Shown one piece after another: positions 1 through 52,148 of a stretch of DNA of 52,148 bases; position 1 is the first letter of the stretch; each line of letters begins with the position of its first letter. A program made the translations under genes and the position numbers. The stretch comes from a virus, in the IMG/VR virus record IMGVR_UViG_3300037137_001787, positions 1 through 52,148 of that record; one strand, 5' to 3'. Under the pieces are notes generated by a model. It was not told the DNA's origin and did not search any database. It saw only the letters and a program-made list of their open reading frames with translations.

Positions 1-127
1 GCATTATCAAAGGCATACCATCTATAACCAATTACTGCTCCAACTGTTGAATTTAATGTTTTGCTTACATTTGCCCATTGTGGTGTTGCAGTCCAGTTTA
101 CTGCACTATCATTAACCCAAGTCCCAG
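1..127. repeat. Terminal direct repeat, left copy (circular contig overlap)
   Basis: The first 127 bases are identical to 52022-52148. The overlap falls inside an open reading frame that stays open across the join. This indicates a circular molecule of about 52,021 bp (or a circularly permuted one) rather than true terminal repeats. The exact length of 127 equals a k-mer size commonly used by assemblers, which fits an assembly overlap. Confidence 0.95.
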
Positions 128-1925
128 TATTGTTAGTTGAAAAGATATACTGCCCGTTAGGATGCAATGCTGTAGTGTCATTGTATTGAATTGAGAATAA
201 TGTTGGTTGTCCTGCTGTGGTCTGATTATGTGATGCATCTGAGTAAGTTGGAGCTGTAGTATCTCCGACTGATGCTGTCTGCGTCCAGAAAGTTACCTTT
301 ATCAGTTCTGGTGTGGATGTTGTATTTCCTGCCAGTCTTACTTGTACATCAGTATTTTGATATTTTGTTGTTATAGACAAGCTGTTGTTTCCTGTCAGCG
401 TACCGCCAAGCTGAGAATATGTACTGCCATTATTCGCATACCAGACAGTGTAATTACTGTTTGCATCTGTGGTAGCATTGACGTCTATTTGATATGTTTC
501 ATTGCCTGTGCCAGCGTCATACCATGTTGTCAGATTGCCTGATGCTTTCATGGTATTATTCATGGTCTGGTTGATTTCGTCATTGGTGAGGGCACGGTTG
601 TATATCTGGACATTATCGATAAGACCATTAAAAGGATTACTACCCGAACCAGTCGCCCCTATCCCCAAGGGAACGTTATTAACTACAAGATTCTCTACAA
701 TTGGTTTAGTTGATACCAATATTCCATTATCATAAAAACACACATTAGAAGCAGAAAGCTTAAAAGTCATCGCTACATAATGCCAGTTCGTATCCGGTAT
801 AGTATATAAACTATCTATAATTACCCAACCATTATTATTATAAACAAATTGTAAATTGCCCCCTGTTGTTATATCAAAGTCATAATTTTCTAAATTTAAC
901 CCATACTTTCTGATTATTGTCCTTTCGTTTGCTGCCGTAACACTATTTAGTTTTATCCATGAAGATAATGTAATGTTTGTTGTTATATCTAAACTATTTG
1001 AATCTGGAATAGTAACATAATCATTTGTCCCATCAAATCTCAGCGCATTCCCGAACTTACCAGAACTATTCCAACCAGAAGTACCATTATTCAGTCCTGT
1101 ATTCATATTAGTGAGAGTGCCATTGTTATTTCCAGTAGTATTCTCATCATACGATACAGTGCCAGAACTACCATCAAACCGCCAATAAGAAATATAATCA
1201 TATACTTCCTGCCTGAGAAAGATACGATTCGTATCTCTGTTCAATGTGGTATTATCTTTGCTACTGTTACCCGTCCACGCATTGCCACCTTCACCAACAA
1301 TCCATGATTTAAGTTCAAAAGTAATATTCCCAGACATTTTATTAGCTTCTGCTTTCAGGAAATAAAGCCGGATTTCATCATTAACTATCCTGAATTGATA
1401 AGCAGATTTATTCAGAGTGGTAACATCATCGTAAATCTCAATATGTTCTTGTCCTGCCTGAAACATCCATCTACCGACTTTGATATTATGCTCATCGGCA
1501 TAATCCTTTATTTGTGAAAGCGAATAAGGAAACGTCAGATACGCCACTGTGATATTGACAGACACCATATTATTAAGCAAGGCTGTTTTGGTATAAGTCA
1601 GCGAAGGACTTATTTTGAACAGGCTCATGTCGAATTTGGTATTCGCCTTCGGGATTGAAATAGTCCTGTTATCCGCTGTAAAGTTCATTCTTGTTGGTAA
1701 GTCATCGATTTTGTAAGACCAGTTACCATTTGAGATATTCAACCATTCTTCGGGAATCCATTGATTATCCCATCGAAGATAAGTGGGATGATTAGAATAA
1801 GCACATTTACCGTCTGAGTAACATTCTTTCTGCCAACCATTACCATAGGTAACAGAATTCGCTGACGCTGCGCCTGCCAGTAACAAAATTGCTAACATGG
1901 ATATCAACATCAACGATTTATTCAT
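1..1925 (-). CDS. Secreted LamG-domain surface or fibre protein, N-terminal part (continues at 52021)
   Basis: This is the 5' part of a gene that crosses the circle junction and ends at 51901, giving 681 aa in all. The start at 1925 follows an AAGAGGTAAAAAGAA ribosome site. Residues 1-22 form a clear signal peptide ending AGAASA. A beta-rich N-terminal domain of about 190 residues follows, then a LamG/concanavalin-type module (starting YWRFDG, with GNALRFDGTNDYVTIPD and ending near GLIDNVQIYNRAL). Two Ig-like segments rich in N-x-S/T sites come last. LamG modules bind glycans, so a role on the virion tip or on the host surface is inferred. It lies in a run of genes that all carry signal peptides, directly downstream of the 163-aa secreted protein. 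Its natural C-terminus is lost: the stop codon lies in the end of a TnpB element. Confidence 0.85.
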   Translation of the reverse strand, partial: MNKSLMLISMLAILLLAGAASANSVTYGNGWQKECYSDGKCAYSNHPTYLRWDNQWIPEEWLNISNGNWSYKIDDLPTRMNFTADNRTISIPKANTKFDMSLFKISPSLTYTKTALLNNMVSVNITVAYLTFPYSLSQIKDYADEHNIKVGRWMFQAGQEHIEIYDDVTTLNKSAYQFRIVNDEIRLYFLKAEANKMSGNITFELKSWIVGEGGNAWTGNSSKDNTTLNRDTNRIFLRQEVYDYISYWRFDGSSGTVSYDENTTGNNNGTLTNMNTGLNNGTSGWNSSGKFGNALRFDGTNDYVTIPDSNSLDITTNITLSSWIKLNSVTAANERTIIRKYGLNLENYDFDITTGGNLQFVYNNNGWVIIDSLYTIPDTNWHYVAMTFKLSASNVCFYDNGILVSTKPIVENLVVNNVPLGIGATGSGSNPFNGLIDNVQIYNRALTNDEINQTMNNTMKASGNLTTWYDAGTGNETYQIDVNATTDANSNYTVWYANNGSTYSQLGGTLTGNNSLSITTKYQNTDVQVRLAGNTTSTPELIKVTFWTQTASVGDTTAPTYSDASHNQTTAGQPTLFSIQYNDTTALHPNGQYIFSTNNTGTWVNDSAVNWTATPQWANVSKTLNSTVGAVIGYRWYAFDN

Positions 1926-1938
1926 TTCTTTTTACCTC

Positions 1939-2430
1939 TTAATATATTGCAGATATTGTTACCGTCTGCGAATATACATCAGACGGTGAATCTTTCGGAA
2001 CTGTCAGGGTGAACGTTAGTGTTGTGTCGCCAATTGGGAATTTATTATCCGTTGGTACTCCTGTAACAACAGTAGTATCCGCAGGCATTTCATTTGGCGA
2101 GACAGAACCTATCCATTTACTGAGTTCAATAGATATAGGAACATTAGTTGGTGCTGACATACCACACACGGGAAGGAATCCACTTGTGGTTATACTTAAC
2201 TTCAAATCCTTCGCATATGTATTTATAATTTCATTGGAGTCCAATGTTTCAAAGTTCAAAGTATTAGTATTTACACCGATTCCTATTAAGTTTGGTGGGC
2301 ACGCATCTGCTATGTTTACCACTTTGACTTTTCCCGTAACGATTGTTCCCGAACTTTCAGCCATAACAACTGGCTGTACCGTAACTATCATCAAGATAGC
2401 TACTATTGCCATCGCTAATATTTTTTTCAT
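1939..2430 (-). CDS. Small secreted beta-sandwich protein
   Basis: This 163-aa protein has a signal peptide (residues 1-24, ending VVMA). It then has a beta-strand-rich body whose C-terminus reads like an archaeal Ig-like surface domain (LTFTLTVPKDSPSDVYSQTV). Two cysteines, in ADACPP and LPVCGM, could form one disulfide outside the cell. It overlaps the upstream membrane-anchored protein by 4 bases (ATGA), so the two are probably translationally coupled. I do not recognise a family. Its place between fibre-like and LamG genes suggests a surface or virion accessory role; that is inference. Confidence 0.75.
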   Translation of the reverse strand: MKKILAMAIVAILMIVTVQPVVMAESSGTIVTGKVKVVNIADACPPNLIGIGVNTNTLNFETLDSNEIINTYAKDLKLSITTSGFLPVCGMSAPTNVPISIELSKWIGSVSPNEMPADTTVVTGVPTDNKFPIGDTTLTFTLTVPKDSPSDVYSQTVTISAIY

Positions 2431-2957
2431 TTCTTTTCAACCTCTTTCGATTTGTTCTTTTTATTCTTTATCACAATTCCGATAAATACCAGTATTAAGA
2501 ACACCAGTATTATTGAATTTATGAAATTTATATTCGAATAATCTACATTGTTAGACTGTTTATCAACACCCAAAACATTTAGAATTATCTGTTTTCCAAG
2601 TTTTACATTTACTTTGCCAGTTTCTTCAGTAAATACAAAAATCGTTCCATTGAGTTGTTCTTTTCCTGAGTAATCCTTTGGAATATTAATTTTTACATTA
2701 ATATCTGTTAATTCTTTTGGAACTAAGGTTAGTTCTTTTGGATATTCAAGATATTTTGATACATCGCCAATAACATTTAACTTAACTGTTATTGTATCAT
2801 TTGCATCATTCAACACTCCATATTTTGTATAACTACTGTTTCCAATACTTACATTTATAGAAAGCGAACCAATGGTTTGTTGAAGAGCAGATGCCTGCCC
2901 GATAAAAAACAAAGCTGAGATAAGAATCAGCACGAAAAATAAGCTAACTTTGGGCAT
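2427..2957 (-). CDS. Membrane-anchored extracytoplasmic Ig-like protein
   Basis: The start is taken at 2957 (MPKVSLFFVL), because the longer reading frame from 3029 only adds residues inside the upstream gene and would bury the signal peptide. The 176-aa product has a signal peptide (to about residue 25), an Ig/NEW3-like beta domain (PKELTLVPKELTDINVKI), one C-terminal transmembrane helix (INSIILVFLILVFIGIVI) and a basic tail rich in Lys. The topology is outside domain, membrane anchor, short cytoplasmic tail. This is unusual inside a tailed-virus structural operon. It might act in superinfection exclusion, in surface remodelling or as an envelope-exposed docking protein; none is proven. Confidence 0.72.
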   Translation of the reverse strand: MPKVSLFFVLILISALFFIGQASALQQTIGSLSINVSIGNSSYTKYGVLNDANDTITVKLNVIGDVSKYLEYPKELTLVPKELTDINVKINIPKDYSGKEQLNGTIFVFTEETGKVNVKLGKQIILNVLGVDKQSNNVDYSNINFINSIILVFLILVFIGIVIKNKKNKSKEVEKK

Positions 2958-5298
2958 ACTCAATCTCAATTTTATCGCCGTTTCGAGGAGATGAAGTGAA
3001 GTTGATGCTTTTCGTTGCAACACTTTCACTATAAGAGCCTGCTGTAAAGTTAAGTGGTTGCCTAAGTCCGTTCACATAAACTCTTGTAGAATTTACAAGA
3101 TAATTGACTGAAAGAGTATAATTTTGTTCTGTTCCTGATGCCGTGAATTGCTCAGTAGAGATTGTCGTGAATCCCATCGTACTCGCTATTGTGATGTTTG
3201 TTCCTGATTGCGTGAGAGTGATATTAGTACCCTGCACAAGGGAAGCATTTGCAGTTATTACAGGTTGCCCACTAACATTTATCCCGCCGCCCGTTGATGT
3301 ACCTGTATTCTGGTCAGTGTCGCAATTCCACCATGAACCATTCCAGATATTTTTATCTGTGCCTGTGCATATTGTAGCATTTACCACTTTCATGAAAGTA
3401 GTATTGACAAATGCTCGGTCTTGTGTATCGTTTGATTGCAACCCCGTGATTGAACTATTCTGAGTATCTTCTATCTCTTGCAAACCTGTTATGTTTCCAA
3501 CCCCAAGAGTTATCCATTGCTTCAACCCGTTCCAGAAAGTGTTTGAAGTTGAACCTGTTATGGTTGGCTCTTTCCCTGCCAAGTCGGAAACAAGACCTGA
3601 AACATTGGCTTGTGGCAACGCAGGTATAACCGAATAATTAATTGTTCCTGTAAGATTGGCTGCGTTCTGGTTATACAGGTCAGCATATTGATTAACTTCA
3701 TTAAGTGTGATCCCCCCACCAGTTCCACCAGATGAACTGATTTGAGCTACACAAGCCGAAGGGCAACCAGACCATGTAATTGTGACATTTGAGCCTGCTG
3801 ACACATTGTTTAGTTTCAAGTCATAGGTAGCGTTGTAAGTAGCGTTCCAGTTAGCCAAATTGTCTGCGACTGTGTTATTTGGGGCATTAGTTAAGAGGGT
3901 ATGGTAAGAACTATTGTAGGTAGCATTCCAGTTTACGAGATTACCATTAACTATACTGGTGGTACTATTGTGAGTATCGAGTATCTCCTGCAAGCCTGAA
4001 ATATAACTTATCAAAATATCCTTGAATGTTTTATCCCAACCATAGAATTTACTGGCTGTAGATGAACTAATAGCAGGTTCTTTTCCCGACAAATCTGAAA
4101 TTAGATTCGTTACTTGCGTTTCGGTTATCTGAGCGCTTGAATTAACTACCGTAAGTGTGGTTTTTGAGGTTACTGTATCCCATATAGCTTCCTTCGATGC
4201 AATAGTATTATTCGGATAAGTCGTTCTCTCATCTTTGATTGTAACATCGGTCGTTCCAGTATATGTCAAAGGACTCTGAGCAGTTACGGAAGATACATTT
4301 CCTCCTGCTGCTCCGGTCTGGTCTGTGCCACAGGTTACGGTTTCTCCATCGTCTGAGACTAACTTTCCTGTTGTGGCATTGCATACCGGTATTTCAGCAT
4401 GAAACGAAGTATTGAAGTTCGTTCCGAATGCTGAAGTAAGAAGGTAATTAACCAGGGAGGAATTAGGGAAGTTTCCTGCATAACTGGAAATCAACAAATA
4501 ATTGACAAGCGAAGAATTTGGGTAATTCCCGTTTAGGTTCGCTATCGTGGTGTTCGGAAAATTACCGGAATAAGTCAGGATAGGAAGAAAAGTAGTATTG
4601 ACGTAAGTCCTGTCTGCCGTATCGTTGTTCTGCAATGTGATTATCAAAACCGAATGAGAATCATAAGTAGCGTTATAGGTAGCATTCCAGTTTGCGAGGT
4701 TTCCGGCTACTGTTGAAGTGGTGTTGGCATAAGTTGAATTATATGTTGTCGTCCATGTTGATGGCGCTGTTATTGTACATATGATGTCGTCGGTTCCTGT
4801 GCAATCCAGAGTTCCTGCGGGTGCGCCGGTGACTGAAGATACATTACCACCGCCAGCACCACTTCCATAACTACCGTTCTTCAAGAACACTGCTGAGAAG
4901 TTGCGGGAATATATCGTCCCTTTCTTATTTGAGTATACTTCAAAGCCGTAATAATGAGTTCCTGTGGACTCGTTAAAAGCTATCTCATACGAGCCAACCT
5001 GAGCGTACACAGACTGAGTTAAGTTGAACCGCCCTAATGATTCGCCATCACGCATGAACCGCCCGTATAGAGGCGCAGTGAAGTTCATACGAGCATCCCA
5101 GGAAGCTTTCAGGAATGTGACTCCATCGCCGGTTGCGAGGGTGATATTGTGTAACTCACTGTATGATGCTGCAGTTGTATATTCGGTACTGTTTGAAGCA
5201 ATGCCAGAAACTACGTCATACGTTGCTCCCGCCATCGGTATTAGCAATAGCATTGAGGTAATACAAAGTATTACAAGTCGTAGTTTCTGGTTACTCAT
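2944..5298 (-). CDS. Tail-fibre-like protein with a Sec signal peptide
   Basis: This 784-aa protein begins with a signal peptide ending MAGATYD, then carries repeated fibre modules: paired NLANWNATYNATYD segments, SSLVNYLL repeats, GLQEI-DT-N repeats, and two SDL(S/A)GKEP repeats of the kind found in phage tail fibres. The C-terminal 70 residues (TRVYVNGLRQPL, then FTSSPRNGDKIEIEYAQS) match the end domain of many tail fibres. It has very many N-x-S/T sites. Recognition as a fibre rests on these repeat styles. The signal peptide implies export by Sec and possible N-glycosylation, which is unusual for a fibre. It lies directly after the holin-like gene and may be the receptor-binding protein. 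Confidence 0.8.
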   Translation of the reverse strand: MSNQKLRLVILCITSMLLLIPMAGATYDVVSGIASNSTEYTTAASYSELHNITLATGDGVTFLKASWDARMNFTAPLYGRFMRDGESLGRFNLTQSVYAQVGSYEIAFNESTGTHYYGFEVYSNKKGTIYSRNFSAVFLKNGSYGSGAGGGNVSSVTGAPAGTLDCTGTDDIICTITAPSTWTTTYNSTYANTTSTVAGNLANWNATYNATYDSHSVLIITLQNNDTADRTYVNTTFLPILTYSGNFPNTTIANLNGNYPNSSLVNYLLISSYAGNFPNSSLVNYLLTSAFGTNFNTSFHAEIPVCNATTGKLVSDDGETVTCGTDQTGAAGGNVSSVTAQSPLTYTGTTDVTIKDERTTYPNNTIASKEAIWDTVTSKTTLTVVNSSAQITETQVTNLISDLSGKEPAISSSTASKFYGWDKTFKDILISYISGLQEILDTHNSTTSIVNGNLVNWNATYNSSYHTLLTNAPNNTVADNLANWNATYNATYDLKLNNVSAGSNVTITWSGCPSACVAQISSSGGTGGGITLNEVNQYADLYNQNAANLTGTINYSVIPALPQANVSGLVSDLAGKEPTITGSTSNTFWNGLKQWITLGVGNITGLQEIEDTQNSSITGLQSNDTQDRAFVNTTFMKVVNATICTGTDKNIWNGSWWNCDTDQNTGTSTGGGINVSGQPVITANASLVQGTNITLTQSGTNITIASTMGFTTISTEQFTASGTEQNYTLSVNYLVNSTRVYVNGLRQPLNFTAGSYSESVATKSINFTSSPRNGDKIEIEYAQS

Positions 5299-5301
5299 GT
5301 T

Positions 5302-5619
5302 CTAAGTTCCTGGATCGTCTGTTTTACTTTCAAGATATGATTTTACAAGTTTGCTGACGATTGCCTGCAAACCATAGCCTGCCAAGACCGCTGCTTTGAT
5401 CGCATCCGTATCAATCACATCGACTTTCGCCGGGAGTCCAAAAAGAACAGCGACAATTACGCCGAGCAAAAGTACAGCAACATACTTCCAGTTCACTGTA
5501 GTTGCCGGATCATTCCATTTGTTCAGGATGTATGGGAATATAACTGCTAATGTCGCACCAAGAATCATCAGTGCTGCATATATCAGCATTTCAGTTCCAC
5601 CTGCTATTTCTATTGCCAT
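5302..5619 (-). CDS. Holin-like small membrane protein
   Basis: This 105-aa protein has two strong transmembrane helices (residues about 8-30, and 44-62 with VAVLLLGVIVAVLFGL). An amphipathic C-terminal helix and a charged tail (KSYLESKTDDPGT) follow. Size, topology and position next to an XhlA-like gene fit a holin or other lysis-membrane protein. There is no signature motif, so the call rests on topology and context. It is packed 1 base after the preceding secreted protein gene. Confidence 0.55.
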   Translation of the reverse strand: MAIEIAGGTEMLIYAALMILGATLAVIFPYILNKWNDPATTVNWKYVAVLLLGVIVAVLFGLPAKVDVIDTDAIKAAVLAGYGLQAIVSKLVKSYLESKTDDPGT

Positions 5620-5620
5620 T

Positions 5621-6001
5621 TCAGTTCACCTTATTCCTGCATTCTTTATCGTACCCTCTACACCAGCCATTACCTTCATTATCATATGGTCTGGTCATAT
5701 CGGGTTGTATGAATGTAACGGTTTTTATTCCTGCTTTCTGGTTCTCAATCTTCCTGAGCCATTCACGGAGTTGCTGGTAATTTTCCCTATTTCGCCCGCT
5801 ATTCGTATGATGGATAACAGCATCCTCAAGAGTATCCATAGTCCATCTATCTCTACTTCCTGCATCGTATGCAGTCAGGGAAACTTTGACAACTTCATAT
5901 TCGCTCATATGTTCTCCCGTCCTGAGTTCAGGAGGGATGTATGCGCTTGCTGTAAATGCAAGCATTATTATGGTGAGTATCACCATTAGTTTCTTGTTCA
6001 T
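5621..6001 (-). CDS. Small secreted protein of the membrane/lysis group
   Basis: The start at 6001 is chosen because its ATG overlaps the upstream stop as TAATG and because it places a signal peptide (MNKKLMVILTIIMLAF, ending ASA) at the N-terminus. A longer frame to 6082 runs into the neighbour. The mature part (about 105 aa) has a conserved-looking SLTAYDAGSRDRWTMDTLED segment and a C-terminal WCRGYDKEC cysteine pair. It has no recognised domain. It sits between an XhlA-like protein and a holin-like protein, so a spanin-like or wall-acting role is possible but unproven. Confidence 0.65.
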   Translation of the reverse strand: MNKKLMVILTIIMLAFTASAYIPPELRTGEHMSEYEVVKVSLTAYDAGSRDRWTMDTLEDAVIHHTNSGRNRENYQQLREWLRKIENQKAGIKTVTFIQPDMTRPYDNEGNGWCRGYDKECRNKVN

Positions 6002-6294
6002 TATTTCACTGCTCCAAATGTTGTTAACAGCCATGTTGTAAGTATGACTGTAATCAGACTTAGCACTATGGGTACAATCCACATTGCTCCGGCAATCTTA
6101 TGGCGCCAATCGCAAAGTGTTGTAATCTCTTTTTTGTGCTCGTCAAGTCTTGAATGAGCTTTATTTGCAATAACTTCAATATTGTCAAATTGTACTTTCC
6201 AATATTTATCCTGGGATTCGGCTCTTTCTTTGAGATTATCATCCATTCTATCTAATCTGTCAAGAATCGCCCGAAGTTCTGAACTTTCTGACAT
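6001..6294 (-). CDS. XhlA-like coiled-coil membrane protein
   Basis: This 97-aa protein starts with a charged coiled coil (LRAILDRLDRMDDNLKERAE, continuing to about residue 60) and ends in one transmembrane helix (MWIVPIVLSLITVILTTWLL). This is the layout of the XhlA/haemolysin family, which works with holins in phage lysis. It overlaps the upstream connector gene by 1 base and the downstream secreted gene by 1 base. The family call rests on layout and context. Confidence 0.6.
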   Translation of the reverse strand: MSESSELRAILDRLDRMDDNLKERAESQDKYWKVQFDNIEVIANKAHSRLDEHKKEITTLCDWRHKIAGAMWIVPIVLSLITVILTTWLLTTFGAVK

Positions 6295-6647
6295 TATGCA
6301 TTCGCCTTCTTCACAGAATAATTTGAAGATGTTGCTGCTGCTTCTTCTTCGATTGTCTCGAATACAAGTGCTTTTGCTGCTAATCTTAGATTCTCTGCTT
6401 TCTTATCGAGACTATAATATTTTGCACCGGATTCTCCCGGAAGACCGCCAGTAAGATGTAATCTTTCGTACCATCCAGCCTTGGATAATAATGATGATGA
6501 TGCTTTCGTTACTGTTGTTGTCAGTGAGTACATATCAATCCATCCCTGTATCTCGCGTTCAGCCTGATCGATGATTTCCTGAAGTATTGTATCTGCTTCA
6601 GCAGTTCCTACCTGCTTCCTGAATTCAGCTACTGAAAGTGTACTCAA
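6294..6647 (-). CDS. Putative head-tail connector protein
   Basis: This 117-aa, mostly alpha-helical protein has an N-terminal EFRKQVGTAEADTILQEIID segment and a helical C-terminus with an acidic patch (FETIEEEAAAT). Its size, position shortly after the capsid gene and helical content resemble the gp6-type connector proteins of HK97-like viruses. It overlaps the previous small gene by 4 bases (ATGA). No diagnostic motif was seen. Confidence 0.5.
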   Translation of the reverse strand: MSTLSVAEFRKQVGTAEADTILQEIIDQAEREIQGWIDMYSLTTTVTKASSSLLSKAGWYERLHLTGGLPGESGAKYYSLDKKAENLRLAAKALVFETIEEEAAATSSNYSVKKANA

Positions 6648-6892
6648 TCGCCTACCTCCGGTCTTTTTCTAATATCGATCTTATTTGATTTCGGGATTGA
6701 ATTTGTATCGACGGGCGCATTGTCGATTTTATAAGTATCTGGATCATTGATACCCAATCCTTCTATTGTTATGTGCAAATCATCAAGTCCATATAATCCA
6801 GTAGTTGCTATTCCTGATGAATCTTTTAATGCTCGCTCACGCTCTCTCTGCCATGCTCCTGAAAGTTCCTTCTCTGATTGTGCTGTGATCAT
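6644..6892 (-). CDS. Small structural-module protein of unknown function
   Basis: This 82-aa hydrophilic protein lies between the beta-rich virion protein and the connector-size protein, and its stop overlaps the next start. It has a helical N-terminus (WQRERERALKD) and a Pro/Asp-rich C-terminus. No family is recognised. Gene position suggests a capsid-tail joining accessory. Confidence 0.6.
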   Translation of the reverse strand: MITAQSEKELSGAWQRERERALKDSSGIATTGLYGLDDLHITIEGLGINDPDTYKIDNAPVDTNSIPKSNKIDIRKRPEVGD

Positions 6893-6897
6893 ATATA

Positions 6898-7284
6898 TTA
6901 AATTACATAGACTATTACAGATATTGTTGCTGCTGCTCCTGTTTGTGCGTTCGTTGCGGTTGCTTGGAATGTTATATTCCCTGCAACTACAATACCGTGC
7001 GGCGTTGCTGCTGCAACCATTCCAACATCTAATGTCTTTGCTCCTTCTGCCACTGATGCTTTTGAGTAATGAGATGTCCCGTCTGCATCAAGAACCGCAA
7101 TTGTCACGGTGGTTGTGCCAACAAGCGCAGGAACATCATAAATCATTTTAACGATTCTTCCGCATACTTCTTGGGATGTACTTCCAACCGTCCCTTCCGC
7201 TGCAATTGTAATCGGAATTACCCGTTGTCCGACTGGATATATTGGGTCTCCTCTTTTATCTTCTGTGGTCAATACTGTTACCAT
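6898..7284 (-). CDS. Beta-rich virion protein
   Basis: This 128-aa protein is nearly all predicted beta strand with many small residues (VTIAVLDADGTSHYSKASVA). It starts after a GAGGTGAAAAT ribosome site and follows the capsid gene. It lacks a signal peptide, unlike the beta proteins further down the operon. The likely role is a capsid-vertex, head-completion or minor decoration protein. The family is not recognised. Confidence 0.6.
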   Translation of the reverse strand: MVTVLTTEDKRGDPIYPVGQRVIPITIAAEGTVGSTSQEVCGRIVKMIYDVPALVGTTTVTIAVLDADGTSHYSKASVAEGAKTLDVGMVAAATPHGIVVAGNITFQATATNAQTGAAATISVIVYVI

Positions 7285-7344
7285 ATTTTCACCTCATAAA
7301 AATAAAAACAGAAAGAGAGAATTATCCCTCTTCCAAGTTCAACC

Positions 7345-8454
7345 TTATGAAGTCCAGTGGTAATGAGCGGATGCCGCAGGATGCAGATAGTTCACATCGC
7401 AACGCATAGTTGCAGTCAGTGTATGTAGTTCTTTCTCAATATCATCGAACTTATTCACTGTTGTATCTCTGCGCATTGCAATACCAAATGCTCGCTTTGC
7501 TTCCATGACCACAAGACCCACATCGTTCGAGTCCACGTATGCCCAGGGATTTGTTCCATCAACTGTGGTACTGCCGTTGTCAGTAATGAATATATTCAAT
7601 CCATACACATTTTTTGGCAGTCTTCCAGTACGGATGACCTCAGAACCGCCCGCATAGTTCGCATATGCAAGTTGGTCCTTGTGCATCAGATCATGTTCAA
7701 CAACACTCGTTATAATGGCTGTATCTGGGAAGAACCCTGCTTTACGGATGGTATTAACACAGTCAAGCATTGCAGCCAATGATCCACCGGCTGTATTTGC
7801 GCCTGCTGTGGTGATTGACCCTACACCAGTTCCATTGGTGATGAGTGCTGTCAGAGAGTCGTAATTGAGTTTGTTCTCAATCGCTGCGCCCGCAAAGAAG
7901 ATTTCTTCTGCAACTACATCAACAAGCCCATCCTCAACCATCTCGTATGATATCCTGGGTTTCATACCGTATTTCACGATACTGAAATCCCTATATCCAT
8001 ACTCCTGTGTTCTATCAGGTATTGGCGCGCCTTCACTGACTACAGGTGCGTTTACCTGTGCTTCTCCGAGAGGGACACGAAGAGCATTTGATTTGGTCTG
8101 GTACATCGCCACTCCAGCATTACGGAACACTTTCATTTTATCCGCTCCTGCTAAGACCGTCCTCAACACCTCTTCGTTCAGAAGTGAGGTCGATGCGATA
8201 CTTTCTGTCAATAACAGTTCGGCTGCCGGATATCTGGTTGCATCAGGTTCATCGTTCAGGAATGCGTCTATCTTGGATGCACCAAGTTGTGCCGGAAGTC
8301 CAAGAACAAGTTTTCTTCTCTGTCTGTTCCCATACTTCTCTCCTTTAATATCGAGTTGCGCTATTTCAAGCATTTTTGAAAGTGTTGCAACGTGAGGATC
8401 GTTTGACGCAGGTCTATACTGCATTGGTTCCACATTAATTGATTTTTCACTCAT
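7345..8454 (-). CDS. HK97-fold major capsid protein
   Basis: This 369-aa protein has the HK97 capsid layout: a helical N-terminal arm of about 100 residues, then the E-loop/P-domain region (VVSEGAPIPDRTQEYGYRDF, KYGMKPRISYEMVEDG) and a long spine helix. The A-domain region (GFFPDTAIITSVVEHDLM) and C-terminal strands follow. The start follows an AAGGAGACC ribosome site. It forms the icosahedral shell after cleavage of the scaffold. The neighbouring decoration and protease-scaffold genes confirm the assignment. Confidence 0.93.
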   Translation of the reverse strand: MSEKSINVEPMQYRPASNDPHVATLSKMLEIAQLDIKGEKYGNRQRRKLVLGLPAQLGASKIDAFLNDEPDATRYPAAELLLTESIASTSLLNEEVLRTVLAGADKMKVFRNAGVAMYQTKSNALRVPLGEAQVNAPVVSEGAPIPDRTQEYGYRDFSIVKYGMKPRISYEMVEDGLVDVVAEEIFFAGAAIENKLNYDSLTALITNGTGVGSITTAGANTAGGSLAAMLDCVNTIRKAGFFPDTAIITSVVEHDLMHKDQLAYANYAGGSEVIRTGRLPKNVYGLNIFITDNGSTTVDGTNPWAYVDSNDVGLVVMEAKRAFGIAMRRDTTVNKFDDIEKELHTLTATMRCDVNYLHPAASAHYHWTS

Positions 8455-8467
8455 GATTTTGGTCTCC

Positions 8468-8983
8468 TTAGCTTGAATTTGCCTGAGTCAATGTTCCAGT
8501 CCTGACGAGCATTCGTCCTTTAGAACCGACAGTGCCTGTACTTACCGCAATTGCTTCGAGCGCAACGCCAACTATACCACCATGATATGTTGCTGTTGCT
8601 CCGCCCGTTGCCGCAACTGCCGCTATGCTTACTGCACCTTTACACGGGGCATCATTAGCCTCAAGAATATCTCCTGCTTCGATTGCTGCTGCGTCATCTG
8701 AGTTTACAACGTAAACGATACAACCATCGCCCGCAATAGTCACCTGTTCACCGGCAGCCACTGTGTTTATAGCCACACCGATTGGTCTTCCGCCAGATTC
8801 CGCGACTGCCGCATTAACGGCAAGATCTAACCCGGTTGCATCTATCTCCACAACCTGTCCAGCCAACACTTTATCGGTTGCTGTCATCTGGAAGAATTTG
8901 TTTCCTTGCCATACCACATTCTTTATTGCCGTAGTTGGCGATCCCGTATCTCCTGGGAAATATGTTGCTCCTAAGTCACCCAT
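8468..8983 (-). CDS. Head decoration / DUF2190-like protein
   Basis: This 171-aa, Ala/Gly/Val-rich beta protein has the order seen in capsid-decorating proteins (GGRPIGVAINTVAAGEQVTI, then EAGDILEAND, then HGGIVGVALEAI). It lies between the protease-scaffold and the major capsid gene, where lambda gpD-type and DUF2190 proteins are usual. It probably binds the outside of the capsid and stabilises it. The call is based on composition, motif style and position. Confidence 0.75.
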   Translation of the reverse strand: MGDLGATYFPGDTGSPTTAIKNVVWQGNKFFQMTATDKVLAGQVVEIDATGLDLAVNAAVAESGGRPIGVAINTVAAGEQVTIAGDGCIVYVVNSDDAAAIEAGDILEANDAPCKGAVSIAAVAATGGATATYHGGIVGVALEAIAVSTGTVGSKGRMLVRTGTLTQANSS

Positions 8984-8985
8984 AA

Positions 8986-10221
8986 TTAATCACCGAAATC
9001 CTGTATTGACATTGCAGGGTAGTCCCCTGAGTCAAGTTCTGCTGCTGTTCTCCTGCCATCCACGGATGCCGAAATGGTCGTGTGTATGACTGGTTGGTTT
9101 GAGATTGCTTTTACCTGATGTTCAAGTTCAGCAACTCTCTTCTGATAGTCAGTATTCGCAAGTTGTTTTGACAATGTTGCAACCTGTTCTTTCAGAAGTT
9201 CGTTCTCTTTCTTCATTGTTTCGTGCTGTGCCAGGAATGCATTTGAATTTGCGTTCTGTTTATCTTTGATTTCCTGTTCAAGCATAGCAATCCTCTGTTT
9301 CTGTTCACTATTCAATTCCACAGTGACACCACCATTCGTAGCAGTGCCACCGGTAGGTGGTGTTCCGTCTGTCATATTTTCTGTATCTCCTTCATTGAAA
9401 GTGCATACACGACATGCTCCTTTTCGCACTGTGGCTGCACCCATGAACATAATTCCGGCTGGTTTCGAGCCGTCTAAGATATCTTCAAAAAAGAATTCCG
9501 GTGAAACGTCAGTGATTTGCTTGCGTTTTATCAGTGTGACAATATCTTTACCTAACGCAGTCGGATATATTCTGACATCCCCCCTCCATGTTGCAGGATT
9601 CAGGGATAACTTTGCATTCTCGATAATCCCTATTTCGTTTGTGAGCGGAAGATCTTCGTAAATATCATGTTGCGCTTTGAATGACACCCTTTTGAATGTC
9701 ATTCGTGAAAGTTCAGTTGCCGAATATGTCAATGGTTTCTTATTCAGTGAATCCGTCCACGTTCCCTCTGCCATCAAGGTAACATCATGAAAAATTGTAT
9801 CGCCTGTGCGTGGACAGTCGGTGAAATTGACCATATCCTGCGGGAATGACAGAAACGCAGACATATGTGCTTTAATTTCAATCCCGAATTTACCTGCGGC
9901 AGATTTTATTTTTGCTTTAATTGAGTTCACTTGTTCGGCAGTATATGGTTTCTGATTCTTTGGCATATTGATATATGACCATGCTGCACGCACATGTTCC
10001 TCAGTATCAATCGGATATCGATGAACCTTATCATCCTGATACCCAGGATCAGCATACTCAACATCTCCATAAGGCTTATTCCCCGCCATCTCGCCATGTT
10101 TCTGTTTATGTTCTTCTTGCAATTTGCCGCAGACTTTCTTGGCTACTTCTTCAGAATATCCTTCTTTCTCTTTCATGTGCGTGACGCAGGCAGAAAAATC
10201 AGGGAAATCAGCGAATGGCAT
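8986..10221 (-). CDS. Prohead protease fused to a scaffold domain
   Basis: This 411-aa protein has four parts. Residues 1-45 are a small Cys-containing helical domain (DFSACVTHMKEKEGYSEEVA) seen at the front of phage scaffolds. Residues 50-115 are a DUF6582-like module (YADPGYQ, then YPIDTEEHVRAAWSYINMPK). Residues 120-275 are a protease-like domain with a candidate catalytic His (FKAQHDIYEDL) and Ser (TDVSPEFFF), in the spacing of U35/S78 or Mu I-type prohead proteases. Residues 300-390 are a long coiled coil that would serve as the internal scaffold. The start follows TTAGGAGTAT. The catalytic residues are assigned by pattern, not by alignment. Confidence 0.85.
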   Translation of the reverse strand: MPFADFPDFSACVTHMKEKEGYSEEVAKKVCGKLQEEHKQKHGEMAGNKPYGDVEYADPGYQDDKVHRYPIDTEEHVRAAWSYINMPKNQKPYTAEQVNSIKAKIKSAAGKFGIEIKAHMSAFLSFPQDMVNFTDCPRTGDTIFHDVTLMAEGTWTDSLNKKPLTYSATELSRMTFKRVSFKAQHDIYEDLPLTNEIGIIENAKLSLNPATWRGDVRIYPTALGKDIVTLIKRKQITDVSPEFFFEDILDGSKPAGIMFMGAATVRKGACRVCTFNEGDTENMTDGTPPTGGTATNGGVTVELNSEQKQRIAMLEQEIKDKQNANSNAFLAQHETMKKENELLKEQVATLSKQLANTDYQKRVAELEHQVKAISNQPVIHTTISASVDGRRTAAELDSGDYPAMSIQDFGD

Positions 10222-10231
10222 ATACTCCTAA

Positions 10232-10277
10232 TTATGATACGATGGTTATCATAATAATTCCTATGTTTTTATAGGAA
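10232..10277. promoter_or_regulatory. Inverted repeat and hairpin upstream of the protease-scaffold gene
   Basis: TTATGATA and TATCATAA form a perfect 8-bp inverted repeat with a 7-base spacer (10232-10254). TTCCTAT and ATAGGAA form a 7-bp hairpin right beside it (10258-10277). They lie in the 133-base gap before the protease gene. The 13-mer TTATCATAATAAT at 10246-10258 recurs inverted just ahead of the portal start. A promoter/operator or RNA processing site is plausible. Confidence 0.45.
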
Positions 10278-10354
10278 ACATTGGTTTCGTTGTGTTGTAT
10301 GGACACCCCACAAAATCCCACTGAACCCATACACGCATTGAACATCGCTGAGTA

Positions 10355-10516
10355 TTATCGAGTGGTGTTCTGTTTTTCATTGGATAGTTTTTGAATATGC
10401 TTTCTCACGCAAGTTTGAGAAATAAATAACGCAACCGCTATCTGGTTGTTGAACATTTTGTCTTTATTATCGAGAATAAACTTCTTATCCGATTCAGTCA
10501 GTGATTGTCCTTTCAT
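10355..10516 (-). CDS. 53-aa helix-turn-helix-like protein between portal and protease
   Basis: The ATG overlaps the portal stop as ATGA, a strong sign of a translated gene. The product is basic and reads like a winged-helix or HTH unit (FNNQIAVALFISQTCVRKHI). Small HTH proteins of this kind are sometimes found beside phage packaging genes. It could regulate late genes or help packaging; the role is unknown. Confidence 0.65.
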   Translation of the reverse strand: MKGQSLTESDKKFILDNKDKMFNNQIAVALFISQTCVRKHIQKLSNEKQNTTR

Positions 10517-11811
10517 GTTAGCGGTTGCTGAATTCCCGGCGGTTCTTTCGCTGACTGTTCCTGTCCCTTTTGTTCTGGCACTTCTTGAGATGGTTTGGTC
10601 GCTGGCTCATTGTCTAATTCTCCCGATTCGATATTAAAACGTTTTTGTATCCATTGAACTGGAAATACTGCAAATGGATCTTGTGGACTCGCCATCATTA
10701 CTTTCGATATATACGTTGCTATCAGATTTTCATCTGATGGATCAGGATCATTCCATATAAGGCGGATTTTCCCCGGAGTGCCTGTTTTCCTGTCAATGAC
10801 GTTCGTATTATAACATTGCGCGACAAATCCCTGGAATGTTTGGATCTTTTTATAGAATGCTTTGATACGCTGAGTTCCTGTGTTGTCAGTACTGCTTCTT
10901 TTTAATCCAACCAGTTCTTCTGGTACACCAAGGGCAGCCGCAACGCGCATCAAAGAAACATCATTATACTCTTCTATTTTCTCAAGACCGCCTTCATCAA
11001 TATTTTTTATTTCAATATCGTGTGGAGTTATGAATTCGTTCTTGACCTCAATATCTTCAAACTTCTTGCGGATATCATCAAGAATATCATCTGGTATGAG
11101 TTCTGCTTCCCTACCGACTTTAACATGATATTTCTTGAATCCATGCCTGAACATTGCTGTAGATGATGCATCAGCAACTTTTGTATCCCTGATAATATCA
11201 TCATAGGCACGTTTCATTAACGATAAACCATATAATGAACCGCTTTGCGGCAACAGAACAAGATGAGTTATCTGGTCGGGTTTAAGTTTCGTTCCGGTTC
11301 CAGTATTCTCGTCCTGGACCTGAGTATAAGATTTGATGATACCCTTATCATCATAATCAATATTGAAATCAATCGGACTTCTGGGCGCGAGCGTGATTAT
11401 TTCCCCTCCGTTGCCCCGTGTTCCGACATTTTCCTGGAACGCATCACCGAAAACAATCGCATCACTGACAGCCTGCCAGACAATTTGAGGGAAGTTGATG
11501 GAATCTAACCAATCTTTTATTTCATTGTTATTATCCCCTTCAAGTCGGTATCCATTTGAGAGAATAAAAAGAGGGTACAGATCAAGTGCAGTCGAAACAA
11601 GACCGCCCTGTTCATACATATCACGATACTTTTTAAGAGTTTCACGATTACGTTTCTTTTCACCGAAGAATTCTTTTTGTTTCCCGCCCGTTTCAATCCA
11701 GGTACGGGGTTTGGCTTTCGCTATTTCTTCGGGAGATACTGGAGCGAGCACGGCGGCAGGTAATGATTCAAGTTCTTCTAACGTCTTTTGCCTGCTGCCG
11801 ATGATAATCAT
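10513..11811 (-). CDS. Portal protein
   Basis: This 432-aa protein has typical portal features. The N-terminal wing is followed by GDAFQENVGTR and LAPRSPIDFNIDYD, a stem region (SLMKRAYDDIIRDTKVADAS), and the conserved LGVPEELVGLKRSSTDNTGT segment with the helix RIKAFYKKIQTF. It forms the dodecameric ring at the capsid vertex where the terminase docks and DNA enters. It follows the terminase gene in the usual order. No ribosome site precedes the ATG, which directly follows an AT-rich promoter-like stretch, so the mRNA may be leaderless or nearly so. Confidence 0.92.
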   Translation of the reverse strand: MIIIGSRQKTLEELESLPAAVLAPVSPEEIAKAKPRTWIETGGKQKEFFGEKKRNRETLKKYRDMYEQGGLVSTALDLYPLFILSNGYRLEGDNNNEIKDWLDSINFPQIVWQAVSDAIVFGDAFQENVGTRGNGGEIITLAPRSPIDFNIDYDDKGIIKSYTQVQDENTGTGTKLKPDQITHLVLLPQSGSLYGLSLMKRAYDDIIRDTKVADASSTAMFRHGFKKYHVKVGREAELIPDDILDDIRKKFEDIEVKNEFITPHDIEIKNIDEGGLEKIEEYNDVSLMRVAAALGVPEELVGLKRSSTDNTGTQRIKAFYKKIQTFQGFVAQCYNTNVIDRKTGTPGKIRLIWNDPDPSDENLIATYISKVMMASPQDPFAVFPVQWIQKRFNIESGELDNEPATKPSQEVPEQKGQEQSAKEPPGIQQPLT

Positions 11812-11867
11812 ATTATTATGATAATAGTGTTATAGGTATTTAATTTTAATGTAAAGGATAGTTATTT

Positions 11868-11893
11868 ATACATTGACGTTAATGTTAATGTAT
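11868..11893. promoter_or_regulatory. Operator-like inverted repeat at the start of the 39-aa RHH gene
   Basis: ATACATT and AATGTAT form an inverted repeat around a 12-base centre containing GTTAATGTT, and it overlaps the start codon at 11892. A TATA-like TTATTTATA lies at its left edge. Repression by the RHH protein it precedes is the obvious guess. The core resembles the TTAGTGTTAATG operator half near 18.88 kb. Confidence 0.5.
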
Positions 11894-12011
11894 GAAGCGG
11901 ATCAATGTTATGGTCTCTAATGAGGCGAAAGAAATAATTCTGGAATTCCAGAAAGAACAAAAAATAAATACGCTCGATGAAGCTGTTAATTCTTATATTT
12001 TAACAAAATGA
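11892..12011 (+). CDS. 39-aa ribbon-helix-helix (CopG-like) protein
   Basis: The product begins MKRINVMVSNEAKEIILEFQ and continues with a second helix (LDEAVNSYILTK). This is the strand-helix-helix pattern of minimal RHH DNA-binding proteins. It is on the plus strand inside the gap between the portal and terminase genes, with its own promoter-like repeat upstream. It is followed within 4 bases by the pentanucleotide array. RHH proteins such as Omega and ParG bind arrays of short tandem repeats, so binding to the array is a testable guess. Confidence 0.68.
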   Translation: MKRINVMVSNEAKEIILEFQKEQKINTLDEAVNSYILTK

Positions 12012-12014
12012 TAC

Positions 12015-12139
12015 TTATCGAGTCGAATCAAGTCTCATCAAGTCTCATCAAGTCAAGTCGTGTCATATCTCATCGAGTCCTGTCAGGTCGGGTCGAATCA
12101 TGTCAAATCGCGTCAACTCTTGTCAAACCGAATCATATC
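12015..12139. repeat. 25-unit degenerate pentanucleotide array, consensus NNRTC
   Basis: From 12015 to 12139 the sequence divides into 25 contiguous 5-base units. T-C occupies unit positions 4-5 in 24 of 25 (the exception reads AAACC), and a purine occupies position 3 in 24 of 25. Units include GAGTC, GAATC, AAGTC, TCATC and GTGTC. The array sits between the RHH gene and the 3' end of terL. Possible roles are a centromere or operator for an RHH protein, a packaging (pac) site or a replication element. Confidence 0.9.
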
Positions 12140-12159
12140 AATCGAATTGAATTGAACAA

Positions 12160-13470
12160 TTACCATCTTCTTTTTTTACTAATGATGTTTCTAAAACGGT
12201 TTGGATCACCATTTCCACTCAACTGATTAAATGCCATAGAAACCGAATCAATAATATCGTCGTGTCGCCCCATAGGGAAAAGAACAAATTCATTCAAAAT
12301 ATCAGGAATAATCGGAATGCCTGAGTAAATCTTAACATTGTGATGACTTGCGGCGGCAGACAATCCTTGAGCACGTGTCACCTTGTCACCCGTAGATTTT
12401 ACACCATAAAATGAATATCCTTTCAATACTCGTCGTGCGTAATCTTCAATAACTATCTTTCCTGATGATCCTGGCTCTTGTTCTGCATAAATCTGTACCG
12501 CCTTTCCATCCATTTCAGCAACTTGCTGGATAAGTTTCTCCACATCTCCGGGATTTTTACGGAATCTTACTACATCCTTGATGAAAAACTGCCCCTGAAA
12601 CTCGGTCATGAGGCAGCCAACAGTATAATCAGCATCCGAATAATCTTTCTGTTCAGTCGCCGCCATATCCCATGCACGAATCGTTCTTCCTCTTGGCACG
12701 TCATGCACGAAATCGAACCATTCCCTCCTGAACATACCTGAGCTGAACGAAATATCCCAATTACCTTCTTTGAGCTGGGCGCGAGTTATGGGGTCGAGTT
12801 TATCCAATGCCAGTTCATATTCTTTTTGGTCTAAGTGTGGATTATCAAGATATGTAGCAGGGACGAAAAATCTATCTTTCCCTTTATAAGTGATGAATCG
12901 TGATTTGACGAAATCGTGACCTACGTCACCAGGATTCGATGCCGCCCTCATCCGTATTGGGATTTCGCTATTTTTTAGTCGACGCAATCTTGAGAAAAGA
13001 TATAAATATTGACTTTCGAGAAACTGTGAAAGTTCATCGAATCCACAAAATTGAAAATTTGACCCTTGATATCTGAATTTATCTCGTTCTGCTTCCAGAT
13101 ATCCAAATGTTAATGTAGCTCCTGATGGAAATTGCCACGTTTTAGTAATATCGTCCCAATGTGCATCTGTATCACTGAGCCATTCCCATGCCCTATCCAT
13201 CAATGCGCCGGGGAGAGATAGATCTTTGAATGACCTTCGTAATAATATTGCAGAATATCCGGAGTACTGGACATATTGTAAAGCTGCCATTAACAGCCCT
13301 GAACTTTTCCCAGGCCCAGCAGATCCACCCAGAAGTCCTTCTATTTCATCGTGCATCAAAAACATAGCTTGTTTGAAACTCGGTTTCTGTTTGATATATG
13401 GATTCTCACGTACTGTTTTCAGGAATAATGCCATTCGCTGCTTGTCGGAATCGGTGATTATATTCGTCAT
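12160..13470 (-). CDS. terL: Terminase large subunit (ATPase and nuclease)
   Basis: This 436-aa protein has the full two-domain layout. The N-terminal ATPase has Walker A GGSAGPGKSS (about residue 52) and Walker B FQFCGFDEL (about 147), followed by the SNPGD coupling motif. The C-terminal RNase H-like nuclease has acidic motifs RAWDMAATE, QIYAEQEPGSSGK and GRHDDIIDSVSMAF. It cuts the concatemer and pumps DNA through the portal. Its start lies 7 bases after the gene taken as small terminase. The length is usual for compact TerL proteins. Confidence 0.97.
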   Translation of the reverse strand: MTNIITDSDKQRMALFLKTVRENPYIKQKPSFKQAMFLMHDEIEGLLGGSAGPGKSSGLLMAALQYVQYSGYSAILLRRSFKDLSLPGALMDRAWEWLSDTDAHWDDITKTWQFPSGATLTFGYLEAERDKFRYQGSNFQFCGFDELSQFLESQYLYLFSRLRRLKNSEIPIRMRAASNPGDVGHDFVKSRFITYKGKDRFFVPATYLDNPHLDQKEYELALDKLDPITRAQLKEGNWDISFSSGMFRREWFDFVHDVPRGRTIRAWDMAATEQKDYSDADYTVGCLMTEFQGQFFIKDVVRFRKNPGDVEKLIQQVAEMDGKAVQIYAEQEPGSSGKIVIEDYARRVLKGYSFYGVKSTGDKVTRAQGLSAAASHHNVKIYSGIPIIPDILNEFVLFPMGRHDDIIDSVSMAFNQLSGNGDPNRFRNIISKKRRW

Positions 13471-13477
13471 ATTGTTC

Positions 13478-13819
13478 CTATCGACTCAACTCAATCGCCT
13501 TCGCGTATTCTTCAACTTCTTTCTTGATATCTATCTTTACGATATTCAATGTCTTATTGCTTCTATCCAGATCTCCTTTCAGTTCTGCACGTAACTCCTG
13601 CGCTTTTATCAATGAATTAATGAGTGGCGCAATCTTTTCAGGACTCACACCGACATTCTGCGCTTCGATAATGAGTTGATTGATCTTCTCTACAATCGAA
13701 TTCATCGCTTCGGTCGGCTCTGAGGAGAGGGGTGTAATTGGTTTCGGTAAACTGACCTTGTTCATCGCTTCGAGCTTATTGAATATTGCCTGCGCCTGTT
13801 CACTGATTACGATTGACAT
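13478..13819 (-). CDS. Candidate small terminase subunit
   Basis: This 113-aa, almost wholly helical protein has two helical segments (EAMNSIVEKINQLIIEAQNV and KAQELRAELKGDLDRSNKTL) and an acidic-basic tail. It is the first gene of the late operon and lies 7 bases upstream of terL, the normal place for a TerS. There is no clear N-terminal HTH, so the call is by position. The ribosome site AAAGGAG is strong. Confidence 0.5.
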   Translation of the reverse strand: MSIVISEQAQAIFNKLEAMNKVSLPKPITPLSSEPTEAMNSIVEKINQLIIEAQNVGVSPEKIAPLINSLIKAQELRAELKGDLDRSNKTLNIVKIDIKKEVEEYAKAIELSR

Positions 13820-13854
13820 ATGGTATTATTCTCCTTTGATTATCTTAAAGGCTT

Positions 13855-13869
13855 CGCACTTGTAGTGCG
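13855..13869 (+). repeat. IS200/IS605-type end hairpin
   Basis: CGCACT-TGT-AGTGCG forms a compact stem, extended by wobble pairs, and is followed by GGGTAT. It belongs to the same hairpin family as those in the 34.3-38.4 kb region (ACT-loop-AGT at the tip, GGNAT after the stem). It lies just upstream of the start of the late operon. It may be a relic of an insertion sequence end. Confidence 0.5.
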
Positions 13870-13920
13870 GGGTATCGGTCTGTTCGCTGTGAACATACGC
13901 ATCCATTTTTTTTATAATTC

Positions 13921-15274
13921 GTGGGGTCAAGGGGTTAGAGAAAACCCCGCGCCTTTAGGCCGGGGATGAATCGTACCCCTTGGAATTGTAATACCTGTCC
14001 CAAAATAGCAATTGTCGAGAAAGCACGAAAGGACAGGCAAAGGATAATAAAGTATTAAAACAATATAAAGATGTCGAGTAAAACATGAAAAAAACATTCC
14101 AATTCAGGATATACCCAAACAAGAATCAAGAAGTAGCCCTGAACAGAACACTTTCTACATGCAGACGACTCTATAATGATTCTCTTGCTGAACGAAAACG
14201 GCAAGCTGAACTTAACGAACTTGAAAGGACATTCGATGTAACTCCGTGGGGTAAACCCGAATGGTTAAACTACTACGATCAAGCCAATAGTCTATCGGGT
14301 TCAAAGACCGTCTTCCAGAAAGACGTATTCTCTCAGGTCTTACAAAACGTCTTGAAAAGAGTCGAAAGAAGCTTTAAGAATTTTTTTAATGGCTTTGGCT
14401 ACCCCCGTTTTCAGGGAAGAGAAAGGTATAATAGTTTTACCTTTCCGCAATCTGGCTTCAAAATCGAAGATGGAAAACTCAATCTCTCGAAAATAGGAAA
14501 CATTAAGATAGTCCTGCATCGTGAAATTGAAGGCATAATCAAAACCTGTACCATCAAAAAGGATATTGATCAATGGTATGTTTCCTTCTCATGCGAAATC
14601 GACATACCCATAATTCCTGTTGAGGTCAAGACCGAAACAGGCATAGACGTTGGATTGAAATCCCTGATAACCATGAGCAACGGTTGCCAGATTGAGCCTC
14701 CCGAATTTCTAAGAGTATCAGAAAAGAAGCTAACCCGCGAACAGAAGCGACTAAGTCGGAAAAAGAAAAGATCACAAAACAGGAACACCCAGAGAATCGT
14801 AGTAGCAAAAGTACATCGAAGGATCAGGAATCAGAGAAAAGATTTTGCTCATAAGATAAGCAGGAAACTTGTTACTGAATATGATCATATTGTGTTTGAG
14901 GATTTGCAGATACAAAACATGGTTAAGAACTATCGTCTTGCTAAATCCATATCAGATGCAGGATGGTCACAGTTAATCAATTTCACAAAAACCAAAGCAG
15001 AATACGCTGGGAAGATAGTTGAATTGGTTAATCCAAGAAATACAAGTCAGAATTGTAGCAGTTGTGGTAATTCAGTCAAAAAAGACCTATCTATGAGGAT
15101 ACACAGTTGTCCCTTTTGTGGTCTTGTTCTGGATAGAGATCATAATGCTGCAATTAATATCTTAGGACGATCAAATAGTACGGTAGGAATTACCGGAATT
15201 AACGCCCGTCAAGGACTTTCAATAGAGAGCCGATGCAGCGGGACGCCCCCAGCCTTTAGGCGGGGGTAATTCAC
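13921..15274 (+). mobile_element. TnpB-only IS200/IS605-family element (copy 1)
   Basis: The left end carries GGGGTCAAGGGGTTAGAG followed by a hairpin (CCCCGCGCC with GGCCGGGG). The right end is a hairpin around GCCTTTAGGC followed by TAATTCAC, ending at 15274. The left end matches that of the 50.5-51.9 kb element, including AGAGAAAACCCCG and GGGGATGAATCGTACCCC. There is no tnpA, so it would need one in trans; the Y1 transposase at 26.4 kb is a candidate. The outer left border is approximate. Confidence 0.75.
14085..15269 (+). CDS. tnpB: TnpB RNA-guided nuclease (copy 1)
   Basis: This 394-aa protein has the TnpB/OrfB layout: an N-terminal helical-barrel region (QFRIYPNKNQ) and a split RuvC. 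The catalytic residues are Asp in GIDVGLKS (about 190), Glu in IVFEDLQI (about 270) and Asp in LDRDHNAAINI (about 350). The zinc knuckle is intact (CSSCG, then CPFCG). All three RuvC acids are present, so it may be an active omega-RNA-guided nuclease. It is clearly related to the 50.6 kb copy. The last codons lie inside the right-end hairpin, as usual when the guide RNA overlaps the 3' end. Confidence 0.93.
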   Translation: MKKTFQFRIYPNKNQEVALNRTLSTCRRLYNDSLAERKRQAELNELERTFDVTPWGKPEWLNYYDQANSLSGSKTVFQKDVFSQVLQNVLKRVERSFKNFFNGFGYPRFQGRERYNSFTFPQSGFKIEDGKLNLSKIGNIKIVLHREIEGIIKTCTIKKDIDQWYVSFSCEIDIPIIPVEVKTETGIDVGLKSLITMSNGCQIEPPEFLRVSEKKLTREQKRLSRKKKRSQNRNTQRIVVAKVHRRIRNQRKDFAHKISRKLVTEYDHIVFEDLQIQNMVKNYRLAKSISDAGWSQLINFTKTKAEYAGKIVELVNPRNTSQNCSSCGNSVKKDLSMRIHSCPFCGLVLDRDHNAAINILGRSNSTVGITGINARQGLSIESRCSGTPPAFRRG

Positions 15275-15350
15275 AGTGTAGTAAAACTTGACAAAAATAA
15301 TTAAAATATATCGAAAAAAAAATAGTGGAAAAAAAGGAAGGAAAGTGGAT

Positions 15351-15575
15351 TTAACTCTTTCCCTTTGCTTCAAGTTCTCTCATTTTTCTCAGCAGTAATT
15401 CTTGAACTTGCGGATCGCTGAACAATTTATTCAAAGTCTCATCGGCGCCTTTTCTTGAGTTAAGGTCTTGCCTGATTTCCTGCATCTGTTCCCTGAGCTT
15501 CTCATTTTCTTCGCGCAATTTTTTGTATCCATCGGATTCAACTACAAGAGGCTTGATATTGCGTAAGAACGTTAA
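15351..15575 (-). pseudogene. 5'-truncated coiled-coil gene
   Basis: An open frame read on the minus strand ends at 15351. It codes for a charged coiled coil (GYKKLREENEKLREQMQEIR) and a tail SDPQVQELLLRKMRELEAKG. It has no sensible start: upstream it runs into the 36-base palindrome at 15576-15611 and a TAG. The codon pattern looks genuine. The gene appears to have lost its 5' part when the palindromic element arrived. It could once have been the gene just before the late operon. Confidence 0.55.
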
Positions 15576-15611
15576 GTGAATTACCCCCGCCTAAAGGCTG
15601 GGGTAATTCAC
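15576..15611. repeat. 36-bp palindromic element matching the right end of TnpB element 1
   Basis: GTGAATTA and TAATTCAC flank a GC stem around GCC-TTTA-GGC (minus-strand reading). The minus strand repeats the right end of the 13.9-15.3 kb element almost exactly. It is a non-autonomous palindrome (PATE type) or a leftover end. It provides the last codons and stop of the DpdA-like gene and cuts the coiled-coil gene behind it. Confidence 0.75.
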
Positions 15612-16229
15612 TCCCCATGCCTTCTTAATACCAATAATAGACTTCTTAATTAAGCACTTAGAATCTAAATCAGATGGTATCCATTTCATATCCCAATATT
15701 GTTTTGATAATCTTGCTATTTTAATATAACTATTACCATCAAGACTTTTTATATTCTTGAAATATGTTTTGTACCATAATTGTTTGCTTGGACTCCCCCC
15801 TAATAAATGAATGTTATAATTACAAATGTCCCAAGTCGCCAATCCCTCTGTTCCTCCATAGCTTGTAGGAATTGAAAAACCAATCATAAATTTTCTTTCA
15901 ATTCTTTCAATTATATCTTTACATTTTGGTATTATTATTACATTCTGAGAATATTGTCTTAACTCCTCTGCCAAATCTAAAATAGTATCTAAATCCGATT
16001 CGTTGAATATATCAGGAGCACAAACATATTTTGGTTTGATAAGTTTGCACAGTTGTAGGTGTTTTTCGATATCCGGTTTTTTATATGCAAAATCAAGAAA
16101 TTGAAGATTGTATTTCGTTCTTAGAGAATTAGCAGCATGTGTATTCGCTCCACATAGTATTTTAGTTTCGACTGCAATATCTAAATATTTTGGTTTGTCG
16201 ATACACATAATTAAATCTATTTTGTGCAT
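15591..16229 (-). CDS. dpdA: DpdA-like 7-deazaguanine DNA transglycosylase
   Basis: This 212-aa protein resembles the TGT-fold DpdA proteins of viruses, which exchange guanine in DNA for preQ0. Visible hallmarks are YVCAPDIFNESDLDTIL (substrate and Asp region), VIIIPK, the conserved GFSIPTSYGGT loop, NIHLLGGSPSKQ, and SLDGNS near the end. It overlaps the QueF-like gene by 13 bases, so the two are co-translated. The final few residues and the TAG stop lie in the palindromic element, so the original C-terminus may have been slightly longer. preQ0 would come from the host, since no queC, queD, queE or folE gene is present. A tRNA-guanine transglycosylase role is the main alternative. Confidence 0.75.
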   Translation of the reverse strand: MHKIDLIMCIDKPKYLDIAVETKILCGANTHAANSLRTKYNLQFLDFAYKKPDIEKHLQLCKLIKPKYVCAPDIFNESDLDTILDLAEELRQYSQNVIIIPKCKDIIERIERKFMIGFSIPTSYGGTEGLATWDICNYNIHLLGGSPSKQLWYKTYFKNIKSLDGNSYIKIARLSKQYWDMKWIPSDLDSKCLIKKSIIGIKKAWGVNYPSL

Positions 16230-16630
16230 ATTATCTCTGTTAAAATCCCACCACGAACATTAACTTTTAAGCGAAGTTCACAACTATCAGGTTTTACTGC
16301 ATCACAAAAATCCTTCAATACTTTTTGTGCAAGATGTTCATGAAGAATGCCTATTTCTTTATAAACTGATAAATACATTTTCAAGCTTTTCAATTCCGGG
16401 ATATTTCTAAATGGGACATATTTAAGATGTAACTCATAAAAATCAAGTAACCCAGTCATAGGACATAATGCAACAAGTTCTGTTGTACTATAGATTATTT
16501 CCGTTTTTTCTATTTGTATATATTCGAGTATAGCTATACTATATATGTTCTTTTGCATTACTTCATTCTGTTGTTTATTAACGTCTTGCAACGGCATATC
16601 TTCAATATGTTTTACAGTTTCTTTATCCAT
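16217..16630 (-). CDS. queF: QueF-like 7-cyano-7-deazaguanine reductase
   Basis: This 137-aa T-fold protein has the QueF landmarks. LCPMTGLLDF carries the nucleophilic Cys and the Asp. ELKSLKMYL matches the NADPH motif E(S/L)KS-h-K-x-Y. GILHEHLAQKVLKDF supplies the substrate Glu/His. QueF reduces the nitrile of preQ0 to the aminomethyl of preQ1. The presence of the NADPH motif favours a reductase over the QueF-L amidinotransferase that makes archaeosine. With the DpdA-like neighbour it suggests that the virus places preQ1 in its DNA. Confidence 0.8.
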   Translation of the reverse strand: MDKETVKHIEDMPLQDVNKQQNEVMQKNIYSIAILEYIQIEKTEIIYSTTELVALCPMTGLLDFYELHLKYVPFRNIPELKSLKMYLSVYKEIGILHEHLAQKVLKDFCDAVKPDSCELRLKVNVRGGILTEIICTK

Positions 16631-17016
16631 ATATTTAATTCCCTTTTTCTTCCTTTAACTGTTTGTATTAGTTCGAAACCAAGATGTTTATAAAAACCAT
16701 TACTAAAGTTATCAACAGGGCATTTCAATTTAATGATAGTACGATTAAGAATTAGGGATTGTCTTACTAATTCATTTATTAATTCCTTCCCGTATCCCAT
16801 TTTTTGATATTCGGGTAATATCATCAATTCGTATATTGTTGTTTGTTGATCTCTCTTTCGATGATAGAAATGTAAAAACCCAATGATTCTTTCATCTTTC
16901 TTTTGAATAATTATTCTTTTTTCATTAATTGCCTTTTCAAGAATTCTTGTAGTAACAAAACCAATATCTTTTTTACACGAATCGGCAATTTTCTTAAGTT
17001 CTTCGAGGCATGTCAT
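16612..17016 (-). CDS. GNAT-family N-acetyltransferase
   Basis: This 134-aa protein is a single GNAT domain. Motif A is ELMILPEYQKMGYGKELINE, with the acetyl-CoA loop QKMGYG, followed by the C-terminal DNFSNGFYKHLGFE strand-turn. It is the first gene of a three-gene run, and its end overlaps the QueF-like start by 19 bases. Its substrate cannot be read from sequence. Because preQ1 carries a primary amine, acylation of preQ1 in DNA or as a free base is an attractive idea. Acetylating a protein or small molecule remains equally open. Confidence 0.85.
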   Translation of the reverse strand: MTCLEELKKIADSCKKDIGFVTTRILEKAINEKRIIIQKKDERIIGFLHFYHRKRDQQTTIYELMILPEYQKMGYGKELINELVRQSLILNRTIIKLKCPVDNFSNGFYKHLGFELIQTVKGRKRELNIWIKKL

Positions 17017-17114
17017 TTTTTTTTAACCTATGCGTCCGTTCGTAGATGCCTCGAAATTATATTCCGAGGTCGTGGTCACAATGATAATATACCACACATG
17101 CAACGGGTCAATTC

Positions 17115-17921
17115 TCATGGCAGGATGCTCGTTTTCATCGATGGCGGCGCAGGTTTCTTCGCAGCAAGTTTGTTCTTGTTTTCGTACCTGCTCTGATCTA
17201 TGCAGAACTTACAGTTCTCTGGCTTGTTATTGGCGCACGTCTCGAAAGCAACATCATCACAAGAGCCATCTTCCTGACCTTTCGGTTCTTCAAGAACCGC
17301 ATCATCATTATGATTATCACCAACAAGCGCAGATAACGGAACGTCCTTCAGGAATCCACGTAGGATAACGGCTTTATTCACGTAAGTCGCCACACCATAA
17401 GCATGCAGTATTGCCGTTTGTTCTGCCGGATGCTCATACAGATACACCAAGTCGCTGATGTTCGCATGAACGAACAGTAGATATCCAACTCGTGAAATGC
17501 GAATCTTCACTCCACCAGGATGAAGCCAATATATTGACTTCCCTGCTGTTTTTGGCTGAACCGAAAATTCAAACGCGGCGATCTCCTCGAATTGGAATGT
17601 TGGTGAACTCGGAGACAACTTCGTCTCAATCTTGCTCTGCGAGTTTGTTTCAGTCACAGGTCTCTCTGGCTTTACACTATCTATTTCAGTCACATTCGCG
17701 CGTGGATATGTTGAATCCCCACTCGCACTATTGCCGACTAACGCCAGCGTTAGTGAAGCACCTGAACTATCAGCCCGAGGCCCAGTTCTGCGATCAGTGA
17801 TACCCAACAGTTCCTTGACTTTCTGAACCAGTTTATCTTTCGAGACTGCAAACGTCTTGAACGTGCCGCCTGCTTTTACCAAATATCCTTCCGTACATTC
17901 GTCTATTGTTACACTTCTCAT
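17115..17921 (-). CDS. Unknown 268-aa protein with a C-terminal Cys cluster
   Basis: The start at 17921 overlaps the upstream stop as TAATG and is preceded by GGTGA. A longer frame to 18020 overlaps the neighbour and is not preferred. The N-terminus (TIDECTEGYLVKAGGTFKTF) resembles a small phage domain. A Ser/Thr-rich linker (about 60-110) leads to a folded middle (AGKSIYWLHPGGVKIRISRV) and a CANNKPENCKFC zinc-like motif. No family is recognised. It closes the operon led by the RHH protein. Confidence 0.7.
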   Translation of the reverse strand: MRSVTIDECTEGYLVKAGGTFKTFAVSKDKLVQKVKELLGITDRRTGPRADSSGASLTLALVGNSASGDSTYPRANVTEIDSVKPERPVTETNSQSKIETKLSPSSPTFQFEEIAAFEFSVQPKTAGKSIYWLHPGGVKIRISRVGYLLFVHANISDLVYLYEHPAEQTAILHAYGVATYVNKAVILRGFLKDVPLSALVGDNHNDDAVLEEPKGQEDGSCDDVAFETCANNKPENCKFCIDQSRYENKNKLAAKKPAPPSMKTSILP

Positions 17922-18097
17922 TATTTCACCGCACTTATTTCCCATTCGTGTTCGCAAAATACCTTGGGTTTGCCTTGATGTCGATTTCCTGGCGCGCCGG
18001 TGACATGATTCCACCGACAATCATGGACATGCGTTGAATCCCCATCATCCAACGGCAAACCAATGCCTATACATGGTAGAATTCTTCGAGGATTCAT
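17921..18097 (-). CDS. 58-aa His/Cys-rich small protein
   Basis: The start overlaps the previous stop (ATGA) and the end overlaps the next start (TAATG), which strongly supports translation. It has His and Cys spread through it (THVHDCRWNH, then FCEHEW), perhaps binding one metal ion. No family is recognised. Confidence 0.65.
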   Translation of the reverse strand: MNPRRILPCIGIGLPLDDGDSTHVHDCRWNHVTGAPGNRHQGKPKVFCEHEWEISAVK

Positions 18098-18438
18098 GAG
18101 TCCACCTCAGTCTCAGTTATAGCGTGTCTTGAAAATAGAAGGCAAGCCATTTCTTCTGAGTATTCATCTAATTTCTGTTGTATCTCGGCTTTTCGTTGAT
18201 TACATTGCCAACGGAATAACCAATACCTCTTATCTTTTAATAGATTATTCTTACACACTACCACTTTTAAGACTATCTGTATATTCGGCATTAATCCTCC
18301 TTCTTTCTGAGATTTACTCCTGAACCCCAAACATGTCTTCGGCTTGCATGACTTGTACTTCCTGTTAGTGGCAAGATTCACCGTCTGGCAGCCGAAACGA
18401 CCTGAATGATTCATGCAAGGATGCCCCAACATAATCAC
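18094..18438 (-). CDS. 114-aa Cys-rich protein
   Basis: The start is either GTG at 18438, which overlaps the upstream stop, or ATG at 18432. The N-terminal third has several Cys/His residues (HPCMNHSGRFGC, then CKPKTC) that look like a metal site. The C-terminal half is helical and charged. It lies second in the operon behind the RHH protein. Function unknown. Confidence 0.65.
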   Translation of the reverse strand: MIMLGHPCMNHSGRFGCQTVNLATNRKYKSCKPKTCLGFRSKSQKEGGLMPNIQIVLKVVVCKNNLLKDKRYWLFRWQCNQRKAEIQQKLDEYSEEMACLLFSRHAITETEVDS

Positions 18439-18632
18439 GTCCTATTTAACAAATCTACGTTCTCATAACGCAACTCAGCAGCAATCCGAGCTTTAGTCAA
18501 TTTCCGCAAATGTGCCGTCAAAGCATCTTCCGCAAACATACTCAAATCACCCTTCTTCCCGCCACTCTCAGCTACGAATATTCTTATCTCCCTATCGATA
18601 TCATCACTTATCTGAAAATGCATGTGTCCCAT
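18435..18632 (-). CDS. Ribbon-helix-helix regulator
   Basis: This 65-aa protein has the RHH pattern: a short strand (MHFQISDDIDREIRIFV), then the turn GGKKGDLSMFAEDAL typical of NikR/CopG-like proteins, and a second helix. It heads the minus-strand operon. Two 14-bp direct repeats flank the TATA-like sequence just upstream of it, so autoregulation is likely. Confidence 0.8.
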   Translation of the reverse strand: MGHMHFQISDDIDREIRIFVAESGGKKGDLSMFAEDALTAHLRKLTKARIAAELRYENVDLLNRT

Positions 18633-18636
18633 ACCC

Positions 18637-18673
18637 TATACTTATGTGCGTATTCTATATATACTTATGTGCG
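18637..18673. promoter_or_regulatory. Promoter with two 14-bp direct repeats upstream of the RHH gene
   Basis: TATACTTATGTGCG occurs at 18637-18650 and again at 18660-18673. Between and across them lies TATATATA, which would be the TATA box of the minus-strand operon starting at 18632. The 23-base repeat spacing is close to two helical turns, so two dimers could sit on the same face. Confidence 0.65.
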
Positions 18674-18877
18674 CAAAACGATACGAAAAAACGGGGGGAA
18701 TTCTGGACTCCCTTTTTTATATGTGAAAAAAATCAGTGAAACAAAGCCCCCCACCACCACCACCACCACCATACCAAACGATACGAAATATGAAAGATAT
18801 GCGTGAAGATGTATAAATATAAAAGGAAAGAATTACTTTTAATAAACGCTAATAGATTGATACCGGGGCATGTACGT

Positions 18878-18948
18878 TAGTGTTAATGTCTTAACACTAT
18901 AGATGCTAACAACATAGCAAGTACATAGTGTTAGGTAACTTAACACTA
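18878..18948. promoter_or_regulatory. Mirrored pair of palindromic operators
   Basis: TAGTGTTA and TAACACTA form a palindrome with a 6-base spacer at 18878-18899. The same two arms occur with a 7-base spacer at 18926-18948. The outer flanks are mirrored too (CGTTAG on the left, CTAACG on the right), and TGCTA-N6-TAGCA sits in the middle (18904-18919). The whole block is a large dyad. It is a probable regulator or initiator binding site in the main non-coding region. Confidence 0.75.
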
Positions 18949-18950
18949 AC

Positions 18951-19074
18951 GCGCGCGCGATCTATCATTGTTCCGCGCGCATGTGCATGATGAGTATGCG
19001 CATGATTATGTGTTTTGCCTGGATCATTGCGCCGATCCGATCATTGCGCCATAATTTGCGTAACGCTATTGCGC
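18951..19074. other. GCGC-rich repeat region, candidate replication origin
   Basis: The 530-base gap between 18633 and 19161 has no convincing gene. This part holds alternating GCGCGCG tracts, the near-repeat ATGTGCATGAT / ATGCGCATGAT (18981 and 18996), two exact copies of GATCATTGCGCC (19022-19033 and 19039-19050) and a further ATTGCGC at 19068. It is followed by AT-rich DNA with TATA-like boxes before the HNH gene. Repeats next to an AT-rich stretch between oppositely directed operons suit an origin. A CCA trinucleotide run near 18750 lies in the same gap. Confidence 0.45.
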
Positions 19075-19161
19075 ACATATAAATGTTTTTGTAAATATAA
19101 ATAAGATGATTAGCACAACCATCTATATATACTTTAACATTGTATATACTATCTGATTGAT

Positions 19162-19551
19162 ATGAGTATATGGCAAGGTATCCCGAAAACAACAGAAAAG
19201 AGTAAACGATCACAATATCTAGAAAAATCAATAACAGAACGATTTTATACACATTTTGTTAAAGGAAATAAAGATGATTGTTGGATATGGAATGGCTCAT
19301 TACATAACGGATATGGTATTTTTGTGTATAATTATGTTCGGATATATGCTTATAGATATTCTTATACTCTAAAATATGGCGCCTTCCCTGAAAATATGTT
19401 AGCATGTCATGCATGTAATAATAGAAGATGTGTGAATCCAGATCACATCTACCCTGGAACGCCTGCGGAAAATCAGCAAGACCAATCATTTAGACCACAC
19501 GCAAACCCTCATAGATTAAAAACTTATAAAGTCAAAAGGATAACTATTTAA
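19162..19551 (+). CDS. HNH homing-type endonuclease
   Basis: This 129-aa protein matches the HNH_3 type found free-standing in viruses. It has CWIWNGSLHNGYGIF, then AYRYSY, then the metal site MLACHACNNRRCVNPDHIYP and GTPAENQQD. The His-Asn-His residues and two CxxC-like pairs are present. It probably nicks DNA at a specific site and promotes its own spread. It has its own promoter-like upstream AT-rich region. It may have been placed here by homing. Confidence 0.88.
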   Translation: MSIWQGIPKTTEKSKRSQYLEKSITERFYTHFVKGNKDDCWIWNGSLHNGYGIFVYNYVRIYAYRYSYTLKYGAFPENMLACHACNNRRCVNPDHIYPGTPAENQQDQSFRPHANPHRLKTYKVKRITI

Positions 19552-19605
19552 ACTAATAAGTTCATAAGTAAAAATGCTGCTTTACGCGGCAGGAGAAAAT
19601 AAACT

Positions 19606-19755
19606 ATGAACAACTATGAAACACAATTTAATAAGTATGTGGCCGCCACAATTGACGAAACCGCAAAGCACGGAATAAATGTGCATCAAATCGATTGGCT
19701 TGGTGTGATGCTGGAAGCAAGACGCATTTTTAATGAACGATATATTGAGGTGTGA
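19606..19755 (+). CDS. 49-aa protein of the small-gene cluster
   Basis: It starts after AGGAGAAAATAAACT. The product is helical (MNNYETQFNKYVAATIDETA) with GINVHQIDWLGVMLEARR. The next gene starts 3 bases after the stop. Unknown function; early location suggests a host-takeover or regulatory role. Confidence 0.6.
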   Translation: MNNYETQFNKYVAATIDETAKHGINVHQIDWLGVMLEARRIFNERYIEV

Positions 19756-19758
19756 ACT

Positions 19759-19914
19759 ATGAAATATGAAATCGGAGTTAAGAGTGGGCATGGAAATATC
19801 TATTACACAGGCATGACAATACATGCAGAGAACAGAGATATGGCAATAGACAACTACTTCACGATATCCCATGATGATGTGGCGCGAAATCTGGTATATG
19901 CGAATGAGGTGTGA
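19759..19914 (+). CDS. 51-aa protein of the small-gene cluster
   Basis: Translation begins 3 bases after the previous stop. The product has a short beta start (MKYEIGVKSGHGNIYYTGM) and an acidic helical end. No family is recognised. It follows the spacing of coupled early genes. Confidence 0.55.
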   Translation: MKYEIGVKSGHGNIYYTGMTIHAENRDMAIDNYFTISHDDVARNLVYANEV

Positions 19915-19980
19915 GCAGGGCAAGCGCAGAGAGCGGCGGATTACATAACCGCTGCTAATTAATTTTTTGGAGTGATAAAT

Positions 19981-20406
19981 ATGAGTACTAAAATGGAAGC
20001 AATCGAAGCTATCAAGACAGTACGCGAGTACATGCCAACAGCAGAACTAAACGCGATAGCCAGAGGATGCAGAAGCGAAGAAAAACAGTTTTTCTTTGAT
20101 AAACTGGTAGAAATGGCGCAGATAATCAATACCATGCCGGTAACGTATGAGCAGGACGGCAAGGGAGATCAAGCAATAGCATACCTGCACTACTTCAAGG
20201 GTAATCAGGACTGGTACATCACAGAGCGCGATATAGGCGCGCCTGGAGATTTTGAGCAGAGGCAGGCGTTTGGCTTAGCAGACCTGGGATATGGCGCAGA
20301 ACTAGGCTATATTTCAATTGTGGATTTATGTACGGCAGGGATTGAACTTGACCTGCACTTCACGCCGTGCACCTTGGGAGAAATACGCGCGGAGGCAACA
20401 ACATGA
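19981..20406 (+). CDS. DUF2958-like protein
   Basis: The start at 19981 follows TTTGGAG. After a helical N-terminus the protein shows the DUF2958 series: KGDQAIAYLHYFKGNQDWYI, then an acidic pair with GLADLGYGAELGYISIVDL, then LDLHFTPCTLGEI. DUF2958 proteins are common on plasmids and viruses, with no settled function. It overlaps the next gene by 4 bases. Confidence 0.78.
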   Translation: MSTKMEAIEAIKTVREYMPTAELNAIARGCRSEEKQFFFDKLVEMAQIINTMPVTYEQDGKGDQAIAYLHYFKGNQDWYITERDIGAPGDFEQRQAFGLADLGYGAELGYISIVDLCTAGIELDLHFTPCTLGEIRAEATT

Positions 20407-20549
20407 GCGCGCTGGATGATATGACTATGGACGAACTGGTAAGACTTGAGAACAAATATAATGAAGATCGGACTGGCTTTATACTACAGGTGCGGACAGC
20501 AATCAAACACAAACAGATCGCCGCATTTCGCGCGGAGGCAGAAGCATGA
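20403..20549 (+). CDS. 48-aa helical protein
   Basis: ATGA overlaps link it to both the DUF2958-like gene and the next gene. The product is wholly helical and charged (DDMTMDELVRLENKYNEDR). Unknown function. Confidence 0.6.
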   Translation: MSALDDMTMDELVRLENKYNEDRTGFILQVRTAIKHKQIAAFRAEAEA

Positions 20550-20851
20550 GCAGAGCACAGGCAAAAATACTCATGCGCCGGTCAATAGCCGGCGCTCATC
20601 CGCTTTTGAACGAAAAAATCAAATGGAGATACAACCAGCGGCAGCGCGCGGCAGAGCAGGCAGGATTGAACTTTCGATATCATGGCAGGATAGTACCCGT
20701 GCATGGTATCCGTAAGTTCTTAGAGGCAAATAACTATCATACCGGCGCGCATGGTCTCTGCATGGTATGCGGCAGAGAGGCGCAGGTATGCGAATGTAAG
20801 ATCATAGTTCAAGATCGAACCGGCGCGGTTGTCCGGGAGATGATAGTATGA
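20546..20851 (+). CDS. Basic zinc-knuckle protein
   Basis: This 101-aa protein has an Arg/Lys-rich first half (KIKWRYNQRQRAAEQAG) and a Cys cluster (CMVCGREAQVCEC) that looks like a zinc knuckle. It may bind nucleic acid. It is joined by 4-base overlaps to genes on both sides. Confidence 0.65.
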   Translation: MSRAQAKILMRRSIAGAHPLLNEKIKWRYNQRQRAAEQAGLNFRYHGRIVPVHGIRKFLEANNYHTGAHGLCMVCGREAQVCECKIIVQDRTGAVVREMIV

Positions 20852-20967
20852 CCACAGGCGAACTTAAGCAATGGCTTTTGAATGAAGCACTACCTGGGTT
20901 TGTTATGATAATCATACTCATGATAATCGCGGGAGGTTTATCTGTGTTGTTGTTTGGGAGGCCATGA
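20848..20967 (+). CDS. 39-aa single-pass membrane protein
   Basis: It begins with a short soluble part (MTTGELKQWLLNEALP) and has one transmembrane helix (MIIILMIIAGGLSVLLF). ATGA overlaps on both sides support it as real. Unknown role. Confidence 0.55.
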   Translation: MTTGELKQWLLNEALPGFVMIIILMIIAGGLSVLLFGRP

Positions 20968-21062
20968 TGAAGCACCGTAAGGACGGGAAGCATTGTAATT
21001 GTCCCGAATGCCGCGCGGAAGGTGTGCGTTTTTGGAAACATCATAGAAGCAATAGAAGGTAA
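20964..21062 (+). CDS. 32-aa CxCxxC mini-protein
   Basis: It is encoded right after the TM protein with an overlapping start. It is basic and has CNCPEC followed by His residues, a possible single metal site. So short that confidence is limited. Confidence 0.45.
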   Translation: MMKHRKDGKHCNCPECRAEGVRFWKHHRSNRR

Positions 21063-21074
21063 GATAACACCTAT

Positions 21075-21120
21075 AACTAAGTGGTAAGTATAATACAAAT
21101 AAGTATATAACCATTTAGTT
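21075..21120. promoter_or_regulatory. Inverted repeat and promoter upstream of the 103-aa gene
   Basis: AACTAAGTGG (21075) and CCATTTAGTT (21111) form a 10-bp inverted repeat with one mismatch. Between them TAAGTATA occurs twice. It lies 26 bases ahead of an RHH-like gene and is a probable operator. Confidence 0.45.
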
Positions 21121-21146
21121 ACTATTTATATTAAGGATTACCTAAT

Positions 21147-21458
21147 ATGACACGAGTACAGAAACAACTATCTTTACCTGCCGAATACTGGCAGGCTATA
21201 GAATCGAATATAGACCACAAACTTATAAGGTCACGTGGAGACGCATTATTAAGTATATTAGATAAAGTGTATCCTCACTTAACTACAGCAGTACATACAC
21301 CTATACAACCACAGCCCAAAAAGCCCAAATCACCATTATGTAAAAAATGTAAACATACAGAAGAAGCACACGGTAAGGAGTATTGTTATGGAATACTTAA
21401 TAACGGGGGCGCATGTCACTGCCAACAATTCACAGCAGAAGCAGAGCAGGGCGCGTAG
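21147..21458 (+). CDS. RHH-like protein with zinc ribbon
   Basis: This 103-aa protein has an N-terminus like a ribbon-helix-helix unit (RVQKQLSLPAEYWQAIESNI, then RSRGDALLSILDKVY), a Pro/Lys linker, and a Cys/His part (CKKCKHTEEAH, then CYG, then CHC). It may be a DNA-binding regulator with a metal site. Confidence 0.65.
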   Translation: MTRVQKQLSLPAEYWQAIESNIDHKLIRSRGDALLSILDKVYPHLTTAVHTPIQPQPKKPKSPLCKKCKHTEEAHGKEYCYGILNNGGACHCQQFTAEAEQGA

Positions 21459-21460
21459 CC

Positions 21461-21613
21461 ATGACCTCATATTATCCCAGCAATGAGTACGGCGTGTTCC
21501 ATTTCGTGATGGGGACACAGTCGGATACAACCCTTCTTGTGTTGGTTCTGGTGGCGATTACGATCCTGGTAGGCGCGTGGTACATCTGGCTACACGTGCC
21601 TGCGAAATCATGA
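21461..21613 (+). CDS. 50-aa single-pass membrane protein
   Basis: Residues about 24-44 (LLVLVLVAITILVGAWYIWL) form one transmembrane helix after a soluble N-terminus. It starts 2 bases after the preceding stop. A further 22-codon frame overlaps its end (21610-21678) but is too short to call. Confidence 0.5.
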   Translation: MTSYYPSNEYGVFHFVMGTQSDTTLLVLVLVAITILVGAWYIWLHVPAKS

Positions 21614-21649
21614 TACGCACAGCCACAGCAGAACTGGACGAGTTGATAT

Positions 21650-21895
21650 TTATTTCCGGTTTGATGAAACTTTCTTAAAGTTTCTTTTCGTGAAGTGCTG
21701 CACTATCGCGCGATCGATCTGCTCAGGATCATTCCTGAACTTCTCGATAAGAACACTTACCATTTCCTGAACTGTAGCAGCAGAGAAAGGCGCGTCATCG
21801 AAACGCAAGTTCAAGATATTCCGCGCGTCCTTGATGTTCTTATCACTCCAGATATATCGGGGGTAAGCCGGATCATTAAACTGCATTATTCCCAA
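21650..21895 (-). CDS. Small protein downstream of the primase-helicase
   Basis: This 81-aa protein, with a start overlapping the end of the large replication gene by 10 bases, is helical and charged (AATVQEMVSVLIEKFRNDPE). It ends with a basic tail. Co-translation with the primase suggests a replication accessory. No family is recognised. Confidence 0.6.
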   Translation of the reverse strand: MGIMQFNDPAYPRYIWSDKNIKDARNILNLRFDDAPFSAATVQEMVSVLIEKFRNDPEQIDRAIVQHFTKRNFKKVSSNRK

Positions 21896-24669
21896 CCTCG
21901 TGATTTACAAAAGTTGCTAATTAAGGTCTTAATTGTGTAATTATCGTCCTTATTTTCGTTATTTTCGTCTATTTCAGGGTCTAAATTTGACATAATATGC
22001 ACTTCCATTTGATCTTTTAGTTTCTCGAGATGAATAAAACTATTTGGTTTAGGTATCTTCTCATACTCTTTCTTTAAAATATCTCTTATTTTCTCTTGGA
22101 CAGATTGGACAGATTGGACAGATTGAGAAATTATACCATTTCCGTTACCATTGGACGCATTGGACACGTTGGACACATTATTATTACATGTGACTGTCGT
22201 ACTTAATGGGGGGCTATGGCTAAACAATCTGTCCAATGCGTCCAAATAAGAAATATCAAGTAGCCCGTTATCGATGGACAGATGGACAGATGTTAAATTC
22301 GCATTCATCTGACATCCTCTCTTAATTCTGACCCCTTTTGCTTTCTCACTGATAATATCTCTTTCATTCAATGCCTGCGAGAATGCCTTATCAGATAATT
22401 TATAAATGTGTTTATATTCACACCATTTTAAAAATAAATTATATAATAATTGAAATGAAACAGAACATTCTTTCCCTATAACACAACATGTCTCTAAGAA
22501 CTCCCCAAGCGAATCCATCTCATCAAAATATGTTTCTGTGGCTGCTTTTGCTTTATCAGGAAACCCAATTCCATTTTCCTGCCATGCTTTTACTCCCTGG
22601 AGTGCCCAATTTAATATTCCGGGTGCTTCTGCATGTAATTTTCGATCAAGGTCTTTATCTTTCTCTGCATCGGGAATCTTCACACTAAACGGTATAAATC
22701 GTATGCGCCTGTGTAATCCTTCATCAACGCTTTTTATAACAGGTTTATGATTAAAAGAAATAAATAATTTAAATTGTGGTTGATATTCTTCAGGCTCGCA
22801 GAACTTCCGGCAACACGATATCTTTTCTCTCCCCGTAACGTCCTTAATCTTTCCCTCATCGAGGCGTTTGCCTTTGTTGGGTTCTGATGCGTATGCGAAT
22901 CTTACCCCTTTCAGTGCTGCGATATCAGAGGATAATGCGGACTCGTTCTTCATTTCCATGACTGTATGGATAGCTGTTTTTCTTGCGTACTCTCCCATCA
23001 TGAACGCCAGCGCGTCTATGAACTTGCTCTTACCGTTCGCGCCTGTGCCGTATAACATGAATATACACTCTTCTGAACTATCGCCAGTCAAGGCATATCC
23101 CGCCGCGCGCTGCAAGAACGTAATCATACTCTCATCATCCTGCATTATGCGTTTCAAAAACCCCGCCCATATAGGAGCAGTAGCATTGTTATCATAAGTT
23201 ACGTTTGCAACTTGCGTAATCATATCCTCGCGCCGGAACTCCCGGAATGTCCCGGTTCGTAAATCCACCGTGCCATTAATTACATTGATTAAATATTTAT
23301 CCTTATCAAAATCATCCGGGTCTATGGCTACTCCCGGCAATCCCTGTGCCAGCCTTATCATTGCCATGATGTGATGCTCGGACTCGGATTTTTCGGCGTG
23401 ATCTAACAATTCAGCGCCGTCAGAATTTCTATCCATTTTACCAGCCTCTACATGCATGTTCTGTAACACCTGATCAACGCAAGGAACTATTCCACTATTA
23501 TCTTTTTCTATCCATCTCTTTCCATCATAAATCATCCATGTTTTCCACACCGGAACATATCTCAGATTCCCTCTATGAAATTCAACGAATCGTTTGGCGT
23601 TTCCTAAATCTGTATAAGGTAATTGTTTGATTTCATTGAGATGATCTGATGTGCTTTTTTTCTTTTTTTCTTTTGGTTTGTTCTTGCAAGATTCACATAA
23701 TCCATTAAGAAACACTGAGCAGTTCTCAATGATTTTCTTACAACCCATCGGCTTTTTTCCAGTGGCTATATAATTCTCAACAGATTTTATTTGATTCTCG
23801 GATGTTTCCCTGGAATAATCAGATTGTATCTTAAAATAATCATGTACTTGTTCGTTTGTGGCGCCGTTATAAATCATATCGCCAGCAATCGCTAAATGAA
23901 ACTCATGCCCCGCATCGCCTTTCCCATGTAAATTTAATTTCTCGTCATACGCTTTGACTATACAGGGTTTAATATTTTCTATTTTAAATACATCATAAAA
24001 GTATGCGCCTGTTTTTATGGGGGGAATTTTTCCTTCGTTCAAAGCATCAACACTAAATACACTATCAGGCAATGCCATTAAATAATTTATTGCATCCTGT
24101 TTTTCAAATGGTTGCATCGTTTCAGGATTGATGATTTGGGATCTCGCTTTTGTTCGATTATTAAATTGAAATGGCAGCTTTACAAGGTTGCCAAAACTAT
24201 CGGGGTTTACTTCTGTCTGTTTTGGGAATACTTCATGTCCTTTCAAATCAAGCGTCTTAAGAACCGTATCAAGAACAGTTTTACATGTTTTTGCAGATGT
24301 TGGTTTGCAGATTAATCCAATATGTGCGCCCTGGCTTAACTCCCCACCCGATGCTTCTATGTACGGGTTGAGTCCAATTCGTTTTAACTCATTGACTATT
24401 TTCAAAACACTATCGTTCACATTCACATTATTATCATGATTATCAACATCGATCTGAGGATTCGTACAGGTATTGTTTACCGGATTGACAATGTATGCGC
24501 CGATAGTTTTTTTTTCGCCTAAAATCGAATCATAGATATCATTTTCAGTAAGTTTGAGTTTCTTTGTGAAATATCCATAACGTCCTTTAGTATCTGCCTT
24601 TGTGTTCTGTTGTGCCCATACATCCCAGCGCGAAATAATTCTTTGATATACCTCAAACTCATTGGTCAC
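21886..24669 (-). CDS. Primase-polymerase and SF3 helicase replication protein
   Basis: This 927-aa protein joins two activities. The N-terminal third is an archaeo-eukaryotic primase domain: acidic pair QIDVDNHDNN (about 93), EASGGELSQGAHIGLI (about 125) and EVFPKQTEVN with NLVKLPFQF (about 165). A Cys-bearing linker (about 290-330) and a D5-N domain follow. Then comes a P4/D5-type SF3 helicase with Walker A YGTGANGKSKF (about 520) and KLFISFNHKP (about 610). The last 100 residues are a low-complexity linker and tail. It would prime and unwind the viral DNA as the main replication protein. Confidence 0.93.
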   Translation of the reverse strand: MTNEFEVYQRIISRWDVWAQQNTKADTKGRYGYFTKKLKLTENDIYDSILGEKKTIGAYIVNPVNNTCTNPQIDVDNHDNNVNVNDSVLKIVNELKRIGLNPYIEASGGELSQGAHIGLICKPTSAKTCKTVLDTVLKTLDLKGHEVFPKQTEVNPDSFGNLVKLPFQFNNRTKARSQIINPETMQPFEKQDAINYLMALPDSVFSVDALNEGKIPPIKTGAYFYDVFKIENIKPCIVKAYDEKLNLHGKGDAGHEFHLAIAGDMIYNGATNEQVHDYFKIQSDYSRETSENQIKSVENYIATGKKPMGCKKIIENCSVFLNGLCESCKNKPKEKKKKSTSDHLNEIKQLPYTDLGNAKRFVEFHRGNLRYVPVWKTWMIYDGKRWIEKDNSGIVPCVDQVLQNMHVEAGKMDRNSDGAELLDHAEKSESEHHIMAMIRLAQGLPGVAIDPDDFDKDKYLINVINGTVDLRTGTFREFRREDMITQVANVTYDNNATAPIWAGFLKRIMQDDESMITFLQRAAGYALTGDSSEECIFMLYGTGANGKSKFIDALAFMMGEYARKTAIHTVMEMKNESALSSDIAALKGVRFAYASEPNKGKRLDEGKIKDVTGREKISCCRKFCEPEEYQPQFKLFISFNHKPVIKSVDEGLHRRIRFIPFSVKIPDAEKDKDLDRKLHAEAPGILNWALQGVKAWQENGIGFPDKAKAATETYFDEMDSLGEFLETCCVIGKECSVSFQLLYNLFLKWCEYKHIYKLSDKAFSQALNERDIISEKAKGVRIKRGCQMNANLTSVHLSIDNGLLDISYLDALDRLFSHSPPLSTTVTCNNNVSNVSNASNGNGNGIISQSVQSVQSVQEKIRDILKKEYEKIPKPNSFIHLEKLKDQMEVHIMSNLDPEIDENNENKDDNYTIKTLISNFCKSRGWE
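22096..22292. repeat. GGACAGA repeats in the 3' part of the primase gene
   Basis: Three tandem copies of TTGGACAGA (22096-22122) are followed by three diverged TTGGAC copies near 22150-22180. An inverted pair near 22230-22245 (CTGTCC, CGTCC) and two GATGGACA copies at 22273-22290 come next. They encode a low-complexity linker (QSVQSVQSVQ, NVSNVSN). They may only reflect coding slippage, or may be iterons inside the replication gene. Confidence 0.5.
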
Positions 24670-24878
24670 TGTTTACCACCCAAAATATTATCGATCAACA
24701 CAAAATCACAATTCAATCTGCCTGAGTTCCTTAAACTTCGGATCTCAAGTGAATCCCCAGAATGCCACACTTTAATTTTCCCACATTTGGGTACTACTTC
24801 TTCTTTACATTCAGGACATATAGCAATAGTTCTGGGTGATGCGCGGATTCTTTCAAGATGATGTAGAGCGATAAGCAT
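24666..24878 (-). CDS. Small zinc-finger protein upstream of the primase
   Basis: This 70-aa protein has CPECKEEVVPKCGKIKVW, a likely single zinc site, and overlaps the primase start by 4 bases. It is probably co-translated with the primase and may contact DNA or the primase. Confidence 0.65.
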   Translation of the reverse strand: MLIALHHLERIRASPRTIAICPECKEEVVPKCGKIKVWHSGDSLEIRSLRNSGRLNCDFVLIDNILGGKQ

Positions 24879-24928
24879 AATCTTGCCTATTCAAAAGTTA
24901 GTCGTGCGGTCATGTACATAAGGCGCCC

Positions 24929-25087
24929 CTATTCGAATGTCAGCAGCGCAGTCTTTTGTCCTGTATCTTCAATAGTGCATTTTCGGGGTTCGGTTGTCTC
25001 TTTCAGATTGAAATAGCGCGCCATATTAGCCGGGATACGGACACACACCGAATCCCCTACGTTGAAAACAGTAGTATCATCCTTCAT
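24929..25087 (-). CDS. AbrB/MazE-like small DNA-binding protein
   Basis: This 52-aa protein carries the swapped-hairpin pattern of AbrB/SpoVT proteins (FNVGDSVCVRIPANMARYFN, then a second strand ending TALLTF). It is the first gene of the minus-strand replication operon, just downstream of a strong TATA-like run. It probably controls this divergent promoter region. Confidence 0.68.
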   Translation of the reverse strand: MKDDTTVFNVGDSVCVRIPANMARYFNLKETTEPRKCTIEDTGQKTALLTFE

Positions 25088-25238
25088 AACATCTTAATAC
25101 ACATATAATATATATATAACTTTCGACTCTTAGAACGTGGTGTCAAGGGGTACGTTCATTCATACCCTAACCGCAATTTATTTATACCTTAAAGTACATA
25201 AGTATGATTGCCGACAAGGCAAATGGAGGAAATAAACT
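25088..25238. promoter_or_regulatory. Divergent promoter region between replication operon and early genes
   Basis: TATATATATATTATATG on the minus strand (near 25100-25120) would be the TATA box for the AbrB-primase operon. TTTATTTATACC (near 25178-25190) and the ribosome site GGAGGA (25223) serve the plus-strand gene at 25239. A GTGTCAAGGGGTACG stretch near 25140 resembles part of a TnpB element left end. Confidence 0.5.
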
Positions 25239-25460
25239 ATGACAACAATCGAACATATGAAAATGAGCAATGTACAGTATAACTACAAATTCGATAAGAA
25301 CGAGTACGACTTCACAAAAGAACTTGACGGTGCTATCATAGACGTGTCTGTGTTAACTATGTTGGTAGTCTGTGAGAAGTGTACTCAAGAAATAGAGCAA
25401 GAAGCTATAATCAAGAACGGAAGACCGTTTCATTATACCTGTTCTGGTATTGAGTTGTGA
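25239..25460 (+). CDS. Small zinc-ribbon protein
   Basis: This 73-aa protein starts after GGAGGAAATAAACT. Its C-terminal half has CEKCTQEIEQEAIIKNGRPF and a later HYTC, an LIM-like or treble-clef style metal site. Unknown target. Confidence 0.6.
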   Translation: MTTIEHMKMSNVQYNYKFDKNEYDFTKELDGAIIDVSVLTMLVVCEKCTQEIEQEAIIKNGRPFHYTCSGIEL

Positions 25461-25463
25461 GGT

Positions 25464-25715
25464 ATGAACATGAGCAGAGCAGATTTTGATCTTGAAGCCA
25501 ATGAAGAGCGCGGCCAACAGCAAGCACTCCGGGAAGAGAAGTTCCTGGAGGATTGGAAAGAAGAGCAGTGGCAGAAGAAGCAAGTACCGAAATACCTGAA
25601 CTGCGATGATATCGGCGCATTCACGAAAGAAGTGAAGTGCCGGCACTGTAATGCGATACTTCCACATGACCTTGCATTCCAGATCAAACATCTGGAAAAT
25701 TGCAGAGGACTCTAA
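25464..25715 (+). CDS. Coiled-coil protein with C2H2-like end
   Basis: This 83-aa protein has an acidic helical N-terminus (ANEERGQQQALREEKFLEDW) and a C-terminal CRHCNAILPHDLAFQIKH plus ENC. The last part fits a single zinc finger. It starts 4 bases after the previous stop. Confidence 0.62.
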   Translation: MNMSRADFDLEANEERGQQQALREEKFLEDWKEEQWQKKQVPKYLNCDDIGAFTKEVKCRHCNAILPHDLAFQIKHLENCRGL

Positions 25716-25718
25716 AAT

Positions 25719-25874
25719 ATGCTAATTCTAAAAGAAAACAACGAGAACTGGTTTGTATTAGAATCAGACTATCGAGTTATGGGGCTTGATTATAAGGATT
25801 TGGTTGAGGTTAATCGATTAACCCGCGAGAAACTGGTTCAGATCGAACGAAGAAAATCGCAAGCCATCCTCTAA
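25719..25874 (+). CDS. 51-aa small protein
   Basis: Starts 4 bases after the previous stop. The product has a mixed start (MLILKENNENWFVLESDYRV) and a basic end. No family is recognised. Confidence 0.5.
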   Translation: MLILKENNENWFVLESDYRVMGLDYKDLVEVNRLTREKLVQIERRKSQAIL

Positions 25875-25903
25875 TTTTTCAAAATAAAAGAGAGGTAAAA
25901 ACT

Positions 25904-26254
25904 ATGAGTGAAATAATAAATATTGCAAAACCAACAAAAGAAGCAATTAGAGAAATAGCAGAACAAGAAAAGATAACAAGAAGAGGGTTGATAGATGCAT
26001 TCATAAATATCGATACGGGCGAGTGCGCCGGGATTTTCTGGAGAAATGATGGATATTCTTGGTATGAAAATGAGCCAGAAAATACCTATATGGTCTCAAT
26101 TCCAGCAAGAACAGAACTTGATGAGACAGGGGAAGATTGGGAAGAAGAACTGAAAGACAACATAGACAGAGCGATAGATAGACTCATAGAGAAAATAGAG
26201 AAGCAGCGCTGCTCAAGAAGGAGAAAGTGGTCAGCGCCAAGCTCAGTGGGGTGA
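25904..26254 (+). CDS. Unknown acidic protein just before the IS605 element
   Basis: This 116-aa protein starts after AGAGAGGTAAAAACT. It has FWRNDGYSWYENEPENTYM and a long acidic helix (ELDETGEDWEEELKDNIDRA), then a basic end. The last residues may have been altered by the neighbouring insertion, which starts about 20 bases later. Function unknown. Confidence 0.6.
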   Translation: MSEIINIAKPTKEAIREIAEQEKITRRGLIDAFINIDTGECAGIFWRNDGYSWYENEPENTYMVSIPARTELDETGEDWEEELKDNIDRAIDRLIEKIEKQRCSRRRKWSAPSSVG

Positions 26255-26352
26255 TTTAGGATCGTATCAGGCTAATCCCCGCGACTTCAGTCGTGGGATA
26301 CAGCCGTAACTCACCGAAACAATTATTACTTATGATAACCATCTACTATTAA

Positions 26353-26793
26353 ATGAGCAAACAAGAACACTGGATAAGCGGCAGAGGTTGTGTTTACAAC
26401 ATCAACTATCATATGGTATGGAGTACCAAATACCGTAAAAAGGTGTTGATAGGTGATATTGTGGATTACTTGAAACAATTACACGAACAGATTGCAGGTG
26501 AAAAAGGTATAATATTGAGAGAACAAGAGGTAATGCCTGACCATGTTCATCTGTTCATAACAGCTCATCCTAAATATTCGCCATCTCAGATCGTAAAAAT
26601 CTTTAAAGGAATTACAGCAAAAGAACTATTTGAAAAATTCCCTATACTGAGAACCAGAATGTATAATAGGGGACATCTCTGGAACCCAAGCTATTATTGC
26701 GGTACTATGGGCGATGTGACAAAGGATATAGTTCTAAAATATATTGAAATGCAGAAGGTCAAAGATAAAAATGATATTCCAGAAATCTCTTAA
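26353..26793 (+). CDS. tnpA: IS200/IS605 Y1 transposase TnpA
   Basis: This 146-aa protein has the single-strand transposase signature: HMVWSTKYRKKVL, the HUH motif as DHVHLFI (about residue 74), and the catalytic Tyr in DIVLKYIEMQK near the C-terminus (about 132). It cuts and joins the element ends at hairpins as single-stranded DNA. It is the only Y1 transposase in the genome and could serve the TnpB-only elements and hairpins in trans. Confidence 0.95.
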   Translation: MSKQEHWISGRGCVYNINYHMVWSTKYRKKVLIGDIVDYLKQLHEQIAGEKGIILREQEVMPDHVHLFITAHPKYSPSQIVKIFKGITAKELFEKFPILRTRMYNRGHLWNPSYYCGTMGDVTKDIVLKYIEMQKVKDKNDIPEIS

Positions 26794-28051
26794 AATCCCT
26801 ATTCATTACGATACAACAAACACCAAAATAGGTATACTGGATAGGCTAACAGCAAGAATAACATATTGTATTATGCTTATTTCAGGACTCATTACTGATG
26901 AAACAGAGATAGATAGAAAAACAATACGAAAAATAGTCAAAGATAACGATATCGCATCAAAAACGGGTTTGTCAGCAGGTTTCATAGATCAGTGTATAGA
27001 TAAGGTCGTCTGGTCATGGAAATCGTATAAGAAACTTCATAATGATTGGGAAAAGAAGGTCAATCGAGCAGAGGAAAGAATAACATCATCAAGAGATGAT
27101 AAAGAAAAAGAGAAAAGAGAGAAATCATTTGACAAACTACTCAAAAGAGAACCATCAATACCTGCGTTTGAAGAAAAGACTCCATGCAGGATAGATTACA
27201 GAACAGGAAACATGCAGTGGGGAAAGGGTAAATTTTCACCATTGTGGATCCGTATATCCACACTGGAGAAAAACAAAAGAATAGATATTCCTTTAAATCC
27301 ATCTCAGTATCATCTGAACCAGCTTCAGAATGCTGAAATAGATGATTTTGAGATCATAAAGCTAAACAATAAATATTACGTTCATATTTCTATCACGAAA
27401 GTGGTAGAGGATAAACCAATAAGATCCATCGGAGGTATAGATCAGGGTCTGAACAGATCCATAGCAGTCGTACTGCTGGAAACACCTGTACCTCGTGAAG
27501 AGCTTTTATTGGATGCAGTAAAGAGAGATCTTCTGGATAAGTACGATAATATAATATCATCGTTACAGGAATCCGGGAAATGGGATAAACTCAGAGAACT
27601 CAGGAACAAAAGAAGTAACGTATCAACATACCATGACTGGTGTCTTGCAAACGAAGTAGCTGACTTCACCGAAGGTTCTCTGATAGCTATAGGTAACACT
27701 CCATTCAGACAGACCCAGTTCAGAGGTAATGGCATGCCCACACTACGAAAACGAATCGGTAAGTGGAGTTATGGTAGACAGAGGATGTTCATAGCTCTGA
27801 AGAGAGCTGAACGTGGTTATTCCACAAAACTAAGAGAAGAAAGGAACACGTCACGAGAATGTCATTGCTGTGGCTCGTTGCTCACCACACGAAAATGGTC
27901 AGATGGCAGTTCATATATCCTCTGTCATTCCTGCGGAGTGAAAGAGGATGCTGATATCAATGCTGCATACAATATAGCTTTTCGATGCCAGGATGACTGG
28001 CTGAAAGTGCAGATGAACATGATAGGAGAAAAACCTCATGCGAGTGCATAA
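26771..28051 (+). CDS. tnpB: TnpB of the IS605 element, RuvC-II Glu not at the usual place
   Basis: The start is taken at the ATG at 26771 inside the end of tnpA; 26744 is an alternative. The protein has RuvC-I Asp in GGIDQGLNRSI. The segment that should carry the Glu reads SLIAIGNTPFR, with Gly where Glu is usual. RuvC-III Asp is in EDADINAAYNI. The zinc knuckle is CHCCG and CHSCG. It belongs to a different TnpB branch from the other copies. A rearranged active site or loss of nuclease activity is possible. Confidence 0.85.
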   Translation: MIFQKSLKIPIHYDTTNTKIGILDRLTARITYCIMLISGLITDETEIDRKTIRKIVKDNDIASKTGLSAGFIDQCIDKVVWSWKSYKKLHNDWEKKVNRAEERITSSRDDKEKEKREKSFDKLLKREPSIPAFEEKTPCRIDYRTGNMQWGKGKFSPLWIRISTLEKNKRIDIPLNPSQYHLNQLQNAEIDDFEIIKLNNKYYVHISITKVVEDKPIRSIGGIDQGLNRSIAVVLLETPVPREELLLDAVKRDLLDKYDNIISSLQESGKWDKLRELRNKRSNVSTYHDWCLANEVADFTEGSLIAIGNTPFRQTQFRGNGMPTLRKRIGKWSYGRQRMFIALKRAERGYSTKLREERNTSRECHCCGSLLTTRKWSDGSSYILCHSCGVKEDADINAAYNIAFRCQDDWLKVQMNMIGEKPHASA

Positions 28052-28089
28052 GAATGGATGCTCGCCTTTTCAAAGGCGAGAGAAGTCAC

Positions 28090-28700
28090 AAAAACAGTAT
28101 CAGACAGATTGGGGAGAAACTATGAGCAGTTCACTTCTGCAAGAGACCGAACAGAACAACATGGTCTCTCAGATTATTTTCTCCAATCTATTCTATAGAG
28201 AGACCCAGGCGGGAAACAACATCCTATCCACCTTCGAAACACCTGTTGTTTCCGTCTGTACTATTCGGGATGATGTTCAGAGCCACCCGTATATCAATGG
28301 TAAAGATATATCGAATGCTCAGGAACCAAAGACGGATTCGCGATCCGTTCATCCCCTTCCGGCACGCATCGGATCACCCTCATGTCTGCCGGATACAACG
28401 GGCGCAGGACAAATCTTTTACACCACTAACCCCCACTCCTGCGCCCACTATAATTATCAAAACATCGGTTCTGGTTCAGCTATCGCGGGTTCAGTCTCGC
28501 TCCACCACAACCAAACAACCACACCTCCGAACAAAACAGAAGGAAGAAAGGTACGACATCCGACAAGGCGAGAAAGTCAGGAAAGATTCCCGGCAGGGAC
28601 TCAACTACACAAATTAGCTTACGGTTGTGTAGCCTTTCCATACCCCGTATCCTTGTCGGAAGGCGACTTGCCGGGGCGGACCTCCCCGGCATTCTACTGA
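28090..28700 (+). ncRNA. Candidate large ornate structured RNA (about 600 nt)
   Basis: This 600-base stretch lacks a convincing gene but is full of perfect helices in order. These are 28106-28119 with 28178-28189 (12 bp, 2-base bulge), enclosing 28142-28148/28163-28169 (7 bp). Then 28212-28221/28244-28253 (10 bp), 28290-28295/28305-28310 (6), 28332-28337/28343-28348 (6) and 28358-28364/28387-28393 (7). Then 28400-28409/28437-28446 (10), 28560-28568/28651-28659 (9) enclosing 28605-28612/28625-28632 (8), and 28670-28676/28684-28690 (7). Unpaired parts are A-rich and CA-rich on the plus strand. The style recalls GOLLD and ROOL phage RNAs, though no match is claimed. Confidence 0.65.
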
Positions 28701-28701
28701 C

Positions 28702-28716
28702 GCGGGGGTAATTCAC
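28702..28716 (+). repeat. Right-end relic of a TnpB-type element
   Basis: GCGGGGGTAATTCAC is identical to the right end of the TnpB element at 13.9-15.3 kb, but no matching left half of the hairpin is present. It lies directly after the structured RNA region and before the next gene. It may be a deletion relic, or mark that the RNA region once travelled with an element. Confidence 0.55.
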
Positions 28717-28730
28717 AGGAGATTCATTAA

Positions 28731-28928
28731 ATGCCGTCAGGACAACCAACATTCGATAAAATAAACGATTTGCTTGTTTCTGATTCGTGCTTTGAGATTT
28801 TGAAGGATTTGGGGCGCGCAGTTGAAAATTACAATACTAAATTTGGACGAGAGATGTTGCATAATGCTATTAAAAAAATTCAGGCATTAAAAAAAGCACA
28901 TGATCTTACGCCAGGAACCAAGCGATAA
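28731..28928 (+). CDS. 65-aa helical protein
   Basis: The start follows CAGGAGATTCATTAA. The product is helical (CFEILKDLGRAVENYNTKFG) with a basic C-terminus (IQALKKAHD). No family is recognised. It heads the group leading to the RDF-like gene. Confidence 0.6.
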   Translation: MPSGQPTFDKINDLLVSDSCFEILKDLGRAVENYNTKFGREMLHNAIKKIQALKKAHDLTPGTKR

Positions 28929-28969
28929 CTATTTAAGCCAATAGTATCATACAATGATATTGTGATTGT

Positions 28970-29191
28970 ATGACATTATCAGAAATACAGAAACAAACAA
29001 TAGTGCAAATAAAAGAACTGGAAAAAGAGTTTGGTGTGAGGTGGTTCGTTCAGGCAGAGTTGCTTGGTGTAACACTTCGTACCATGAGAGCTCTTGTTGA
29101 GAAAGGGTATCTTGTGGATAGGGAGTTTAATGATTTACCTTATTATCAATGGAAAGGAAAAGAAATCGAAGATGAAAATCTCAAACGGTGA
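28970..29191 (+). CDS. Winged-helix-like small protein
   Basis: This 73-aa protein reads as a winged HTH: a helix (TIVQIKELEKEFGVRWFVQA), a second helix pair (LLGVTLRTMRALVEKGYL) and a hairpin wing (DLPYYQWKGK). It probably binds DNA as an early regulator. Confidence 0.6.
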   Translation: MTLSEIQKQTIVQIKELEKEFGVRWFVQAELLGVTLRTMRALVEKGYLVDREFNDLPYYQWKGKEIEDENLKR

Positions 29192-29197
29192 TAACTC

Positions 29198-29557
29198 ATG
29201 AACAACCAAGAACTTGTACAAAAACTTGAATCATTGCCTGAAAGCATCCGGACCAAAAGTCTTGAGTTGCTTGCAATCCAAGAACAGATCGATACATTCC
29301 AGAACGATGTATATACCTTAAAAACAACGGCAATGGAAAAGGTACTGACTGACGGACTTGCTACGAACGATAAAGCAAGAGTTACAGCGCAAACCAGCCT
29401 TCTATCAAAAGATCAGCTTTACATCGATGCGGAAAAGTCGCTTCGGGAACAACAAAAGAAACTCAGACAGGAACAGGCGCAACTGGAGTATCTCCACGGT
29501 ATATTCAGTGCATACAAAGCGATTGCAAACATGATGTCAAATCCGGCGGTGTACTAA
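29198..29557 (+). CDS. Coiled-coil protein upstream of the RDF-like gene
   Basis: This 119-aa protein has a long C-terminal coiled coil (KSLREQQKKLRQEQAQLEYL). It starts 6 bases after the previous gene. Its position in a recombination/replication group suggests an accessory there. No family is recognised. Confidence 0.6.
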   Translation: MNNQELVQKLESLPESIRTKSLELLAIQEQIDTFQNDVYTLKTTAMEKVLTDGLATNDKARVTAQTSLLSKDQLYIDAEKSLREQQKKLRQEQAQLEYLHGIFSAYKAIANMMSNPAVY

Positions 29558-29560
29558 AAT

Positions 29561-29959
29561 ATGTGCAAAGGACTTGCAGTTATAACGGAAAAAATCAAAG
29601 ACGAATGGAAAGTGTACGCAAAACAGGGCGAATCATCACATGACAAAATACTTCATGAACAACGGGACGATTTACGATTTGGAAAAGCACCCCATCTCAA
29701 ATTTGAAGTATTATTTCCTGTCAGAGTTCAAGATAATATTCAACAGGATTGCGAATATCCAACTGGATGGATAGAACTTCAGTGGGGTAAGAAAGTTGCA
29801 TGTAAGGACGCATTCTTCGCAGTTTTCAAGCATTTGCGTGATAATCCTGAGTTGCTTGAGTTCATGCCAAGTATGTTTCAAGAGGCTGACCTGAGTGGGG
29901 CTGATACAAAAGGAACGATCTTTCCTGAAAAGTTCAAAAGCCCAGAGGTGAAATCATGA
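29561..29959 (+). CDS. Unknown 132-aa early protein
   Basis: It begins MCKGLAVITEKIKDEWKVYA and contains EYPTGWIELQWGKKVACKDA. It overlaps the next gene by 4 bases. Proteins with a similar N-terminus occur as unnamed phage proteins; I cannot name a function. Confidence 0.6.
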   Translation: MCKGLAVITEKIKDEWKVYAKQGESSHDKILHEQRDDLRFGKAPHLKFEVLFPVRVQDNIQQDCEYPTGWIELQWGKKVACKDAFFAVFKHLRDNPELLEFMPSMFQEADLSGADTKGTIFPEKFKSPEVKS

Positions 29960-31476
29960 ATGTAGACCAACAGTCCGTGATCAAATCCTTGCTCATCAAG
30001 CGAGGATATAAAGAATCCGGCATTACAAAGGGTTGGTTTTTCACAGAGGATGGTAGCGACAGGGCTGCCGACTTGCGGAAAGCCAAGCCGATCATCGGTA
30101 TTCTGATATCGGGCAACATAGTCACTGAAGGGCATGGAAATCTCAAAATTCTGGACGATATCCAGGAAGTTGAAGCGATCATGCGTGCTGGGCACATCAG
30201 CGGAAACGAGGGCGTTCTAAAGTCTGACACTCCTGACACTCCTGACACTTCAAAGAAAGGCACTACCACAGCGATATGCGAAAGGTGTAAGCTCCAATTC
30301 AATGTTACAAATGTAGATCAGGCGCAAAAAATCATAGAACAGTATGGTAAGTTATTCTGTCTGAAATGCCAGAGTTCCCCTCCTACAATGGATAGCAAGA
30401 TTGAACTGCCGAAAAACAACGCAAAGCCCGATTCAAGAATTGTAACCAAGAACTGTAAATCGTGCGGTCTGGAATTGTCAGGCGCCAGGGCGTTATACTG
30501 CTACCAGAAAGAGAAACCGTTCACATGCGAGGATTGTTATGAAAAAGAATATAAGGAAACGGAAAAGGGAAAAGATGCGACGATTGAGAAACGTGAAGCC
30601 AGACCCGAAGAATCAAAGATAATTCGCCAGCCGGACGCAAGGATACCAATACAAACACACACTCAACAGGGCGGCAGTATTATCAAAGGATTCCAACCAT
30701 CCCTAAAAGAGATTGGCAAAATCAAAATAGGCAGCAAGGGTGAAGAAAAACCAAAAGCAGGAGGCGGCACATTCCGATTGCCCGTAAAATTCGATCACTT
30801 TGAGATCGTATCCCTTGTACGAAATGAGAAAGGAGATTTCATCAAAGATCCGGTAATGCAGTTGCTTGGCGAGAACCCGAAAGAACTTGATATAATGTTG
30901 CTGTTCAACGAACCGACACTGAACTTCATTACCCGATACAATCAATATCAGGGCGGAAAATGTCTTTGTCAGGGCGATGGAGCAACGGCAAAACAAATAG
31001 ATGGCGCACAGGTAGAATGCAACCCAGATACCTGCCCACAGTTCGCTCAAAAGAAATGCAAGCCAAATGGTATCCTGTCAGTAATCCTCACGAAATCCCC
31101 CCGGCTTGGCGGCGTGTACAAATTCAGGACAACATCGTTCAATAGTATTAGATCAATACTATCCTCGCTATTCTTCCTCAGCAACCTTACAGGCGGCGTT
31201 CTGGCGATGATCCCATTGAAATTGACAGTATCCCCTATGCAGGTTCAACCGAAGGATTCTGCGAAGCCACAGACAATCTTCGTGGTAAATATTGAGTTCT
31301 CAGGAACCGCACCTGAATTGCTACAAAAGACGTTTGAAGTACATACCTATCAGAAAGATATGAGGGAACATATTATCAAGCTCGAAAGCACAGCACGTGC
31401 AGCACTGACCGCGCCAGAGAGCAAGGAAGAAATCAATGAGATAGAAGCTGAGTTCTATCCGAAGCAGGAGAAATGA
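29956..31476 (+). CDS. Zinc-finger protein with recombination-directionality-factor-like domain
   Basis: This 506-aa protein has two Cys4-type zinc sites (CERCKLQF with CLKC, and CKSCGLEL with CEDC) in residues 100-200. A Lys-rich linker (200-270) leads to a C-terminal domain (270-475) like phage RDF / gp3-type proteins. The visible series is KFDHFEIVSLVRNEKGDF, GGKCLCQGDGATAKQ, CNPDTCPQFAQKKC, YKFRTTSFNSIRSI and VLAMIPLKLTV. A DNA triplet of CTCCTGACA encodes TPDTPDT in the linker. No integrase gene lies in the genome, so the domain may have another job, for example in replication or repair. Confidence 0.72.
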   Translation: MNVDQQSVIKSLLIKRGYKESGITKGWFFTEDGSDRAADLRKAKPIIGILISGNIVTEGHGNLKILDDIQEVEAIMRAGHISGNEGVLKSDTPDTPDTSKKGTTTAICERCKLQFNVTNVDQAQKIIEQYGKLFCLKCQSSPPTMDSKIELPKNNAKPDSRIVTKNCKSCGLELSGARALYCYQKEKPFTCEDCYEKEYKETEKGKDATIEKREARPEESKIIRQPDARIPIQTHTQQGGSIIKGFQPSLKEIGKIKIGSKGEEKPKAGGGTFRLPVKFDHFEIVSLVRNEKGDFIKDPVMQLLGENPKELDIMLLFNEPTLNFITRYNQYQGGKCLCQGDGATAKQIDGAQVECNPDTCPQFAQKKCKPNGILSVILTKSPRLGGVYKFRTTSFNSIRSILSSLFFLSNLTGGVLAMIPLKLTVSPMQVQPKDSAKPQTIFVVNIEFSGTAPELLQKTFEVHTYQKDMREHIIKLESTARAALTAPESKEEINEIEAEFYPKQEK

Positions 31477-31998
31477 TTGCTCTTGGTACTTTTTTCGTTC
31501 AGTATCTCATCGATGATTGACCTTATCAAAACGGGAGAAAAAACGCAAACCACCCGTGTCCCGCGCAAGCTAAAGAAGAACGGCGAACCTGCGTACAAAA
31601 TCGGTGATAAGGTGCAGTTGTACTACAAGTCACGGATGAGAAACAAATGTGAAAATTGCATAGTAGTATCTCCACCAAACCCGTGTGGATTATATAATGA
31701 TGATATTATTGATTATTGTTTCCATTACACGAACTTCTTCGGCGAATCTGAGATAATCGATATTATCCATTATCATCATAGTGATTATAAAGAACAGTAT
31801 CATGAAGTGTGGATGGGATACACTCTCGCATTAGCGGGCAAAGAAGATATGGATGCATGGGCAATCGCTGATGGGTTTCCGAACGGATATATTCAGGCTC
31901 ACGATTTCTTCAAATCAATTAATCCGAATTGGGCAGACCAGAACCTTGACGTGATTGTGTGGTCAAAAGATCAGATTATTGCGAGGTGGCAGAAATGA
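31477..31998 (+). CDS. ASCH-domain protein
   Basis: The likely start is TTG at 31477, since no ATG lies between the AGGAG site and the first conserved residues; MIDLIKTG at residue 13 is the alternative. The pattern fits ASCH proteins: LIKTGEKTQTTR, then YKIGDKVQLYYKSRM, CENCIVV, and late AIADGF and DVIVWSKDQ. ASCH domains bind RNA or act on modified nucleotides. It overlaps the DUF5131 gene by 4 bases. Confidence 0.72.
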   Translation: MLLVLFSFSISSMIDLIKTGEKTQTTRVPRKLKKNGEPAYKIGDKVQLYYKSRMRNKCENCIVVSPPNPCGLYNDDIIDYCFHYTNFFGESEIIDIIHYHHSDYKEQYHEVWMGYTLALAGKEDMDAWAIADGFPNGYIQAHDFFKSINPNWADQNLDVIVWSKDQIIARWQK

Positions 31999-32660
31999 AC
32001 AAAACAAAAATCGAATGGACAGATTATGTCTGGAATCCTGTTACTGGATGTGAACACCAATGTCCATACTGCTATGCCCGAAAGATGGCAAACAGATTAA
32101 AAGGAAGATATGGATATCCAGTCGATGAACCATTCAAGCCGACGTTCCATGAACTAAAATTATGGGATACTTTTCCAAAGAGACCATCCAAGATATTTGT
32201 CTCATCGATGGGGGATCTTTTCGGTGAGTGGGTAACAGCTGAATGGATTAATCGGGTTTTGGACGTAGTTAGAATAAATTATAAGCATACCTTCATATTT
32301 CTCACAAAGAACCCGAAGAGATACTCGGAGTTTGACTTTCCCAAGAATGCATGGATTGGATATAGTACGACGGGGACACTACACCATAAATGGGATGAAC
32401 GACATAATGACAACATTAAATTTGTAAGTATAGAACCAATGAAAGAGCCCCTGAATATAAGGTTAAATGGATATGCGCAAGCGATAAACTTTGATTGGTT
32501 GATAGTTGGAAAAGAGACCGGAAACCGCAAAGGAAAATATTTGTTTGTTAATGAATGGCTTGACGATGTTCAAGACTTTACATCTAAAATGGGAATTCCG
32601 TTATTCGTAAAAGATAACATCGGTAAGTGGGAACAACAATTTCCAGAGGCGATATCATGA
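31995..32660 (+). CDS. DUF5131 radical-SAM-like protein (Gp37/Gp68 family)
   Basis: This 221-aa protein has IEWTDYVWNPVTGCEHQCPY, where CEHQCPYC is a radical-SAM CxxxCxxC cluster site. KIFVSSMGDLFGEWV and the C-terminal IPLFVKDN follow. DUF5131 proteins occur widely in phages, with unknown chemistry; similarity to spore-photoproduct-lyase-type enzymes suggests action on DNA or nucleotides. The start at 31995 overlaps the ASCH stop. Confidence 0.85.
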   Translation: MNKTKIEWTDYVWNPVTGCEHQCPYCYARKMANRLKGRYGYPVDEPFKPTFHELKLWDTFPKRPSKIFVSSMGDLFGEWVTAEWINRVLDVVRINYKHTFIFLTKNPKRYSEFDFPKNAWIGYSTTGTLHHKWDERHNDNIKFVSIEPMKEPLNIRLNGYAQAINFDWLIVGKETGNRKGKYLFVNEWLDDVQDFTSKMGIPLFVKDNIGKWEQQFPEAIS

Positions 32661-32821
32661 TGCCGCCAATATGCCCATATCCGTTTTTACGTTGCATTAA
32701 TAATCCAACGAAATCAATTTGTGAACACTATGTAAACTTGCTTTCTTGTCCTAAATACAGGGAAATTCGGGATGCTAAGCGAACGAAGATAGCTAACAGG
32801 GATAAGCAGAGGAAATTATGA
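32657..32821 (+). CDS. 54-aa Cys-rich protein
   Basis: The start overlaps the DUF5131 stop (ATGA) and the end overlaps the next start. It has four Cys residues with a His (CPYPFLRC, CEHY, CPKY) that may hold a metal or a cluster, then a basic tail (KRTKIANRDKQRK). It may be a partner of the radical-SAM-like protein. Confidence 0.65.
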   Translation: MMPPICPYPFLRCINNPTKSICEHYVNLLSCPKYREIRDAKRTKIANRDKQRKL

Positions 32822-33102
32822 ATATGGAATGCCCGTTTTATAAATTAGGTGAAAACATTAGACCAGAGATATTGTTTTTTGCTGAGCAGATGGAAAAGGT
32901 TATGAAAAGCCATGATGCTGATAAAGGCGATTCATGGAAATGCATGACAAATAAACAATTACTTACATTATTAAAAAATGAATACACTGAAGCTAAAGTT
33001 GGAATATTTACAAAAGAATATATTGATGTTGCCAATATTTGTATGATGCTTTTCTGGAATGGATGCAAACAATCTAACTGGAATCTTCCTGAAACGGAGT
33101 AA
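32818..33102 (+). CDS. MazG-like / all-alpha NTP pyrophosphatase-like protein
   Basis: This 94-aa helical protein has DADKGDSWKCMTNKQLLTLL and then KNEYTEAKVG and KEYIDVANICMML, the helix pair with E-x-x-E and D residues found in MazG-type proteins. Such enzymes clear modified or excess dNTPs. Its 3' neighbour is a TnpB element. The call rests on these patterns only. Confidence 0.6.
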   Translation: MNMECPFYKLGENIRPEILFFAEQMEKVMKSHDADKGDSWKCMTNKQLLTLLKNEYTEAKVGIFTKEYIDVANICMMLFWNGCKQSNWNLPETE

Positions 33103-33127
33103 AATGAATCAAAAGCAAATCGTAACT

Positions 33128-34300
33128 TTAACTCCCCACTATAAAGTGGGGAGCATTATCACTATGTTCAGCATCAATTCCCTTACGGGCTTCGGCTTCA
33201 TCACACGCAATGTATGGCTGAGTTACAGGCAACCTACTATCCTGAGATTTACCCAAGATAGCAATGTTTCTGGCAGCATTGAGGTCAGCATGGAGTTGAA
33301 AACCACACTTAACACAATTGAAAGAATGTCCTTTCCGGTTTCCTTTGTAGATATGTCCGCAGTTAGAACATTTCTGACTGGTATATCTGGGATCAATCAT
33401 TACAACCGTTTTTCCAAGAGCTTCAGCTTTATATTTCAAAAACTGTTCAAGTTCATAGAAAGCCCAGTTATTAAGTTTTCTCGTAAACTCAACTCCTTTT
33501 GTTCTGCTCTGAACTCTTATGCTGGTCAAATCTTCAATAGCAAATATATCATAGGGCATAGTTACAATTTCCTTAGAGATATTATGATTGATCCAAGTTA
33601 CAAACTGTTGTTCCTTCCGAGAAATCTTCCTGAGAAGCTTCTTAGCGGATTTAGTGCCTTTGGCTTGGAGTTTCGCTCTAAGATATGCGTACTTTGCTCT
33701 TACGTTTTTGACAGGTTTACTATTGAAAAAATGATTGTTAGAAGTTACAGCAATATTGACTATTCCTCTATCTATCCCAAGAACCTTATCGCCAACAGGT
33801 TCAGGAGATTGTTTCTTGATAGTTACATGCAAGTAAAAGGTATCCTGCTGTTTGTTATAGGAAAGTGTAGAAGTTCGAAGTTCCCAGGTAAGATATTGCC
33901 TGTAATATTCAGGAATCGGGAAAGTTGCTTTTACTCTGCCTTTAGTAGTAGCGAGGGTAACGACTTGCCTGGAAAGATTGATATTGCAAACTCTTTTATT
34001 ATATCGGATAGCGGAATATTGCTTACTCTTCGGCAGCTTCTTAAGTTCGACTCCTTTAAGAGCTTCGCAGGCAACATCTCTAACCCCCTGGAGAATAGCA
34101 CAGGGAAGTTCAGGATACTTTCCCCGGATATCGTAATAAGTAGCATGGTGAATAGATACTTTGCTGCAAGTATGGTTCTCAAAACCGTATTGAGCAATCA
34201 TATTAAAAACGTGATTACTCAATGTCATGGTAAGTCGGAGAGTTTCTTTATCGTACTCAGACAAATCCAGCTTAAGTTTAATCGTTCTATCCACACTCAT
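33128..34300 (-). CDS. tnpB: TnpB RNA-guided nuclease (third family)
   Basis: This 390-aa protein has RuvC-I Asp in GIDRGIVNI, Glu in IFAIEDLTSI and Asp in HADLNAARNIA, plus an intact zinc knuckle (CSNCG, CVKCG). All catalytic residues are present. It differs in N-terminus and length from the 14.1 and 50.6 kb copies. It is encoded against the surrounding early genes. The opposite strand is open for over 450 codons but is only its shadow. Confidence 0.92.
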   Translation of the reverse strand: MSVDRTIKLKLDLSEYDKETLRLTMTLSNHVFNMIAQYGFENHTCSKVSIHHATYYDIRGKYPELPCAILQGVRDVACEALKGVELKKLPKSKQYSAIRYNKRVCNINLSRQVVTLATTKGRVKATFPIPEYYRQYLTWELRTSTLSYNKQQDTFYLHVTIKKQSPEPVGDKVLGIDRGIVNIAVTSNNHFFNSKPVKNVRAKYAYLRAKLQAKGTKSAKKLLRKISRKEQQFVTWINHNISKEIVTMPYDIFAIEDLTSIRVQSRTKGVEFTRKLNNWAFYELEQFLKYKAEALGKTVVMIDPRYTSQKCSNCGHIYKGNRKGHSFNCVKCGFQLHADLNAARNIAILGKSQDSRLPVTQPYIACDEAEARKGIDAEHSDNAPHFIVGS

Positions 34301-34386
34301 ATATTACAACGTATAACCTTAAATAGTTTGGGGTATGTTGATATTATAAAGCGGGGTATGCTCCTCCTCGGACTTGAAGTCCGAGG
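33131..34386 (-). mobile_element. TnpB-only element (third family)
   Basis: A hairpin CTCCCCACT-ATA-AAGTGGGGAG at 33131-33152 marks the end distal to the gene start. A hairpin CCTCGGACTT-G-AAGTCCGAGG at 34366-34386 marks the other. No tnpA is present. A tiny orphan start (MNQKQIVTL, from 33104) runs into the first hairpin and may be what is left of a gene cut by the insertion. Outer borders are approximate. Confidence 0.65.
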
Positions 34387-34419
34387 TATCCGCTACCCCT
34401 GCACCCCACGGAGGACACA

Positions 34420-34527
34420 ATGAAACTCAAGGATGCACTTATCCTCGCCAAGAAGCGAACCGCAGAAACAAATACCAAAAAGTACCTGCAACGGTATTAT
34501 CAGGAACGAAGGATGAATATGCAATAA
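34420..34527 (+). CDS. 35-aa basic protein
   Basis: It starts after ACGGAGGACACA. The product is a basic helix (KDALILAKKRTAETNTKKYL). It stands 34 bases after the TnpB-end hairpin. Small but with a strong ribosome site. Confidence 0.5.
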   Translation: MKLKDALILAKKRTAETNTKKYLQRYYQERRMNMQ

Positions 34528-34540
34528 GGAGAACGAGACA

Positions 34541-34693
34541 ATGAGCATCCCTAACAGGTTCTGCAACGAATGCGGCGCGCAGGTCCAGACAGTAGATGTG
34601 GAGATCAGGAACTCTGAGACGAAATGGGCAGCGCTGACCGTCATGCAGGGTGTATGCATTGTTTGCGGAAAAACAATGACGTTCGGGGCGTGA
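34541..34693 (+). CDS. 50-aa zinc-ribbon protein
   Basis: It has FCNECGAQVQ at the N-terminus and CIVCGKTMTF at the C-terminus, a clear two-knuckle zinc ribbon. The start follows AAGGAGAACGAGACA. Likely nucleic-acid or protein binding. Confidence 0.65.
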   Translation: MSIPNRFCNECGAQVQTVDVEIRNSETKWAALTVMQGVCIVCGKTMTFGA

Positions 34694-34700
34694 AAGGGAA

Positions 34701-35078
34701 ATGGAGGCTGTACGCGATATGAAAGAAGGAATAATCAAAATAACAGATACAGATAACCTGTATTACGATAGCAATACGAAACAATATAAATCAAGAATGC
34801 ATTGTCCGTATTGTGGCAAAGCATCTGGGTGTTGGTGTTATCCTGACTTTGATAGCGTGTCTATGTGGGATGAAGATTATCCGAATGTATATTGTTGTAA
34901 TGTGCATTTCGTTCTCGATCAGGAAGATAATATATACGAACTTGTCGAGATTGCCATGGGACTGGGTATCACCATCAAGCCAACGATGGAAGAATGGAAC
35001 GCAGCAAAGATCGTAAAAGTAATTATGGAAGATATTGATAACATGTGGGATGTATCGGGGGGTTGCTGCGAAACATGA
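34701..35078 (+). CDS. Cys-rich protein with phage-primase-like zinc patch
   Basis: This 125-aa protein has MHCPYCGKASGCWCY followed by NVYCCNVH, a compact Cys/His site. A helical second half follows. A start at 34719 (MKEGIIKI) is also possible. Unknown role; perhaps a small DNA-binding factor. Confidence 0.62.
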   Translation: MEAVRDMKEGIIKITDTDNLYYDSNTKQYKSRMHCPYCGKASGCWCYPDFDSVSMWDEDYPNVYCCNVHFVLDQEDNIYELVEIAMGLGITIKPTMEEWNAAKIVKVIMEDIDNMWDVSGGCCET

Positions 35079-35097
35079 AGGAAAATGAGGGAAAATA

Positions 35098-35382
35098 ATG
35101 TCAATACTATCTAAATTCGTGATCGAAAACCTTGACTTGGAATTCAAGAAAGAAATTTCAAAAGAAATTTCAAATGGGAGATTACTTGAGACGATGGCTC
35201 GGTTTGAAAGGACATATCAGATTAGAAAGGAGGAAAAAAATATGACAAACAAAACAGTATATTGCCCTCATTGTCGGAGATACGGCATGGAATCGGTAGA
35301 AGAAAACCTTGCGGTGTGCCCAGACTGCGGCGGAAAGGCACAATGGGAGGATGAAGTCCTCAAATACAGGATGAAAATATGA
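35098..35382 (+). CDS. Zinc-ribbon protein with a second possible start
   Basis: The frame starts at 35098 after GGGAAAATA and codes a helical part (NLDLEFKKEISKEISNGRLL), then a zinc ribbon (CPHCRRYGMES, then CPDCGG). Inside, an extremely strong ribosome site (AAGGAGG) precedes an ATG at 35242, so a 46-aa zinc-ribbon product may be made separately. This may be a fusion of two former small genes. Confidence 0.65.
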   Translation: MSILSKFVIENLDLEFKKEISKEISNGRLLETMARFERTYQIRKEEKNMTNKTVYCPHCRRYGMESVEENLAVCPDCGGKAQWEDEVLKYRMKI

Positions 35383-35558
35383 ATCGGATTGAATATCCAC
35401 ATCTCTATGACTTTCTGCATCGATTAGAGAATGAGTCGATACGGAAAAGAGAGAACAGACAGCTTAGAGAAGATTATGGTATTTCTATTGGACTGGCGAA
35501 CGGAGAAAGCATTTCAATTTCTCGTCACACTGACCCCGTACTCAAGTACGGGGCATGA
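35379..35558 (+). CDS. 59-aa protein ending in a hairpin
   Basis: The start overlaps the previous stop (ATGA). The product is charged (FLHRLENESIRKRENRQLRE). The last residues (TDPVLKYGA) and the stop are supplied by the CCCCGTACT hairpin, which suggests that the original 3' end was replaced by the element. Confidence 0.55.
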   Translation: MNRIEYPHLYDFLHRLENESIRKRENRQLREDYGISIGLANGESISISRHTDPVLKYGA

Positions 35559-35597
35559 ACGGGACGGGTAACGACTCTGCGGAGTCGCTTGGCGCAT
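35534..35597 (+). repeat. Composite hairpin element, copy A
   Basis: CCCCGTACT-CA-AGTACGGGG (35534-35553) is followed by CAT and then a 34-bp segment at 35564-35597 (starting ACGGGTAACGACTC). That segment holds the hairpin CGACTC-TGCG-GAGTCG and ends TTGGCGCAT. The same 34 bases recur exactly at 36402-36435. It is the spacer between two small genes. Confidence 0.8.
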
Positions 35598-35623
35598 AAA
35601 CAACAATAATAAAGAGGTTGAAA

Positions 35624-35782
35624 ATGGTATCAGATGAGGAAGCTGCTGATATGGTTATATCTAACCTGAAATCTAAAGGGTTTGCAGTCAAAGACAGGAA
35701 TCTGATAATTGCAGATATTCATGCAATCAGAGAACGAAAAATAAAAGGGACAAAAGATGTAACGGATAAATGGAGAATGTGA
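35624..35782 (+). CDS. 52-aa protein in the cassette region
   Basis: It starts after AAAGAGGTTGAAA, the same leader used by the genes at 35858 and 36466. The product is helical then basic (SDEEAADMVISNLKSKGFAV). No family is recognised. Confidence 0.58.
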   Translation: MVSDEEAADMVISNLKSKGFAVKDRNLIIADIHAIRERKIKGTKDVTDKWRM

Positions 35783-35788
35783 CCACGA

Positions 35789-35809
35789 CCCCGGACTACA
35801 AGTCCGAGG
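35789..35809 (+). repeat. Intergenic hairpin, cassette family
   Basis: CCCCGGACT-ACA-AGTCCGAGG (one mismatch) followed by CATCG and GGGCGCATGAA. It lies between the 52-aa and 157-aa genes and shares the tail GCGCATGAA with the 34-bp repeats. Confidence 0.65.
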
Positions 35810-35857
35810 CATCGCTACACATGGGCGCATGAATTAATATATAGAAAAGAGGTAATT

Positions 35858-36331
35858 ATGGCTGAACACGAAGAGAAACGATTAACAGAAACCCCCATCA
35901 AAGATTGTTGCGAGTTCATTCGCGACAATTTTGATAATATAATACCGTTTGAGGTAAAAAGTGGATATGGATTTCAGATTAGAATGGGTGAAGCTACATA
36001 CAGAGAACTTCCTGAAAAGTATAAGTCTGAACTAAAACAGTTTGCTTATTTCGGTGAGCAAAGGGTACGTGATAGTATCTGGCAACGATACTTACTGGAT
36101 TATTTCTGGACATATACACAAGAATATATTTTTAATTTCAATATCGAAAAAGCAATATCTATAGAAACAAAATGTGTTTATGGATATGAAGGAGTTGAGG
36201 ACTCGGATCAAGAAATCGTATTTATAGATGTGGTTGCGTTTCCTGAATTTATTATGCTAAATATTGGTTTAGGACAAAAGGATATACTAAAATATCCAAA
36301 AGATGCGCATGTTTCCGTTTCAAGTGTATGA
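35858..36331 (+). CDS. Unknown 157-aa protein
   Basis: It starts after GAAAAGAGGTAATT. The product is folded and mostly hydrophilic (CCEFIRDNFDNIIPFEVKSG, WQRYLLDYFWTYTQEYIFNF, acidic GVEDSDQEIVFIDVV). The end (SVSSV) runs into a hairpin element. No family is recognised. Confidence 0.6.
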   Translation: MAEHEEKRLTETPIKDCCEFIRDNFDNIIPFEVKSGYGFQIRMGEATYRELPEKYKSELKQFAYFGEQRVRDSIWQRYLLDYFWTYTQEYIFNFNIEKAISIETKCVYGYEGVEDSDQEIVFIDVVAFPEFIMLNIGLGQKDILKYPKDAHVSVSSV

Positions 36332-36356
36332 AGCTGCTCCCCCGAAGTGACCGATA

Positions 36357-36435
36357 CCCCGCACTCCGCTGCGGCTAAAGTGCGAGGCATCTACGGACGA
36401 AACGGGTAACGACTCTGCGGAGTCGCTTGGCGCAT
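36357..36435 (+). repeat. Composite hairpin element, copy B
   Basis: CCCCGCACT and AGTGCGAGG pair around an inner GC hairpin (36357-36387), followed by CATC. The 34-bp segment at 36402-36435 is identical to that at 35564-35597. The left flank TGAAGCTGCTCCCCCGAAG resembles TGAAGTTGCTCCCCGAAA upstream of the 38.35 kb hairpin. Confidence 0.75.
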
Positions 36436-36465
36436 GAAACAAGCATATAGAAAAGAGGTTAAAAT

Positions 36466-36597
36466 ATGATACCAAAAGGTTGTTATAGGGACAACACAGA
36501 ACGATTATATGATGATTTAACAAAATCGTTATGCACGCTATCAAATCCTCCTGCGAAGAATATTGAGGAGTGGACTGAACGGTATGGAAGCGACTGA
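36466..36597 (+). CDS. 43-aa protein upstream of the XPF-like nuclease
   Basis: It starts after AAAAGAGGTTAAAAT and its stop abuts the nuclease start. The product is short and hydrophilic (CYRDNTERLYDDLTKSL). Coupled expression with the nuclease is likely. Confidence 0.52.
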   Translation: MIPKGCYRDNTERLYDDLTKSLCTLSNPPAKNIEEWTERYGSD

Positions 36598-37260
36598 ATG
36601 ACACCAACTATTTATGTTGATTCTCATGAATTACGCAGTCCAGTAGCTCGATTATTGGATTTAAAAGGAGTAAATATAATAATACGCACCATTGAAGTGG
36701 GAGATTATATACTCAGTGAAAATTGTGGTTGCGAGAGGAAAACGGCAGAAGATGCTTTAAGTTCATTTATCGGAGAAGAAAAAGGCAAGATATTCAGGCA
36801 ATGCTATGATCTTGTTAATGCATATTCTCATCCAATCTTAATCATGGAGTGTGATTTATCTGATTTGTTTATCCGCAACATTCATCCCAGTGCAATATGG
36901 GGAATGCTTCGTTCAATAATATGGGGGGGGTGTGCAATCACTTTCACATATAATGCAGAAGGTACAGCCAATAAATTATATGAACTTGCTAAATTAGAAC
37001 AGGAAGGAAACAATAAAGAGTTCTCACCACACGGTTCTAAGACAAAAAGAACTAAGCATGAGCAACTTGAATACATAATCTCAAGTATTCCTGACATTGG
37101 ACCAGCCACAACAAAAAACCTCTTATGTCACTTCGGCAACATAGAGTCGATATGTCGTGCGGGAATAGACGAATTGATGTGCGTGGACGGAATAGGAACT
37201 GCTACCGCAGAAAAAATTAGGGGCATTATAACTCAAAACTATAATCAATTATTGAAATAA
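36598..37260 (+). CDS. XPF/ERCC4-family structure-specific nuclease
   Basis: This 220-aa protein has an ERCC4 nuclease domain: YVDSHELRSP, then VGDYILSE and the catalytic CERKTAEDALSSFIGE (GD-x-ERK-x3-D pattern). A C-terminal tandem helix-hairpin-helix (SIPDIGPATTKNLLCHFGNI, then VDGIGTATAEKIRGI) follows. Archaeal XPF/Hef-type nucleases cut branched DNA at forks and flaps. It probably helps resolve replication or recombination intermediates before packaging. Confidence 0.93.
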   Translation: MTPTIYVDSHELRSPVARLLDLKGVNIIIRTIEVGDYILSENCGCERKTAEDALSSFIGEEKGKIFRQCYDLVNAYSHPILIMECDLSDLFIRNIHPSAIWGMLRSIIWGGCAITFTYNAEGTANKLYELAKLEQEGNNKEFSPHGSKTKRTKHEQLEYIISSIPDIGPATTKNLLCHFGNIESICRAGIDELMCVDGIGTATAEKIRGIITQNYNQLLK

Positions 37261-37271
37261 GAGGTAAAAAA

Positions 37272-37409
37272 ATGGATCAAATACCACGATGTAAAACCCA
37301 TAATAGAAAGATGAGAATGTCAGAATATGAAGGCGTTGGATTTAGACCGGTGTGTGATGAATGTTCATTAGAAGAAAACTGGGAACGAGTAAGAAGAGGG
37401 GAAGTTTAG
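37272..37409 (+). CDS. 45-aa Cys/His mini-protein
   Basis: It starts after GAGGTAAAAAA. It has CKTHN near the start and CDEC at the end, which could bind a metal. Unknown role. The 3' flank is another small hairpin (37420). Confidence 0.52.
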   Translation: MDQIPRCKTHNRKMRMSEYEGVGFRPVCDECSLEENWERVRRGEV

Positions 37410-37419
37410 TAACCGACTC

Positions 37420-37433
37420 CGCTTTAAAAAGCG
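37420..37433 (+). repeat. Degenerate cassette hairpin
   Basis: CGCTTT-AA-AAAGCG with flanking CTC and GAAGCAT, in the same place (between gene end and next ribosome site) as the other hairpins in this stretch. It is shorter and likely a decayed or distant member. Confidence 0.4.
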
Positions 37434-37502
37434 AAGCATTACGCTAAATAAGGATGCACAAAGTTATGGAAACAAAACAAACCCAAAGGGAAAAAAGAGG
37501 GT

Positions 37503-38330
37503 ATGATGAAATATGAAAAGGAATGGGACGTGGTATCTGATAAACTTCATGATTGGAATCCAGATGTCGAACCTTGCATTGCGGATATGCGAATCTTGAG
37601 GGCTGTTAGATACATTGCATACACAAAAAAGGACGCTGTTATTTTAGACATTGGGTGTGGTGAAGGGGATTTGCTAAGACTATTATTTAAAATGGGTTAC
37701 AAAAATTTGACGGGTACTGAAATATCAGAACGGCGGATATCTGTCGCAAAAGAAAAGAACGAGGATATCAACTATATGCATTCTAATAATCTCATGGATT
37801 TCGATAACGAAAGTATAGATACACTAATCTCAACAGGAGTAATTGAGCATCTTGAAAACCCTGAAGAATTTATATCAGAATGTAGCAGAATACTAAAGCC
37901 AAATGGACAATTAATAATCACGACAAATTGCTATTTTTGGCGAGTTCAAAAAGCATTGGGATTATATAGAACGGTAATGCCTATCGATGATGCTCCATTT
38001 CCCACAACTTTAATCAATTGGGGAAAGAAAAACGGTCTTGATATAGTGCATTATGATGCATGGGGTTCTTTTCTATTTCACCCATACTTTGCCATCACAA
38101 ATGTAATGTCGATTATTATTCCAAAATTCATTAAACAGTATTTTATTTCGACATACGAAAAAGGATTAACCACAACATACAATCCTAAGAAAGAAGAACA
38201 TTTATTTTTACAATCAGTGCCGATTTCTCTCAAAACAAGTAAGTTGGCAATTTTAAAATGTATATTCCTGATAGATGATATATTTTATTTTCAAAAGAAA
38301 TTGCGGCATGAATTCATTACCAGTGTTTGA
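37503..38330 (+). CDS. Class I SAM-dependent methyltransferase
   Basis: This 275-aa protein has motif I LDIGCGEGDLLRLLF, then LTGTEISERRI, an acidic DFDNESIDTLISTGVIEHLE and the LKPNGQLIITT strand. The C-terminal part (HPYFAITNVMSIIIPKFI) is hydrophobic and may contact membrane or lipid-linked substrates. The target cannot be read from sequence; surface glycans or modified nucleotides are options. The start at 37503 has GAGGGT upstream, and a 20-codon frame (37454-37516) could act as a leader. Confidence 0.85.
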   Translation: MMKYEKEWDVVSDKLHDWNPDVEPCIADMRILRAVRYIAYTKKDAVILDIGCGEGDLLRLLFKMGYKNLTGTEISERRISVAKEKNEDINYMHSNNLMDFDNESIDTLISTGVIEHLENPEEFISECSRILKPNGQLIITTNCYFWRVQKALGLYRTVMPIDDAPFPTTLINWGKKNGLDIVHYDAWGSFLFHPYFAITNVMSIIIPKFIKQYFISTYEKGLTTTYNPKKEEHLFLQSVPISLKTSKLAILKCIFLIDDIFYFQKKLRHEFITSV

Positions 38331-38352
38331 AGTTGCTCCCCGAAATAACAAT

Positions 38353-38382
38353 CCTCGTACTCCGTTGCGACTCCGTACGAGG
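38353..38382 (+). repeat. Cassette-family hairpin at the end of the early region
   Basis: CCTCGTAC and GTACGAGG form an 8-bp stem with a 14-base loop containing CGTTGCGACTCC. It sits between the convergent methyltransferase gene and the last late gene and may also act as a bidirectional terminator. Confidence 0.6.
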
Positions 38383-38384
38383 TC

Positions 38385-38537
38385 TTACTTAATCCAATCC
38401 GGGAAACATCGCTCTAAGAAATGTAAGGAATGGCGTTCGAAGATCTCATCTATACATTCATCCTTTCCTTTTCGAGCAACAAGACTGCGCCATATTTGTT
38501 TTAAGCCTTTCATACCAGACACTTCATCCAAGCTCAT
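38385..38537 (-). CDS. 50-aa last gene of the late operon
   Basis: Its ATG overlaps the stop of the previous small gene (ATGA). The product is helical (GMKGLKQIWRSLVARKGK) with two Cys near the end. It closes the chain of four overlapping genes begun at 39251. Function unknown. Confidence 0.6.
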   Translation of the reverse strand: MSLDEVSGMKGLKQIWRSLVARKGKDECIDEIFERHSLHFLERCFPDWIK

Positions 38538-38716
38538 GTTTTGATAATCCCTGCGCTATTCCCAGCAAGTAATGTCTGCGTATAACTTTCAAGAGTAATA
38601 TCCTGGAAGTGAGTTATCATATGTGTTGTTCGCACGCACATCATGATCGTATTTGCGGTACGTCGCTCCGGCACACAGGTACTCATTCCCATATTGACTT
38701 CGTATGCTTCCATCAT
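38534..38716 (-). CDS. 60-aa late small protein
   Basis: The start at 38716 overlaps the TM-protein stop (ATGA), and its own stop overlaps the next start. The product (TTHMITHFQDITLESYTQTL) has no recognised family. The linked overlaps argue that it is translated. Confidence 0.55.
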   Translation of the reverse strand: MMEAYEVNMGMSTCVPERRTANTIMMCVRTTHMITHFQDITLESYTQTLLAGNSAGIIKT

Positions 38717-38814
38717 CCACCTGCAAGCAACCGCAACACAACAGTTATCATCATCATCACAATTATGATTAAAGGTATCCAGTATTTGTCCATGAAACTT
38801 GATTGTGTTGTCAT
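38713..38814 (-). CDS. 33-aa single-pass membrane protein (holin-like)
   Basis: It begins MTTQSSFMDKYWI and has one transmembrane helix (PLIIIVMMMITVVLRLLAGG). It overlaps both neighbours by 4 bases. Directly downstream of a candidate peptidase, it could be a holin or a membrane anchor for a lysis enzyme. Confidence 0.6.
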   Translation of the reverse strand: MTTQSSFMDKYWIPLIIIVMMMITVVLRLLAGG

Positions 38815-39251
38815 ATTATCATTATCCAGACATTCTCATGAGATGGAATAAAGATATCATCCGTTTGCGGTTCGACATACCACAGCGTTTTATTTTCATC
38901 AATGAAGAAGTTCCATGCATGTGGCGCATCATCGCTGGCACGATTGCCCCAGACTATACCGAATGCCCCATCTGAATTCCATGTGGAAACATCACCCATG
39001 AGTTCAAAGCTATAATCATCACAATCATGAGCATCTACATAATAGGCACGCTTGTTTACTGGATTGACTTTCAGGAACTCTTCAAGTGATCTCTTGTTGA
39101 TTGTGGAATATTTTGCATCACTCAACCAGAGGTTACTGCAATATGGCTTCAGAATCTGTCCCAGGTCAACCCCAGAGAGACTTTGAGGGTATGGGATAGG
39201 TACAGGTGTCGGCTTTCTAAAAAAGTCCCATATCCAATCTAAAAGGCTCAT
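38811..39251 (-). CDS. Papain/NlpC-like cysteine peptidase candidate
   Basis: This 146-aa protein shows the triad layout of viral transglutaminase/NlpC-like proteins. A Cys sits in DAHDCDDYSFEL (about residue 76), a His in DDAPHAWNFFID (about 112) and an acidic/Gln site in YVEPQTDDIF (about 126). It precedes a one-TM protein in an overlapping cassette at the end of the structural operon, a common place for lysis genes. Cell-envelope cleavage is inferred. The alternative is a tail-associated structural peptidase. Confidence 0.62.
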   Translation of the reverse strand: MSLLDWIWDFFRKPTPVPIPYPQSLSGVDLGQILKPYCSNLWLSDAKYSTINKRSLEEFLKVNPVNKRAYYVDAHDCDDYSFELMGDVSTWNSDGAFGIVWGNRASDDAPHAWNFFIDENKTLWYVEPQTDDIFIPSHENVWIMII

Positions 39252-39260
39252 TGTGTGGTC

Positions 39261-39434
39261 TCAATCATGTGGTTTAGGTGTACTCCGGTCAAGTTCCTGT
39301 TGTCGCAGATTATATCCACGTATCACACCCAGAGCCAGCATTCGCAGATCGTGCGTCTCTTTGAGTGCGGCTTCAAGTTCGAGTTCTCTTGCTTCGAGTT
39401 TCGTTGCTTCAAGTTGCAGTTCTTCGATTCCCAT
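39261..39434 (-). CDS. 57-aa coiled-coil protein
   Basis: The product is one long helix with repeating LE-A-KLEARELELEAAL character. It starts at 39434 and ends 10 bases before the peptidase start. It may be a small fibre/trimerisation or lysis-timing protein. Confidence 0.6.
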   Translation of the reverse strand: MGIEELQLEATKLEARELELEAALKETHDLRMLALGVIRGYNLRQQELDRSTPKPHD

Positions 39435-39473
39435 ATACTATGAATTGTATCTGATTGGATTTATAGTTTAGCA

Positions 39474-40172
39474 TCATGTGGATTTAGGTATCTTCACTGA
39501 CTTCACACCAGTACTATTCGGATCCTCACAACTCAATTTCCACGACTTGTTGTATGCTATTGTCGTCTGTGCGGAATAGTCACCAGATGCTACATGCATA
39601 ATACCTGTTGAAGCAAGTATATCCCACCCCGCTTTCATTGTTTTTTTGGCTGTTGCCCATGATGTTCCCACACCAGTGTCGTTAGCTTTATTAATATCAA
39701 CATAAACATTTGACAAACCTTCCCTTATATTATCAATGTGGAAATGACGGTCACAGCCACTTCCTGGTGAATAACTAAAATATAGTCTGATAACAAAATC
39801 ATGAACTCCACTATAGGCACTCAAATCTAAAGTATTATTCAACCATTCAGTCCCAGACTCATCGCCTAACTTTTCCCATACCACGGTTGTATCAATAAGT
39901 ATTTGATAGTGAACATAGGCTTCTTCGCTTGAGTATTCTTTTCTAAAATCAAAAATTATATTAAAGTTGCTTGGAATATTTATTGATTGTTTTATCTGTG
40001 CATATTCGCCATTAATGAATACTCCTCCTCCCGAATGTAATAATAGGTAGGCATATGTCCCCTCTGTTTTCCATTCAGTATTTTGTCCTCCTGATAATAC
40101 ACCATTAGAGTCGTTTTCAGAATATATCCAATTCGTTACTGTTTCAAATCCTGGTTCAAGGATAGTTACCAT
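39474..40172 (-). CDS. Fibre protein with beta-sandwich and beta-helix start
   Basis: The start is taken as the ATG at 40172, just inside the preceding stop; a GTG at 40181 is an alternative. Residues about 1-150 look like a carbohydrate-binding beta sandwich (FIRLYFSYSPG and FHIDNI type strands). The end (VYVDINKANDTGVGTSWATA) is the usual start of a right-handed beta helix (pectate-lyase type), here short. Probably a host-surface binding fibre tip. Confidence 0.65.
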   Translation of the reverse strand: MVTILEPGFETVTNWIYSENDSNGVLSGGQNTEWKTEGTYAYLLLHSGGGVFINGEYAQIKQSINIPSNFNIIFDFRKEYSSEEAYVHYQILIDTTVVWEKLGDESGTEWLNNTLDLSAYSGVHDFVIRLYFSYSPGSGCDRHFHIDNIREGLSNVYVDINKANDTGVGTSWATAKKTMKAGWDILASTGIMHVASGDYSAQTTIAYNKSWKLSCEDPNSTGVKSVKIPKST

Positions 40173-40173
40173 A

Positions 40174-41493
40174 TTAAGCACTCACAATAAATTCGTAAAC
40201 GCCACCAGACGGGATTGTGAACCGCATATTTGAACCGTTCTTATCTATCTTCAATGTCGTAGCTTCGATATAATGAATCTGTGCGAATATCTCATTCCAG
40301 AATAGAGAAGATGAACCCAAATCCTTTGTTCCTGTTGAACCGGGTGTGATTGTCCCAATGCTTTTGATATCTGCGTATGTATTCGCTGCTTTCAAACCAC
40401 TCAAATCATCACCGAAAATAACATCAGACCCACCGCCTGCCGTGCCTCTGAGTTTGTTTGCACCTAAGACAACATCTACTGCCGCAGTGATTGCCGCATC
40501 TGCAAAAGTACATACTGTAACACTATTCAATACCATTTTTATTTGACTTACAGTATCAAATCCAATCCAGTCATACTGAGCTTCAGCACCGCCAATATAT
40601 TTAGTCCACACTACATTCCAGAGATTGCTAACTCCACCGAGATTATAAGCAGCACTTGCATTAGGCAGTAAAGTGCCACCCATATTTCTTGCACCCGAAG
40701 CAAGTAGGTATTGAGTATGATCATCATCGCTCAGCCCGGTGAGCAATCCATGATCAGTTACGCCTCCCCCGAGTGGCTGCCAGTCAGGAACCGCATAAGT
40801 CCCTTTATTCACATATACATTATTATTATCAGTATCAAGATAAGCCCCCCCTTTATCAGTATATGCTGGGGGTACTGCAAGATTCTCAAACCTGAATCTA
40901 TTAAATTCTGCATTAGCAAAATAAACTTTATTAATTCCAGTTGCATAAATACTGATTCCAGCATCAGTGATTTTTATTCCATTTCCAGCAGGTTCAGCTA
41001 AATAATCTCCAATATAGAAACTTCCTGGATTAGTCCCGTGTGTATTATATGGAGTAACTTGAAGACCATAATAATCAACAGTCTCAACGGCTGTCTTCTT
41101 TGAAAATATTTCCCCTGTTTTTAAACCGTTATAATATACTGTTTTTGTCGCCAGCATTTCAATATCTTCAGATGATGTTATCGTACTTCCATCATCGATA
41201 AGATGCGAATTTCCTATTGCAGTTGCGCCAGTGAATCGAGGAAGGTAATTTGTCGTGCCTGAACCTGTGATACCACCGCCTCCACCGCCGCCGCCTGAAC
41301 CTATCTCTGTTCTACCAGTATCCTTCTGGTAATAGGCATGTCTACCAACTCCAGGGGTAAGAATAATATCACCACGACTGGAAATAACTGTATTCCCGCC
41401 AGCTCCAGCAAACTCAGGAACTTTCATTCTTGCTGTTCTTAATTCATCCTGTATCGTTGCCCGAATTAAGCGTACCAATTCTTCATCAATCAT
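40174..41493 (-). CDS. Tail fibre protein
   Basis: This 439-aa protein has an N-terminal helical attachment part (EELVRLIRATIQDELRTARM), a poly-Gly hinge (residues about 68-75) and the common tail-fibre segment DHGLLTGLSDDDHTQYLLAS. Repeated beta modules (GSSSLFWNEIFAQIHYIEA) that resemble trimeric fibre shafts follow. No signal peptide is present, unlike the fibre at 2944. It overlaps the baseplate gene by 4 bases. Confidence 0.85.
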   Translation of the reverse strand: MIDEELVRLIRATIQDELRTARMKVPEFAGAGGNTVISSRGDIILTPGVGRHAYYQKDTGRTEIGSGGGGGGGGITGSGTTNYLPRFTGATAIGNSHLIDDGSTITSSEDIEMLATKTVYYNGLKTGEIFSKKTAVETVDYYGLQVTPYNTHGTNPGSFYIGDYLAEPAGNGIKITDAGISIYATGINKVYFANAEFNRFRFENLAVPPAYTDKGGAYLDTDNNNVYVNKGTYAVPDWQPLGGGVTDHGLLTGLSDDDHTQYLLASGARNMGGTLLPNASAAYNLGGVSNLWNVVWTKYIGGAEAQYDWIGFDTVSQIKMVLNSVTVCTFADAAITAAVDVVLGANKLRGTAGGGSDVIFGDDLSGLKAANTYADIKSIGTITPGSTGTKDLGSSSLFWNEIFAQIHYIEATTLKIDKNGSNMRFTIPSGGVYEFIVSA

Positions 41494-43511
41494 ACTCTAA
41501 ACGCCCTCACGAATGTTTTAACCTGTTTACCTTTAAGTGTATGCCGTTGTTCAGTACAACGCACCATAACCATCTCATCAAGCTCAGGGGAGTATATCTC
41601 AAGATACAACCCAACAAGATTTGCAGTCCACCCATTCTTAAAGACCAGATTAACATCAAGAGGTTCACGGATCTTAGAACTTGTGTTCTGGTGACATTCA
41701 TAAATATCTTTACTTCGTTTTCTGCAATTTGTAGTCCATACATTTAAACTACTTGTTCCAGAATATGACGAGGTTAATCCAAGAATACCGTATTTAGCAT
41801 TTACTGATTCTGCTGGAGTAGCCAACGGATCAGGGTAACACCCCATTCTATCCGGGCATTTGTTGTTTGTTGCGCCACCATCTGGACATCCTATAAGGTT
41901 TGTGGCTGTAAGAACACCAACCTCAGCACATTTGCCCTGAGTTGCAACGAATGTCTTTAATCGCCGATAACTAATTTTTGTGGTAGGGTTCTCCGCATCA
42001 TGAACAATATTATATTTAGCTGGAGAATAGACAAGTCCCCCGGTTGTATTTATTGCAAATGCTCCGGCAGTTACTAATGTCGCATCCCATTTATAAGTAC
42101 CTGTTGTCTGTGTCGGGACTGAAACATATTTTCCACCATGAGTATTATTAGAATCATATGGTACAAACTCATATCCTGTTGATGGATACGCATATATCTG
42201 TGACCATGCCCCACTAATCCATTTATAAAGAATTAATTGGAACCAATACTCATTATTAGTTACTGCTGTGAATGGAACATACACTAAATTGTATTTATTG
42301 ACTGCACCGCTTGGAATTGTGAAACTGGTATTGTCCTGCGCACCCCAAGTATCACGGAAATCCTCATCAACTGCATGTGCTTTATCGAATCCACCCAGAA
42401 CAACATCAATTACGCCAGTTCCAGAACAGGATGGAATATATTTCTTGCCAATACCTTCCACGGAACCCATGTGAGTAAGTATCTTTCTTAGGATTTCCCA
42501 TGTTGGATAATCTTTAGTGCTGACAATAGATTGAATGTTCATGTTATATGAACTTGCCCCGGCGCCACCGGTTGCACTATAATTTGCTGTAAGTGTGAGA
42601 GATGTTGCGCTTTCGATTGATGATATAATTACCCATGTTGCATCAGCATTGAGGCGAATCTTCATTCCGGGGAAGAAATCAATATCGAATTGTGTACTAA
42701 CTCCAGTAACTGTTGCGCTTGCGTTTGTGAATGTCACAGTTGCTGCCGTCCCGTCGTTTTTTAATATCGCTGTTGCTATCGGATCAAAAATAGATGTAGT
42801 GTATGGCGCAGCAGCTTTTGGTGTATATGAATAAGTAATTGGATAATCTGTTGTGGGTTTGCCTTTGTTCATCCACGCTACAATTAAAGTAATGATTGCA
42901 TCGAAGGTGATATCATCGTTTGTCGTGAAATTCCAATGATATTGATCTGTGGTTCCATTTGCTCTATGATACCATATTGGTGCGCCAATATCGTTCTGTA
43001 ACTGAAATGTTTCCGGTGATTCAAAATCAAGCATTACTTGAAACATACCATCTTGTTGATTATCCTGTTTCAAGTCACCGACCATATCAATCGAGATGTC
43101 AGTAAGATTCCCAACGAACCGCGCAGGAGATGGCATCGACCCATCATCTTTTGCTTGTAAATTAAGACGATGTGTACGGTATGGAAACTTCATTCTTGGG
43201 AGCTGGTGACCTGACCCCTCATTATCTGTAATCTCAAAGATATCCCGGTCAGATTCAGTCAGCATAGCAATTGAAGCCCATGAACCCTGGTCAAGAGTTT
43301 TCGTGATTTCCATGAACTGAACGGGGGCACGCAATCCATCAGAATATCTTTGCCCGGGAATGTATTGATATATCTCAGGAAGCGTATCTGTTGGAAACGA
43401 AGTTATGTTTAGATATGCTAACTCCCATGGATCATACCAATCTTGTGTTGCTGAAAATCCTGGTGTAAAATGGGGTGTAAAAAAAGATTCCCATTTAAAA
43501 TCGACTACCAT
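41490..43511 (-). CDS. Baseplate / tail-tip hub-like protein
   Basis: This 673-aa protein follows the tape-measure-position gene by 1 base and precedes fibre genes. The first 200 residues (YPYRT-type turns, RFVGNLTDISIDMVG, FQVMLDFESPETFQ) resemble distal tail or hub domains. A middle module (NDGTAATVTFTNASATVTGV, then GMKIRLNADATWVI) matches small beta domains common in tail proteins. Several Cys lie near 540-600 (GCPDGGATNNKCPDRMGCYP). The role is inferred from order and style. Confidence 0.65.
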   Translation of the reverse strand: MVVDFKWESFFTPHFTPGFSATQDWYDPWELAYLNITSFPTDTLPEIYQYIPGQRYSDGLRAPVQFMEITKTLDQGSWASIAMLTESDRDIFEITDNEGSGHQLPRMKFPYRTHRLNLQAKDDGSMPSPARFVGNLTDISIDMVGDLKQDNQQDGMFQVMLDFESPETFQLQNDIGAPIWYHRANGTTDQYHWNFTTNDDITFDAIITLIVAWMNKGKPTTDYPITYSYTPKAAAPYTTSIFDPIATAILKNDGTAATVTFTNASATVTGVSTQFDIDFFPGMKIRLNADATWVIISSIESATSLTLTANYSATGGAGASSYNMNIQSIVSTKDYPTWEILRKILTHMGSVEGIGKKYIPSCSGTGVIDVVLGGFDKAHAVDEDFRDTWGAQDNTSFTIPSGAVNKYNLVYVPFTAVTNNEYWFQLILYKWISGAWSQIYAYPSTGYEFVPYDSNNTHGGKYVSVPTQTTGTYKWDATLVTAGAFAINTTGGLVYSPAKYNIVHDAENPTTKISYRRLKTFVATQGKCAEVGVLTATNLIGCPDGGATNNKCPDRMGCYPDPLATPAESVNAKYGILGLTSSYSGTSSLNVWTTNCRKRSKDIYECHQNTSSKIREPLDVNLVFKNGWTANLVGLYLEIYSPELDEMVMVRCTEQRHTLKGKQVKTFVRAFRV

Positions 43512-46223
43512 TTAAAATCCACACCCATGATATTTGCCCCCTAATCTCCTTATTGATTGCCTGACTATGCCTTCGGGAGTATTTCTAACTGACCATACCC
43601 AATCTGTAGCATTATATATGTTTATACCCATTCCAACTTTAGCTATTTTCTGAAGTGTGGTTTTGTCCGGATCGCTGATGTATTTTGCCGTGCTTACTAT
43701 CCTTGAGAATGGGGCTGCTTTCACCAGATATTCGCCTTGGTTTGTTATATTTTTTCCTGACCACATCTCTTTACCCATTGCTTCTTCAATAGGCAATTTA
43801 ACAATTGGATATAACATCGTTCCACCAATTCTGTTCTGAGACGTGTTACTTTCCATTAAATAAGGCAATTTAGTTATATCTTCAAAAGGCAATCCAGTTC
43901 CTGCCCAAGTATTATTTCCAAACGGCATAATTGCACCGCCTTTCAACCAGTCAGGCATGTATGATTTCTCAACATCTGTCTGTTGGTTATCGTTACTATG
44001 CATGATTTTATCTACAACCGAATAGCGATTCGGCGTAGTGACCATCATGTATGCTTCATTGATGCGGTTCTCTCGATTCCATGTATAGAATGGGATTAAT
44101 CGTTTCAGGATATCTTCTTCGATATCTGAATATGTTTTTTTATAATCAAAATGATAAGTATTTATTTTACCCTCAATTGTAGCAATATCATCACCCCGTT
44201 CAACCGCATCGAATAACATCATCTCCCTAACTCTTGATTCAATGCCGCGTCCGATCATCATCGGATATTTAAATAGTAAATCTCCTGGCGCTTTTCCTAC
44301 AGCCTCACCGGTTGGGCCCACTTGCCCATAAATTCCCATATTCATACCAAGTTCACGCATTTCTCTTTGGGTGTGTGATACTCCAAACTTATCTACTATG
44401 ACTATAGCATCATCACCACCTTTAGCGGCTTTTCCTTTTATCCAAGTTAGAGGATTCACACCAGACATGACGTTTTTCCACATTGAACCATAGATATTAC
44501 GTGCATGGAATTCAGGGAAAAGAATCGTATTCATCCTCGCCCATAGGTTATTATATGAATCATAAGCATTCAGAGCAATTTTACCAAGACCTTCTTTTGG
44601 TTTAGATTTCATCAGGTTTTTGATTACTGCATCATCTTCTAATATTTTGAGCATGTCTTTAGGAAGCCAGACATTCTTCATTCCAGGCAAAGAACTTTGT
44701 ACAAATCCTAGGAGTTGCCGTGCATCCCTTTTTGTTTTGCCGAACGTAGTTGCAATGAAATCAAAATACTTTGCTGTTTCGACTGTAGCCACATCTTCTT
44801 TAATCCTATATGCTGTAGCACGAAACCCGTTCTCGTCAAACATCTTCGTTGCAAACTTTGCCATTGAATCTATATTGGCTTGAATAATTGTCTTGTCTAC
44901 ATCCCTGTGAAGCGCATATGCGTTTGATTTCACGCCACTACTGGTCAATTGCATCATTCTTTTGTATTGATTGGTAACAAGATGCCTGATATAATTTTGT
45001 TTTTCAGAAGTAAGTAACCCCAACTTCTTTTCTTCAACGGCCATTGTCGCATGAATTTCTTGAATTCTATCTGCGATTGGCTTTATTCCACTGAAATAAC
45101 CTCGTACTGTTGGGTCTTCTATGTATCGTGATAATATTGAACCGGCATTATTACCGTACATATTCTTGGCTTGTTTTTCAAGTGATCTCAGTTCAGACAA
45201 CTTTTCTTCAGTTCTGAGCGCAATTCTGCCTTGAAGATTTACTAAACTTTGTACTCCACGTCCAGTAATATCTCTTGAATAGTCTTTCTTGCCAATGGTC
45301 CTGAGTGCAGAAATGAAATTATTATCATTGAGAGTTACTTTCCGATTCAATCCCCGGACTTGTTCTTTCAATCCAACGTAAAGCTCATTGACCTTCCCGC
45401 CCGTCTTTGATGCAACTGACCCGACATAACTCCATGGGAGATATTTTTGTGGAAGTATATTCCAATTTTGATAGATAAATCTTAGTCCTGATGCTTGCAC
45501 CATTCCTGGATTGTTCCTGAGAATCGCCGACATCATATGCCGGACTTCTGGATTGATGTGGAATACTTCTTGTCCGGTTGCAGTAACTGTCTTTATTCGA
45601 GGATATTGTTTGAGCAATTCAGTATATGCTTTTACTCCACTTGGAGCCAATCCTTTGATTTTACCAGCAGATGATATAAATTTAGTTGCTCCACCGATAC
45701 CAGAGGTAATAAATGTTGTCGGATCCCATGCAATATCTGTGTATATCTTTTTGCCCCATTGAGGGAGTATTTGATACACTGGATTGTACCTAGTAGCTTT
45801 TTCCCATCGTCTTGATTCAGCAGTAGACTTGCCTTCAGGTAGCAACACTTCGCTTGGGAATATTGCATCTTTGATTCCTGCTTTTGCTTCTTTACCTAAT
45901 CGTTTATCCTGTTCGTTCTTGAGCCACGCACCAGAAGCATATGAACCTGTGGAGAATATATCAAGACTTAATATGTTGTACCCCGGTTTATCTGGCGGTT
46001 GCACACCACCTTGTTTTGTATATTGCAAACCACTATAATCCCGCATATTCTCAGGCAATTGAGACTGAGCATAAAACATATTCTGAACGTCTTTACGATT
46101 GTTCATTTCCCATAACTTCAACCGTTCGTTACGGGTCATGTTCCAACCTTCGGCTCTTGGAACTATTTCATCTTCTTTAGTGATAGGATTCGTTTGTTTC
46201 TTGAATCCTTCCGGTGCAGGCAA
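43512..46223 (-). CDS. Tape-measure-position large virion protein (possible DNA-ejection type)
   Basis: This 903-aa protein sits between the tail tube and baseplate genes, where a tape measure is expected. It lacks a long hydrophobic or coiled repeat region. It carries segments seen in internal virion or ejection proteins: ILFPEFHARNIYGSMWKNVM, then HFDYKKTYSDIEEDI with LIPFYTWNRENRINE. Helical content is high (residues about 330-480). It may be both length ruler and injected protein. Confidence 0.65.
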   Translation of the reverse strand: MPAPEGFKKQTNPITKEDEIVPRAEGWNMTRNERLKLWEMNNRKDVQNMFYAQSQLPENMRDYSGLQYTKQGGVQPPDKPGYNILSLDIFSTGSYASGAWLKNEQDKRLGKEAKAGIKDAIFPSEVLLPEGKSTAESRRWEKATRYNPVYQILPQWGKKIYTDIAWDPTTFITSGIGGATKFISSAGKIKGLAPSGVKAYTELLKQYPRIKTVTATGQEVFHINPEVRHMMSAILRNNPGMVQASGLRFIYQNWNILPQKYLPWSYVGSVASKTGGKVNELYVGLKEQVRGLNRKVTLNDNNFISALRTIGKKDYSRDITGRGVQSLVNLQGRIALRTEEKLSELRSLEKQAKNMYGNNAGSILSRYIEDPTVRGYFSGIKPIADRIQEIHATMAVEEKKLGLLTSEKQNYIRHLVTNQYKRMMQLTSSGVKSNAYALHRDVDKTIIQANIDSMAKFATKMFDENGFRATAYRIKEDVATVETAKYFDFIATTFGKTKRDARQLLGFVQSSLPGMKNVWLPKDMLKILEDDAVIKNLMKSKPKEGLGKIALNAYDSYNNLWARMNTILFPEFHARNIYGSMWKNVMSGVNPLTWIKGKAAKGGDDAIVIVDKFGVSHTQREMRELGMNMGIYGQVGPTGEAVGKAPGDLLFKYPMMIGRGIESRVREMMLFDAVERGDDIATIEGKINTYHFDYKKTYSDIEEDILKRLIPFYTWNRENRINEAYMMVTTPNRYSVVDKIMHSNDNQQTDVEKSYMPDWLKGGAIMPFGNNTWAGTGLPFEDITKLPYLMESNTSQNRIGGTMLYPIVKLPIEEAMGKEMWSGKNITNQGEYLVKAAPFSRIVSTAKYISDPDKTTLQKIAKVGMGINIYNATDWVWSVRNTPEGIVRQSIRRLGGKYHGCGF

Positions 46224-46236
46224 CTGACCCTCCTAT

Positions 46237-47250
46237 TTAAGTCGCGTTGGGGTATGTGGTCGTATTATTGTAGACGTCTATCCTTATAGAATATGTTGCG
46301 GTCTTATCAATCATAGGAATGAAATCAACCACCGGTTCTATTGTCCCTTCACCATCAACAGCCCTCTCATATGTTGTGAATACACCACGAGGAAATACTA
46401 TTTCCATCTTGTAATTGCTTCCATTACCTGATGGAATAGCAACACCAGTATCAAGAACTATACCTAATGACGTTTCAGTTCCCGCTTCAAAATCAGCGAT
46501 ACGATGAGTTGTCCTGAGTTTTGTTACGAAGTTCACCGCAGTTCTGACTTTTCCATCAACAATATCATCTGTGTATCCAAGCTGGTCACTCTGGAAGTTA
46601 TCGGCGTTTAGATCACGCGACATATCAAATTTGGCTGAGAACGGGTCTTTCCATTGTGCCATCGCAGCTATCGTCGTAGCTCCTGCTGCACCAACGTAAA
46701 CTTTGAATCCATTGAACGCTACTGTGAGTTCATCTACTGCAAACGATGGTGATCCAGGATCAGAGCCAGTTTCGTTGGTTTGCCCCGTTGCTCTGCAATC
46801 ACAATATACTGTATCCATTCTTGGAACGAAAAGGGAAAAGGAATTGATAGCATTCCCAATATAGTTTTTGTATAATGCAGAGCTCATCCCCCCTTCATCT
46901 ATTAGTGCTTTGAAATATTTGAATGCATTACCGAATTTTAGAGTATGTTTATACTCTGAGGTTGCGCCCTGCTGTGCTGTTGTTATACTCCCCATGAACC
47001 ATTTTAGGATGTCGACAATGGTTGTCATATCAAGTTCAAACCGTAACCGTCCTGTAACGAAATGAGATATTTGTTTTGAGATACCAATTTCACTACTCGC
47101 AGCATAATCAGAAGTTACATAGTTAGGGACTTTGTGGAACCCCGCTTCATGCCTTCGTAACCATACTGATCTTTGTCCTGTGCCAAGAGTCGCCAATGCG
47201 CTCTGTTCTTTGAGAAGAATTTTACTATCTAATCCGGTGCCAACGCTCAT
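46237..47250 (-). CDS. Tail tube protein
   Basis: This 337-aa protein resembles Phage_tube_2-type major tail proteins. It has SSEIGISKQISHFVTGRLRF, KALIDEGGMSSALYKNYIGN, FAVDELTVAFNGFKVYVG and FSAKFDMSRDL, an alternating beta pattern. It would form the hollow tail through which DNA passes. It lies just before the tape-measure-position gene. Confidence 0.75.
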   Translation of the reverse strand: MSVGTGLDSKILLKEQSALATLGTGQRSVWLRRHEAGFHKVPNYVTSDYAASSEIGISKQISHFVTGRLRFELDMTTIVDILKWFMGSITTAQQGATSEYKHTLKFGNAFKYFKALIDEGGMSSALYKNYIGNAINSFSLFVPRMDTVYCDCRATGQTNETGSDPGSPSFAVDELTVAFNGFKVYVGAAGATTIAAMAQWKDPFSAKFDMSRDLNADNFQSDQLGYTDDIVDGKVRTAVNFVTKLRTTHRIADFEAGTETSLGIVLDTGVAIPSGNGSNYKMEIVFPRGVFTTYERAVDGEGTIEPVVDFIPMIDKTATYSIRIDVYNNTTTYPNAT

Positions 47251-47253
47251 ATT

Positions 47254-47928
47254 TTATGCTCCATAATATATTCCTGCTTCTATTTTAAGAATAGCAGTAT
47301 TGTAATCGGCAATCATCTGTGAAGCCATTGCGGGACTGATTCTCTGGGTTTGTTGTTCAAGTCCTCTTGCTGCACCTTTATTATCCAAAGCCCTCAATGC
47401 ATGAGCTACAGCTCCGTCCTTAATAACTATATTCTTCCAATCTGCATTGAGCGTTTGCATTGCAATCAAAGCGTATCTTATTGTTGCCATCGTGACTTCT
47501 GATGTTGCTCTGTCAAGACATAATTGAACCTGTGCGCTAGTGAGATCCCCAGACGCGCTAATAGTATAACCATACATCGTCAACCACGCTTCAACATCAG
47601 ATAATGATACTGTTGATGATAAACCAGTCCCGAAGAAATACGCTACATCGACCTGCAATGAGCTGGCATCGAAGTAATACTCGAATGTTCGTGCAGCCGT
47701 CAAAGAAAGTTTGAGATCCACACTTTCGAGTGGTAGCAATGATTTCTGATAGAATGGGGTTGTGCCAGTATCACGCCAGTTGAAGCTACAAGGGGTATCG
47801 CCGGTATTCGTGACACGGATGTCTGCGTTTGTGCTGCCCGCGGTCACACATCCGCTGAGATCGCCGGTTTTAGGACTATCTGCAGTTCCACCCGGTGTAC
47901 TGTCCAAAAATGCTGTGACTATTGACAT
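47254..47928 (-). CDS. Structural protein (possible tail terminator or adaptor)
   Basis: The 224-aa protein has a beta-rich first half (ADIRVTNTGDTPCSFNWRDT) and a helical second half (VSLSDVEAWLTMYGYTISA, then AQVQLCLDRATSEVTMATI). It starts 44 bases after the DUF2341 gene and ends just before the tail tube gene. No signal peptide. Its place suggests a head-tail joining or tail completion protein. Confidence 0.6.
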   Translation of the reverse strand: MSIVTAFLDSTPGGTADSPKTGDLSGCVTAGSTNADIRVTNTGDTPCSFNWRDTGTTPFYQKSLLPLESVDLKLSLTAARTFEYYFDASSLQVDVAYFFGTGLSSTVSLSDVEAWLTMYGYTISASGDLTSAQVQLCLDRATSEVTMATIRYALIAMQTLNADWKNIVIKDGAVAHALRALDNKGAARGLEQQTQRISPAMASQMIADYNTAILKIEAGIYYGA

Positions 47929-47971
47929 TTTATCACTACCATTATTATGATGTTGTGATATTTATGTTTAT

Positions 47972-49783
47972 TCATATCATTATCACCTGTATGAACTCTC
48001 GTATAGCTTCTCCTGCCTGCGCTGGTGAGATTGTCCACAGCCATGTAATTGAAGATGAATTGCCACTTGGATTTGTTCCAGTTGCGGTGATATTGTGCGT
48101 TCCGTTTATAAGACTTGAATTCGTGTACGAAGCAGTAGTTACAGAATTATTTGTCTGGATAGATGTGCTGTTCCAATACCAAGAAACATTCACAGTTTGA
48201 TTCCATGTCGCTGTAAATGTTCGATATGTTGAGTTTGAGATGATTGATGGTGATGATGCTATTTCCACCGCTCCCAATTGTGCTGTCGGCTCAGGCGAGG
48301 CGTATTTGCGGACACGAACATCGTCTAAAGCAATTTGCTGTCCTTGCCCAGAATTTCCGTAGTTGGCAAAGCCTATTTTTCCAGCGGGCAAAACATTGTT
48401 TGTCCACGTATTTGTTACTCCCCTGTACAGGTATGTAATGTTCCCTGTGTCATTTATTGTAAGCTTGAAATTTTCCCATGTGTTTAGCGAACCGCCAACA
48501 AGGTTAGCACCAGGGCTTAAATCAGTTCTGGTCCCGCCGTTCATATATACAGGAATCACAATGCCGTCAGTCAATTCGAGATAATAAATGATATAATATG
48601 TATTATCGGTTGAATGCCTGAAAGTTATCCCAGGATAGCGTTGTATGTGATTGACCCTGCCTTCATACACTGTGGACAGAGAACTCGCCATTGCGGTAGC
48701 ATAAGCTGCTGTATGAAATTTGCCATCAGTATCTGGTATCGTTGATTTTAAGTATCTGGTACTGTCAGTTGGCATAGATAATGTTGCCGTTGAGCCTGCT
48801 GTCCACCCATTGTAATTTCCATCCTCAAAATCATCAAAAAACTTAAACGTATTCGTGCCGTTGCTCGTGAATGCTCCAGGCACAATGTAAAGATAATATG
48901 TATTATTTGTCCACACCGATGCTGGTATAGATGATAAATTCATCCAGAGATTAATATAGCTTCCATTAATCGAGCTGCTGTTGTCAATCCATAATGGCTG
49001 CACAGTGCCATCAGTATCATTGATTATCAGGAAATCTGAACCATTGCCTGCCATAATGCTTGCATTAATGGTAATATTTGCGGGAACTTCGAAGTGAGTC
49101 AGTGTATTTGCATTTCCTGTATTGTTCACTTTGATTGGATATTTCCATGTTGCAGAACCATTCCACCAGGTCAGCTCCTTAATACTCGCACCCATAAACT
49201 TAGGCTTGAGAAGGATAGAAAACTCCCCTATCTCTGGCATCTTTTTTGTCACTTTGATAAATGTTAGTATTTGTCCTGCTTGTATTTTCTTATTTGTAGG
49301 AGTAAACAAGCTTTGGTTTATTCGAGTTCTATTCTCAGTATGATTGCCTACCACAACCTGAATAGTATAATTATTCCAGATGGTTTCATTGAGTCCTGTC
49401 TGATTATTATATCTTTCTTCAGACGTGTTCTGCCAACTCGGTTCAGTATCGTCAATGACAATCATGTAATTCTCTAATACTTGAGAATACCATGTTGTTG
49501 ATAATTCTGACGACCTGCTTTTCCCTTTGTGAACTTCATAATCTTCACCGAAATCATCAAGAACAGAAAAATCATAATTATAGTTGCTGGTGACTATGAT
49601 TTTCTCTCGCATTTCAACGATATTAGAAGATAATATTTCTCCTTGTATTGAAAACCATTTTTGTGAGTTTTTATAAATGGTTGCCGTTTTATTCTGCTCG
49701 TCCCAATTATAATAATCAATAGCAGCAAAGGCTTGGACACTCAGGATGCTCAGAAGTATAATACCTGTAAGAAGGAGTTTCAT
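47972..49783 (-). CDS. Secreted DUF2341/Ig-like surface protein
   Basis: This 603-aa protein has a signal peptide (residues 1-20, ending VQAFA). An N-terminal domain of about 190 residues comes next. A DUF2341 domain follows (WKYPIKVNNTGNANTLTHFE, LWIDNSSSINGSYINLWM), then a LamG-fold part (FFDDFEDGNYNGWTAG, LDDVRVRKY) and an Ig/PKD-like end (VNVSWYWNSTSI). It has many N-x-S/T sites. This is a typical archaeal cell-surface layout, here inside a virus structural operon. It could be a receptor-binding or host-coating protein. Confidence 0.82.
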   Translation of the reverse strand: MKLLLTGIILLSILSVQAFAAIDYYNWDEQNKTATIYKNSQKWFSIQGEILSSNIVEMREKIIVTSNYNYDFSVLDDFGEDYEVHKGKSRSSELSTTWYSQVLENYMIVIDDTEPSWQNTSEERYNNQTGLNETIWNNYTIQVVVGNHTENRTRINQSLFTPTNKKIQAGQILTFIKVTKKMPEIGEFSILLKPKFMGASIKELTWWNGSATWKYPIKVNNTGNANTLTHFEVPANITINASIMAGNGSDFLIINDTDGTVQPLWIDNSSSINGSYINLWMNLSSIPASVWTNNTYYLYIVPGAFTSNGTNTFKFFDDFEDGNYNGWTAGSTATLSMPTDSTRYLKSTIPDTDGKFHTAAYATAMASSLSTVYEGRVNHIQRYPGITFRHSTDNTYYIIYYLELTDGIVIPVYMNGGTRTDLSPGANLVGGSLNTWENFKLTINDTGNITYLYRGVTNTWTNNVLPAGKIGFANYGNSGQGQQIALDDVRVRKYASPEPTAQLGAVEIASSPSIISNSTYRTFTATWNQTVNVSWYWNSTSIQTNNSVTTASYTNSSLINGTHNITATGTNPSGNSSSITWLWTISPAQAGEAIREFIQVIMI

Positions 49784-49785
49784 GT

Positions 49786-50490
49786 TTAATCCTCCAGATA
49801 ATCTAAATCAAGTGTTGCAAGTTTGACCGTATCCGTGCTGTTCACTTGTATAGTGAACCAATCCCCTCTGGATACTGTAGTAGTCCATCCCGCAAGAGTA
49901 GTATTCTGGACTTTATTAGCATTGCTCAAAGTAACGGGAGTTCCGCCAGTGATACTATCATCTGAAGTTGGAGGAAAATTAGCATAAGTGTCTTTCCAGA
50001 TATTTACTGTCATGTTGCCTGTTTCATTCGTGACAAGCGTAGCCATTTGGAGGGTGCCATTTTTACCAACCCTGAAATGTCCTTTTACTCCAGTTGTAAT
50101 AACTGAGTCACCGCCAGAAATTATGAAGGGAATATTAAAGCGTCTCTGATTATTATCAAGTCTGGCGGATGGAAGCGTATCTGTTGCAAGAGTCAGGCTT
50201 CTATTCACAGTGGTATTCGTTACGAATCCCTGCCCCGTGATATTCGTCCAGTAATCACTAATATTCTGAGTATAGATTCCAGTGCCATATCTTCCACTTC
50301 CAATAGTACCGCCAGTAAACTCACCAATATCCGTCTTGTTTCCTTTCAGGTTATTTGTGGCATTCTGAGCATCCTGCTGTTCCTGCAAGCCGTCCACCTG
50401 CGATATGTGCAGTTTTGCTTCGTTGGTTATTGCATTGGCTGCTCCAATGAGAAATAACAGACCCACAATTAATATTACATGGTTTTTCAT
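49786..50490 (-). CDS. Secreted tail-fibre-like protein
   Basis: This 234-aa protein has a signal peptide (ending IGAANA), then a fibre-type start (ISQVDGLQEQQDAQNATNNL) and GGTIGSGRYGTGIYTQNI. It ends in a domain like phage fibre knobs (RGDWFTIQVNSTDTVKLATL). It lies directly downstream of a TnpB insertion and upstream of the DUF2341 gene by 2 bases, with a good ATTAGGAGATG ribosome site. It resembles in style the 784-aa fibre at 2944. Confidence 0.78.
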   Translation of the reverse strand: MKNHVILIVGLLFLIGAANAITNEAKLHISQVDGLQEQQDAQNATNNLKGNKTDIGEFTGGTIGSGRYGTGIYTQNISDYWTNITGQGFVTNTTVNRSLTLATDTLPSARLDNNQRRFNIPFIISGGDSVITTGVKGHFRVGKNGTLQMATLVTNETGNMTVNIWKDTYANFPPTSDDSITGGTPVTLSNANKVQNTTLAGWTTTVSRGDWFTIQVNSTDTVKLATLDLDYLED

Positions 50491-50506
50491 CTTGTCATCT
50501 CCTAAT

Positions 50507-51905
50507 GTGACATCCTCCCCCCCCCTGAAGGGACGGGGCTTCCTGTTTCGTTGATCGGGCTTGCTATGTTCGACATAGTATCGGCTCGATCTCCACAGGC
50601 GTAAATTCGGTACTGTCCGTACCTACATTCTTGCATTTGCCTCTATTTTCTATTAGTATTGCTGAAACGTGATCCCTGTTGAGTACAAGACCACAGGAAG
50701 GACATGAGTGTATCCTTACTGACAGGTCTTTAGGTACAGGATATCCACAAACACATGTCTGTGACGTTCCATTAGGATTGACCTGAATGACTGATTTCCC
50801 AGCTTCTTCCGCTTTGGATATCGTCATCCTGATCAACTGACCCCAACCAGCATCCGAGATACTCTTAGCAAGACAATGATTCTTGACCATGTTATTGATA
50901 TGTAATTTCTCGAATACGATCCGGTCAAAATTATTAACAAGCATTCTGCTTGTCTTATGAGCAAAATCTTTTCTCTGGTTCCTGATTTTCCTGTGCACTC
51001 TGGCTACCTTGATCCTCTGTTTATTTCTGTTCTTTGATCTGAGTTTCTTTTTTGATAGTTGTCTCTGTTCATGGATGAGTTTCTCTTCTGACAATCTCAG
51101 GAACTTCGGGGGTTCTATCTGGTCTCCATTACTCAAGGTCAAAAGAGATTTCAAACCAACATCGATGCCTATTATGGTTTCTACAGGAATCTTCTTGATC
51201 TCTCGATCTATTTCGGTTGTGAATATCACATACCACTGATCCACATCCTTCTTGATGGTACATGTCTTGATCTTCCCTTCAATTTCCCTGTGTAAGAATA
51301 TCCTGATGTTACCTATCTTCGACAGGTTGAGCTTTCCATCCTCGATTCCAAACCCTTTTTGTGGATACGTAAACGTATTATATCTATTTCTTCCTTTGAA
51401 ACGGGGATAGCCATTTCCTCCAAAGAAATTCAGAAAACTTCTATCCAGTCTCTTCAGGACGTTCTGCAGAACTTGTGAGAATACTTCTTTCTGAAAAGGG
51501 GTTTTCGATCCGGGAAGATCGTTTGCCTGATCTTCATATTTTATCCATTCCGGTTTTCCCCATGGAATTATTCCAAAATCCCGTTCGAGATTGTTTAGTT
51601 CTGCTTCTCTTCTTCGTTCTTCCAGAGCATCATTGTAAAGATGACGACATGTGGAAAGTGTTCTGTTCAGTTTAACTTCCTGATTCTTGTTCGGGTATAT
51701 CCTGAACTGGTATGCTTTCTTCATGTTATCAGTCTCCGTAATATCTATATTGTTTCGATGCATTATATAGTTTATGCCCGTCCCGTAATCAGTCTTCGCA
51801 AACTGTTTTTCCGGGACGGGTATTATTATTTTCATGGTTTTCTATCGCCGTTATGAGTGGGGGTACGATTCATCCCCGCCCTGAAGGAACGGGGTTTTCT
51901 CTACC
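50507..51905 (-). mobile_element. TnpB-only IS200/IS605-family element (copy 2)
   Basis: Read on the minus strand, the left end has GGGGTTGAGGGGTAGAG, AAAACCCCG and a GC hairpin near 51870-51895, matching the left end of the 13.9 kb element. The right end reads GGGGAGGATGTCAC and finishes near 50507. No tnpA. The insertion lies between the LamG gene and the secreted fibre gene and supplies the LamG stop codon. Confidence 0.78.
50564..51724 (-). CDS. tnpB: TnpB RNA-guided nuclease (copy 2) with a shortened zinc knuckle
   Basis: The start at 51724 (MKKAYQFRIYPNKNQ) aligns with the 14.1 kb copy; a longer frame to 51835 has no counterpart there. Catalytic residues are present: Asp in GIDVGLKS, Glu in IVFEKLHI and Asp in LNRDHVSAIL. 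The first zinc pair reads CVC instead of C-x-x-C (QTCVCGYPV), so the knuckle may not bind zinc normally. The C-terminus diverges from the other copy after the last RuvC motif. Confidence 0.88.
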   Translation of the reverse strand: MKKAYQFRIYPNKNQEVKLNRTLSTCRHLYNDALEERRREAELNNLERDFGIIPWGKPEWIKYEDQANDLPGSKTPFQKEVFSQVLQNVLKRLDRSFLNFFGGNGYPRFKGRNRYNTFTYPQKGFGIEDGKLNLSKIGNIRIFLHREIEGKIKTCTIKKDVDQWYVIFTTEIDREIKKIPVETIIGIDVGLKSLLTLSNGDQIEPPKFLRLSEEKLIHEQRQLSKKKLRSKNRNKQRIKVARVHRKIRNQRKDFAHKTSRMLVNNFDRIVFEKLHINNMVKNHCLAKSISDAGWGQLIRMTISKAEEAGKSVIQVNPNGTSQTCVCGYPVPKDLSVRIHSCPSCGLVLNRDHVSAILIENRGKCKNVGTDSTEFTPVEIEPILCRT

Positions 51906-52148
51906 CCTCAACCCCGCTTCTATAACTCCTGAACGTATTAACATAACTATAAACGATATTTCCTGCAACTGCTGCGCTCTGAACCGTTAAGGTATAAATT
52001 GGTGTATTATTCCAGTTATTTGCATTATCAAAGGCATACCATCTATAACCAATTACTGCTCCAACTGTTGAATTTAATGTTTTGCTTACATTTGCCCATT
52101 GTGGTGTTGCAGTCCAGTTTACTGCACTATCATTAACCCAAGTCCCAG
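51901..52148 (-). CDS. Secreted LamG-domain protein, C-terminal part (starts at 1925 across the junction)
   Basis: On the circle this is the 3' end of the gene that begins at 1925; 52022-52148 repeats 1-127. The last segment codes for the end of an Ig-like domain (YRWYAFDNANNWNNTPIYTL), then VYSYVNTFRSYRS and GVEG before TAG at 51901. The GGGGT(T)GAGGGGTAG that gives the last residues and the stop is part of the TnpB element end, so the native C-terminus has been cut off. Confidence 0.85.
   Translation of the reverse strand, partial: GTWVNDSAVNWTATPQWANVSKTLNSTVGAVIGYRWYAFDNANNWNNTPIYTLTVQSAAVAGNIVYSYVNTFRSYRSGVEG
52022..52148. repeat. Terminal direct repeat, right copy
   Basis: Identical to 1-127. 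It marks the overlap of the circular contig and should be counted once. Confidence 0.95.

Follow-up and report, generated by a model that had tools for sequence, protein, structure and literature searches.

The window analysed here, the whole 52,148-nt stretch of IMG/VR record IMGVR_UViG_3300037137_001787, is a circular or complete virus record that begins and ends with the same 127 bp. It carries genes for an HK97-type capsid protein, a portal protein, a terminase and a primase-helicase, and is the genome of a circular head-tailed virus of Methanoperedens-like archaea. In its middle part an IS605-type element (26261-28089, + strand; tnpA at 26353-26793 and tnpB at 26744-28051, with Y1_Tnp and Cas12f1-like TNB matches) is followed by a 627-nt region, further called D (28090-28716, + strand), and by + strand genes starting at 28731 with one of 65 aa. 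Further downstream, a gene pair at 29198-31476 (+) encodes a protein of 119 aa and one of 506 aa with a Gp3-like domain (PF18897), and served as a synteny anchor. A promoter adjacent to D was not detected; the closest strong TATA boxes lie at 25109 and 25179.

Both borders of D carry traces of mobile elements. The ends of the IS605-type element were set by three relatives from Methanoperedens and a related Methanosarcinales genome (L005, L006 and L007), whose alignment stops at the hairpin 28060-28089, ending in ...GTCAC, with unrelated sequence beyond; the left limit (~26260, just after TTTAG) is approximate. The element reported earlier to end just upstream of D thus does so at position 28089, and before it inserted, D directly followed the gene at 25904-26254. 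At the other border, the TnpB-type right end that had likewise been noticed was found again as a solitary sequence GCGGGGGTAATTCAC (28702-28716, +), identical to 15260-15274; over 28702-28718 the identity to the right end of the element at 14085-15274 is 17/17, and a search for a left end belonging to it gave no match. Both the insertion sequence and the right end are neighbours of D and not parts of it. The limits of D are accordingly the right end of the insertion sequence and, on the 3' side, the right-end-like sequence and the next gene.

A number of other features of the window deserve mention. Three TnpB genes of two types are present in this one 52-kb archaeal virus (14085-15269, 26744-28051 and 50564-51835), and a palindromic pair of solitary TnpB right ends GTGAATTACCCCCGCCTAAAGGCTGGGGTAATTCAC lies at 15576-15611, near the TnpB element 14085-15274. 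A fragment at L007:4001-4112 retains only the last 23 TnpB codons and the right end of the IS605-type element described above; it may be a copy that is truncated or non-autonomous. Next to these, we observed a gene for a QueF-like protein (16217-16630, minus strand), with a possible link to 7-deazaguanine modification of viral DNA or tRNA, a gene matching the Agglutinin C-terminal / ricin-type lectin domain (38811-39251, minus strand), and a direct repeat of ~62 bp, 91% identical, at 35564-35625 and 36402-36465 with a small gene in between.

D very probably is a virus-encoded structured noncoding RNA on the + strand, composed of eight helical domains. Compared with dinucleotide shuffles, the folding energy of 28060-28716 has a z-score of -6.8 on the + strand and -4.5 on the - strand, and D alone reaches -5.8 (60 shuffles). 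When the genome was scanned in 694 windows of 200 nt on both strands, the + strand windows 28351-28550 and 28201-28400 ranked first and ninth. Moreover, D contains 6 perfect Watson-Crick stems of at least 8 bp, compared to a shuffled mean of 0.55 and reached in none of 200 shuffles, and 3 of at least 10 bp, compared to 0.035 in shuffles. The pair probabilities lie at 0.86-1.00 for nearly all of the predicted helices. Together with the counterpart described below, which is likewise structured but has diverged and belongs to a related provirus, these data support the earlier proposal that this archaeal virus encodes a large structured RNA on its + strand. The structure of the whole molecule is a prediction from D alone, the provirus counterpart aligning nowhere outside domain P5.

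From 5' to 3' on the + strand, the first predicted domain, P1 (28106-28189), is a 13-bp stem around two small hairpins (28126-28140 and 28143-28168) with pair probabilities of 0.89-1.00, and P2 (28212-28253) is a perfect 10-bp stem closing a C-rich loop of 22 nt. P3 (28267-28355) is predicted to form a branched domain closed by the pairing GGGATG/CATCCC, with inner hairpins at 28289-28311 and 28331-28349, and P4 (28358-28393) a stem TCCGGCA/TGCCGGA extended by GCAT/ATGT. It is followed by P5 (28400-28449), the hairpin of host small-RNA type with the loop CAAAUCUUUUACACCACUAACCCCCAC, and by P6 (28467-28520), a predicted hairpin with inner stem GCGGG/CTCGC. In P7 (28559-28660) the predicted long-range stem TCCGACAAGG/CCTTGTCGGA surrounds 28580-28639 and has the hairpin CTACACAA/TTGTGTAG inside, and P8 (28669-28691) is a predicted 8-bp G+C hairpin close to the 3' end. 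The two perfect 10-bp stems singled out in the earlier note recur in the predicted pairing, in P2 (28212-28221/28244-28253) and P5 (28400-28409/28437-28446); the long-range pairing also exists, but with a length of 10 bp (28559-28568/28651-28660) instead of 9.

When D was compared with 34 Methanoperedenaceae genomes by BLAST, the sole matching segment was 28404-28439, within P5, which was found in 8 genomes at E <= 0.01; matches of the other segments stayed at chance level and nearly all fell within coding genes. A DNA search for the whole of D in phages and plasmids gave no match. The host matches are separate hairpins of ~57 nt, GATGGGCAGG-ACATCTTTTTTAACACACTAACCCCCACTCCCCAA-CCTGCCCATC and variants thereof, with a near-invariant loop CACUAACCCCCACUCC. 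With at most one mismatch, the 16-nt loop core is present in 33 of the 34 Methanoperedenaceae genomes, compared to one occurrence of a reversed control pattern. From 15 host copies, with the virus left out, a covariance model was built, designated R1.

R1 detects a small-RNA family that had no entry in Rfam and is newly brought out here: nearly universal in the Methanosarcinales (172 of 186 genomes), including the methane-oxidising Methanoperedens, and usually present in several copies per host genome. In a phylum-wide sample it was found in 17 of 120 genomes, 11 of which were already in the order-level search. Its stem is well conserved as a structure: 8 of the 10 stem pairs have changed on both sides, 98% of cells pair among 45 distinct sequences, and double-change cells number 44, compared to 8.9 +/- 2.3 after shuffling. 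A TATA box stands at ~-30 upstream of the host copies (T 88%). In the Methanosarcina members the loop contains two CCCCCCACUCCCC motifs, and the family possibly includes the M. mazei small RNA sRNA41, which according to a review masks ribosome binding sites (PMC5867862). Examples are the tandem copies L018:1496-1551 and L018:1626-1682, with a tRNA gene ~100 nt upstream, and members in L092 and L096.

P5 is almost certainly homologous to this host small RNA. R1 matches 28400-28449 with 36.8 bits (E 1.5e-5 over 102 kb), and a loop as host-like as that of P5 was obtained in none of 2000 shuffles; this likeness was not significant for the loops of P2 and P4 (2000 shuffles), and the D hairpin loops other than P5 do not resemble the host loop. 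What P5 shares with the family is the 10-bp stem, the U-run and the loop core CACUAACCCCCACU. The sequence of the viral stem, GGGCGCAGGA/TCCTGCGCCC, is unlike that of the host stems, yet its pairing is perfect over 10 bp. P5 further differs from the host copies in that it lacks the CCCCAA loop end, is embedded in a 627-nt RNA and has no TATA box at -30 before 28400 (best score -5.2, compared to a host median of 18.0). Neither is it a stand-alone gene of ~60 nt, with strongly predicted helices on both flanks; without a promoter of its own, it is to be regarded as a domain inside a larger RNA. P5 thus originates from, or is a copy of, a host small RNA that occurs in multiple copies and has a U-run and a conserved loop rich in C. 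The structure proposed in the earlier note holds; what the note missed is the main point, namely that one of the hairpins has a homologue in a host small RNA of wide occurrence. As a check of specificity, IMG/VR was scanned for the loop core and matching stretches were fetched; among these contigs the hairpin was also present in one only, the 55-kb contig L059. There it is a stand-alone copy of host type (L059:2052-2112) that has a TATA box of its own and adjoins an integrase-like gene. This copy may belong to a virus or an integrative element, or may serve as an attachment site.

A second RNA at the corresponding place was found in a provirus of Ca. Methanoperedens nitroreducens (G004), of which the capsid and portal genes are collinear with those of the window virus and which has a tyrosine integrase. 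The Gp3-like protein (29956-31476) has a relative there with 73% identity (L307:12679-14187) and the 119-aa protein one with 30% (L307:14187-14768); in viral contigs the Gp3-like and primase proteins had no relatives, and terminase relatives were found on fragments only, which do not hold the RNA. At the same place and on the same strand relative to the two genes as D, the provirus has a noncoding stretch of ~600 nt (L307:16526-15925, - strand), with a z-score of -6.6, which is the best-folding window of its strand. It forms three hairpins of 9-13 bp with loops of 25-34 nt, where 0.17 are expected. One of its hairpins, TTGCGAAAGCTGG...CCGGCTTTCGCAA with the loop CTTTTTTCAAGATCGACTAACCCCTAATCCCCAC, has a host-type loop, as host-like in none of 2000 shuffles, and is the sole R1 match in 135 kb covering three provirus regions (21.8 bits, E 0.035; E 2.4e-4 within a 901-nt stretch). 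The provirus loops M2-M4 showed no significant match to the host loop, and loop M3 and the P5 loop of D are alike (10 of 2000 shuffles). Outside the host-type hairpin, no sequence similarity between D and the provirus RNA was detectable. In all likelihood the provirus RNA is the counterpart of D: with the same locus and a host-type hairpin in both, and no other similarity, the two viruses appear to have kept a structured RNA while the rest diverged beyond recognition.

The GOLLD and ROOL RNAs form multimeric cages, and to our knowledge no function is known for the large structured phage RNAs. D resembles them as a large ornate noncoding RNA of a tailed virus without a known function. Phages and prophages carry both of them, and their genes frequently lie close to tRNA islands (PMC12286853). 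D, in contrast, comes from an archaeal virus, carries a host small-RNA hairpin, and lies in a window in which ARAGORN detected no tRNA genes. The kinship with GOLLD or ROOL considered previously is not supported, as D matches no Rfam family at the gathering score, and raising the limit to E 5 yielded only one riboswitch match at chance level. On the host side, R1 can be compared with LhrC of Listeria, a multicopy bacterial small RNA with UCCC loops (PMC4132741), with which it shares the several near-identical copies per genome and the C-rich unpaired motifs. Masking of the Shine-Dalgarno sequence has been proposed for LhrC-type small RNAs, and C-rich loops are typical of small RNAs that mask ribosome binding sites (PMC4132741). 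R1 differs from LhrC in being archaeal and unrelated in sequence. Its loop matched host translation-start regions no better than did shuffled loops of equal composition, so that no enrichment beyond C-richness was seen. The loops were also not significant as mimics of the 16S rRNA 3' tail (127 of 1000 shuffles), and no complement of the viral loop was found elsewhere in the virus with up to 3 mismatches.

We lean towards a role of D in trans, as an imitator of or competitor with the host small RNA. D would be transcribed within an early + strand operon, for which the TATA boxes at 25109 and 25179 are the best upstream candidates, and would show the host-type loop, carried by a strong stem, as part of a larger RNA that presumably persists longer. 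During infection the viral loop would then be offered to the partner of the host small RNA, either imitating the latter or competing with it. This partner could be the ribosome binding sites of mRNAs, by analogy with small RNAs with C-rich loops, or a protein; as pairing with ribosome binding sites is not supported computationally, a protein is equally open. A tentative extension, on which we would not rely, is that the modular string of hairpins upstream of the Gp3-like gene in Methanosarcinales viruses represents a new class of archaeal-virus RNA that mimics host small RNAs, some members having T-arm-like units. Such a class would, if real, amount to a viral takeover or block of a small-RNA circuit common to an archaeal order, and imitation of R1 by the viral RNA would mean that archaeal viruses manipulate host small-RNA regulation, of which we found no report in the part of the literature that was covered. 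In any case, a recognisable cellular relative of one part of a large viral RNA provides a direct handle on its function.

The main rival is a purely cis-acting role, in which D is a leader or intercistronic element for the genes from 28731 and its hairpin binds the partner of the host RNA for the benefit of its own mRNA only. This fits the position of D, which lies between + strand genes, lacks its own promoter and stops 15 nt short of the 65-aa gene; the provirus RNA also directly precedes a gene. We nevertheless consider it rather unlikely, as D is larger and has more domains than a leader requires and the first downstream gene differs, being a 65-aa gene here and a cytosine methylase gene in the provirus. 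It is improbable that D is a captured host small-RNA locus, either decaying or serving as an integration (att) site. The stand-alone copy beside an integrase-like gene in L059 would agree with this, but the viral stem differs from the host stems and yet pairs perfectly over 10 bp, the tested ORFs of the window include no integrase, and in the provirus the hairpin is internal, ~2 kb away from the integrase and not at a boundary of the element.

Nor is D likely to be translated. An open frame at 28122-28700 (192 aa), preceded by GGGGAG as a plausible ribosome-binding site, forms part of an open run of 202 codons, as long as which only 2 of 2000 shuffles contained; under this reading the structure would be incidental. 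The codon log-odds of this frame (-0.12 per codon) are below those of all 30 viral genes tested, however, its fraction of purines at codon position 1 is 0.54 compared to 0.57 in the lowest gene, and Pfam and PHROG gave no match. Moreover, the frame crosses a hairpin with noncoding homologues, and the syntenic place in the provirus shows no protein similarity although the flanking genes align. A single-sequence AlphaFold prediction of the open frame scored low but says nothing either way, a control gene scoring almost as low. D is thus probably not a gene, and we hold this alternative to be very improbable. Least probable of all is that D, lying between the IS605 end and the TnpB-type right end as a TnpB omega RNA might, serves the upstream IS605/TnpB element, or a TnpB element with its end at 28716, as guide RNA or cargo, given that the three IS relatives have unrelated sequence after the terminal hairpin, which places D outside the element, that the downstream right end has no matching left end and that no insertion sequence adjoins the provirus RNA.

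Returning to the locus shared by D and the provirus RNA, the corresponding gaps in two further genomes also fold well, with z-scores of -3.6 (G122) and -3.5 (G130), and a tie of these gaps to the RNA family is no more than suggestive. At the G122 locus (C89:64343-64184) an 11-bp hairpin has a loop that contains CAATAACCCC; this loop is not significantly similar to that of the Methanoperedens hosts (348 of 2000 shuffles), and the R1 score is only 5.9 bits. As a separate observation, motifs resembling the T-arm of tRNA occur in the provirus RNA (GGTTCGATTCC and GGTGCGAGTCC), and a third one, GGTGCGATTCC, is present at the corresponding gap in G130 (C32:14275-14108).
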